37,342 nucleotides of DNA. Source: an actinobacterium acAMD-2. GTDB taxonomy: Bacteria > Actinomycetota > Actinomycetes > UBA12327. Location of the stretch: assembly GCA_000754455.1 (NCBI GenBank), contig JNSE01000029.1, positions 1 through 37,342 on the forward strand, read 5' to 3'. Under the pieces are notes generated by a model, which saw nothing but the letters and a program-made list of their open reading frames with translations, ran no database searches and had not been told where the DNA came from. The translations under genes and the position numbers were made by a program. The number at the start of each line of letters is the position of its first letter. Position 1 is the first letter of the stretch. Positions 1-37,342 of the stretch are shown here, in pieces.

Positions 1-512
1 GAATTGTTCGCTCTTTCCAAAATGCGCTGCTGTTTCCCACGTTGACCGTCTATCAGGCTGTTGAGTTAAGCCATGGTCGAGGTCGCTCGGCGGGGTTGAC
101 CGTTCCAGAGCTGTTAGAACTTGCTGGCTTGAGCGAGTTTGCGGATACCTTGATTTCTGATCTACCCACCGGTGTGCGTCGGGTAACGGAACTGACGTGC
201 GACATCACCTTGACGCCTGAGCTGATCTTGCTCGACGAGCCCTCGGCTGGAATCGCTCACTCGGAGATTCCCGCCTTGGCCAAGTGGATTCGCGCTCTTC
301 GTGAGGATCTGCATATGACGGTCTTGGTCGTTGACCACGATATGAATCTCTTGCGTTCGGTGTGTGATGAGTTTGTCGCCATGGATCTGGGACAAGTTAT
401 TGCGCGCGGCACTGCGGACGAAGTGGCTGCCAATCCGAAGGTGATCGAGGCCTTCCTCGGCACCAGTGTGGCTGCGGTGGAACGGTCGGCTGTCGCAACT
501 GTTGCTGAGTAG
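1..512 (+). CDS. ABC transporter ATP-binding protein, LivG-type (5' truncated by window edge)
   Basis: The reading frame is open from base 3, so the track start at 42 (TTG) is internal and the N-terminus with the Walker A loop lies outside the window. The visible part runs from a Q-loop region (RSFQNALLFPTLTV) through a degenerate ABC signature (LPTGVRRVTEL, where LSGGQ is usual), a Walker B LILLDEPSAGI and an H-loop VVDHDMNLL. It ends with GTADEVAANPKVIEAFLG. The RSFQNA and final EAFLG motifs are typical of the branched-chain amino-acid (LivG/BraF) branch, so the protein probably energises uptake of a small solute at the inner face of the membrane. The partner permeases must lie upstream. 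The substrate cannot be read from this fragment. Confidence 0.85.
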   Translation, partial: IVRSFQNALLFPTLTVYQAVELSHGRGRSAGLTVPELLELAGLSEFADTLISDLPTGVRRVTELTCDITLTPELILLDEPSAGIAHSEIPALAKWIRALREDLHMTVLVVDHDMNLLRSVCDEFVAMDLGQVIARGTADEVAANPKVIEAFLGTSVAAVERSAVATVAE

Positions 513-641
513 AACGGGCCCCGCTGGCTGGGCGCTTAAAAATCGCCTCGGCGAGCCACGGGTCGGCCTTTCGCGGTAGCCTGAAGCCACTAGATCTGCT
601 TCCTCACGAGCAAGGGGGGATGGGGCTTAGGCCTTTTTCCT

Positions 642-2609
642 ATGGATATCAAGCGCATTCTTCGTGGTCCGATTGTCTGGATTGGCGTGGCCATCTTGGT
701 GGCCTTGCTGGCCGGTCAATTTATTTCCTCTGCCTCGGCACCTAAGAAGGTGGACACATCCGCGATCATCGCCTCGATCACCAAGGGCGATGCCAAGTCG
801 GCCACGATTGTTGATCGTGAGCAGCGTATTGAGATCGTGCTTAAAAATGGAGACAAGAAGCAATCTCAGTACGTGACAGGTCAGGGTGTGGAGTTGCAGC
901 AGCTCCTACAGACCAAGGTTGATGGTGGGCAACTCAGTGGCGGCTACAACATCAAGGTGCCTAAAGACAATGTCTTAATTTCTCTCCTTGCCACGTTGCT
1001 CCCCATAGCGATCATCGTTTTCTTGCTGTTCTTCTTCATGAACCAAGTGCAAGGTGGCGGATCCAAGGTCATGAACTTTGGTAAGTCCAAGGCCAAGATG
1101 ATGTCTAAGGACACCCCGCAGACCACGTTTGCTGATGTGGCTGGTGCGGACGAAGCCATTGAGGAACTAGAAGAGATCCGAGACTTTCTTACCGACCCTG
1201 CTCGTTACCAAGCCGTAGGCGCCAAGATCCCCAAGGGAGTATTGCTTTACGGCCCGCCCGGAACTGGAAAGACGCTGCTCGCCCGCGCTGTTGCTGGTGA
1301 AGCCGGCGTACCGTTCTATACGATTTCTGGTTCGGACTTTGTCGAAATGTTTGTCGGTGTTGGAGCATCACGAGTGCGCGACCTCTTCGAACAAGCAAAA
1401 GAAAACGCTCCCGCCATCATTTTCATTGATGAAATTGATGCGGTCGGTCGGCACCGTGGCGCAGGTCTGGGTGGTGGCCATGACGAGCGCGAGCAGACCC
1501 TGAACCAAATGTTGGTTGAGATGGACGGATTTGATGACAAGGGCACGGTCATTTTGATCGCGGCTACGAACCGACCTGACATCTTGGACCCAGCGTTGCT
1601 ACGTCCAGGCCGCTTTGACCGACAGATTGCCGTTGATCGCCCTGACCTGCAGGGACGCGCCGACATTTTGACGGTGCATGCCAAGGGCAAGCCCATTGAG
1701 CCCGAGGTGGACATGCTCGGTGTGGCTCGCCGAACCCCAGGCTTTACCGGTGCCGACCTAGCTAACGTCCTGAACGAGGCGGCCTTGTTGACGGCACGCC
1801 ATCACCTGACCATGGTGAATAAGGAATCCATGGATGAGGCCATCGACCGTGTTATTGCCGGTCCGCAAAAGCATTCCCGCGTGATGAGCGATCACGAGAA
1901 GTCGATCACTGCGTATCACGAAGGTGGCCACGCTCTGGTCGCCGCGGCATTGCAGAACACCGACCCAGTGCACAAGGTGACCATCTTGCCGCGCGGTCGT
2001 GCCTTGGGTTACACGATGGTGTTGCCCGACCAAGAAAAGTATTCAACAACGCGCAACGAAATGTTGGATCAGTTGGCGTACATGCTCGGTGGCCGGGCTG
2101 CCGAGGAATTGGTTTTCCACGACCCCACTACTGGGGCGTCAAATGACATTGAGAAAGCTACCTCTGTTGCTCGCGCCATGGTGACGCAATACGGCATGAC
2201 TGAGCGTCTGGGCGCCATTAAGTTTGGCCAGGAATCCGGTGAGGTGTTCTTGGGCCGCGACATGGGGCACCAACGGGACTATTCAGAGGCTGTAGCCGGC
2301 GTTATTGACGAAGAGGTGCGGCACTTGATCAATCAAGCCCACACGGAAGCCTACGAAATCCTGGTTGATAACCGCGACGTCCTCGATCGCCTGGTCCTTG
2401 AGCTGTTGGAAAAAGAAACGTTGGACAAGGAGCAAGTCGCGGAAATCTTTACCGATATCCGGAAGCGATCTGAGCGACCGAAGTGGACTGGATCCACTGA
2501 GCGCATCCCGGCAGCTGGGCCAATCTCCGTTCCCGCGAAGGTGAATGGCTCGGGATCTGTGCAGGTGGCTCACAACGATGTCACCTCTCACGACAAGCCC
2601 ACGGACTAA
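642..2609 (+). CDS. ftsH: ATP-dependent zinc metalloprotease FtsH
   Basis: This is a membrane-anchored AAA+ protease that degrades damaged or unassembled membrane proteins and some short-lived cytosolic ones. It has 655 residues, a normal actinobacterial length. One membrane segment lies near residues 11-30, an extracytoplasmic domain follows, and a second segment lies near 112-132. The AAA module has Walker A GPPGTGKT (204-211), Walker B FIDEID (261-266) and a second region of homology ending in RPGRFDRQI. The zinc site is HEGGH (426-430; HEAGH is more common). The C-terminal tail is low-complexity and probably flexible. It heads the folate gene run: folE begins five bases after its stop, as in Mycobacterium and Streptomyces. 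No good Shine-Dalgarno sits directly before the ATG, and the 129-nt region upstream probably carries the promoter. Confidence 0.97.
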
Positions 2610-2614
2610 TCCTC

Positions 2615-3256
2615 ATGACTGATCGTCTCGTGGAGCAAGCCGCTTCCATTGATCCGGTAACCGACCTGGTCAGTGATTTTCGAGATGTTCCGGCTTTTGA
2701 TCAAGAGCGTGCCGAGAAGGCAGTTCGTGAATTGCTTCTCGCTGTGGGTGAGGACCCAGATCGTGATGGGTTGTTGGACACGCCGGCCCGCGTTGCTCGC
2801 GCCTACCAGGAACTTTTCGCCGGTATGCACCAAAAGCCGGAGGATGTTTTAGCAACTACCTTTGACCTGGGTCACCATGAATTAGTCATCGTGAAAGATA
2901 TTGAGTTGTATTCGACATGTGAGCACCACTTAGTGCCGTTTTTCGGCCGTGCGCATGTGGGCTACCTGCCTAATGCTGAGGGTCGCATCACGGGCTTGTC
3001 GAAACTGGCTCGATTGGTGGATGTATTCGCTAAGCGCCCCCAAGTTCAAGAACGGCTCACGTCTCAAGTTGCTGATTCGTTGATGCGGGTTCTCGCGCCA
3101 GAGGGCGTGATCGTTGTTGTCGAGTGTGAGCACCTGTGCATGTCTATGCGGGGCATTCGCAAGCCAGGAGCTACGACGATCACGAGTGCTGTTCGTGGTG
3201 TCTTCGCCGACCCTGCGCTTCGTTCCGAGGCCATGACCTTGATCCGTGGTCACTGA
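2615..3256 (+). CDS. folE: GTP cyclohydrolase I
   Basis: It converts GTP to 7,8-dihydroneopterin triphosphate, the first step of tetrahydrofolate synthesis. The 213-residue protein carries the zinc-site motif CEHHLVPF, with Cys102 and His105, and the second part [12 protein letters not shown], whose Cys175 is the third expected zinc ligand by alignment with the E. coli enzyme. [18 protein letters not shown] is the conserved substrate-binding helix region. The N-terminal extension of about 25 residues is variable in the family. The ATG follows the ftsH stop by five bases and its 3' end overlaps folP by 11 bases, so translation is probably coupled. Confidence 0.97.
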
Positions 3257-4133
3257 TTCAGCTGTTGTTGTGAGGCATCCCAAAGGTTTACCTGCTGAGT
3301 TGAGCCAACTCCCGCGCACGTTGGTGGTGGGTGTGCTGAATGTGACACCGGATTCATTCAGCGATGGCGGCCACTATCTCGATCCGCAGCAAGCTATCGA
3401 GCATGGCCTTGAGTTGGTATCGCAGGGCGCTGACATCGTTGATGTGGGCGGCGAGTCCACCCGCCCAGGTGCCACTGCGATCGATAGCGAAACTGAATTG
3501 TCACGAGTGATCGAGGTTGTCATGGGTTTAGCCAGTGAAGGCATCCCGGTCAGCATCGATACTCGCCGATCGCAGGTGGCTGAACGTGCCCTAGAAGCCG
3601 GCGCTGTCTTGGTGAACGATGTCAGCGGTGGTCGTGGTGATGGGGCGATGTGGCCATTGATGGCCTCGGTCCACGTGCCCTATGTCCTGATGCATAACCG
3701 AGGCGAAGGTGCGAGCCAGGACAGTCTCGCCAACTATGGGGATGTGCTTGCTGAAGTTAAGCGGGAACTCTTTGAGCAGGTTGAGGCAGCTATTGCAGCC
3801 GGAGTAGATGAATCACGCATAGTTTTGGACCCAGGGATCGGTTTTGCAAAAAGAGCTGAACACAATTGGCCGCTTGTTCATCAAAGTGCCCTGGACGACA
3901 TGGCGTTGTGGGGATTTCCGGTTTTGCTGGGTGCCTCTCGCAAACGTTTTCTCGGCGTGCACGAGACAGGTGAGCCGCGAATCGATGATTCCATGGACAC
4001 TCGTGACGCGTTGACTGTCGAACTGACTCAACGAGCAGTGTCGTCAGGCCTTTGGGCTGTAAGAGTGCATCGCGTAGAGGCGAATGTGGCGGTGGTCAAC
4101 TCGTCTAGAGTGAGGTCAGAGGAGGCGCCATGA
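3246..4133 (+). CDS. folP: Dihydropteroate synthase
   Basis: It condenses 6-hydroxymethyl-7,8-dihydropterin pyrophosphate with p-aminobenzoate and is the target of sulfonamides. The (beta/alpha)8 enzyme shows the family signatures in order: [23 protein letters not shown], a DTRRS-type loop, [15 protein letters not shown] and the C-terminal GASRKRFLG. The track start is a GTG inside folE (11-nt overlap). A second in-frame GTG at 3270 would remove eight residues and is an equally possible start. The 295-residue length is normal. Its end overlaps folB in an ATGA. Confidence 0.96.
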
Positions 4134-4492
4134 CGGACATCATTGCTTTAACCGGTCTGCGGGCCTTCGGATATCACGGTGTCCTAGCCGAAGAGAAAGC
4201 AACAGGTCAGGAATTCGTTGTTGATCTGGCCTTGCATGTTGATACTGCTCGCGCTGCACGTACCGACGACCTAGCGGACACCGTTGATTATGGAGCACTG
4301 GCCCATGCCGTTGTCGCTGTCATTGAGGGTGAGCCGGTGGAGCTGATTGAGACGTTGGCGCAACGTATTGCTGATGTGGTGTTGATCGACACACGCGTTT
4401 CTACGGTCAACGTGGTGTTGCATAAACCCACGGCACCTATTCCGTTTGCTTTTTCCGATGTGCGCGTGGAGATTGAACGCTCGCAGCCATGA
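4130..4492 (+). CDS. folB: Dihydroneopterin aldolase
   Basis: It cleaves 7,8-dihydroneopterin to 6-hydroxymethyl-7,8-dihydropterin and glycolaldehyde, supplying the substrate of FolK. The 120-residue length is typical. The N-terminal GYHGVLAEEK carries the conserved Tyr and Glu region, TVDYGALA is the dimer and pterin-site motif, and LHKPTAPIPF holds the catalytic lysine. It overlaps folP upstream and folK downstream by four bases each (ATGA), so the three genes are almost certainly translated in series. Confidence 0.95.
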   Translation: MTDIIALTGLRAFGYHGVLAEEKATGQEFVVDLALHVDTARAARTDDLADTVDYGALAHAVVAVIEGEPVELIETLAQRIADVVLIDTRVSTVNVVLHKPTAPIPFAFSDVRVEIERSQP

Positions 4493-4998
4493 CACATCAC
4501 GTGGTGTTAAGTCTGGGTGCCAACCTCGGCGATCCGTTGGGCGCTTTGACGTCAGCGTTGGAGGCACTGGCGCAGACGGAGGGCGTGGAGGTGCTGGCAA
4601 CATCAAGTTTCTACGGCACAGCACCCATCGGTGGCCCAGATCAACCTGACTACATCAACGCCGTTGCTGTGCTGGAGACCACGTTGGCACCGATGGCGAT
4701 CCTTGACCTTGCTCACCGGATAGAAGCCGACCATGACCGAGTCCGGCAGGAGAGATGGGGGCCGCGCACCCTAGATATCGATTTGGTGGTTTACGACGAT
4801 GTGGTCAGTGAAGATCCCACGTTGACGATTCCCCACCCGCGGGCGCATCAACGCGCGTTCGTCCTGGTTCCATGGCACGAACTTGAACCCGACGCGGTGC
4901 TCGCGACTTTTGGCCCAATCGCTGATTTGATAGAGCATGTGAAGGATCAAGAAATTGCGGTTGTGGCAACGCCACATCACCCAGGCTCTACTCAATGA
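4489..4998 (+). CDS. folK: 2-amino-4-hydroxy-6-hydroxymethyldihydropteridine pyrophosphokinase
   Basis: It transfers pyrophosphate from ATP to 6-hydroxymethyl-7,8-dihydropterin, making the FolP substrate. The 169-residue protein shows LGANLGDP at the start, GPDQPDYINAVAVLET for pterin binding, and the magnesium and catalytic segment RWGPRTLDIDLVVYDD, with the two Asp of DIDL. IPHPRAHQRAFVLVPW follows. It sits in the ATGA-linked folate run between folB and the DUF3180 gene. Confidence 0.96.
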   Translation: MTHHVVLSLGANLGDPLGALTSALEALAQTEGVEVLATSSFYGTAPIGGPDQPDYINAVAVLETTLAPMAILDLAHRIEADHDRVRQERWGPRTLDIDLVVYDDVVSEDPTLTIPHPRAHQRAFVLVPWHELEPDAVLATFGPIADLIEHVKDQEIAVVATPHHPGSTQ

Positions 4999-5471
4999 AG
5001 CTCACCACCTGGCGTGACCTCTTAGGACCATTTTTGGTTTCCAGTGCTGTGAGCCTTGCGGTGTTTCGCGTTATTGGTGCACTGACGAGCACGGTTCCCA
5101 ATGTCCCCATCGCCGCTGTGTTCACAATGCTGGGTGTCAGCGTGGCATTCGGCATATTGACGTTAGTAGTTAGACCGCGGTTGAAACTCAGCCCCGGTCG
5201 TGAACCTCTTGACTCCCTGACAGCCGGCCGAGTAGTGGCCTTGGCATTTGCGAGCTCTCGCGCAGGTGTGGTGATCGGTGGAATTTTCGTTGGTTGGTTG
5301 GCAGCTGGATGGTTTGCCGACGCCTTGAACACACCGTTTGCTAAAACCCGTGCCTTGCACGCCGTTCTTTGCATTGTGCTCTCAGCAGCATTGGTCGCCA
5401 TTGGAGTGATTCTCGAGAGAGCGTGTGTTGTGCGGGTCCCGCGCGACGACAATGACCAACCCAAGGCATAA
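4995..5471 (+). CDS. DUF3180 family membrane protein
   Basis: This is a 158-residue integral membrane protein with four hydrophobic stretches, at about residues 11-32, 36-56, 79-105 and 122-142, joined by short charged loops. It matches in size, topology and position the DUF3180 proteins that follow folK across Actinobacteria (Rv3605c in M. tuberculosis, from memory). Its function is unknown. The ATG overlaps the folK stop by four bases. The conserved linkage to folate genes does not by itself show a role in folate metabolism. The stop codon TAA forms part of the presumed -10 element of the next gene. Confidence 0.85.
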   Translation: MKLTTWRDLLGPFLVSSAVSLAVFRVIGALTSTVPNVPIAAVFTMLGVSVAFGILTLVVRPRLKLSPGREPLDSLTAGRVVALAFASSRAGVVIGGIFVGWLAAGWFADALNTPFAKTRALHAVLCIVLSAALVAIGVILERACVVRVPRDDNDQPKA

Positions 5472-5474
5472 GGT
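5469..5474 (+). promoter_or_regulatory. Putative leaderless -10 element for the 5481 gene
   Basis: TAAGGT ends six bases before the GTG at 5481, and no Shine-Dalgarno is present between them. A GACA-containing ACGACA lies 17 bases upstream as a possible -35. The hexamer overlaps the DUF3180 stop codon. Confidence 0.45.
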
Positions 5475-5480
5475 TTAAGC

Positions 5481-5771
5481 GTGACTGACAACCAAGCCCT
5501 TGAAGACCTGCCCTACATTGAACTTCGCGACAAGGCTTTTGACCTTGCTCGCGAGCGTCACGACCTCAAGTTCTTCCTTGAGTTGATGAATCACACCCCA
5601 GCCGCCGCTGCGATGGCAACTGAGGGCGGATCACTGGGTGAAATCAGCGGATCAATCGTGGAATCCATTGAGGCTGCTCGCGAAGCCTTCAGCGCAGATT
5701 CGGTGGGAGAGCTGGAGCCGTTGTTTGTGGCTCGATTTGCCACCTACATTCGAGAGCACACGTCTAAATAA
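5481..5771 (+). CDS. Small conserved hypothetical protein
   Basis: This is a 96-residue acidic soluble protein, predicted mostly helical (ELRDKAFDLARERHDLKFFLELMNH, then AAREAFSADSVGELEPLF), with no membrane segment, signal peptide or catalytic motif I recognise. The GTG start is supported by the leaderless -10 at 5469. It ends just before the convergent nuoD-like gene, and the 55 bases between them show no convincing terminator. Similar short proteins occur near this point of the actinobacterial folate region, but I cannot assign a function. Confidence 0.7.
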   Translation: MTDNQALEDLPYIELRDKAFDLARERHDLKFFLELMNHTPAAAAMATEGGSLGEISGSIVESIEAAREAFSADSVGELEPLFVARFATYIREHTSK

Positions 5772-5826
5772 CTGCGTCGACAATCTTCGCCGGATTCAGG
5801 CGTTGCAGTCGTTGTTCGCCCGGCAC

Positions 5827-6966
5827 CTACTTGTCGATGTCCCCGATGACGTAGACCATCGATTGCAAGAGTGGAACGAGGTCATCAATCGTGCAACCGG
5901 GAATGACCTGCGACAAAGCTTGTGCGTTGTTAAATGAAGCGGTCCGCATCTTTAAGCGCCATGGCATGGCCTTTCCTCGTGAGACGAGGTAATAGCCGCT
6001 AGTGCCCAGCGGCCCTTCGGTACTGACATACGTTGACCCCTCAGGTGCGCGCAACACCTTAGGAAGTTTGACGTTGACAGGTGCTCCGTTGAGTTCGTCA
6101 AGGTGCGGTAAGCAGGCATCAATCAGCGCAATGCTGAGCGTGAGGTGCTCAAACAAGCATTCATACCGTGCAAGGGCGTCACCGTCTGAACGTAAAACCG
6201 GTGTGAGGACTGACGAGAGTTCGCTATAGGCCAGGTAGGGGCTGCTACGACGTAAGTCAAGATCAACCCCAGTGGCGTGCGCAGCCACTCCGCTGACGCC
6301 AAAGTCAGCAACCGTGGATGCTGAGAGCACCCCCAGTCCCGTGAGTTGCGGTCCTAGGCGATCGAAAAGAACAGACTGCAAGTGCGGCAAAGTCTGACCC
6401 GCGAGATCAATCGCTTGCTTAACGTTTGTCGCCCAGGCCGGATCAACATCGGCCTTGAGACCTCCCACTTGATTCGCCATGAAGTGCAAACGCCCCCCGG
6501 TGGCCTGCTCCATGACCGCTTGAATGCCATCGCGGGCCTGCGAGGCAGGAGACGCACTCGCGAGATGAGGGTCTGGATACGCGACGGGGATGACGAAAGC
6601 GAGGTGGCTGAGCATTCGGTTGAGTTCATACATCGTGGTGCGCAACCACGTCGCCCGTTCGGGAACGCTCATGCCGATCAGTTGCTCAACAGCCAGAGCT
6701 ACTCCCACTTCACTAGCGAAGGCTCCGTGCCAGTCGTGGCGATTGGCTAGGCCGAGAATCTGTCGGTAATCGCGGGCTTCAAAGAGCTTTTCGGCGCCGC
6801 GATGCACATGGCCAATCAACGGCTGTGCGGATGCAATGCGATCACCGTCGAGACTGACTCGTAGGCGAATGAGTCCATGCGAGCTGGGGTGATGGGGACC
6901 TAATCGAAGTGCCAGATCTATGGCACCTGTTGGCGCAGTCGCTACATCGCCCACCGCAATGATCAT
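5827..6966 (-). CDS. Orphan NuoD-like protein (complex I 49-kDa subunit / hydrogenase large-subunit family)
   Basis: The 379-residue protein aligns along its length with NuoD/Nqo4. It has GPHHPSSHG near the start, HVHRGAEKLFEARDYRQ, a helical core, GTSGYYLVSRG and the terminal YVIGDIDK. No other complex I subunit is nearby. It parallels the second NuoD copy near the folate genes of Streptomyces (nuoD2, from memory). By gap-free local alignment to Thermus Nqo4, the quinone-site His38 is kept (His30), but the quinone-site Tyr87 is Trp (Trp79). The arginine that NDUFAF7 dimethylates in human NDUFS2 is present as Arg56 (HRG). The track start at 7119 adds 51 residues unlike NuoD that overlap the upstream gene. 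I use the ATG at 6966, four bases after the methyltransferase stop. Its role is unknown: it could be an accessory or regulatory paralogue, or part of another redox complex. Confidence 0.85.
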   Translation of the reverse strand: MIIAVGDVATAPTGAIDLALRLGPHHPSSHGLIRLRVSLDGDRIASAQPLIGHVHRGAEKLFEARDYRQILGLANRHDWHGAFASEVGVALAVEQLIGMSVPERATWLRTTMYELNRMLSHLAFVIPVAYPDPHLASASPASQARDGIQAVMEQATGGRLHFMANQVGGLKADVDPAWATNVKQAIDLAGQTLPHLQSVLFDRLGPQLTGLGVLSASTVADFGVSGVAAHATGVDLDLRRSSPYLAYSELSSVLTPVLRSDGDALARYECLFEHLTLSIALIDACLPHLDELNGAPVNVKLPKVLRAPEGSTYVSTEGPLGTSGYYLVSRGKAMPWRLKMRTASFNNAQALSQVIPGCTIDDLVPLLQSMVYVIGDIDK

Positions 6967-6970
6967 GGAG

Positions 6971-7975
6971 TTATCGTCCCATCCCAATGTGGTGAATGAG
7001 CCAGGTGAACGCGCCAAAGCCTTGGGTGTCTCGGGCCAGCTCTCGCTGGCTGTGTTGGGCGATGGCGACGAGCGCTTCGTGGGGTGATTGCGGTGTAGCC
7101 GACCGACCGAGGACGCCAAGTGCGTCTCGTTGACTCACCAGGACGGTGGTCACCGGAAGCGGGGCGCAGGCTTGTTCAGCGGCAACCGCACACGCATCAA
7201 GCGCGACGTGCGCGGTGATGTTCATTGAGCCATCCGGGACGGGTTGGCATGGGTATCCATGACGAAATCCAGTCAGTGTTCCCGGGGCGAAGGCGCCAAG
7301 AGATCGTTGCTCACGGGTGTGTGCGTAATCAATGGCGATAGCGATTCCAGTGGACACGCTTGACGCGATAACCGCCCAGACCTGATCGCGAGCAGCACCG
7401 ATTTCGACACGGCCACCCACCGATTGGTGTGGCCACCACCGGCTCACCCACTCACCATCGTTCGCGCTGATGGGTGCGCCAAGCTCCTCGTCACCAGTGG
7501 CTGGATTAACCATGACTTGGCGCAGAGTGAAGGACTCGTCGTATTGAGCAAGAGTGAGTGGAACATCGTCAAGAACTTCATGAGCAAAAATCAATCCACG
7601 AATGGACTCCGGCAGATGAGTGTCTACCGGCCCATGTATCCACTCAATGGTTGACGCGAGATGGGATGGGCGAGGGCGCAGTTCGATCACCCTGGCGCGA
7701 AAGGTGACAGTTGGATGCTGCTGTCCTGCGAGTGCGAGGACTTGAGCCATCAACGTGCCGTCGCCACCTCCGACCTCCCACACGTCTATGACGCCGAAAT
7801 ATCCGCCATCGTGTAGGTGCTCAACAACGTGGGTGAGGTGGTGAACCAATCCCTCGGCTACAGCCGTTGAGTGGCTAGGGGCGGTAGCGAAGTGATCAGC
7901 CGGCCATTCGCCCGAGTAGAACGTGTTAGCGGATCGTGTCCAGGCCTCTACCCACGGTTCCATGGGGCTATCCAA
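6971..7975 (-). CDS. MidA/NDUFAF7-type SAM-dependent methyltransferase (DUF185)
   Basis: This is a class I methyltransferase of 334 residues. It has the SAM-binding loop VWEVGGGDGTLMAQVL, the family motif FAHEVLDDVP (ANEVLDALP in relatives), IDYAHTREQ, the GTLTGFRHG motif and a C-terminal NITAHVALDAC (DITAHVDF in MidA). In human mitochondria the NDUFAF7 homologue dimethylates an Arg of the NuoD homologue NDUFS2. Here the gene lies four bases upstream of a nuoD-like gene, so the same modification is a natural inference. The start is ambiguous. TTG at 7975 has AAGGG six bases upstream and is used here. ATG at 7963 gives 330 residues but lacks a ribosome site. It is divergent from the DUF2520 gene. 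Confidence 0.85.
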   Translation of the reverse strand: MDSPMEPWVEAWTRSANTFYSGEWPADHFATAPSHSTAVAEGLVHHLTHVVEHLHDGGYFGVIDVWEVGGGDGTLMAQVLALAGQQHPTVTFRARVIELRPRPSHLASTIEWIHGPVDTHLPESIRGLIFAHEVLDDVPLTLAQYDESFTLRQVMVNPATGDEELGAPISANDGEWVSRWWPHQSVGGRVEIGAARDQVWAVIASSVSTGIAIAIDYAHTREQRSLGAFAPGTLTGFRHGYPCQPVPDGSMNITAHVALDACAVAAEQACAPLPVTTVLVSQRDALGVLGRSATPQSPHEALVAIAQHSQRELARDTQGFGAFTWLIHHIGMGR

Positions 7976-8021
7976 CCGCTACCCTTGAGATGATCGTCTG
8001 GTACCCGTCGCGGACTGGAAC

Positions 8022-8026
8022 GGAGG
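8022..8026 (+). promoter_or_regulatory. Shine-Dalgarno that fixes the DUF2520 start
   Basis: GGAGG lies five bases before the ATG at 8032. It supports that start over the upstream in-frame codon at 7936, which would overlap the divergent methyltransferase gene. Confidence 0.75.
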
Positions 8027-8031
8027 CACTC

Positions 8032-8937
8032 ATGGACAACTCGCCCACACGGCCAGCTCGCTTGCGAGTGGGTCTGATTGGTGCGGGTCGGGCCGGCTCT
8101 GTTGTCACCGCTGCACTTGCGCGTGCGGGTCACCAGATTGTTGCCGTTTCTGCTGTTTCGGACAAGTCAAAGGCGCGTGCGGCACAGTTACTCCCGCAGG
8201 CGGTGGTGTGCGATCCGCTGGCTGTGTGCGAACAGGCCGAGCTCGTGGTCTTGGCCGTTCCCGATGACGCTCTTGCTGATCTTGTCTCTGGATTGGTTCG
8301 AGCCGGTGCAATCTCAGCGGGAAAGATTGTTGTTCACCTGAGCGGTCGCTTTGGCAGTGAAGTCCTTGCTCCGGCTCACGAGGTGGGTGCGCTCTGTGTC
8401 GCTTTACATCCAGCGATGACGCTGACGGGTGAGGCCTACGAGGTTGATCGGCTTGATGGGTGCCCATTCGGTATCAGCGCTTCTGAGGAATCACGACCGG
8501 TTGCCGAAGCACTGGTGGTGGAAATGGGCGGTGAACCGCAATGGATTGAACCCAACGCACGCGTGGTGTATCACGCTGCGTTATCCCACGCGTCTAATCA
8601 CCTCGTCACCCTTATCGCGCAGTCGCAGGACATGCTTGCCGAAGCCGGAATCGAAAACCCCGGACAGTTCCTTGGCCCACTCACCTCAGCCTCGCTCGAC
8701 AATGCGCTGCGATGGGGCGATGGGGCTCTAACTGGTCCGGTATCTCGTGGTGACGCCGCCACAGTGGCCTCGCACGTAAGTGGATTAGCTGAGGCTGCGC
8801 AGTCGGCGACACAACGAAGTGGTGTGGAGACCTACGTTGCCCTGGCTAAGGCCACGGCGATTCGAGCGGCTAGCAGTCAGCGCATTACCGCCGGTCAGGC
8901 CGACGCAGTTCTTGATGCTTTGGCATCAGATGACTAG
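8032..8937 (+). CDS. Rossmann-fold oxidoreductase with DUF2520 domain
   Basis: This 301-residue protein has an N-terminal NAD(P)-binding Rossmann fold (VGLIGAGRAGSVVTAALARAG, then LVVLAVPDDALADL) and a helical C-terminal DUF2520 domain. The latter includes the conserved LHPAMTLTG and NHLVTLIAQSQDMLAEAG segments. The layout recalls ketopantoate reductase and 6-phosphogluconate dehydrogenase relatives. It overlaps panC by eight bases, as the homologous gene adjoins panC in mycobacteria (Rv3603c-panC, from memory). That linkage suggests a ketopantoate-reductase role in pantothenate synthesis, since no panE is seen here, but this is inference. From memory, the PanG-type reductases of other bacteria are relatives. 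The start is fixed by the GGAGG at 8022. Confidence 0.87.
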   Translation: MDNSPTRPARLRVGLIGAGRAGSVVTAALARAGHQIVAVSAVSDKSKARAAQLLPQAVVCDPLAVCEQAELVVLAVPDDALADLVSGLVRAGAISAGKIVVHLSGRFGSEVLAPAHEVGALCVALHPAMTLTGEAYEVDRLDGCPFGISASEESRPVAEALVVEMGGEPQWIEPNARVVYHAALSHASNHLVTLIAQSQDMLAEAGIENPGQFLGPLTSASLDNALRWGDGALTGPVSRGDAATVASHVSGLAEAAQSATQRSGVETYVALAKATAIRAASSQRITAGQADAVLDALASDD

Positions 8938-9796
8938 TCAGGAAGCGCCGATAGTGGCGCGAACAGTGGCGGAACTCAAAACCCAACTTGCCGATTTGCG
9001 AATTGAGCGCCCCAGTGCACCTGTGGTGTTCGTGCCAACCATGGGTGCGCTTCACGATGGGCATCGAGCGCTGATGACTCAAGCAAGTCACTACAACGGA
9101 ATATCAGTGGCTTCAATTTTTGTGAATCCCACGCAGTTTGGTCCCGACGAGGACCTGGCAAAGTATCCGCGCACCTGGGAAGCGGATTTACAACTATGCG
9201 CCGACGAGGGAATTGATGTTGTCTTCGCTCCCACTGTTGACCAGATGTACGGCGACCGTACTGAGAGCACGCTGTCGGCTGGACCTTTAGGTACGCGGCT
9301 AGAAGGAGCCCAGCGACCGGGTCACTTTGATGGTGTTGTCACCGTTGTTGCGAAGTTGTTTGACATGGTTCACCCGAATCGGGCCATTTTTGGTCAAAAG
9401 GATGCGCAGCAAGTGGCGGTCATCAGGGCGATGGTGCGCGATTTGGAATTACCTGTCGAGATTGAAGCATTCCCAACGGTGCGAGACAGTGATGGCTTGG
9501 CGATGTCATCTCGCAATGTCTATCTTTCAGACACTGAGCGCGAACAGGCGCTAGCTATTCCCCGCGCACTTGTCGCTGCATACCAAGCTGGCTCCGAGGG
9601 TGCACAAGCTGTACTAAAAGCTGCGACTAATGAACTAGCTGGTGAGCCTGAGGTGCACGTGCGGTATGTCGAGTTGGTGCATCCAGACACCCTTGAGGCG
9701 GTCTCTCCAACTTTTCATGGCCATGCGCTGTTGTTGATTGCAGCCATGGTGGGAACAACGCGCTTGATCGACAACTCAATGGTGACGGTGGGCTGA
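8930..9796 (+). CDS. panC: Pantothenate synthetase (pantoate-beta-alanine ligase)
   Basis: It joins pantoate and beta-alanine using ATP to give pantothenate. The 288-residue protein has the nucleotidyltransferase motifs VPTMGALHDGH (the HxGH of the fold) and NPTQFGPDEDLAKYPR, together with FGQKDAQQV and the KMSKS-equivalent MSSRNVYL. The track start at 8819 would add 37 residues of out-of-frame DUF2520 sequence. The ATG at 8930, overlapping the DUF2520 stop by eight bases, fits the family start. panB and panD are not in this window. Confidence 0.95.
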   Translation: MTSQEAPIVARTVAELKTQLADLRIERPSAPVVFVPTMGALHDGHRALMTQASHYNGISVASIFVNPTQFGPDEDLAKYPRTWEADLQLCADEGIDVVFAPTVDQMYGDRTESTLSAGPLGTRLEGAQRPGHFDGVVTVVAKLFDMVHPNRAIFGQKDAQQVAVIRAMVRDLELPVEIEAFPTVRDSDGLAMSSRNVYLSDTEREQALAIPRALVAAYQAGSEGAQAVLKAATNELAGEPEVHVRYVELVHPDTLEAVSPTFHGHALLLIAAMVGTTRLIDNSMVTVG

Positions 9797-9821
9797 CTAT
9801 GTCAATCACTACGGTGACCTC

Positions 9822-11465
9822 ATGAGTATTTTCGCGCGCCAACCCTTGGCTGGCCGCCTTCTAGCACCGGCACCAGGCTGGACCACGAGTGCGGATGTGG
9901 TAATCGTCGGTAGTGGCATCGCGGGTTTGAGTCTGGCCCTACAGGCCAGGCGAAGTGATCTCAAAGTTCTCGTGGTGACTAAGACCGTGCTCGATGCTGG
10001 AGCGACTCGATGGGCGCAAGGTGGCATCGCCGCCGCGGTCGGCCCAGGTGATACTCCCGAACAGCACGAATCAGACACCTTGATCGCCGGTGTCGACTTG
10101 TGCGATGTGCAGGCAGTGCATGCCTTGGTAACTGAGGGACCCACTGCGCTAGAAAATCTCATTGCGTTGGGTGCGGACTTTGATCGGGATGCTTCCGGTG
10201 ATATTGCGCTTACTCGTGAGGGTGGTCACCATCGCGATCGCATCGCACATGCTGGCGGAGATGCCACAGGTGCTGAGGTATCACGCGCGCTGATCTCCGC
10301 AGTTCAGGCCGATGTTGGCATTGAAGTGATTGAACATGCGTTGGCCCTGGACTTACTTTTTGATGATCGCCGAGCAGTAGCAGGAATCACGCTGCACGTG
10401 ATTGGTGAAGGAACCCGCGATGGAGTGGGAGCGGTACATGCGCGCGCAGTGGTCTTGGCCACTGGAGGACTGGGGCAAACCTTTGCTCAAACCACAAACC
10501 CTGAGGTATCAACCGGGGATGGGGTGGCCATAGCTCTGCGAGGCGGAGCAACAGTTGCTGACATGGAGTTTGTGCAGTTCCATCCCACTGTTTTATGGCT
10601 CGGCCCTGGCTCGCGAGGGCAGCAACCGTTGGTGTCAGAGGCCGTGCGGGGCGAAGGCGCCTTCCTGGTTGACGATGCAGGCCGACGTTTCATGCACGGT
10701 ATCCATGAAATGGCGGATCTAGCTCCGCGCGATGTGGTGGCCAAAGCCATCATGCAACAGATGATCGAAACCGGTGCTCCGCACGTATGGCTTGACGGTC
10801 GCGAATTGGGCCAAGAAGTATGGGAAAATAGATTCCCCACCATCCTTGAATCGTGCCGCTTGCACGGCGTTGATCCCGTGACGGAATTGATTCCCGTTGC
10901 ACCGGCAGCGCACTACGCCAGCGGTGGAATCCTTACTGATCTTTCCGGGCGAACCAATGTTGAGGGTTTGTATGCCTGCGGGGAGTGTGCATGTACTGGA
11001 GTGCATGGTGCGAACCGGTTGGCCTCAAACTCTTTGCTGGAAGGTTTGGTGTTTGCCTCTCGGATTGCTCAGCATTTGGCCACCGACCTAGCGAGCCCAG
11101 GCGAGCCGAAGCCCGATGAACGAGTCCCTGCCCTTTTGACGCCCGAAGTACGCGAGCACGTGGCCTCGACAATGACTGATGGCGCAGGAGTTTTGCGTTC
11201 ACGTCGATCATTAGGACGAACGTTGTCGCGCTTACTGGAGCTGCGGTCGTGGCAATCCCAGCAGCCCTGTGTTGAAGCGTGGGAAGCAACCAATGTGCAT
11301 AGCGTGGCGACGTTTATCGCAGCCGCTGCGCGCGAGCGGGAAGAAACACGAGGAAGTCACTGGCGCGAGGACTTCCCTGAGCCCGATGACCTGCATTGGC
11401 GGGCGCGCATTAATAGTCAGTTAGTCGAAGGCACCGTCCACACCACAGTGAGGCCTATTTCATGA
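9822..11465 (+). CDS. nadB: L-aspartate oxidase
   Basis: This FAD enzyme oxidises L-aspartate to iminoaspartate, the entry to de novo NAD synthesis. The 547-residue protein shows the dinucleotide-binding VVIVGSGIAGLSLALQA, the family segments TRWAQGGIAAAV and HHRDRIAHAGGDATG, the active-site region EFVQFHPTVLW, ACTGVHGANRLASNSLLEG, and the C-terminal helical domain of the fumarate reductase/succinate dehydrogenase flavoprotein family. The ATG is 25 bases after panC. Its last four bases overlap nadC. The quinolinate synthase partner NadA is not in the window. Confidence 0.96.
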   Translation: MSIFARQPLAGRLLAPAPGWTTSADVVIVGSGIAGLSLALQARRSDLKVLVVTKTVLDAGATRWAQGGIAAAVGPGDTPEQHESDTLIAGVDLCDVQAVHALVTEGPTALENLIALGADFDRDASGDIALTREGGHHRDRIAHAGGDATGAEVSRALISAVQADVGIEVIEHALALDLLFDDRRAVAGITLHVIGEGTRDGVGAVHARAVVLATGGLGQTFAQTTNPEVSTGDGVAIALRGGATVADMEFVQFHPTVLWLGPGSRGQQPLVSEAVRGEGAFLVDDAGRRFMHGIHEMADLAPRDVVAKAIMQQMIETGAPHVWLDGRELGQEVWENRFPTILESCRLHGVDPVTELIPVAPAAHYASGGILTDLSGRTNVEGLYACGECACTGVHGANRLASNSLLEGLVFASRIAQHLATDLASPGEPKPDERVPALLTPEVREHVASTMTDGAGVLRSRRSLGRTLSRLLELRSWQSQQPCVEAWEATNVHSVATFIAAAAREREETRGSHWREDFPEPDDLHWRARINSQLVEGTVHTTVRPIS

Positions 11466-12355
11466 CACTCAGCAGTGCACTGTCTGACCAAATTCGCGGG
11501 GCCGGGCTTGATCCAGCCGATATTGAGGCTGTCATTGAGCGATCCCTGGCCGAAGACTTGGCCGGTGGGGTCGACGTCACCTCGGTTGCCACTGTTCCTG
11601 CCACGCAACAGTCAATCTTGAAGTTGGTCGCTCGTGAAAGTGGTGTTGTGGCGGGCGTCGTGGCCGCATGTGCGGCGTTTGAGGTCGTGGGGCAAGGTCG
11701 CATTGCGGTTTCCGCCAACGTTGTTGATGGAGCATCAGTAGACGCGGGCAGTTGCGTCGTGACAGCGACCGGGCCCACAGTGGACTTGCTGACAGCAGAG
11801 CGAACAGCGCTGAATCTGTTGTGTCACCTGTCGGGTATTGCAACGCTGACTGCTCGCTGGGTAAGTGCAGTCGCGGGAACCGATGCTGCAATCCGCGATA
11901 CCCGAAAGACTACACCGGGGTTGCGATCGCTGGAGAAGTTTGCCGTGCGATGTGGGGGTGGAGTTAATCACCGGATGTCACTTTCCGACGCCGCCTTGGT
12001 GAAGGACAACCATGTTCTGGCTGCGGGCGGTGTTGAGGCCGCCTTTTCAGCGGTTCGCGCCATGTGGCCCGATCTTGACGTTGAAGTTGAGGTCGATTCA
12101 CTCGAGCAGTTAGACGAAGTCCTTGGTGCTGGTGCGGACTTAGTTCTGTTGGACAACTTCACCGTTGCGCAAACCCGCGAAGCCGTGCGAGCCACAGCTG
12201 GTCGAGCTCGACTCGAATCCAGCGGGGGATTGAGCCTGAGTGTGGCTCGAGATTATGCCGAAACCGGCGTTGATTTCCTCGCCGTCGGCGCCTTGACACA
12301 TTCCGCACCTGTGCTTGATGTCGGCGGAGACCTAGAGCAAGTACGGGAGGCCTGA
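11462..12355 (+). CDS. nadC: Nicotinate-nucleotide pyrophosphorylase (quinolinate phosphoribosyltransferase)
   Basis: It converts quinolinate and PRPP to nicotinate mononucleotide. The 297-residue protein carries the type II PRTase signatures: [24 protein letters not shown], the substrate-binding [44 protein letters not shown] and [20 protein letters not shown]. It is linked to nadB by an ATGA overlap and to coaX by a single-base gap, so nadB-nadC-coaX are probably translated together. Confidence 0.96.
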
Positions 12356-12356
12356 G

Positions 12357-13118
12357 ATGTTGCTCGCCATTGATGTGGGAAACACCAACACTGTTCTTGG
12401 ACTGTTTGATGGCGAGAGCCTGCATCAGTCATGGCGGATCAAGACTGATGCTCGAGATACAGCAGACGAACTCCATGTCATGTACCGGGGCTTGTTGGCT
12501 CAATCCCCTGACTTTTCTGGGATTGCTTTGTGCTCGACCGTCCCATCCACTCTGCGTGAAATGCGGAGCATGCTCAACCGCTATTACTCGGATATCGAAA
12601 CGGTCATTGTTGAGCCCGGAACCCGCACCGGTGTCCCCGTGCTTACCGATAACCCCAAGGAAGTGGGTGCGGATCGCATTGTCAATACGCTGGCAACACA
12701 CCATCTTTTTGGTGGGCCGGCCATCGTGGTGGACTTCGGCACTTCCACAAATTTGGACGTCGTCAGCGACAAGGGAGAATTCCTCGGTGGTGCTTTAGCG
12801 CCAGGAATTGAAATCTCCATTGATGCCCTCGCGGCTCGGGCGGCGCAACTGCGCAAGGTGGAATTGGTCAGGCCGCGTTCGGTCATTGGCAAGAACACCG
12901 TTGAAGCGCTGCAAAGTGGGGCCTTGTATGGCTTCGCTGGACAGGTCGATGGCTTGGTAGATCGCATTGAAGAGGAGCTCGGTCACGTTCAGGCTGTCGT
13001 CGCCACAGGTGGCTTGGCTCCCCTTGTCGTTGAGGAGTCACGCACGATCACCCATCATGAGCCCGATCTCACACTCATTGGGCTGCGTTTGGTGTTTGAG
13101 CGCAACACAGCTTCCTAG
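12357..13118 (+). CDS. coaX: Type III pantothenate kinase
   Basis: It phosphorylates pantothenate in the first committed step to coenzyme A. The 253-residue protein belongs to the acetate/sugar kinase-Hsc70-actin superfamily. It has the PHOSPHATE-1 motif [17 protein letters not shown], the catalytic-Asp segment [19 protein letters not shown]-2 [13 protein letters not shown] and the [12 protein letters not shown] motif. A GGGAGG-type ribosome site lies just before the ATG. Having panC and coaX in one run puts two coenzyme A steps under common control. Confidence 0.95.
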
Positions 13119-13129
13119 GCAGACACGGC

Positions 13130-13135
13130 TAAACT
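13130..13135 (+). promoter_or_regulatory. Putative leaderless -10 element for lysS
   Basis: TAAACT ends six bases before the lysS GTG, with no Shine-Dalgarno between them. This suggests lysS has its own promoter despite closely following coaX. No clear -35 is seen. Confidence 0.45.
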
Positions 13136-13141
13136 GCGAGG

Positions 13142-14656
13142 GTGAACCAAGGACCAGAAGTCTCCGATCTCGATGATCTTCCAGAGCAAATGCGCATTCG
13201 CCGCGAAAAGCTCGATCGATTGCGGGCGGAAGGCGTAGATCCCTACCCCGTTGGCTTTGCCCGCACGACCACCTTGGCTCAACTGCGCACCGATTTTCCT
13301 GATCTCGAACCCGACGCGTCCACCGGCGTAGAGGTGGGCATCGTGGGGCGCGTTATTTTGCGTCGCGACGGCGGCAAGTTGTGCTTTGCTACTTTGCGTG
13401 ATGGATCAGGTGACCTGCAAGTCATGTTGCCCATCGATACCGTGGGCGAAGACCGGCTCAAGGCGTGGAAGACCGACGTTGACATTGGTGACCACGTAGG
13501 CATCATCGGTGAAGTGGTCTGTAGTCGCCGTGGGGAACTTTCGGTCAAGGCCTCGAGCTGGATTATCACCAGTAAGTGTCTGCGTCCGCTGCCCGAGAAG
13601 TTCAAGGGTCTGACTGACCCTGAGGCGCGCGTGCGCCAGCGCTATGTCGACCTGATCGTTCGTCCAGAGGCTCGGGAAATGTTGCAGATGCGCGCAACCG
13701 CCGTGGCTTCCGTGCGCAACTCGCTCACCACACGTGGATTTGTTGAAGTCGAAACGCCGATGTTGCAGGCCATTCACGGTGGGGCCAATGCTCGACCCTT
13801 CACCACCCACATCAATGCCTACGACATGGAATTGTTTCTTCGCATTGCCCCAGAGCTGTATCTCAAGCGTTTGCTTGTCGGTGGAATCGAAAAAGTTTTT
13901 GAGATCAACCGCAACTTCCGCAACGAAGGCGCTGACTCTTCACACAATCCTGAGTTCACGATGCTGGAGATGTATCAGGCGTATGGTGACTACAACTCGA
14001 TGCGTGAGCTGACGCAACAGGTCATTCACGAAGCGGCACTTGCTGTGCACGGGGATCTCTTAGTGCGCCATCGCGATGACGAGGGCAACGTCAGCGAGTA
14101 CGACATCAGTGGTGATTGGCCGGTTATCCCGATCAATCGCGGCATCAGCGAGGCCTTAGGCGAAGAACTCACGGCAGACACAGAGGCTGACCAACTGCGC
14201 ACGTGGTGTGCCAGTGCAGATATCGCGCTGGATCCAGCCTGGGGCCGCGGTCAGATCGTCCTGGAAATGTACGAACACCTGCTCGAGTCACGTACGACAG
14301 CTCCGACCTTCTATACGGATTTCCCCACCGAGGTGTCACCACTTACGCGTCAACACCGTGAAGACCCGAGGTTGGCTGAGCGTTGGGATTTGGTGGCCTT
14401 CGGATCAGAAGTAGGTACTGCCTATAGCGAATTGGTTGATCCCGTTGAGCAACGTGCTCGCCTAACCGCACAATCTTTGTTGGCTACGGGGGGCGATGTT
14501 GAGGCCATGGCTTTGGACGAGGACTTCCTGCGCGCGTTGGAATTTGCGATGCCGCCAGCTGGAGGCCAAGGAATGGGAATTGACCGACTCTTGATGATGC
14601 TGACCGGACGCAGTATTCGTGAAACCGTGTTGTTCCCCCTGGTCCGGCCCGAATGA
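13142..14656 (+). CDS. lysS: Lysyl-tRNA synthetase, class II
   Basis: It charges tRNA-Lys. The 504-residue protein has the N-terminal OB-fold anticodon-binding domain (about residues 60-150, RDGSGDLQVML). The class II catalytic core follows, with motif 2 FRNEGADSSHNPEFTMLEMYQAYGDY and motif 3 GMGIDRLLMMLTGRSIRETVLFPL. The extreme N-terminus MNQGPEVSDLDDLPEQMRIRREKLDRLRAEGVDPYP is usual for the family. The GTG start fits the leaderless -10 at 13130. It overlaps the next gene by four bases. Confidence 0.97.
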   Translation: MNQGPEVSDLDDLPEQMRIRREKLDRLRAEGVDPYPVGFARTTTLAQLRTDFPDLEPDASTGVEVGIVGRVILRRDGGKLCFATLRDGSGDLQVMLPIDTVGEDRLKAWKTDVDIGDHVGIIGEVVCSRRGELSVKASSWIITSKCLRPLPEKFKGLTDPEARVRQRYVDLIVRPEAREMLQMRATAVASVRNSLTTRGFVEVETPMLQAIHGGANARPFTTHINAYDMELFLRIAPELYLKRLLVGGIEKVFEINRNFRNEGADSSHNPEFTMLEMYQAYGDYNSMRELTQQVIHEAALAVHGDLLVRHRDDEGNVSEYDISGDWPVIPINRGISEALGEELTADTEADQLRTWCASADIALDPAWGRGQIVLEMYEHLLESRTTAPTFYTDFPTEVSPLTRQHREDPRLAERWDLVAFGSEVGTAYSELVDPVEQRARLTAQSLLATGGDVEAMALDEDFLRALEFAMPPAGGQGMGIDRLLMMLTGRSIRETVLFPLVRPE

Positions 14657-15153
14657 GCCAAGTACTCGTTCGTCGCGCTCGGACTGCTGATGTTTCAGCC
14701 ATCGCTGCTCTCGTTGATCGCTACAGCACCGATCGAATCTTGTTGGCGAAGGCCAAGGTGACCCTGTATGAAGACGTACAGGAATTTTGGGTGGCTGAGG
14801 TTGACGGAAATATCGTGGGGTGCGGTGCGCTGCACGTTTTGTGGGATGACTTGGCTGAGATTAGAACGCTGGCTGTTGATGTCGCCATGCGTGGAACCGG
14901 CGTCGGTCGTGAACTCCTCGAACAACTAGCCAATGTCGCTCGTGAATTGGGTGTGCGGCGCTTGTTCTGCCTGACTTTTGAAGTCGATTTCTTCAAGCGC
15001 AATGGTTTTGATGTCATTGAGGGTGCGCCCGTAGAAGAGGATGTCTTTCAAGAACTCTTGCTCTCCTATGACGAAGGTGTGGCCGAGTTCTTGGACCTGG
15101 AGCGCGTTAAGCCCAACACGCTGGGTAACACGCGCATGCTGAGGCACCTGTAA
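14653..15153 (+). CDS. argA: GNAT-family N-acetylglutamate synthase, Rv2747 type
   Basis: The 166-residue single-domain GNAT acetyltransferase closely resembles M. tuberculosis Rv2747 (ArgA), as I remember that sequence. Shared stretches include VRRARTADV, LYEDVQEFWVAE, VVGCGALHVLW-like VGCGALHVLWDDLAEIRTLAVD, the acetyl-CoA loop RGTGVGRELL and the C-terminal YDEGVAEFLDLERVKPNTLGNTRML. It would acetylate glutamate (or glutamine) to start arginine synthesis without the kinase-like domain of classical ArgA. It overlaps lysS by ATGA. No other arg gene is nearby, so the link to lysS may be a matter of shared transcription only. Confidence 0.85.
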   Translation: MSQVLVRRARTADVSAIAALVDRYSTDRILLAKAKVTLYEDVQEFWVAEVDGNIVGCGALHVLWDDLAEIRTLAVDVAMRGTGVGRELLEQLANVARELGVRRLFCLTFEVDFFKRNGFDVIEGAPVEEDVFQELLLSYDEGVAEFLDLERVKPNTLGNTRMLRHL

Positions 15154-15165
15154 CCGCGCATTCAC

Positions 15166-15171
15166 TAAACT
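15166..15171 (+). promoter_or_regulatory. Candidate -10 element for the Stealth gene
   Basis: TAAACT, identical to the lysS hexamer, lies 37 bases before the Stealth TTG. It would give a short leader containing the GAGGAG ribosome site at 15195-15200. Confidence 0.3.
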
Positions 15172-15208
15172 TCGACATGAGCGAAACCAGTGCTGAGGAG
15201 AATCTGAT

Positions 15209-16099
15209 TTGGCCGCCCCCGGTGTGACGATAAAGAAGCAGCTTCTCAAGCTGTCGAATTATGTCCCCACCTGGGTTGAAGGGCTGGGTCGCAATCCTCG
15301 AGGAGTGGTTTTTGCGCCGGGCGCCAAAACCTCATTCTTTTTGCACCCTCGGGCATCACGCCGGCCATTACTCGTAGGCCGTGGTCACGGTCGCTACTTC
15401 GTCGGCACAGTGACGGACCACCTCGGTTCTCAGCAGGCCATTCAAGCCAACCTCGATGGCGTGGTTGATGTACTCAAGAACGCCGGAATTGAACATTTCG
15501 TCTATGGGACCGCTGCCGGCCAGCACCCCGTCGTGGGTTGTTTGGCGAAAGATCGTGTGGCAGTGGTCTCGGAACTTGTTAAGACCCATGGGCATAGTGG
15601 CGCGTACGTCGCGGTAGTTAGCGGCACCGGAATTCGCGCTCGTCGCTACCTCAAGCGTTCGGCTCCTTCGGTGCTGACCAAAGCATCGGTCCTGCGATTC
15701 TTTAAACCACAGGTCAGCCCGACCGGGATCCTGCTCAGCGATGATCGCGCGGGATGTGACATTGAATTTTGGCGTTCCAGCGCCGGCGTGTGGACCTCTC
15801 CGGTAGCCAATCCCTATGCCACGCAATTGAGTGAAGGCGATCGTCAACGAGCGGACGTCCACATAGGTACGGGCACTTATGACAGTTATTCGGCCTTTGT
15901 CCAACCAGATCCGTTTGCTACTAACTACCCCATTGACGTGGTGTACACGTGGGTTGATGGCAATGATCCAGCGTGGCAATCGCGAAAGCGAGGAGCGTTA
16001 GGCCAGAACGAAGGTACCGAGCTCAATCCGCTGGCTGCCAATGAATCCCGATTCTCTTCGCGCGATGAACTGAAGATTGGGTTCGCCACATCTATCTAG
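15209..16099 (+). CDS. Stealth-family sugar-phosphotransferase, N-terminal fragment (frame broken)
   Basis: This 296-residue piece has a long variable N-terminal domain, then Stealth conserved region 1, IDVVYTWVDGNDPAW (residues 242-256), and the beginning of region 2, NESRFSSRDELK. After Lys289 the frame runs into unrelated GFATSI and a TAG. In intact Stealth proteins about eleven residues of the type YSLRSIEMYAP and then WVRHIYLVTD follow; here the WVRHIYLVTD sequence continues in another frame. Stealth enzymes transfer hexose-1-phosphate units in capsule and cell-wall polysaccharide synthesis. The TTG start has GAGGAG eight bases upstream. The gene is probably inactive unless the two pieces associate; an assembly or sequencing deletion is also possible. 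Confidence 0.8.
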   Translation: MAAPGVTIKKQLLKLSNYVPTWVEGLGRNPRGVVFAPGAKTSFFLHPRASRRPLLVGRGHGRYFVGTVTDHLGSQQAIQANLDGVVDVLKNAGIEHFVYGTAAGQHPVVGCLAKDRVAVVSELVKTHGHSGAYVAVVSGTGIRARRYLKRSAPSVLTKASVLRFFKPQVSPTGILLSDDRAGCDIEFWRSSAGVWTSPVANPYATQLSEGDRQRADVHIGTGTYDSYSAFVQPDPFATNYPIDVVYTWVDGNDPAWQSRKRGALGQNEGTELNPLAANESRFSSRDELKIGFATSI

Positions 16100-16833
16100 T
16101 GACGGACGATCAGGTTCCGGATTGGCTCGATACGTCGAGTGGTCGAATCACGGTCGTGAGTCACAAGGAGCTCTTCCCGGACAGTTCGGCCCTGCCCACC
16201 TTCAATTCGCATGCCATCGAAACCGTCCTGCATCGCATCCCTGGACTTTCCGAGCATTTCCTGTACATGAACGACGATGTCTTCATCGGAAGGCCCATCG
16301 CTCCAGACCTATTCTTCTCCAGTGTTGGAGGCCCTAAGTTTTTTCGCAGTACTGCACTTTTTGGCGCAGGGCCTCGCACGGTGGACGATGCTCCTGTTGA
16401 TGCGGCGGGCAAGAACAACCGTGACCTGTTAGCCGAGGAATTTGGCGTTGCAGTGACGAATAAGTTCAAGCACACACCGCACGCGCTGCGCAAGAGTGTG
16501 ATTGAGCAAGTCGAGAAGCGATGGAGCGCGGAGGTGGAGCGCACGCGAGTGTCATCGTTCCGCGACCCAGACGACATCGCGATCATTTCGTTGTCGCACT
16601 ACTTCGGATTTTTCACCGAGCAGGCCACGGCAGGAAACATCCGGTACGAATACGTCAATATCGCACTGGCCAACGTTCGTCAGCGCTACCGAAAACTGTT
16701 GACTCAGGATTCCTGGGATGCCTTCTGCCTCAATGACACTGACAATGAGGGCGTGGACATGGTGCGCCAAGAACGCTTACTCAGCGATTTTCTTCAGGCG
16801 TACTTTCCAGTGAAGAGTCCGTTCGAAAAGTAG
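16099..16833 (+). CDS. Stealth-family sugar-phosphotransferase, C-terminal fragment
   Basis: The open frame begins at 16069 and the first usable start is the GTG at 16099, which shares its G with the TAG of the preceding fragment (TAGTG). The 244 residues hold the rest of Stealth region 2 (TDDQVPDWLD, LPTFNSHAIETVLHRIPG, LSEHFLYMNDDVFIGRP), region 3 (FKHTPHALRKSVIEQV) and region 4 (LQAYFPVKSPFEK). It therefore carries the DD metal motif but lacks region 1. The stop lies 12 bases from the end of the convergent glycosyltransferase gene. It is best read as the second half of one broken gene (15209-16833). Reinitiation at TAGTG could still produce it. Confidence 0.8.
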   Translation: MTDDQVPDWLDTSSGRITVVSHKELFPDSSALPTFNSHAIETVLHRIPGLSEHFLYMNDDVFIGRPIAPDLFFSSVGGPKFFRSTALFGAGPRTVDDAPVDAAGKNNRDLLAEEFGVAVTNKFKHTPHALRKSVIEQVEKRWSAEVERTRVSSFRDPDDIAIISLSHYFGFFTEQATAGNIRYEYVNIALANVRQRYRKLLTQDSWDAFCLNDTDNEGVDMVRQERLLSDFLQAYFPVKSPFEK

Positions 16834-16845
16834 TGCGAACGAGCT

Positions 16846-17712
16846 CTAGATAATCGGCGGACGACGAAGTGCCGTCATCGCCCAAACGGTTTTCCATTTC
16901 ATCGGCCTGCGCGGCCCCGCATCAGTGCGCAATCCCTCGCGAAGACCGGCAAACCATTGCCTAAACGACGACCCCAGCCCCAGGCGGGCCATGGTGATTA
17001 CTGTCCACACTGCCAGGTGGATCACTGCAAGTAGGAGGGGGAGATTGCGCTTGACTAACCACGCCCGATTACGTGCATTCAGTCGCAAGTAATCGGCATG
17101 GCGTGACGGGCTAGCAGCGGGGTGAAACATCGAGCAGTCGCTGTCGTAGGCAATCCGCCAGCCGGCGTCCATCAAACGCCACGCCAGATCAGATTCCTCA
17201 TGACCGTAGAAGAAATCACCAGGAAACCCACCGACATTTTTGACAGCACTCGATCTGATGGCGCATGCGCCACCAAGAAAAGCGGTCACATCGGATGAGA
17301 TCAACGGATCGCTCTTTCCCAGTCGCGGCACATGGCGTTGTTCGGTAGCCAAAGTGTCGGGATCAAGGATGCGAAATGAGATAACTGCTAAATCCGGCTC
17401 AAGGGCAAAGCGCGATCGCACATGATCGGCCACCGTGTTGTCGCAGTACCAGCCGTCATCATCGAGGAACAAGATGGCATCTGACTCGGTGTGTTCGATG
17501 CCGACATTGCGGCCCTCGGGAATTCCTACATTTTCGGGAAGCGCCATGGTGCGCACGTTTGAGCGAGGAGAATCGATGGGCGTGCCATTACCGATGAGCA
17601 GTACATCGATGGGGTCACCGGTTTGATTCAGTGCACTGTCAATGGCCCGCTCAAGTTCGGCAGGACGAGTACCCATCGTCAATACGACGCAGGAAAGTCT
17701 GAAGGAACTCAT
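16846..17712 (-). CDS. Family 2 glycosyltransferase
   Basis: This 288-residue GT-A enzyme has the N-terminal LSCVVLTMGTRPAELERAIDSAL, PENVGIPEGRNVGIEH, the DXD-type metal motif LFLDDDG and FLGGACAIRSSAVKNVGGFPG. FYGHEESDLAWRLMDAGW, the ED motif region, follows. A hydrophobic stretch (LLLAVIHLAVWTVITMARLG) near the C-terminus suggests membrane attachment. The track start at 17799 adds a Pro-rich stretch with no family match, so I use the ATG at 17712. Even so it overlaps the upstream CDP-alcohol phosphotransferase gene by 62 bases. It is the last gene of the minus-strand surface-polymer operon. The sugar donor and acceptor are unknown. Confidence 0.88.
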   Translation of the reverse strand: MSSFRLSCVVLTMGTRPAELERAIDSALNQTGDPIDVLLIGNGTPIDSPRSNVRTMALPENVGIPEGRNVGIEHTESDAILFLDDDGWYCDNTVADHVRSRFALEPDLAVISFRILDPDTLATEQRHVPRLGKSDPLISSDVTAFLGGACAIRSSAVKNVGGFPGDFFYGHEESDLAWRLMDAGWRIAYDSDCSMFHPAASPSRHADYLRLNARNRAWLVKRNLPLLLAVIHLAVWTVITMARLGLGSSFRQWFAGLREGLRTDAGPRRPMKWKTVWAMTALRRPPII

Positions 17713-18436
17713 CGCAGTCTTTGAGAAGACAAGATGGAAACACGGTGATGGCAGCGGTGGCGGTAAAGGATCCGGTGGCGGCATCAACGATTGCTGCACC
17801 CACGATGATCAAGGAAGCTTCCACAGCGCCCAGGATCTTGTGGTATCCCAGCATGGACGCAAACTTTCGCGCGGTGCTGAGAGCGCTAGAGCGAGGGACA
17901 AGGTCGGCGTCGGTCATCGCCGGCAAACCTGACGCAGCACGAGCCGACAAGACGAGGTCAGTTTCGGATTTGATCAGGACCACGCCCAATGCTGCTAAAA
18001 CTCCGATGGTGGCGAAGGTTTGCCCAGACTCGGCGGCAGCGCGGAATCCAAGGCCGACCATCAGAGCGGCCTCAGTGAGGTAGTGGCCGACGCGGTCGAG
18101 ATAAACACCGGTAGGTGAGGTGCGCTTGGTCCAGCGAGCGACTTCGCCGTCGCAGCAGTCCAAGAGCAAGTACAACTGAATGAGAACGACAGCCACGATT
18201 GGGCCGGCAACACCGGGTATGAGCAGTGCGGGAGCTGCTCCGATGCCACAAGCGATCATTAACCAGGTGATCTGGTTAGGTGACCAGCCGAGCGCAAGAA
18301 AAACGCGGGTGAGGTAGAGCGAAATCCGACGCATATACAACCGACCAGCCCAGTGCTCGCCGTTTCGACGATCCATGGTTGACGCTGGCTGGCACACCTG
18401 GCGCAATTCCTCAATGGAAGGCTTGGACAAACTCAC
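17651..18436 (-). CDS. CDP-alcohol phosphotransferase 1 (variant active site)
   Basis: This is a 261-residue polytopic membrane enzyme of the CDP-alcohol phosphatidyltransferase superfamily. The signature D-x2-DG-x2-AR-x8-G-x3-D-x3-D is seen as DCCDGEVAR, eight residues, then GVYLDRVGHYL. The first three Asp are kept but the last, proposed general base, is His. It would transfer a phosphoalcohol from a CDP-alcohol to a hydroxyl acceptor. Its 5' end overlaps the G1P-dehydrogenase-like gene by 26 bases and its 3' end overlaps the glycosyltransferase. It starts with GTG. Together with the nucleotidyltransferase two genes upstream it forms a make-and-use pair for a CDP-alcohol. Confidence 0.87.
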   Translation of the reverse strand: MSLSKPSIEELRQVCQPASTMDRRNGEHWAGRLYMRRISLYLTRVFLALGWSPNQITWLMIACGIGAAPALLIPGVAGPIVAVVLIQLYLLLDCCDGEVARWTKRTSPTGVYLDRVGHYLTEAALMVGLGFRAAAESGQTFATIGVLAALGVVLIKSETDLVLSARAASGLPAMTDADLVPRSSALSTARKFASMLGYHKILGAVEASLIIVGAAIVDAATGSFTATAAITVFPSCLLKDCDEFLQTFLRRIDDGYSSCRT

Positions 18437-19469
18437 GCACCTTCTCTCCGATTGCTTCGTGTGACAGGTCTAGGTGTTCCAGGATGGTGTAGCGCCCAGG
18501 TCGTGTAGATGGAGCATGCACAACCGCTGCGATGAACTCGTCAGTAGTCAACCCTAGGTCCTCAGGGAGCACTGGCATCGCATGCTGGCGCAAAGCGCGT
18601 GCGAGATGTTGCGCGGTGGGTTGATCACCTCGCAGGAATGAGGCGAAAACCGCACCAACGCCGACTTGAAAACCGTGGGGCTTGGATTTTTCGGGAAACA
18701 GTTGATCAATGGCGTGCGAGATCTCGTGACATGCGCCCGAACAAGGACGGCTGCTGCCACACATCGTCATGGCGATGCCGGAAAGTACGAGGGATTCGGC
18801 TAAGGCGATGAGAAAATCGTCATCCTGCACGGCTCCGGGGTGGAAGAGCATCGTGTCGGCCGCCGTCCGGGCCAGAGCGACGGCAACACCATCAACCGTT
18901 TCGCCGGTAGCCTCATGCGCCAACTCCCAGTCCGCAATCGCGGAGATATTGCTCAAGATGTCACCAATGCCCGCAGAGAGCATGGCTGGTGGAGTGGATT
19001 TCAAAAGATCGAGATCGACGATGACTGCAACGGGCGGAGTTACACCAACAGAGGTGCGACCGGTTTGTGCATCAAGGATGGAAACAGGTGATGCCAATCC
19101 ATCGTGAGCGAGGTTGGTAGCGATAGCGATTGACGGCCACTGGTTAGCAGCAGCTACAAATTTGGCGATGTCAAGGATGCGACCACCACCCACACCAATG
19201 ACCAGATCAAACCCGGTGGTGCGAAGTTCAGTTGCAAGAATTTGCGCGGCCTCTTCGGTGCCATTTTCAGCAGTCACCCACGTCGCATCGGGCACCAGTT
19301 CACGCAACTGTGCTGTGACTTCCTGGCTGGAATTTTTACCGGCGATAACGACAATTCGCGAACCTGGGCACAGTGCAGGATCAGCGAGGATGTCAGAGAG
19401 AGTGTTCAGGGTGCCGTGACCAATGTTGACCACGGAGGGAGCCGCGACCAGTCGGCTCAGCTCCGGCAT
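18411..19469 (-). CDS. Glycerol-1-phosphate-dehydrogenase-like enzyme (iron-containing alcohol dehydrogenase superfamily)
   Basis: The 352-residue protein has the dehydroquinate synthase/glycerol dehydrogenase fold: the nucleotide-binding VIGVGGGRILDIAKFVA, the substrate and metal segment ATNLAHDGLASPVSI, PVAVIVDLDLLKSTPP, AGIGDILSNISAIADWELAH, GSSRPCSGACHEISHAID and KPHGFQVGVGAVF. The expected metal ligands (Asp of GDILS and His of SHAI and KPHG) are present. The HDGLASP and SSRP-SG-HEISHA motifs match sn-glycerol-1-phosphate dehydrogenases (archaeal EgsA, Bacillus AraM), which reduce dihydroxyacetone phosphate. A different keto-phosphate is possible. It overlaps the nucleotidyltransferase gene by 13 bases. 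Its product probably feeds that enzyme rather than an archaeal-type lipid synthase, none of which is seen here. Confidence 0.85.
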   Translation of the reverse strand: MPELSRLVAAPSVVNIGHGTLNTLSDILADPALCPGSRIVVIAGKNSSQEVTAQLRELVPDATWVTAENGTEEAAQILATELRTTGFDLVIGVGGGRILDIAKFVAAANQWPSIAIATNLAHDGLASPVSILDAQTGRTSVGVTPPVAVIVDLDLLKSTPPAMLSAGIGDILSNISAIADWELAHEATGETVDGVAVALARTAADTMLFHPGAVQDDDFLIALAESLVLSGIAMTMCGSSRPCSGACHEISHAIDQLFPEKSKPHGFQVGVGAVFASFLRGDQPTAQHLARALRQHAMPVLPEDLGLTTDEFIAAVVHAPSTRPGRYTILEHLDLSHEAIGEKVREFVQAFH

Positions 19470-20188
19470 GCGATGTCCTTTGCTCGTTCAAGATCCTCGA
19501 GGTTGTCCACTTCGATCCAGTCAACCGTACCGATGGGCGTCAAAGCCACCTGGTGACCTCGATTGACCAGTTCTTGGTAGGCGTCCTCGTAGTAGAGGTT
19601 GGGATCGCGAGTAAAGGTTGCTTCCAAAGCATCACTGAGGGCAGCACCGAAGTTCGGTCCGACGAGAGTGACTCCGATGTACTCACCAACTGCGCTGGTC
19701 GGTTCCATCAACTTCGTGATCCGAGAAAGCCACCCAGATGCATCGGTTTGAACTTTCATTTCCTCGTCAGCGAGAACTTTCACATTGTCAATGGCCAAGC
19801 GAAGGTCGTGCGGTTCCTGAGCGAGCAGGGTTTGTTCCACACTCACCGGGTGCAAGGTGTCTCCGTTAGCCAGGAGAAATCCCGAATCGAAGTAAGACCG
19901 AGCGCACCACAATGAGTACGCGTTGTTCCAGACCTCGGCTTTGTCGTTAAATACGACATCAATGGTCAGGCCGTACGTGGTTTCAAATTCGATGCGTCGA
20001 TCGTCGATGGCTTCTTTGCGGTAGCCCGCGACGATGACTGCTTCTTTGATGCCGACTTCGGCAAAGTTGCCCAACGTGCGTTCAAGAATGGTGGTTCCAT
20101 CACCGAGCGGCGCCAAGGCCTTAGGAATGTTGTCTGTGACTGGGCGGAGCCGACTCCCAGAGCCCGCAGCAAGGATCATGCCGATCAT
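19457..20188 (-). CDS. LicC-like nucleotidyltransferase (probable CTP:phosphoalcohol cytidylyltransferase)
   Basis: This 243-residue protein has the sugar-nucleotidyltransferase fold: the NTP-binding ILAAGSGSRLRPVTDNIPKAL, AVIVAGYRKEAID, NDKAEVWNNAYSLWCA, the metal motif ANGDTLHP and the C-terminal VDWIEVDNLEDLERAKD. The NNAYSLW and IEVDNLEDL pattern resembles phosphocholine and inositol-phosphate cytidylyltransferases more than glucose-1-phosphate enzymes. The track start at 20275 lies inside the ABC ATPase gene. The ATG at 20188 is preceded by TAAGGGCACACC, in which the ATPase stop TAA merges with an AAGGG ribosome site. Its neighbours, a polyol-phosphate dehydrogenase and CDP-alcohol phosphotransferases, favour a CDP-polyol as product. 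Confidence 0.87.
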   Translation of the reverse strand: MIGMILAAGSGSRLRPVTDNIPKALAPLGDGTTILERTLGNFAEVGIKEAVIVAGYRKEAIDDRRIEFETTYGLTIDVVFNDKAEVWNNAYSLWCARSYFDSGFLLANGDTLHPVSVEQTLLAQEPHDLRLAIDNVKVLADEEMKVQTDASGWLSRITKLMEPTSAVGEYIGVTLVGPNFGAALSDALEATFTRDPNLYYEDAYQELVNRGHQVALTPIGTVDWIEVDNLEDLERAKDIACRS

Positions 20189-20198
20189 GGGTGTGCCC

Positions 20199-20945
20199 TT
20201 ATCCGCGGGGGGCGTCAGAGTCAGCGTGGTAGGCCGCCAACGCTTCTTCGAGTGGGGCATCCAGCTTGAGGTCACCCTTATTCATGTACAGGCCACGGTT
20301 GCAAAAACGTCGCAGGTCTCCATCGCTGTGAGAAACCATGAACAACGTGCGACCTTCACTGAGCATGGAGTCCAGTTTCTTGTAGCACTTTTCGCGGAAA
20401 CGACGGTCACCAACAGCGAGGACCTCATCGACCAACATGATGGGTTCGTCTAGTTGGCTAATGACGGCAAAGCCAAGCCGAACCTTCATACCGCTAGAGA
20501 AGTGGCGAAACGGTGTGTCAACGAAGTCTTCGATTTCTGCAAAGTCCACGATTTCGTCAAAGCGATCTTGAATGCTCTTTTTACTCAGACCGTGCAAGCC
20601 CGCAGTGATTTGGATGTTGTCTCGAGCTGTCAGGTCAGCGACGAATCCTCCGGTGAGTTCAATCAGCGGTGCCACACCACCATTGACGGTGACCTTGCCA
20701 TTGTCGGGAAGCAGCACGCCGGCGACGAGTTTGAGCAGCGTGCTCTTGCCCGAACCATTAGCCCCGATCAGTCCTACTGCTTCTCCGGGTTGGATCTCAA
20801 AGTTCACGTTATTGACCGCCCAGAAATCGCCAGGAGGTGTGCCAGTCTTTCCCTTGAAGAGGGTTTCGCGCACCTGACGGTGACGACGACGATTGCGGTG
20901 GAACCGGATTCCTAAGTTTTCTGCGGAGATGACGGGTTCAGACAT
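20199..20945 (-). CDS. ABC-2 polysaccharide exporter, ATP-binding subunit (Wzt/TagH type)
   Basis: This 248-residue ATPase has the polysaccharide-exporter hallmarks: an N-terminal IRFHRNRRRHRQVRE stretch, Walker A GLIGANGSGKSTLL, the variant signature RHFSSGMKVRLGFAV, and Walker B MLVDEVLAVGD, with the VLAVGD typical of Wzt, TagH and RfbE. FMVSHSDGDLRRFC carries the H-loop. It lacks the C-terminal carbohydrate-binding domain of long Wzt proteins, so substrate recognition would rest with the permease or lipid carrier. It starts immediately after the permease stop codon. Confidence 0.93.
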   Translation of the reverse strand: MSEPVISAENLGIRFHRNRRRHRQVRETLFKGKTGTPPGDFWAVNNVNFEIQPGEAVGLIGANGSGKSTLLKLVAGVLLPDNGKVTVNGGVAPLIELTGGFVADLTARDNIQITAGLHGLSKKSIQDRFDEIVDFAEIEDFVDTPFRHFSSGMKVRLGFAVISQLDEPIMLVDEVLAVGDRRFREKCYKKLDSMLSEGRTLFMVSHSDGDLRRFCNRGLYMNKGDLKLDAPLEEALAAYHADSDAPRG

Positions 20946-21752
20946 CTAGATCTCCTTCAAGGCTGCACGCTCAAGGGAGCGGAAGACGAAAATACCGAGA
21001 GTAAAGACGACCAAGGTAATGACGGAAGCGGTGATGAACGGACCCCAGCTAGTGAATTGATCCGGAAAGAAGCTTGCACGAATCAGGTCAATGATTCCGC
21101 TGAAGGGATTCAACGAGTACAAGGTGCGGAACTTTTCGGGAACATCGGTGATGCCATAGATGATGGGCGAGAGGTAGAACATGATGCGAAGGATGATGCG
21201 TACCAAACGTTGCATGTCAGTGAACAAGACGGTGAGCGGAGCCAGGATGAGACCCAGGCCAATCAAGAGCAGCCCTTGAACCAGTAGGGCAAGGGGGAGC
21301 AACAGCAGGTACCACGAAACCTTGGCGCCCGCGAAGATGGCGAAAGCTGCGATGACGGGGAGGCTGAACAAGAACTCCATGAACTTCGAAAACACCACCC
21401 GCAAAACCCATACTTCGCGGGGAATATTGCTGGAGCGAACAAGTTTTGCTTCGGCGGTCAGAGCCCGTGTGCATTCCTGAATCGAACTGGTGGCCCAGGT
21501 CCAGGGCAGCAGGCCGGCCAGTAAGAACACGATGTAGGGAGATTCGCCGACCCCGGCCCGGACAAAAATGACGGTAAAGACGAACCAATAGACCAACGCT
21601 GACAACAGCGGGTCAAGGATTGTCCAGAGGTAACCCAGCACTGAGGTGCTATAGCGAACCCGCAGGTCGCGATTGACGAGAAGGGCGATCATTCCGCGTG
21701 ATCGCCACAGCGCCACCCAGCGCGAAGACACCGTGGAAGCCCTCCTCACCAT
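20946..21752 (-). CDS. ABC-2 polysaccharide exporter, permease subunit (Wzm/TagG type)
   Basis: This 268-residue ABC-2 membrane protein has a cytoplasmic N-terminal amphipathic part (ALLVNRDLRVRYSTSVLGYLW, the family entry motif) and about six membrane segments. NIPREVWVLRVVFSKFMEF and YLSPIIYGITDVPEKFRTLYSLNPFSGIIDLIR are typical of Wzm/TagG proteins. It should move a lipid-linked glycan or teichoic-type polymer across the membrane with the adjacent ATPase. The track start (GTG 21809) adds 19 residues. The ATG at 21752 fits the family better, though neither start has a strong ribosome site. A 118-base gap separates it from the upstream CDP-alcohol phosphotransferase gene and may hold an internal promoter. 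Confidence 0.92.
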   Translation of the reverse strand: MVRRASTVSSRWVALWRSRGMIALLVNRDLRVRYSTSVLGYLWTILDPLLSALVYWFVFTVIFVRAGVGESPYIVFLLAGLLPWTWATSSIQECTRALTAEAKLVRSSNIPREVWVLRVVFSKFMEFLFSLPVIAAFAIFAGAKVSWYLLLLPLALLVQGLLLIGLGLILAPLTVLFTDMQRLVRIILRIMFYLSPIIYGITDVPEKFRTLYSLNPFSGIIDLIRASFFPDQFTSWGPFITASVITLVVFTLGIFVFRSLERAALKEI

Positions 21753-21870
21753 GGGAAAACAGGCCTGATTTTTGCCCTTGTGAACGGTAGCACCCACGCC
21801 TGCCGGCACCCACGCTCGTGTAGAGATGTCGCGGGAGTCTTGGGTCTCACTGCCCTATCAACAGGGGGGT

Positions 21871-22662
21871 CTACTCCGGGTCGCGCGAACCTAATGCCAG
21901 GTCGGTCGACCGAGTTGCTGCGAAGACCCGCACTCCAACGGCAATCTCCGTCATCAGGATGAGGACAGCGCCTGCCAACGTGATGAATTGAACGCCCCAA
22001 CCCCAGCCAGCTTGAAGCAACGGGGCAATGACAAAAACGCTCATCTGATACTCAATGCCGCTAAAAAGGTGGAGCCGGATGCGGTACTTGGCAAGCGTGG
22101 TCTTCAAGCTAGGAGAGGCGGAGGAAGTCCGCTTAGGGCTTTCGGTTGAACCACGGTTCGCATCCAGGGCCGCTGACATGGCTTGCGTTAGTTGTTTGGC
22201 CTGGGCAGCGTTGAGATAGCGAACGAAGTTCAAGGTCAGAAAGACAAACCCCAGATACAGGTATGCGTTGTTGTCGGTGGCATGAAATAAACCGCCGAAC
22301 AACCCAATCGTGCAGGCGATGTCCTTGGTGCGGTCAAGAAAGAAATCCACCCACGTGCCCAAGAAGCTTTGCTGAGATTTCAGTCGAGCGAGTTTGCCGT
22401 CCATGCAGTCGAAAATAAAAGAGAGGTGAAAGGCGATAGCTCCCCAGACAAGGTAGATGGGGGTGGCTTGCCAAAAACATAGCGCGGCAACCAGGCCAGC
22501 GATGGCGGCGATGAAAGTTAAGTGGATAGGCCGTAGCGACGTGCGGTTGGCGATAGGCAGCAGCAATCGGCCAGCGATTGGATCAATAATCAGGACGGTC
22601 CACCAAGCATCCCGTGGCTTATAGGTGGCTTTGATGTCGTCCAAGGTGTACTGGCGGCGCAT
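21871..22662 (-). CDS. CDP-alcohol phosphotransferase 2
   Basis: This 263-residue membrane protein has the complete CDP-alcohol phosphotransferase signature: DCMDGKLAR, eight residues, then GTWVDFFLDR, with all four Asp present. The N-terminus MRRQYTLDDIKATYKPRDAWWTV precedes the first membrane helix; about six hydrophobic segments follow, with a polar Ser-rich loop (RGSTESPKRTSSASPSL) around residues 170-186. The ATG has GGAGG seven bases upstream. It heads the minus-strand operon and is divergent from the heliorhodopsin gene. It could make a phospholipid or a polymer primer. The operon context favours the surface polymer, but which CDP-alcohol it uses is unknown. Confidence 0.88.
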   Translation of the reverse strand: MRRQYTLDDIKATYKPRDAWWTVLIIDPIAGRLLLPIANRTSLRPIHLTFIAAIAGLVAALCFWQATPIYLVWGAIAFHLSFIFDCMDGKLARLKSQQSFLGTWVDFFLDRTKDIACTIGLFGGLFHATDNNAYLYLGFVFLTLNFVRYLNAAQAKQLTQAMSAALDANRGSTESPKRTSSASPSLKTTLAKYRIRLHLFSGIEYQMSVFVIAPLLQAGWGWGVQFITLAGAVLILMTEIAVGVRVFAATRSTDLALGSRDPE

Positions 22663-22795
22663 GGTTGTGCCTCCGGTGTGACGCGCACTGAATAGGAGTT
22701 GTCAGCGTACCGGCTGGCCTAAGCAGACGGTTCGGAACTTCGGTGGGTGATCGCGTGGCGTGATGGGATTCTTCCGGTTTTCGCTCCGTCAGTCG

Positions 22796-22802
22796 TAATA
22801 CT
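22796..22802 (+). promoter_or_regulatory. Putative leaderless -10 element for heliorhodopsin
   Basis: TAATACT lies just before the ATG at 22809; the hexamer TAATAC ends seven bases from it. There is no Shine-Dalgarno. The 146-base divergent region 22663-22808 must also hold the promoter of the opposing operon. I see no clear operator in it. Confidence 0.45.
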
Positions 22803-22808
22803 GTGCGC

Positions 22809-23600
22809 ATGACTGAAGCCACCCTCACGCCAATGACTGAACCCGACAACGCGGCCCGCTACCGTCGCCTTCGAATCTTCAACATCCTTGTAGGTCTGGC
22901 CTTTGTGGCCCAGATTGCCGTCATCCTTAAACTCAGTAAGCCATTGAGCATTCCGTTGGTTCTGGGATACCTCAATCGGGACCCGCTGATCAATCCCAAC
23001 GTTATTGCCAAGCCGGTCGAAGTCATTTCCATCGGAATCGCCAGTTCAGTGGCGATTTTCCTGGCTTGTGCCGCCCTAGACCACTTATTGGTGGCTTTCC
23101 CCCTGCGGTCTTGGTACGAGCGCCAGCTCGGGCGTCGCGCCAATTATGCGCGATGGATTGAGTACACGTTCAGCTCTTCACTCATGGTCGTCTTAATCGT
23201 TGTTGTCGTCGGGATTCGAGACCTAGGCGCGATCATTGCGATCATTTCGACAAATAGCGCGATGATCTTGTTTGGCCTATTGATGGAACGAAAGGAAACA
23301 CCAGGAAAAGCTGACTGGAGTGCATTCTGGTTTAGCTCTGCGGTGAGTTTGGCGCCGTGGATCATCATCTCCTTGTTCCTCACGAAGGCCAGTCCGCCGG
23401 CTTTCGTCTTCATCATTGTGATTCTTCAGTTCATCCTGTTCTTCTCGTTTGCCGCCAACATGGGTCTGCAGTACAAGCAGGTGGGCAAGTGGAAGGACTA
23501 CGTCTACGGCGAGTACGCGTACATCATTTTGAGCATCGTGGCCAAGTCGCTCTTGGCTTGGTTGATTTTCGCCAACGTGCTGCGTCCTGCTGGCAGTTAA
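22809..23600 (+). CDS. Heliorhodopsin
   Basis: This is a seven-helix retinal protein of the heliorhodopsin family, distinct from type 1 rhodopsins. It matches my memory of heliorhodopsin 48C12 at the diagnostic sites. Helix C has RWIEYTFSSSLMVVLI (48C12: RWVEYSLSSSVMIVLI), with Glu118 as the Schiff-base counterion. Helix G has GEYAYIILSIVAKSLLAWLIF (48C12: GERAYIVLSLVAKSALAWQIF), with Lys246 as the retinal lysine. ASMILFG-like SAMILFGLLMERK is also shared. The His of helix B (LDHLLV) is kept, while the helix A His of 48C12 is Phe here. The ATG at 22809 fits the leaderless -10; GTG 22803 and ATG 22833 are alternatives. No carotenoid or retinal gene is nearby. Heliorhodopsins do not pump ions; a sensory or enzyme-regulating role is suspected in general. 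Confidence 0.95.
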   Translation: MTEATLTPMTEPDNAARYRRLRIFNILVGLAFVAQIAVILKLSKPLSIPLVLGYLNRDPLINPNVIAKPVEVISIGIASSVAIFLACAALDHLLVAFPLRSWYERQLGRRANYARWIEYTFSSSLMVVLIVVVVGIRDLGAIIAIISTNSAMILFGLLMERKETPGKADWSAFWFSSAVSLAPWIIISLFLTKASPPAFVFIIVILQFILFFSFAANMGLQYKQVGKWKDYVYGEYAYIILSIVAKSLLAWLIFANVLRPAGS

Positions 23601-23620
23601 ACCTCGGGGGTCATTGGTCT

Positions 23621-23644
23621 CCTGTTCGCGCAGGGCGCAACAGG
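23621..23644 (+). promoter_or_regulatory. Dyad containing a ClgR-type operator upstream of clpC
   Basis: CCTGTTCGCGC-AGG-GCGCAACAGG forms a ten-pair dyad with one bulged C. Inside it, GTTCGC-GCAGG-GCG (23624-23637) exactly fits GTTCGC-N5-GCG, the site I remember for ClgR, activator of clp genes in actinobacteria. It lies 20 bases after the heliorhodopsin stop, so it could alternatively be that gene's terminator (no U-tract). Confidence 0.5.
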
Positions 23645-23672
23645 GGTAAAACCGCCATTTTTCAAGCGGGGT

Positions 23673-23702
23673 AAGGGCTCGTGAGCAGTTTCGGCCCTTT
23701 TG
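23673..23702 (+). terminator. Possible weak terminator hairpin between heliorhodopsin and clpC
   Basis: AAGGGC and GCCCTT pair across a 15-base loop and are followed by TTTTG. The stem is short and the loop large, so this is tentative. It could also sit in the clpC leader region. Confidence 0.3.
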
Positions 23703-23731
23703 ACGAGGCTTCACGCGACGGCTTCTGCGAG

Positions 23732-23737
23732 TAAGGT
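23732..23737 (+). promoter_or_regulatory. Candidate -10 element for clpC
   Basis: TAAGGT lies 28 bases before the clpC ATG and is the same hexamer seen in front of two leaderless genes here. It would give a leader of about 20 bases containing the strong AGGAGGA ribosome site at 23755-23761. Confidence 0.35.
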
Positions 23738-23764
23738 GAAGTCATCGATCGTCAGGAGGAAATC

Positions 23765-26272
23765 ATGTTCGAGAGGTTTACCGACCGGGCCCGCCGTGTG
23801 GTGGTTTTGGCACAAGAAGAAGCCCGCATGCTCAACCACAACTACATCGGGACCGAGCACATCCTCCTGGGTCTGATTCATGAAGGCGAAGGCGTTGCCG
23901 CCAAGTCGCTGGAGTCATTGGGCATTTCTCTTGAGGCTGTGCGCAGCCAAGTTGAAGAGATCATTGGTCAAGGCCAACAAGCTCCCAGCGGACACATCCC
24001 CTTTACTCCGCGTGCGAAGAAAGTTCTTGAGCTGTCGTTGCGTGAAGCCTTGCAACTTGGCCACAACTACATCGGCACCGAACACATCCTCTTGGGATTG
24101 ATTCGTGAAGGCGATGGAGTAGCAGCACAGGTGCTGGTCAAGCTCGGCGCAGACCTGAACCGCGTCCGCCAACAAGTCATTCAGTTGCTGTCGGGGTACC
24201 AAGGCAAGGAACCAGCCGCCTCTGGTGGCCCAGCCGAAGGCACACCTTCTACCTCGCTGGTCTTGGACCAGTTTGGACGCAACCTCACCCAAGCTGCCCG
24301 CGAAGGCAAGCTGGACCCGGTTATTGGGCGCGAAAAGGAAATCGAGCGCGTCATGCAGGTGCTCTCACGCCGCACCAAGAACAACCCCGTCCTCATTGGT
24401 GAGCCCGGCGTCGGCAAGACCGCCGTCGTTGAAGGGCTAGCTCAGGCCATCGTTAAGGGCGAAGTACCCGAGACATTGAAGGACAAGCACCTCTACACGT
24501 TGGACCTTGGTGCTCTGGTGGCGGGTAGCCGTTACCGCGGAGACTTCGAAGAGCGCCTGAAGAAGGTGCTCAAGGAAATTCGAACTCGCGGAGACATCAT
24601 TTTGTTCATCGATGAACTGCACACCCTCGTGGGTGCCGGCGCGGCGGAAGGCGCGATCGATGCAGCGTCCATTCTCAAGCCCATGTTGGCTCGTGGTGAG
24701 TTGCAGACCATCGGTGCCACCACGCTGGATGAATACCGCAAGCACTTGGAAAAGGACGCCGCTCTTGAACGACGTTTCCAGCCCATCCAGGTACAAGAGC
24801 CTTCGTTGGCGCACACCATCGAAATCTTGAAGGGCCTGCGCGACCGCTACGAGGCCCACCATCGCGTATCAATCACCGACGAGGCCTTGGTCTCGGCTGC
24901 CACCTTGGCTGATCGCTACATTTCTGATCGCTTCTTGCCAGACAAGGCGATTGACCTCATTGACGAGGCTGGCTCGCGCATGCGTATTCGTCGCATGACC
25001 GCACCGCCGGACTTGCGTGAGTTTGACGAGCGGATCGCGAACGTGCGCCGTGAAAAGGAATCAGCGATCGATGCCCAAGACTTTGAAAAGGCTGCCGCAC
25101 TGCGCGACACCGAAAAAAACTTGTTGCTCGAAAAGGCCGAGCGTGAGCGTGAATGGAAGGCCGGCGACATGGACGTCGCTGCTGTTGTGGATGAGGAACT
25201 GATCGCTGAAGTGTTGGCCATCGCGACCGGCATCCCAGTCTTCAAGCTCACCGAAGAAGAATCCCAACGTCTGCTGCAGATGGAAGGCGAACTCCACAAG
25301 CGCGTCATTGGCCAAGAGCAAGCCATCAAGGCGTTGTCTCAAGCCATCCGCCGTACTCGTGCTGGCTTGAAGGACCCCAAGCGTCCAGGCGGATCGTTCA
25401 TCTTCGCCGGTCCATCGGGTGTGGGTAAGACCGAACTCGCCAAGACCTTGGCTGAGTTCCTCTTTGGCGACGAAGACTCCTTGATTCAGCTCGACATGTC
25501 CGAATTCAGCGAGAAGCACACGGTTTCGCGTCTCTTCGGATCGCCTCCCGGCTACGTCGGTTACGACGAGGGTGGCCAGTTGACCGAGAAGGTCCGTCGC
25601 AAGCCGTTCTCTGTGGTCTTGTTTGACGAGGTGGAGAAGGCGCACCCGGATATCTTCAACTCGCTGTTGCAAATCCTTGAAGACGGGCGCTTGACCGACA
25701 GTCAAGGTCGAGTTGTTGACTTCAAGAACACCGTCATCATCATGACGACCAACTTGGGTACGCGTGATATTTCCAAGGGCTTTGGAATGGGCTTTGCCGC
25801 TTCTGGCGACACCCAGTCGTCCTACGACCGATTGAAGTCCAAGGTCAACGAGGAGCTCAAGCAGCACTTCCGTCCTGAGTTCCTTAACCGCATTGACGAC
25901 ACCGTCGTCTTCCACCAGTTGAGTGAAGCCGAAATCGTTCAGATCGTTGATCTGATGATCGCCAAGCTTGATGCCCGCATGCAAGATAAGGACATGGCCA
26001 TCGACCTCACCTTCGATGCCAAGGCGCGGTTGGCCGCACGTGGCTATGACCCGGTCTTGGGTGCTCGTCCGCTACGTCGCACGATTCAACGCGATATCGA
26101 GGATGAACTTTCCGAAAAGATCTTGTTCGGTGAGCTTCGCCCCGGTCAGATTGTGTTGGTTGACGTTGCGGGTGAGGGCGAGGATGCCCACTTCACCTTT
26201 ACCGGCACCACAAAGGGCGAAATGCCAGACCTGCCACCGGTTGAAACCGCAGAAAGCGGTTCCTCGGAGTAG
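23765..26272 (+). CDS. clpC: ATP-dependent Clp protease ATP-binding subunit ClpC (HSP100)
   Basis: This is the AAA+ unfoldase that feeds proteins to ClpP in actinobacteria. It has 835 residues in the usual order: the double Clp-N repeat (about 1-145; [21 protein letters not shown] and [14 protein letters not shown] twice); the first AAA domain with Walker A GEPGVGKT (212-219); a middle domain with a UVR motif ([21 protein letters not shown]); and the second AAA domain with Walker A GPSGVGKT (549-556). After the Walker [12 protein letters not shown] come the C-terminal D2 small domain and an acidic tail. A strong AGGAGGA site precedes the ATG. A ClgR-like operator lies about 130 bases upstream, so heat or misfolding control by ClgR is likely. 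Confidence 0.98.
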
Positions 26273-26303
26273 ATCAGGGTTGCTCTCAACCTAGGAGGTT
26301 GAC

Positions 26304-27050
26304 ATGAGCGAACCAGATTTTGAGTCAAAGGTGGCGATAGTCACCGGAGGCGGATCGGGTATCGGCGCGGCCTGCGTGCAACTTCTTGTTGAACGCGGGG
26401 CCAAGGTGTTAGTCGCGGACGTGGATCCGGTGGCGGCGGAAAAGGTGGCAAGCCAGTTCCTGGAATCGGCGCGACCTTTCGCGGTCGATGTCAGTGACTC
26501 GCAACGTTGCGAACTGATGGTGCAGCGCGCCATCGATACGTGGGGCGGCTTGCATATCGCCGTGAACAACGCCGGAATTGGTGGAGAACAAAACCCCATC
26601 GGCAGTTATAGCGTTGAAGGTTGGCGCTCGGTGTTGTCGGTCAATCTTGATGGTGTCTTCTATAGCATGCGTGCTGAAATCCCAGCCATGATCGAATCCG
26701 GCGGTGGCTCGATCATCAATATGTCGTCGATCTTGGGCTCGGTGGGATTTCCAGCAGCCGGCGCGTACGTTTCAGCGAAACATGGCGTTGTCGGTCTCAC
26801 CCGGGCGGCAGCTCTCGATCATGCGGCGCAATCCATCCGCGTTAATGCAGTCGGACCTGGATTTATCGATACGCCCTTGCTTAGCCAGTTGTCACCGGAG
26901 ATGAAGGCTGGCTTGAGCAGGATGCATCCGCGTGGGCAGATGGGAAGTTCACGTGAAGTCGCTGAGCTTGTAGCGTTTTTGGCTAGTGATCGCGCGGCCA
27001 ATATCACTGGTTCGTACTACACCGTTGATGGTGGGTACACCGCGCAGTAG
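26304..27050 (+). CDS. Short-chain dehydrogenase/reductase (SDR)
   Basis: This 248-residue classical SDR has the cofactor loop TGGGSGIGAACV, an acidic residue at the end of beta-2 (VADVD) favouring NAD(H), NNAGIGG, and the catalytic Ser (MSSILGSVG) and YVSAKHG (Tyr-x3-Lys). The C-terminal end is YYTVDGGYTAQ. An AGGAGG ribosome site lies just before the ATG. It follows clpC by 31 bases and may be co-transcribed with it. The substrate cannot be predicted. It ends two bases from the convergent mutY. Confidence 0.92.
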   Translation: MSEPDFESKVAIVTGGGSGIGAACVQLLVERGAKVLVADVDPVAAEKVASQFLESARPFAVDVSDSQRCELMVQRAIDTWGGLHIAVNNAGIGGEQNPIGSYSVEGWRSVLSVNLDGVFYSMRAEIPAMIESGGGSIINMSSILGSVGFPAAGAYVSAKHGVVGLTRAAALDHAAQSIRVNAVGPGFIDTPLLSQLSPEMKAGLSRMHPRGQMGSSREVAELVAFLASDRAANITGSYYTVDGGYTAQ

Positions 27051-27052
27051 CC

Positions 27053-27937
27053 CTATGAGGGTAAGGAAAACGTGCCATCCTCACAAACGTCTATCAGGCC
27101 ATCGGCGACCAACGAATCCAATGCACGCGCGCGTTGTACGGGCTCGGGCCAGGCTTGATTGAGTAGCCCTAGTTCAACCGGACCGTCGCTGTCTCTCACG
27201 ACTGCTAACAGCTGGCCACGGCATTGGCGGTCAGTGCCTTCGTAGGTTTGACCCTTGCGAGCCGGCCCTTGCCATTCGGGCTTCCCGTTTAGCCGCCACA
27301 GGCACTCGGTGCGAATGGGGCAGACATCGCATTGGGGAGAACGTGAGGTGCACACTAATGCACCGAGTTCCATGACGGCTGCACTGAGTCGGGCTGAGGT
27401 ATGGGGATCAGTCGGCAAGAGTGCGTCAGCTCGTGTGCGTTCGCGTTCAGTGATGCTGGTTGTCGTTGCGAATTGCACGCCATCAAAAACCCGAGCATGC
27501 ACTCTGCGCACGTTGGTATCCAACACAGCACAACGTTGCTGGAAAGCAAAGGCTGCGATGGCGGCAGCGGTGTATTCGCCCACTCCGGGCAAAGATCGCA
27601 ACTGGCTGAGAGTCGAGGGAATTTCCCCACCGAATTGTTCGTCACACATCACTGCAGTTGCGTGGAGCCGCAACGCACGACGTGGATAGCCCAACCGACC
27701 CCACATCACGATGGCTTCGCCAGGAGTGGCGTTAGCGAGTGCGCTGGGTGTGGGCCATCGCTTCATCCACTGCGCAAAGGGTTCCAATACTCGACTGACG
27801 GGGGTCTGTTGAAGCATAAATTCACTCACGACCACGGCCCAGGGACTAGCACCCCGCCAGGGGAGGTCACGCTCGGCGAGATCAAACCACTCGAGGAGCC
27901 GCAAGCGCACTTCACGGGTGGTCTTAGGCGTGAGCAC
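27053..27937 (-). CDS. mutY: A/G-specific adenine glycosylase
   Basis: It removes adenine mispaired with 8-oxoguanine. The HhH-GPD protein shows SEFMLQQTPVSRV with the catalytic Glu, the helix-hairpin-helix LPGVGEYTAAAIAAFAF, VLDTNVRRV with the catalytic Asp, and the iron-sulfur loop C-x6-C-x2-C-x5-C (CTSRSPQCDVCPIRTEC). The C-terminal Nudix-like 8-oxoG recognition domain is short, as in other actinobacterial MutY. The track starts at GTG 27946. I prefer the GTG at 27937, giving 294 residues, because a leaderless -10 (TAGCGT) ends seven bases before it. Confidence 0.94.
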   Translation of the reverse strand: MLTPKTTREVRLRLLEWFDLAERDLPWRGASPWAVVVSEFMLQQTPVSRVLEPFAQWMKRWPTPSALANATPGEAIVMWGRLGYPRRALRLHATAVMCDEQFGGEIPSTLSQLRSLPGVGEYTAAAIAAFAFQQRCAVLDTNVRRVHARVFDGVQFATTTSITERERTRADALLPTDPHTSARLSAAVMELGALVCTSRSPQCDVCPIRTECLWRLNGKPEWQGPARKGQTYEGTDRQCRGQLLAVVRDSDGPVELGLLNQAWPEPVQRARALDSLVADGLIDVCEDGTFSLPS

Positions 27938-27944
27938 GGGCCCC

Positions 27945-27950
27945 ACGCTA
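27945..27950 (-). promoter_or_regulatory. Putative leaderless -10 element for mutY
   Basis: TAGCGT on the minus strand ends seven bases before the GTG at 27937, with no ribosome site between them. The same hexamer and spacing precede ppx and the acuC-like gene. Confidence 0.45.
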
Positions 27951-28002
27951 GGGGATCAGGGCTTTTGCGCAACCACAGTGCCCTGTCCGGTTTTACCCTC
28001 TC

Positions 28003-28008
28003 TACTCT
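28003..28008 (+). promoter_or_regulatory. Putative leaderless -10 element for the 28016 gene
   Basis: TACTCT ends seven bases before the GTG at 28016, with no Shine-Dalgarno. It supports this start over the far longer track ORF that begins at 27401. Confidence 0.45.
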
Positions 28009-28015
28009 GTTACCT

Positions 28016-28669
28016 GTGTCTTCCCTGCTCAATCCCGTAGGTGATAAGCCTGCGCGCGTGTATTGGCGCCGCCGCATAGAAATTCTTGTGGTGCTCGTCA
28101 TCCTTGTGCTGTTTGTCGGCAAAGCATGCAGCGGCGGTAGCCAGCCCGTTGCGGACAACACACCACTCCCCGCAGAGACCACCACGAGTTCGGCCATCCC
28201 GACGCCATCGGCCTCGACGGTCGTAAGCGCATCACCGACCTCTTCGCCCAGTGCTACTGCTACCCGAACTCCAGCCAAGGGCGAATGCAAGGACTCTCAG
28301 GTACGCGTTTATGTCACGGCAGAAAGCTTGGAGAACACCGTAGGCGGACCGGTTCTGATGCGCTTTGTTGTCGCAACGAACAGCGACACCACATGCTTGC
28401 GCGATGTGGGTGGCTCACAAAATGAAGTGCGCATTACTTCTGCCGGTGGAAAGCGCGTCTGGTCATCGGATGATTGCAGCCCTGGTGGCGCCGCCAATGT
28501 CCGACCGATTTCGAAGTCGTCGCCTTATGCGGTGACGGTGGAATGGAATGGAAAAGTCAGCAAGCCTGGCTGCAGTGGATCAAAGCCAGAAGCGTCAAAC
28601 GGTTCGTATGCAATCGTGGCTCGCAACGGCGACGTGAAGAGTGAGCCAGAGCCACTGATCTTGAACTAG
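28016..28669 (+). CDS. Membrane-anchored exported protein of unknown function
   Basis: This 217-residue protein has a short basic N-terminus (ARVYWRRR), a single membrane anchor (IEILVVLVILVLFVGKACSGG), and a Ser/Thr/Pro/Ala linker of about 50 residues. An extracytoplasmic domain with four Cys follows, likely forming disulfides (ECKDSQVRVYV, TTCLRDVG, DDCSPGG, KPGCSGS). The beta-rich domain with its CLRDVGG motif resembles substrate-free binding or immunoglobulin-like domains of actinobacterial envelope proteins, but I cannot name the family. The track ORF from 27401 runs antisense through mutY; the leaderless GTG at 28016 is the plausible start. It is divergent from mutY and ends five bases from the convergent disA. 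Confidence 0.78.
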   Translation: MSSLLNPVGDKPARVYWRRRIEILVVLVILVLFVGKACSGGSQPVADNTPLPAETTTSSAIPTPSASTVVSASPTSSPSATATRTPAKGECKDSQVRVYVTAESLENTVGGPVLMRFVVATNSDTTCLRDVGGSQNEVRITSAGGKRVWSSDDCSPGGAANVRPISKSSPYAVTVEWNGKVSKPGCSGSKPEASNGSYAIVARNGDVKSEPEPLILN

Positions 28670-28674
28670 AGCGG

Positions 28675-29754
28675 TTAGACGTAACGCTCAAGGATCGACG
28701 AGTCAGCTAAGCGGGACAAGCCTTCGCGTACCGTACGTGCCCGGTTTTCACCGACACCTTCCACAGCCTGCAAGTCATCGATGCTGGCGCCCAGCATCTT
28801 TTGCAAGGAGCCGAAGTGCTCCACGATGCGCTCGGCAACGGGTGCGGGCAGCCGCTGCACCTTGGAAAGCAACCGGAACCCGCGTGGGCTGAGCGGGAGT
28901 TCAAGGTCGGTGCCTGGGTGGCCCAGCGCCTTGGCTACCAAACTGAAGTCGAGGAGTTCCTCTGCCGAAAGCTCAGCCAAGGCGTCAAGTGAGGCTTGAA
29001 GTTTGCGGCTTCGCTTGCCAGTGCCGGGCAGGTAGTCACGGGCGATGAACTCGCGTTCGTTATCCATGCCGGCAGAGATTTCGTCATGCTGGAGTGACAA
29101 CAAGCGCCCATCAACTCCGAGTTCAATGATGTAACCACGAATTTCAGCCGCGATTCGCAACACCATTTCAATGCGCTGGGCCACCACAGCAACATCTCGG
29201 ATCGTGACGAAGTCGTCGATTTCCAGAGCGGTCAAGTTGCTCGCCACTTCGTTGAAGCGCTGCTTGTAACGCTCAAGCGTGGCTAGGGCTTGGTTCGCAC
29301 GAGACAAAATCGTGTCTGAATCCTCAAGTACATAGCGACGACCCGCAACATAGATGGCGATCATCTGCATGGACTGTGAAACCGAAATGACGGGGTAACC
29401 CGTTTGCTTGGCTACTCGCTCGGCCGTACGGTGGCGGGTACCTGTTTCGTCAGTGGTGATGCTGGGGTCAGGCACCAGCTGGGTGTTGGCCCACAAAATC
29501 TTTGAAGCAGCAGAGTCGATGACCATCGCCGCATCCATCTTGGCGAGTTCGCGCAGTTGCTGTGGCGAGAACGGCACGTCCAGAGCAAAGCCACCGCTGA
29601 GCAGACTGTCCATGCTCTTGTCGTAACCAAAGACAATCAGCGCACCGGTGCGGCCACGCAAAATGCGCTCAAGGCCATCGCGCAGTTCAGTTCCAGGGGC
29701 AACCGCGGCAAGGGTTTCACGAAGGACTAGTTCTTGGTCGATGTCACCGGCCAC
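28675..29754 (-). CDS. disA: DNA-integrity-scanning diadenylate cyclase DisA
   Basis: It makes cyclic di-AMP from two ATP and scans DNA for branched structures. The 359-residue protein has the N-terminal DAC domain with the RHR-type motif GTRHRTAERVAKQTG, a helical linker, and a C-terminal helix-hairpin-helix DNA-binding domain (LQAVEGVGENRARTVREGL). The usual DGA active-site motif reads DAA here (KMDAAMVID), keeping the metal-binding Asp. The GTG start has GAAGGA nine bases upstream. A TATAGT promoter element lies about 40 bases before it. It lies downstream of radA in the same direction, a common pairing. Confidence 0.96.
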   Translation of the reverse strand: MAGDIDQELVLRETLAAVAPGTELRDGLERILRGRTGALIVFGYDKSMDSLLSGGFALDVPFSPQQLRELAKMDAAMVIDSAASKILWANTQLVPDPSITTDETGTRHRTAERVAKQTGYPVISVSQSMQMIAIYVAGRRYVLEDSDTILSRANQALATLERYKQRFNEVASNLTALEIDDFVTIRDVAVVAQRIEMVLRIAAEIRGYIIELGVDGRLLSLQHDEISAGMDNEREFIARDYLPGTGKRSRKLQASLDALAELSAEELLDFSLVAKALGHPGTDLELPLSPRGFRLLSKVQRLPAPVAERIVEHFGSLQKMLGASIDDLQAVEGVGENRARTVREGLSRLADSSILERYV

Positions 29755-29794
29755 GATGATGGGTCCTTCCCCTGTGCTGCGTTCCTTTTGTTGG

Positions 29795-29800
29795 ACTATA
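29795..29800 (-). promoter_or_regulatory. -10 element of the disA promoter
   Basis: TATAGT on the minus strand is the best -10 match in the 157-base radA-disA gap (29755-29911). It would give a leader of roughly 33 bases containing the disA ribosome site. No clear -35 or LexA-type dyad is seen. Confidence 0.5.
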
Positions 29801-29911
29801 GCCCTGCATTAAGCGCGGGTTCGACTCGGATGAAGGGAAATAACGAGAACATGTGCGCTGGTGTTTACGCGATGGTGTCATGGAAGACGTTGACTGTGGC
29901 GGGCGAGACTC

Positions 29912-31270
29912 TTAAGCGCTGGAAGCGGCCCGAATCGCAGTAGAAATGTCGCTGGCTTGCAGAACCTGCAGGCCGGTGGGGACCTGTGGCAAGTCACCGC
30001 TGGGAATGATGGCTTTGGTGAAGCCCAAGCGGTGAGCTTCGGCTAACCGCCGCTCCACACCGGCGATGGGGCGTAACTCACCGGACAAGCCCACCTCGCC
30101 CATGGCAACGAGCCCGGGGAGTAGAAGGCGATCGGTAGCCGCTGATGCGATGGCCAAGGCAACGGCTAAGTCCACTGCTGGCTCCTGGAGTTTGACTCCG
30201 CCGACAGTGGCAGCGAAAACATCGTGGGGTGCGAGGACGACACCACCGCGTCGTTCTAGGACGGCCAAGATCATGGCCGTTCGTGAGGAGTCCAGGCCGC
30301 TGGTCGTGCGTCGAGGTGAATTGAGCGCAGAGGGCCCGACGAGGGCTTGAACTTCGGCGACGAGGGGACGCCGGCCTTCGAGGGTGACGGTGACACAGGT
30401 TCCGGCAACAGGATCATCGCGTCGGCTGATGAACAATCCGCTGGGGTCAGGCAGTTCAACGATGCCGGTATCAATGAGTTCAAAACATCCCACTTCATCG
30501 GTCGGCCCGTAGCGGTTCTTGGCCGCTCGAATCATGCGCAGGCTGTGATCGCGGTCGCCTTCAAATTGCAACACCACATCAACCAGGTGCTCAAGTACGC
30601 GAGGTCCGGCGATGGTCCCGTCCTTGGTCACATGACCGACCAGAACCGTGGCGATGGTGCGTTCTTTGGCAATCCTGATTAAGGCTCCTGCCACTTCGCG
30701 GACTTGAGTGACACCACCAGCGGCACCATCGAAGTCTGCACTGGCGATGGTCTGAACCGAATCCACGATCAACAGGGTGGGGTTGACTGCATCTATGTGA
30801 GCAACGAGCGCAGAAAGGTCAGACTCAGCTGCCAAATACAACGAGTCAGCTAGGGCGTTGATACGTCCGGCCCGCAGACGTACCTGGGCTGTGGATTCCT
30901 CTCCGGTGATGTACAGGACCGTGCCACCGGCTCGCGCAGCTTGAGCCGCAACCTCCAAGAGCAAAGTGGATTTGCCGACGCCAGGTTCACCAGCGACGAG
31001 GACGACGGCACCTTCAACGAGGCCACCCCCCAACACGCGATCAAGTTCGCCCACACCAGTGGGCGTGGCTTTGGCTGACTCAATCCCGATTTGTCCGATC
31101 GGCAATGCGGGTTCAGTCACGGCACCAGCGCGTACTTCGCGCAGCTTGGGTGCGCCAACTTCCGCGACGGTGTTAAAACTTTGGCACTCACCGCATCGCC
31201 CAGCCCACTTCGATGTTTTCCAGCCACATTCGCTGCACGCGAAGGCGGGACGCGCCTTGGAGGTTGCCAT
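29912..31270 (-). CDS. radA: DNA repair protein RadA
   Basis: This RecA-like helicase acts in branch migration during recombination repair. The 452-residue protein has the N-terminal zinc finger (ACSECGWKTSKWAGRCGEC, two CxxC pairs), Walker A GEPGVGKST, Walker B TLLIVDSVQTI, the RadA-specific KNRYG (KNRFG in most), and a C-terminal Lon-protease-like domain lacking the catalytic dyad context (GGVKLQEPAVDLAVALAIAS). The ATG at 31270 has a leaderless -10 (TAGGTT) six bases upstream and no ribosome site. Confidence 0.96.
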   Translation of the reverse strand: MATSKARPAFACSECGWKTSKWAGRCGECQSFNTVAEVGAPKLREVRAGAVTEPALPIGQIGIESAKATPTGVGELDRVLGGGLVEGAVVLVAGEPGVGKSTLLLEVAAQAARAGGTVLYITGEESTAQVRLRAGRINALADSLYLAAESDLSALVAHIDAVNPTLLIVDSVQTIASADFDGAAGGVTQVREVAGALIRIAKERTIATVLVGHVTKDGTIAGPRVLEHLVDVVLQFEGDRDHSLRMIRAAKNRYGPTDEVGCFELIDTGIVELPDPSGLFISRRDDPVAGTCVTVTLEGRRPLVAEVQALVGPSALNSPRRTTSGLDSSRTAMILAVLERRGGVVLAPHDVFAATVGGVKLQEPAVDLAVALAIASAATDRLLLPGLVAMGEVGLSGELRPIAGVERRLAEAHRLGFTKAIIPSGDLPQVPTGLQVLQASDISTAIRAASSA

Positions 31271-31276
31271 GGCTAA

Positions 31277-31282
31277 AACCTA
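31277..31282 (-). promoter_or_regulatory. Putative leaderless -10 element for radA
   Basis: TAGGTT on the minus strand ends six bases before the radA ATG. No Shine-Dalgarno lies in the gap. Confidence 0.45.
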
Positions 31283-31307
31283 GGGCAGTCCCCTGACAAA
31301 GGGCTCG

Positions 31308-32057
31308 TTAACTCGGGTCAGCGGGGTGTGGCGCAATGAGCGGCAAAAGCGGCCGCACGGCTTTGATGGCTTCGCGCGCATCGCAGAGCTCAACCAACTT
31401 CTTGTAGGCCTTCTTGCCTAGCAATTCGGTGAGCTCGTCCTTCGATGAGAGGTAAAGAGGCTGGGTGGCTTGGTGGGCTTCGGGGTTTCCGGTGCAATAC
31501 CAATCAAAATCGTGTCCGCCATCGCCCCAGCCAGGGCGGTCGTACTCGCCGATGACCATGACGTTGCGCTCATCGCCGTTGGCCAATTCGACGGTGTCGT
31601 AGGTGCGACGAATGGGGAGTTGCCAGCAGACATCAGGCTTGGTCTCGACGTGGCTTACACCTTTAGCTGCCGCCAGGTGGTGCAGCGCGCAGCCGCCGCC
31701 GCCAGCAAAGTCGGGGTCGTTGTTGAAGATGCAGGCGCCATCAACAACGCGCGTCTTGCGATCGCCGTCTTCGTCTTTTTCAACCCATTGCTCGGCCTGG
31801 CGCTGCCACATCTCAGGGGTGAGTTCGGCCACTGCTTTTTTCACTCGTTTTTCATCGGACTTCGCACTGAAGTGCGCACCGTGAACACAACAGCCCGAGT
31901 CGGGCATCGATGCATCGATCCCCTTGCAACCGTTACCAAAGATGCAGGAAAAGCGAGACGTGAGCCACGTGAGGTCAGCACGAATCAGCTGATCCTCGTC
32001 AGCGGGATCAAAGAACTCCACCCATTCACGGGGGAATGTCAACGGAACCTCAGGCAC
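31308..32057 (-). CDS. Cys-rich conserved protein (possible metal or Fe-S binder)
   Basis: This 249-residue soluble protein has clustered cysteines. An N-terminal group is CIFGNGCKG with [10 protein letters not shown] (Cys38, 44, 56, 57). Later come [25 protein letters not shown] and WYCTGNP. The CC-VHG and C-ALH spacing recalls YkgJ/DUF3109-type CxxCC zinc- or iron-sulfur-binding proteins, but I would not assign it firmly. There are no membrane segments or signal peptide. The C-terminal [26 protein letters not shown] is helical. The GTG at 32057 is supported by a leaderless -10 six bases upstream. It is divergent from ppx across 50 bases. Homologues near radA and ppx occur in other actinobacteria, from memory. 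Confidence 0.75.
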
Positions 32058-32063
32058 GCGGAC

Positions 32064-32069
32064 ACCTTA
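32064..32069 (-). promoter_or_regulatory. Putative leaderless -10 element for the Cys-rich gene
   Basis: TAAGGT on the minus strand ends six bases before the GTG at 32057. It is the same hexamer and spacing as at 5469. Confidence 0.45.
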
Positions 32070-32094
32070 CGCGGTTAATCGCGGGAGTGGAAGG

Positions 32095-32100
32095 TAGCGT
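32095..32100 (+). promoter_or_regulatory. Putative leaderless -10 element for ppx
   Basis: TAGCGT ends seven bases before the GTG at 32108 and decides that start over the track ATG at 32036, which would overlap the divergent gene. Confidence 0.45.
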
Positions 32101-32107
32101 CAGACAT

Positions 32108-33052
32108 GTGCGATTAGGAGTGCTCGATATCGGATCAAATACGGTCCACCTGTTGATCGTTGACGCCTATCACGGGGCGGCTCCTGTGGCGACGGCCTCG
32201 CACAAGCTGGAATTGCGTCTATCCGAGCACGTTGACGCCGATGGGTCCATTGACGAGCCCGGAGTCGACTCGCTGATCTTCTTCGTTCGCGAAGCGTGTG
32301 AGTTTGCCGAGGAAGAGGGCGCTGAAACGGTCGTGGCCTTTGCGACCTCGGCCATGCGCGATGCACCCAATGGTCGCGCAGTGCTCAAAAAGGTGCAGCA
32401 AGCAAGCGGCGTGGAAGTTGCTGTCTTGTCCGGTGATGATGAGGCACGGACCACATTTCTGGCTGTGCGACGGTGGTTCGGCTGGTCTTCGGGTGAACTT
32501 TTCGTTGCCGACATCGGTGGTGGATCGTTGGAACTCGCCCTCGGCGCGGACGAAGAGCCTGCGATTGGCTTGTCATTACCCCTTGGTGCAGGTCGACTCA
32601 CTCGGCAGTTTGGTAAAGCTGGCGAAGTGGACTTCAAGGGTCTGCAAGCGATGAAGCGATTTGTTGACGATGAAGTCGGCACTGTTGTTGATAAATTCGC
32701 GGAACAAGAACTCGTTCGTCATTTCGTTGCGACATCAAAATCTTTTCGCCAGTTGGCTCGAATTAACGGTGCACCGCCGAGCTCGGAGGGGCACCACATC
32801 AGTCGGTTGCTCAAGCGCAGCGGTCTGGATGGCATGGCCGAGCGCTTGGTTGACATGCCATTGGATGAACGCGCGAAGTTGCCCGGGGTTTCTCGCGGAC
32901 GAGCCCAGCAATTGCCTGCCGCTGCGGTAGTGGCCCAGAGTGTGATGAACGCCTTCGGCATTGATGCCTTCGAGTTGTGCCCGTGGGCCCTGCGAGAAGG
33001 CATGATTTTGCAGTATCTGGACGCAATGCCTGTGCAACACCACCGTGCATAG
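32108..33052 (+). CDS. Ppx/GppA family exopolyphosphatase
   Basis: This 314-residue member of the ASKHA fold hydrolyses polyphosphate or (p)ppGpp-related substrates. It begins MRLGVLDIGSNTVHLLIVDA (phosphate-1 motif), then FATSAMRDAPNG, the catalytic and phosphate-2 region FVADIGGGSLELALG, and RLTRQFG. A C-terminal part with ATSKSFRQLARINGAPPS follows. The short form, without the HD-like domain, is the usual actinobacterial Ppx1/Ppx2 type. The GTG at 32108 starts right at the conserved N-terminus and has a leaderless -10. proC follows after 54 bases. Confidence 0.92.
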   Translation: MRLGVLDIGSNTVHLLIVDAYHGAAPVATASHKLELRLSEHVDADGSIDEPGVDSLIFFVREACEFAEEEGAETVVAFATSAMRDAPNGRAVLKKVQQASGVEVAVLSGDDEARTTFLAVRRWFGWSSGELFVADIGGGSLELALGADEEPAIGLSLPLGAGRLTRQFGKAGEVDFKGLQAMKRFVDDEVGTVVDKFAEQELVRHFVATSKSFRQLARINGAPPSSEGHHISRLLKRSGLDGMAERLVDMPLDERAKLPGVSRGRAQQLPAAAVVAQSVMNAFGIDAFELCPWALREGMILQYLDAMPVQHHRA

Positions 33053-33106
33053 CATTTCCAGTGTCAAGATAGAAATCCTGATCGAACGGCGACCAAAGGA
33101 CACCTT

Positions 33107-33901
33107 GTGAATCAACTGACCTTCGTGGGTGGCGGTCGCATGGGGGAGGCGCTCATTGCCGGTGCCTTGCGGGGAAGTTTTATGCCAGCCGACATTTCGG
33201 TGGTCGAGCCCGATGGCGCACGCGCGCAGATCCTTACTCAGTCCTATGGTGTTGAGGTCTCGGCCGATCCGTCATCAATTGCTCGCGCATCCGTTGTAGT
33301 TTTAGCTGTCAAGCCTCAAGTACTCATGCAGGTGTGTGAACAACTCGCTCCACATCTTTCACCCAACACATTGATCATCTCGATTGCAGCCGGCGTACGA
33401 ACTAGTGCGTTGGAAGCGGCTTTGCCACCGGGCCTCGCGGTGGTCCGCGTGATGCCTAACACCCCTGCTTTCGTCAATGAAGGGATGAGCGTCCTGAGTG
33501 CCGGCTCGCAAGCCTCTGAGGCAGACATGGCGCGCGTTCGCGAACTATTTGAGCCGGTCGGAAAAGTTCTCGTTGTCGATGAGTCGGATCAAGATGCTGT
33601 CACCGCGATTAGCGGAAGTGGTCCGGCGTATTTCTTTTTCCTGGTGGAGGCCATGGAGGCCGCGGCGGTGGGGCTGGGGCTCTCACCAGAGGTTGCCCAT
33701 GTGTTGGCGGTTCAAACGGCCCGCGGCGCAGGAGTGATGGTGAGCCAAAGCGCTGCCTCTCCGGAAACGTTGCGGCACAACGTGACGTCGCCCGGTGGCA
33801 CGACGGCCGCTGCTATCGCTCAACTCGACGATCACCAGGTCAAGCAGGCTGTTGAGAGTGCAGTCAGGGCTGCACATCAACGTTCCATTGAGCTGTCCTG
33901 A
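33107..33901 (+). CDS. proC: Pyrroline-5-carboxylate reductase
   Basis: It reduces pyrroline-5-carboxylate to proline with NAD(P)H. The 264-residue protein has the Rossmann N-terminus LTFVGGGRMGEALIAGALRG, VVLAVKPQVL, RVMPNTPAFVNEGMS, and the substrate and dimer domain with AISGSGPAYFFFLVEAMEAAAVGLGL. The family signature LRHNVTSPGGTTAAAIAQLDD lies near the end. The GTG start has AAAGGA six bases upstream. The pairing with ppx is common in actinobacteria. Confidence 0.96.
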   Translation: MNQLTFVGGGRMGEALIAGALRGSFMPADISVVEPDGARAQILTQSYGVEVSADPSSIARASVVVLAVKPQVLMQVCEQLAPHLSPNTLIISIAAGVRTSALEAALPPGLAVVRVMPNTPAFVNEGMSVLSAGSQASEADMARVRELFEPVGKVLVVDESDQDAVTAISGSGPAYFFFLVEAMEAAAVGLGLSPEVAHVLAVQTARGAGVMVSQSAASPETLRHNVTSPGGTTAAAIAQLDDHQVKQAVESAVRAAHQRSIELS

Positions 33902-33955
33902 ACCGCACGTGACCTAGGCCACCGCTGTGAACGCGCGAGCGCGTCATCCCCTGCC

Positions 33956-33961
33956 TACGAT
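33956..33961 (+). promoter_or_regulatory. Putative leaderless -10 element for the macA-like gene
   Basis: TACGAT ends six bases before the GTG at 33968. A perfect GC palindrome, ACGCGCGAGCGCGT (33931-33944), overlaps the expected -35 position and could be an operator or simply a proC terminator stem. Confidence 0.45.
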
Positions 33962-33967
33962 GGGGTA

Positions 33968-35305
33968 GTGAAAACACATCGTTTGGGATTTGTTGTGGTG
34001 GTTGCTGTCCTAGCCCTGGCAGGGTGTGGCGCAAATCAAGACACCGGTATTGAAACCGGTTCCGTCATCACGAGTTCGGTGTCGGAATCTGTTGAAGCCG
34101 CCGGTTCAATTTCGGCAAAAGCGGTCGTGACCATTTCCAGCCCTGCCTCGGGAACGATCGGCCAACTGTTTGTTCGCGACGGACAAAAGGTGCGTAAGGG
34201 CCAAAAGCTGGCCGTTATTTCTTCGCCTTCTACGCAAAAGCAGCTAGCGCAAGCGCAGTCTGCAGCGCAGTCCTCGTCCGTTTCCATCCCGACGCCAACC
34301 GCTACTCCTGCAGCAACCGCACTGGCCCAGGCCGATGCGACGGCGAATGCTGCTTTTGATGCGGCACAAACGGCGATTGATGCCCTCCCAGCCGGACCGG
34401 CCAAAACTCAAGCACAAACTGCGCTCGCGCAAGCCAAAGCTCAATACGCCTTAGCGCGCGTGCAAGTTAGCTCCACGACGTCGTCAACCAATGATGCACT
34501 CACGAATGCTCTGGCATCCATCTCACAACTTGTTAACGCGCAAGGAGGGACCGCTGACCTCGCAGTAACTGCTGCTCGCGATGCGGTCAAAGCTCTGACC
34601 ATTCGAGCGCCCATTTCCGGCATCGTCACCTTTGACGCGGTGGCGAATGCAAGTTCAAGTGTTGCGTCTGGTGTCTTGAGTCAGCTACCCAGTTCACTTC
34701 AAGGTCTGGCCTCAAGCGTCCTTGGCGGCGGCGGTGGCAGTTCGGCCTCGTCGAGTGGGTCTTTGATTAAGGGGTTACCGGTGTCTTCGGGCCAACCATT
34801 GTTGACGCTGACCGATGTAGCCGGCTTGACCTTGACAACGCAGGTTGATGAAACTGACATCTTGCTCGTCAAGACTGGAATTAGGGCCAACGTGCAGTTA
34901 GACGCGGTTCCCGATGCGACCTATAAAGGACGCGTCACCAGTGTGGGCGTGACTCCGTCAACGTCATCGCGTGGCGGGGTCTCGTATGTCGTGCGGTTGT
35001 CGTTTGGCAGCGGAACTACTGCCGAGGGGCTACGTGCCCCACGGCCGTTACCAGGTATGAGTGCGGTCGCTCAATTGCAGGTACGTACGGATCGGGCTGC
35101 TATCTCGGTTCCTGCGTCGGCGGTTTTCCGTGATCAGGGATCTGACTCGGTGTGGATCGTGGTGGATGGCGTTGCCAAGAAGCGGGTCGTGCGTTTGGGT
35201 GCGCAAGGCGCCGACACGATCGCGATTGCTTCTGGATTGAAGGTAGGCGACACGATTGTGATTCGCGGTGCTGATCGTGTGCGCGAGGGCCAGTCACTTT
35301 CATGA
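33968..35305 (+). CDS. MacA-like periplasmic adaptor lipoprotein (efflux)
   Basis: This 445-residue exported protein has a lipoprotein signal peptide (LGFVVVVAVLALAGC, lipobox LAGC, about Cys20). A biotinyl-lipoyl-like half-motif follows (ISSPASGTIGQLFVRDGQKVRKGQKL), then a long Ala/Gln/Ser-rich helical hairpin (about 95-210) and the second lipoyl half (LTIRAPISGIVTFDAV). A Gly/Ser loop, a beta-barrel and a membrane-proximal domain (ISVPASAVFRD, VVRLGAQGADTIAIASGLKVGD) complete it. It should dock on the MacB-type permease encoded two genes on. It overlaps the ATPase gene by four bases. The GTG fits a leaderless -10. The substrate is unknown. Confidence 0.9.
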   Translation: MKTHRLGFVVVVAVLALAGCGANQDTGIETGSVITSSVSESVEAAGSISAKAVVTISSPASGTIGQLFVRDGQKVRKGQKLAVISSPSTQKQLAQAQSAAQSSSVSIPTPTATPAATALAQADATANAAFDAAQTAIDALPAGPAKTQAQTALAQAKAQYALARVQVSSTTSSTNDALTNALASISQLVNAQGGTADLAVTAARDAVKALTIRAPISGIVTFDAVANASSSVASGVLSQLPSSLQGLASSVLGGGGGSSASSSGSLIKGLPVSSGQPLLTLTDVAGLTLTTQVDETDILLVKTGIRANVQLDAVPDATYKGRVTSVGVTPSTSSRGGVSYVVRLSFGSGTTAEGLRAPRPLPGMSAVAQLQVRTDRAAISVPASAVFRDQGSDSVWIVVDGVAKKRVVRLGAQGADTIAIASGLKVGDTIVIRGADRVREGQSLS

Positions 35306-36024
35306 GCGAGCCCGCAGTTGAGGCAATTGACGTCACGCGTTCCTATGAACTTGAAGGTGGCGTAGTCGTTAATGCTCTCCGCGGAGTCTCGTTACGCATT
35401 GATACGGGTGAATATGCAGCCATCATTGGACCGTCGGGTTCAGGCAAATCGACTCTGATGCACCTGTTGGGCTGCCTGGATCGCCCAACTACCGGTGCGT
35501 TGCGCATTGCCGGTACCGATGTCTCCAGTTTGGATGACACTCAACTGGCCCAACTGCGCAATGAAACGATTGGTTTTGTCTTCCAGTCGTTCCAACTACT
35601 GCCACGTATTAGCGCTACGGCCAATGTGGCTATGCCGTTGGTGTACCGAGGCACCAGTCGTGCTGAACGTATTGAGCGGGCCCGGACAGCATTGGAGTCA
35701 GTGGGGTTAGGGCATCGCCTTGACCATCGACCCACCCAACTCTCTGGTGGTGAGCAACAACGCGTAGCTATTGCCCGAGCACTTGTTTCGCAACCCACGC
35801 TGTTGCTCGCTGACGAACCGACTGGCAACTTGGATACGCAAAGTGGCGTCGATGTGATGCATTTACTCGAGCAGCTGAACACCGATCACGGTGTTGCCGT
35901 GATTTTGGTGACACATGACCACGAGGTAGCGGCTCGTGCTCGACGTCGGATTCGTATTCGGGACGGCTTGATTGAGTCCGATGATGGCGCACACTCGGTC
36001 GCTGATCAATCGGTGGCGCCATGA
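35302..36024 (+). CDS. MacB/LolD-type ABC transporter ATP-binding protein
   Basis: This 240-residue ATPase has Walker [22 protein letters not shown] (the LGCLDRPT run is typical of MacB/LolD), Q-loop [10 protein letters not shown], signature [16 protein letters not shown], Walker [13 protein letters not shown] and H-loop VTHDHEVA. It is ATGA-coupled to both the adaptor upstream and the permease downstream, giving a complete three-gene mechanotransmission exporter. Such systems move lipids, peptides or antibiotics across or out of the membrane. Nothing here fixes the substrate. Confidence 0.95.
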
Positions 36025-37205
36025 GGTTCGCTGAAGCTTTTCGGGTCGCTCTTGATGCTCTGCGTGCTAATCGCCTGCGCAGCATTTTGACCATGCTGGG
36101 TGTGATTATCGGTGTCGCTGCCGTGGTGATCTTGGTGGCCATTGGTTCGGGAGCAAAAGCTGAAGTAGAAAAGCAGGTAGAGGGCCTGGGCTCAAACCTG
36201 ATTCTTGTAGTGCCCGGGAGTTTGGAGATTGGGGGAGCACCGTCAGCTAGTCGCCTGGAGTTAACCGATGTTGAGTTGTTGGGACGAGCGGTCGGAGATG
36301 CCAGCGCGGTTGCCACCACTGTTCAGTCAGGCGAATTGGTCCGGGTGGGCGACAAGGAAGTCTTCACCACGATTAATGGCACCAATGAAACCGTGGTTAA
36401 TGTCTTTGATCGCCCCATCGCACGCGGGCGTTACATCTCGGCCGCCGATGTGGATACTCGGCGACGCGTTGCTGTCTTGGGCTCATCGTCTGCGCGCAAG
36501 CTCTTCGGCGATGTGGACCCGATCGGGCGGCAAGTCACTATCGCTGGCGTGCGTTTTCGCATTATCGGCACTTTTGTTGATGTCGGCTCAACGTTTGGTG
36601 TCGACCGTAATGCTGAAATCCACGTGCCAGTCACGTCAGCGCAACGACTCTTTGGTGTCGAGCGCATTGATGCGCTCGCGGTAAAGGCTCCAACCATCGA
36701 CAGTATTCCGGCGATCCAAAAGCGCATTCTTGATGCGTTGGCTGAGAAATACCCAGGAGACAAATTCTCGGCTGTTACGCAAACTCAAATCTTGGGCACC
36801 ATTGGACAGATTCTCGGACTGCTCACCTTGGTGCTAGCGGCTATTGCCGCGATTTCCTTGCTGGTAGGTGGCGTCGGGGTGTCCAACATCATGCTGGTGT
36901 CAGTGCGCGAACGTACCCGCGAGATTGGCTTGCGGAAAGCCTTGGGTGCTCGCCAGCGCGACATCCTCGTGCAATTCCTGATTGAGGCAGTCCTCTTGAC
37001 CTCCATCGGTGGGCTGATCGGGATTGCGCTGGGAGTGGGTGCATCGCTTGCGGCCTCGGCCCTGTCCCCATTGCCGGCCGAGATTTCGTGGTGGTCACCT
37101 CTGCTGGCCTTTGGGGTATCGGCAGCGGTGGGAATCTTCTTTGGTGTGGCGCCAGCGCGTCGAGCAGGTCGCCTGGACCCTGTGGTGGCATTGCGCACGG
37201 AGTAG
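36021..37205 (+). CDS. MacB-type ABC transporter permease (FtsX domain)
   Basis: This 394-residue permease has the MacB layout: a first membrane helix after RANRLRSILTMLGVIIGVAAVVILVAIGSGA, then a large extracytoplasmic MacB-core domain (about 45-255). Three C-terminal helices follow (ILGLLTLVLAAIAAISLLVGGVGVSNIM; LIEAVLLTSIGGLIGIALGVG; LLAFGVSAAVGIFFGVAPARRAGRLDPVVALR). The motif SVRERTREIGLRKALGAR between helices is diagnostic. The ATPase is encoded separately, as usual outside proteobacterial MacB. It ends just before the acuC-like gene, whose promoter begins at its stop. Confidence 0.95.
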   Translation: MRFAEAFRVALDALRANRLRSILTMLGVIIGVAAVVILVAIGSGAKAEVEKQVEGLGSNLILVVPGSLEIGGAPSASRLELTDVELLGRAVGDASAVATTVQSGELVRVGDKEVFTTINGTNETVVNVFDRPIARGRYISAADVDTRRRVAVLGSSSARKLFGDVDPIGRQVTIAGVRFRIIGTFVDVGSTFGVDRNAEIHVPVTSAQRLFGVERIDALAVKAPTIDSIPAIQKRILDALAEKYPGDKFSAVTQTQILGTIGQILGLLTLVLAAIAAISLLVGGVGVSNIMLVSVRERTREIGLRKALGARQRDILVQFLIEAVLLTSIGGLIGIALGVGASLAASALSPLPAEISWWSPLLAFGVSAAVGIFFGVAPARRAGRLDPVVALRTE

Positions 37206-37208
37206 CGT
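37203..37208 (+). promoter_or_regulatory. Putative leaderless -10 element for the acuC-like gene
   Basis: TAGCGT overlaps the permease stop codon (TAG) and ends seven bases before the ATG at 37216. Confidence 0.4.
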
Positions 37209-37215
37209 TGGTTCA

Positions 37216-37342
37216 ATGAGTGAGTCAGTCGCGATTGTGTGGGATGACGCGATGGTCGCCTATGACTTTGGTCGTGGCCATCCGCTGTCGCCCATTCGCG
37301 TTCGCTTGACCATGGATCTTGCGCATCAGTTGGGATTGCTTG
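37216..37342 (+). CDS. AcuC-like histone-deacetylase-family protein (3' truncated by window edge)
   Basis: The 42 visible residues begin MSESVAIVWDDAMVAYDFG and continue RGHPLSPIRVRLTMDLAHQLGLL. The DDAMVAYDFG-GHP-P-R-LT pattern is the N-terminus of AcuC-type class I/II zinc deacetylases (acetoin utilisation protein), in which it forms part of the L1 loop near the active site. The catalytic His-Asp motifs lie outside the window. The family deacetylates acetyl-CoA synthetase or polyamine and small-molecule substrates in bacteria. The start is supported by the -10 at 37203. It was too short for the ORF track. Confidence 0.8.
   Translation, partial: MSESVAIVWDDAMVAYDFGRGHPLSPIRVRLTMDLAHQLGLL

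Follow-up and report, generated by a model that had tools for sequence, protein, structure and literature searches.

A Trp-Type NuoD Best Read as the Relocated D Subunit of a Second Complex I-Like Enzyme Without an NADH Module in Actinomycetota

The window (the whole stretch of DNA analysed, 37,342 nucleotides long) carries a gene, nuoD2, that is best read from sequence comparisons as encoding the relocated D subunit of a complex I-like enzyme that has no NADH module, a second and little-studied one in Actinomycetota, here called Nuo2. At a probability of roughly 60%, we take NuoD2 to be the D subunit of an enzyme that has Trp at the quinone-site tyrosine position throughout the phylum sample, that pairs NuoD2 with NuoB2, that likely carries a methylated Arg56, that is fed by a ferredoxin-type donor and that, in its reduced branch, is likely soluble. 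This reading draws on homology, fixation of the Trp, the gene sets, Arg/Thr covariation, co-occurrence with a methyltransferase and purifying selection.

NuoD2 and its Trp

The features of the window that matter here are as follows.

5827-6966, minus strand: nuoD2, Trp-type NuoD of 379 aa (PF00346, Nqo4 match, clade alignment, dN/dS of about 0.06)
6971-7975, minus strand: methyltransferase of PF02636 (NDUFAF7/MidA family), start TTG at 7975 or ATG at 7963 (68.7 bits, cut-off 23.3)
6877-6879, minus strand: codon of His30, counterpart of Nqo4 His38 (alignment; invariant in the clade)
6799-6801, minus strand: codon of Arg56 in the HRG motif, equivalent to human NDUFS2 Arg85 and a predicted methylation site (invariant in 28 of 28)
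6730-6732, minus strand: codon of Trp79, where Nqo4 has Tyr87, the quinone head-group tyrosine (alignments, reading frame)
6538-6570, minus strand: residues 133-143, site of the lost GAITPxFYAFR segment (Nqo4 141-151; alignment)

The frame of nuoD2 runs on the minus strand from an ATG at 6966 to a stop ending at 5827, and the opposite, plus strand is rich in stops. Its product is a full-length 49-kDa subunit (PF00346 at 152 bits) that matched Thermus Nqo4 in the PDB (2fug_4, E = 3.8e-52, 181 bits), with cyanobacterial NdhH also among its best solved relatives (179 bits). It scored below the NCBIfam NuoD equivalog cut-offs and is about 30% identical to the canonical NuoD of its own genome. An AlphaFold model (pLDDT 81.5) predicts an intact NuoD fold that matched many complex I D chains in Foldseek (E = 1e-19 to 1e-21); around residues 26-28 and 53-57 its confidence is too low for a judgement of pocket geometry. 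The dN/dS of nuoD2 indicates purifying selection. A single-protein scan of genome contigs gave one relative only, and the distribution of NuoD2 was therefore read from related genomes; the genome of the window itself comprises 973,534 bases and is 60% complete.

On the plus strand, nuoD2 and the methyltransferase gene are flanked by an ftsH-DUF3180 stretch (642-5471) and by a pantothenate/NAD/CoA/lysS stretch (7936-14656) that holds panC, a nadB-like flavoprotein gene, the type III pantothenate kinase gene and lysS. A 96-aa open reading frame at 5481-5771 of the window (plus strand), convergent with nuoD2, matched no Pfam or NCBIfam family. A metagenome-derived contig titled Bifidobacterium breve (CALQPL010000143.1; L035) contains a nuoD2 of 95% identity together with the methyltransferase gene; the title is probably wrong.

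The initial annotation placed Trp79 at Nqo4 Tyr87, with His30 kept and a spacing of 49 residues, and we obtained the same gap-free alignment: His30 falls on His38 and Trp79 on Tyr87, and the distance is 49 residues in either protein. NuoD2 thus has the quinone-site His of the NuoD family and a Trp where the family has its Tyr, a residue that has been called strictly conserved and that protonates the quinone (PMC8119997, PMC8138167). Trp was found in every homologue first read in the window's class (49 to 95% identity) and in all 60 clade sequences, sister classes included. The 20 other NuoDs compared (canonical actinobacterial ones, those of other lineages of the phylum and Nqo4) all have Tyr; these numbers cover one phylum plus relatives from the PDB match list and the literature. 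In only three alignment columns do the two groups separate this cleanly: in the clade, Nqo4 Leu62 is replaced by Met, Tyr87 by Trp and, close to the C terminus, an Arg by Leu. Of these, the Tyr87 column alone has no exception on either side. In a maximum-likelihood tree, a single Tyr/Trp change suffices, and the branch that bears it has 98% SH-aLRT support. The Trp is neither a private change nor an error. Loss of Nqo4 Asp139 was dropped as a second clade-specific change at the quinone site, since Glu occupies that position in the genome's own canonical NuoD as well.

It had been suggested to check for a complete nuo operon elsewhere in the genome and for members of the clade without the Trp. 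Indeed, contig C36 of the same genome contains a complete canonical nuoA-N operon (14 subunits) whose NuoD has the Tyr (RMDYLSP), and Trp is absent from no clade member; with Tyr in the bona fide NuoD and Trp throughout the clade, the initial annotation stands on this point.

Partners of NuoD2

A search for NuoB showed a second copy on contig C36, in the following neighbourhood.

C36 26632-27078: nuoB2
C36 27075-27506: nuoC2, after nuoB2
C36 27503-27844: nuoI2, after nuoC2, 113 aa with two clusters
C36 23623-26533 of the same genome (G000; 8623-11533 of locus L066), minus strand: korA/korB, 2-oxoacid:ferredoxin oxidoreductase, divergent from nuoB2

A local search of all open reading frames of the window with the nuo set gave no other complex I gene. 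The earlier statement that no complex I gene is nearby is thus correct within the window, but a lack of complex I partners is not supported: another contig of the genome encodes NuoB2, NuoC2 and NuoI2, and with their discovery a loner NuoD was rejected. Larger relatives have a nuo2 cluster of A2, B2, C2, H2, I2, J2, K2, L2, M2 and N2, without D, E, F and G, and encode NuoD2 elsewhere in the genome. In sister classes, the Trp-type nuoD sits in its normal place in a linked A2-B2-C2-D2-H2-I2-J2-K2-L2-M2-N2 operon without E, F and G (24 loci, some partly outside the stretch read). The clade therefore has the 11-subunit gene set, linked in operons in sister classes and with D encoded separately in full members of the window's class. 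Since linked Trp-type operons exist in sister classes and the nuo2 clusters of the window's class have no D, the best reading of the orphan is a displaced D subunit, and the earlier proposal that the protein serves another complex gains support from both the second nuo set and the linked operons. The initial annotation had also tied the Trp to orphanhood. This does not hold: Trp is fixed in the NuoDs of the linked operons as well, so the residue is independent of gene relocation, and relocation was rejected as its cause.

NuoB2 was found in 35 of 35 relatives with NuoD2 and, by direct search, in 0 of 21 relatives without it. In three genomes NuoB2 was present and NuoD2 was not found (G004, G018 and G045; 93, 72 and 85% complete, absence calls resting on assembly completeness). 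Moreover, the residues around cluster N2 point to pairing of the two proteins. An Arg next to N2 is contributed either by NuoD (human Arg85, Yarrowia Arg121) or by NuoB (Thermus Arg83, with Thr in Nqo4), the two side chains filling the same space (PMC8042128, PMC3829151). Both residues could be read in 41 pairs of linked NuoB and NuoD from the phylum; 31 were Thr/Arg, 10 were Arg/Thr and none was mixed. Canonical actinobacterial pairs are Arg/Thr; NuoB2 has Thr wherever the residue is readable, and NuoD2 always has Arg, in the split class as well. With NuoB2, NuoD2 gives one Arg at N2 and is compatible, but it is incompatible there with canonical NuoB. The Arg/Thr state therefore assigns the relocated NuoD2 to NuoB2 and away from canonical NuoB, and the two would pair physically around N2.

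This Arg may also be modified. The PF02636 protein (METHYLTRANSFERASE) is encoded 4 bp upstream of nuoD2 on the same strand, and a single copy was found in the genome. As a lone query it found no solved relative; the profile of its family does match 5ztz, an NDUFAF7 homologue of known structure (4e-39). Human NDUFAF7 dimethylates NDUFS2 Arg85 (PMC3829151), and the Arg is modified in Paracoccus, whereas the E. coli counterpart is unmodified (PMC8042128). PF02636 was found in three control genomes; E. coli is not among them. In a first sample of 60 relatives, 33 had PF02636, 32 of these together with NuoD2; put differently, it occurred in 32 of 35 genomes with NuoD2 versus 1 of 25 without (that one being 72% complete), and in 31 of the 32 the two genes lie on one contig within about 5.5 kb. 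In a second sample it was found in 26 of 27 NuoD2-bearing genomes of the class, the 27th having a local-profile match beside nuoD2, and in 0 of 33 listed class genomes without NuoD2, the genomes behind these counts not being phylogenetically independent. In sister classes, the methyltransferase gene ends the operon in 11 loci read and adjoins a split nuoD2 in 5; a further 6 sister-class genomes have linked Trp-type operons and no PF02636 protein, so the methyltransferase is not indispensable. The methyltransferase and NuoD2 are thus linked, though separable. Since its gene adjoins nuoD2 and tracks NuoD2 across the class, methylation of Arg56 is predicted, and the neighbouring enzyme of NDUFAF7 type likely acts on this residue; with Thr at this position, the genome's canonical NuoD offers no target. 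Genomics would thereby tie a methyltransferase of the NDUFAF7/MidA family to one specific substrate.

A candidate donor lies beside nuo2. korAB adjoins the cluster in many relatives, and this conserved neighbourhood suggests KorAB as the electron donor; that it is next to nuoB2 in 11 of 16 reduced loci and in only some full ones, within the stretches read, is a point against our main explanation.

The stripped lineage and alternative readings

In the window's class nuoD2 lies apart, and some lineages keep the rest of Nuo2 while others keep only B2, C2 and I2. The 35 relatives with NuoD2 comprise 20 with a full (or contig-cut full) nuo2 set, 1 with a decaying set (G034) and 14 with B2-C2-I2 only. 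In G034 (L094, C1:449000-459000), A2, B2, C2 and I2 are kept, NuoH2 is truncated and J2 to N2 were not found in the stretch, an intermediate of reduction. No second membrane arm was found in the window's lineage, in which only B2, C2 and I2 accompany NuoD2; a single NuoH was found in the window's genome (60% complete) and in the reduced G003, G017 and G049 (each 100% complete). The reduced NuoD2s (n = 10 in the tree) form one branch with 99% support. They have lost the GAITPxFYAFR segment that is conserved in 50 full and operon NuoD2 sequences, and the reduced NuoB2s are without an R[HY]D..R.G....PRQAD segment. Judging by position in known structures, both segments presumably point towards the quinone tunnel and the subunits of the membrane arm. 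In the reduced form, NuoD2, the methyltransferase, B2, C2 and I2 are all under purifying selection (dN/dS of about 0.02 to 0.19). With the membrane arm and the facing segments of B2 and D2 gone, the module would be soluble and off the membrane quinone, and B2-C2-D2-I2 in the window's lineage is most likely a soluble, quinone-independent Fe-S electron transfer module. Complex I would here have been cut down to a core around N2, and G034 would still show an intermediate stage.

In full forms, the quinone-tunnel and E-channel segments of NuoH2 are altered: in L071, L072, L075, L082 and others, GPMYAG replaces the GPNRVG of canonical NuoH, and PVADSEI replaces its PEAEGEL. NuoH2 probably shares the GPxYAG segment with cyanobacterial NdhA.

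Would the Trp enzyme still use quinone? Nuo2 might remain a ferredoxin:menaquinone oxidoreductase in which Trp covers part of the task of the Tyr, the reduced B2-C2-D2-I2 docking on the canonical membrane arm as a ferredoxin-fed peripheral arm. His30 and the HPSSHG loop are retained, and the former would suit continued quinone binding, a point against our main explanation; full forms retain NuoH2 and all antiporter-like subunits, canonical NuoH is still present in reduced lineages, and other 11-subunit complexes have been proposed to feed menaquinone from ferredoxin (PMC11238625). However, the replaced Tyr is described as strictly conserved and protonates the quinone, NuoH2 differs in tunnel and E-channel segments, and docking is at odds with the loss, in reduced B2 and D2, of segments thought to face the membrane arm. 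We regard this alternative as somewhat unlikely. The purely regulatory role raised by the initial annotation found no support: a stand-alone regulator or assembly factor of canonical complex I would agree with the separation of nuoD2, in the window's class, from the remaining nuo genes and with a canonical NuoD always present there where sought, but the linked operons of sister classes, an Arg/Thr state suited to NuoB2 rather than canonical NuoB, and the tracking of NuoB2 by NuoD2 make it quite improbable. That nuoD2 is a decaying pseudogene or an assembly artefact, as its reduced form, lost motifs and 60%-complete genome might suggest, is hardly credible given a 379-codon open frame, a dN/dS of about 0.06 and the same arrangement in the related G002 and G003 and in many other families.

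If NuoD2 is indeed the D subunit of an NADH-module-less Nuo2, the ancestral enzyme would have been A-B-C-D-H-I-J-K-L-M-N. Electrons would pass from KorAB, the best donor candidate, or from its ferredoxin to NuoI2, on to N2 in NuoB2, which the methylated Arg56 would stabilise, and finally to the occupant of the Trp-lined NuoD2 pocket; in full forms this flow may continue to power the second membrane arm. It is plausible that Trp-type NuoD has lost classical quinone reduction, most so in the window's reduced lineage, and the acceptor at the Trp site of that stripped lineage is likely a non-quinone. Only tentatively, at less than even odds, do we extend this to a history in which the Tyr-to-Trp switch moved the clade-wide enzyme off quinone and one branch then shed the membrane arm, leaving a soluble, methyltransferase-matured B2-C2-D2-I2 that delivers 2-oxoacid electrons to an acceptor in the old quinone pocket. 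The quinone-site Tyr is seen as central to coupling quinone chemistry with proton pumping, and a Trp lineage under selection is a natural experiment.

Comparison with known systems

NuoD2 shares with canonical NuoD, Nqo4 and NDUFS2 the fold, His30 and the first His of the N2 motif; it differs in Trp79, in its partners and in an Arg/Thr state opposite to that of its own canonical NuoD. As in the case of NDUFAF7/MidA and NDUFS2 Arg85 (PMC3829151), a PF02636 gene goes with a NuoD bearing the target Arg, here as its direct neighbour and with the modification predicted from sequence; unlike in that system, the canonical NuoD of the host has Thr and no target. Like the 11-subunit enzymes of Desulfitobacterium (PMC11238625) and the cyanobacterial NDH-1, Nuo2 is without NuoE, NuoF and NuoG and likely has a ferredoxin-type donor, but it has Trp for Tyr at the quinone head-group site, a relocated D, an attached methyltransferase and one branch without a membrane arm.

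The nuo2 cluster of Streptomyces coelicolor (SCO4599-SCO4608) was reported to be without NuoCDEFG and L, and its function was called unclear (PMC9239103). Like the clusters described here, which occur in the same form in G022 and other class relatives of 8 to 10 Mb, it is a second nuo cluster beside a canonical one and without D, E, F and G; in contrast to the published listing, C2 and L2 were recognised in the relatives. We propose that its missing D is a Trp-type NuoD2 encoded far from the cluster, very likely an orthologue of the window's protein, the SCO genes being matched by published description. The candidate Streptomyces gene is SCO3392, for which a literature search gave no paper. 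The Streptomyces nuo2 cluster, reported without a D subunit, now has one proposed for it.
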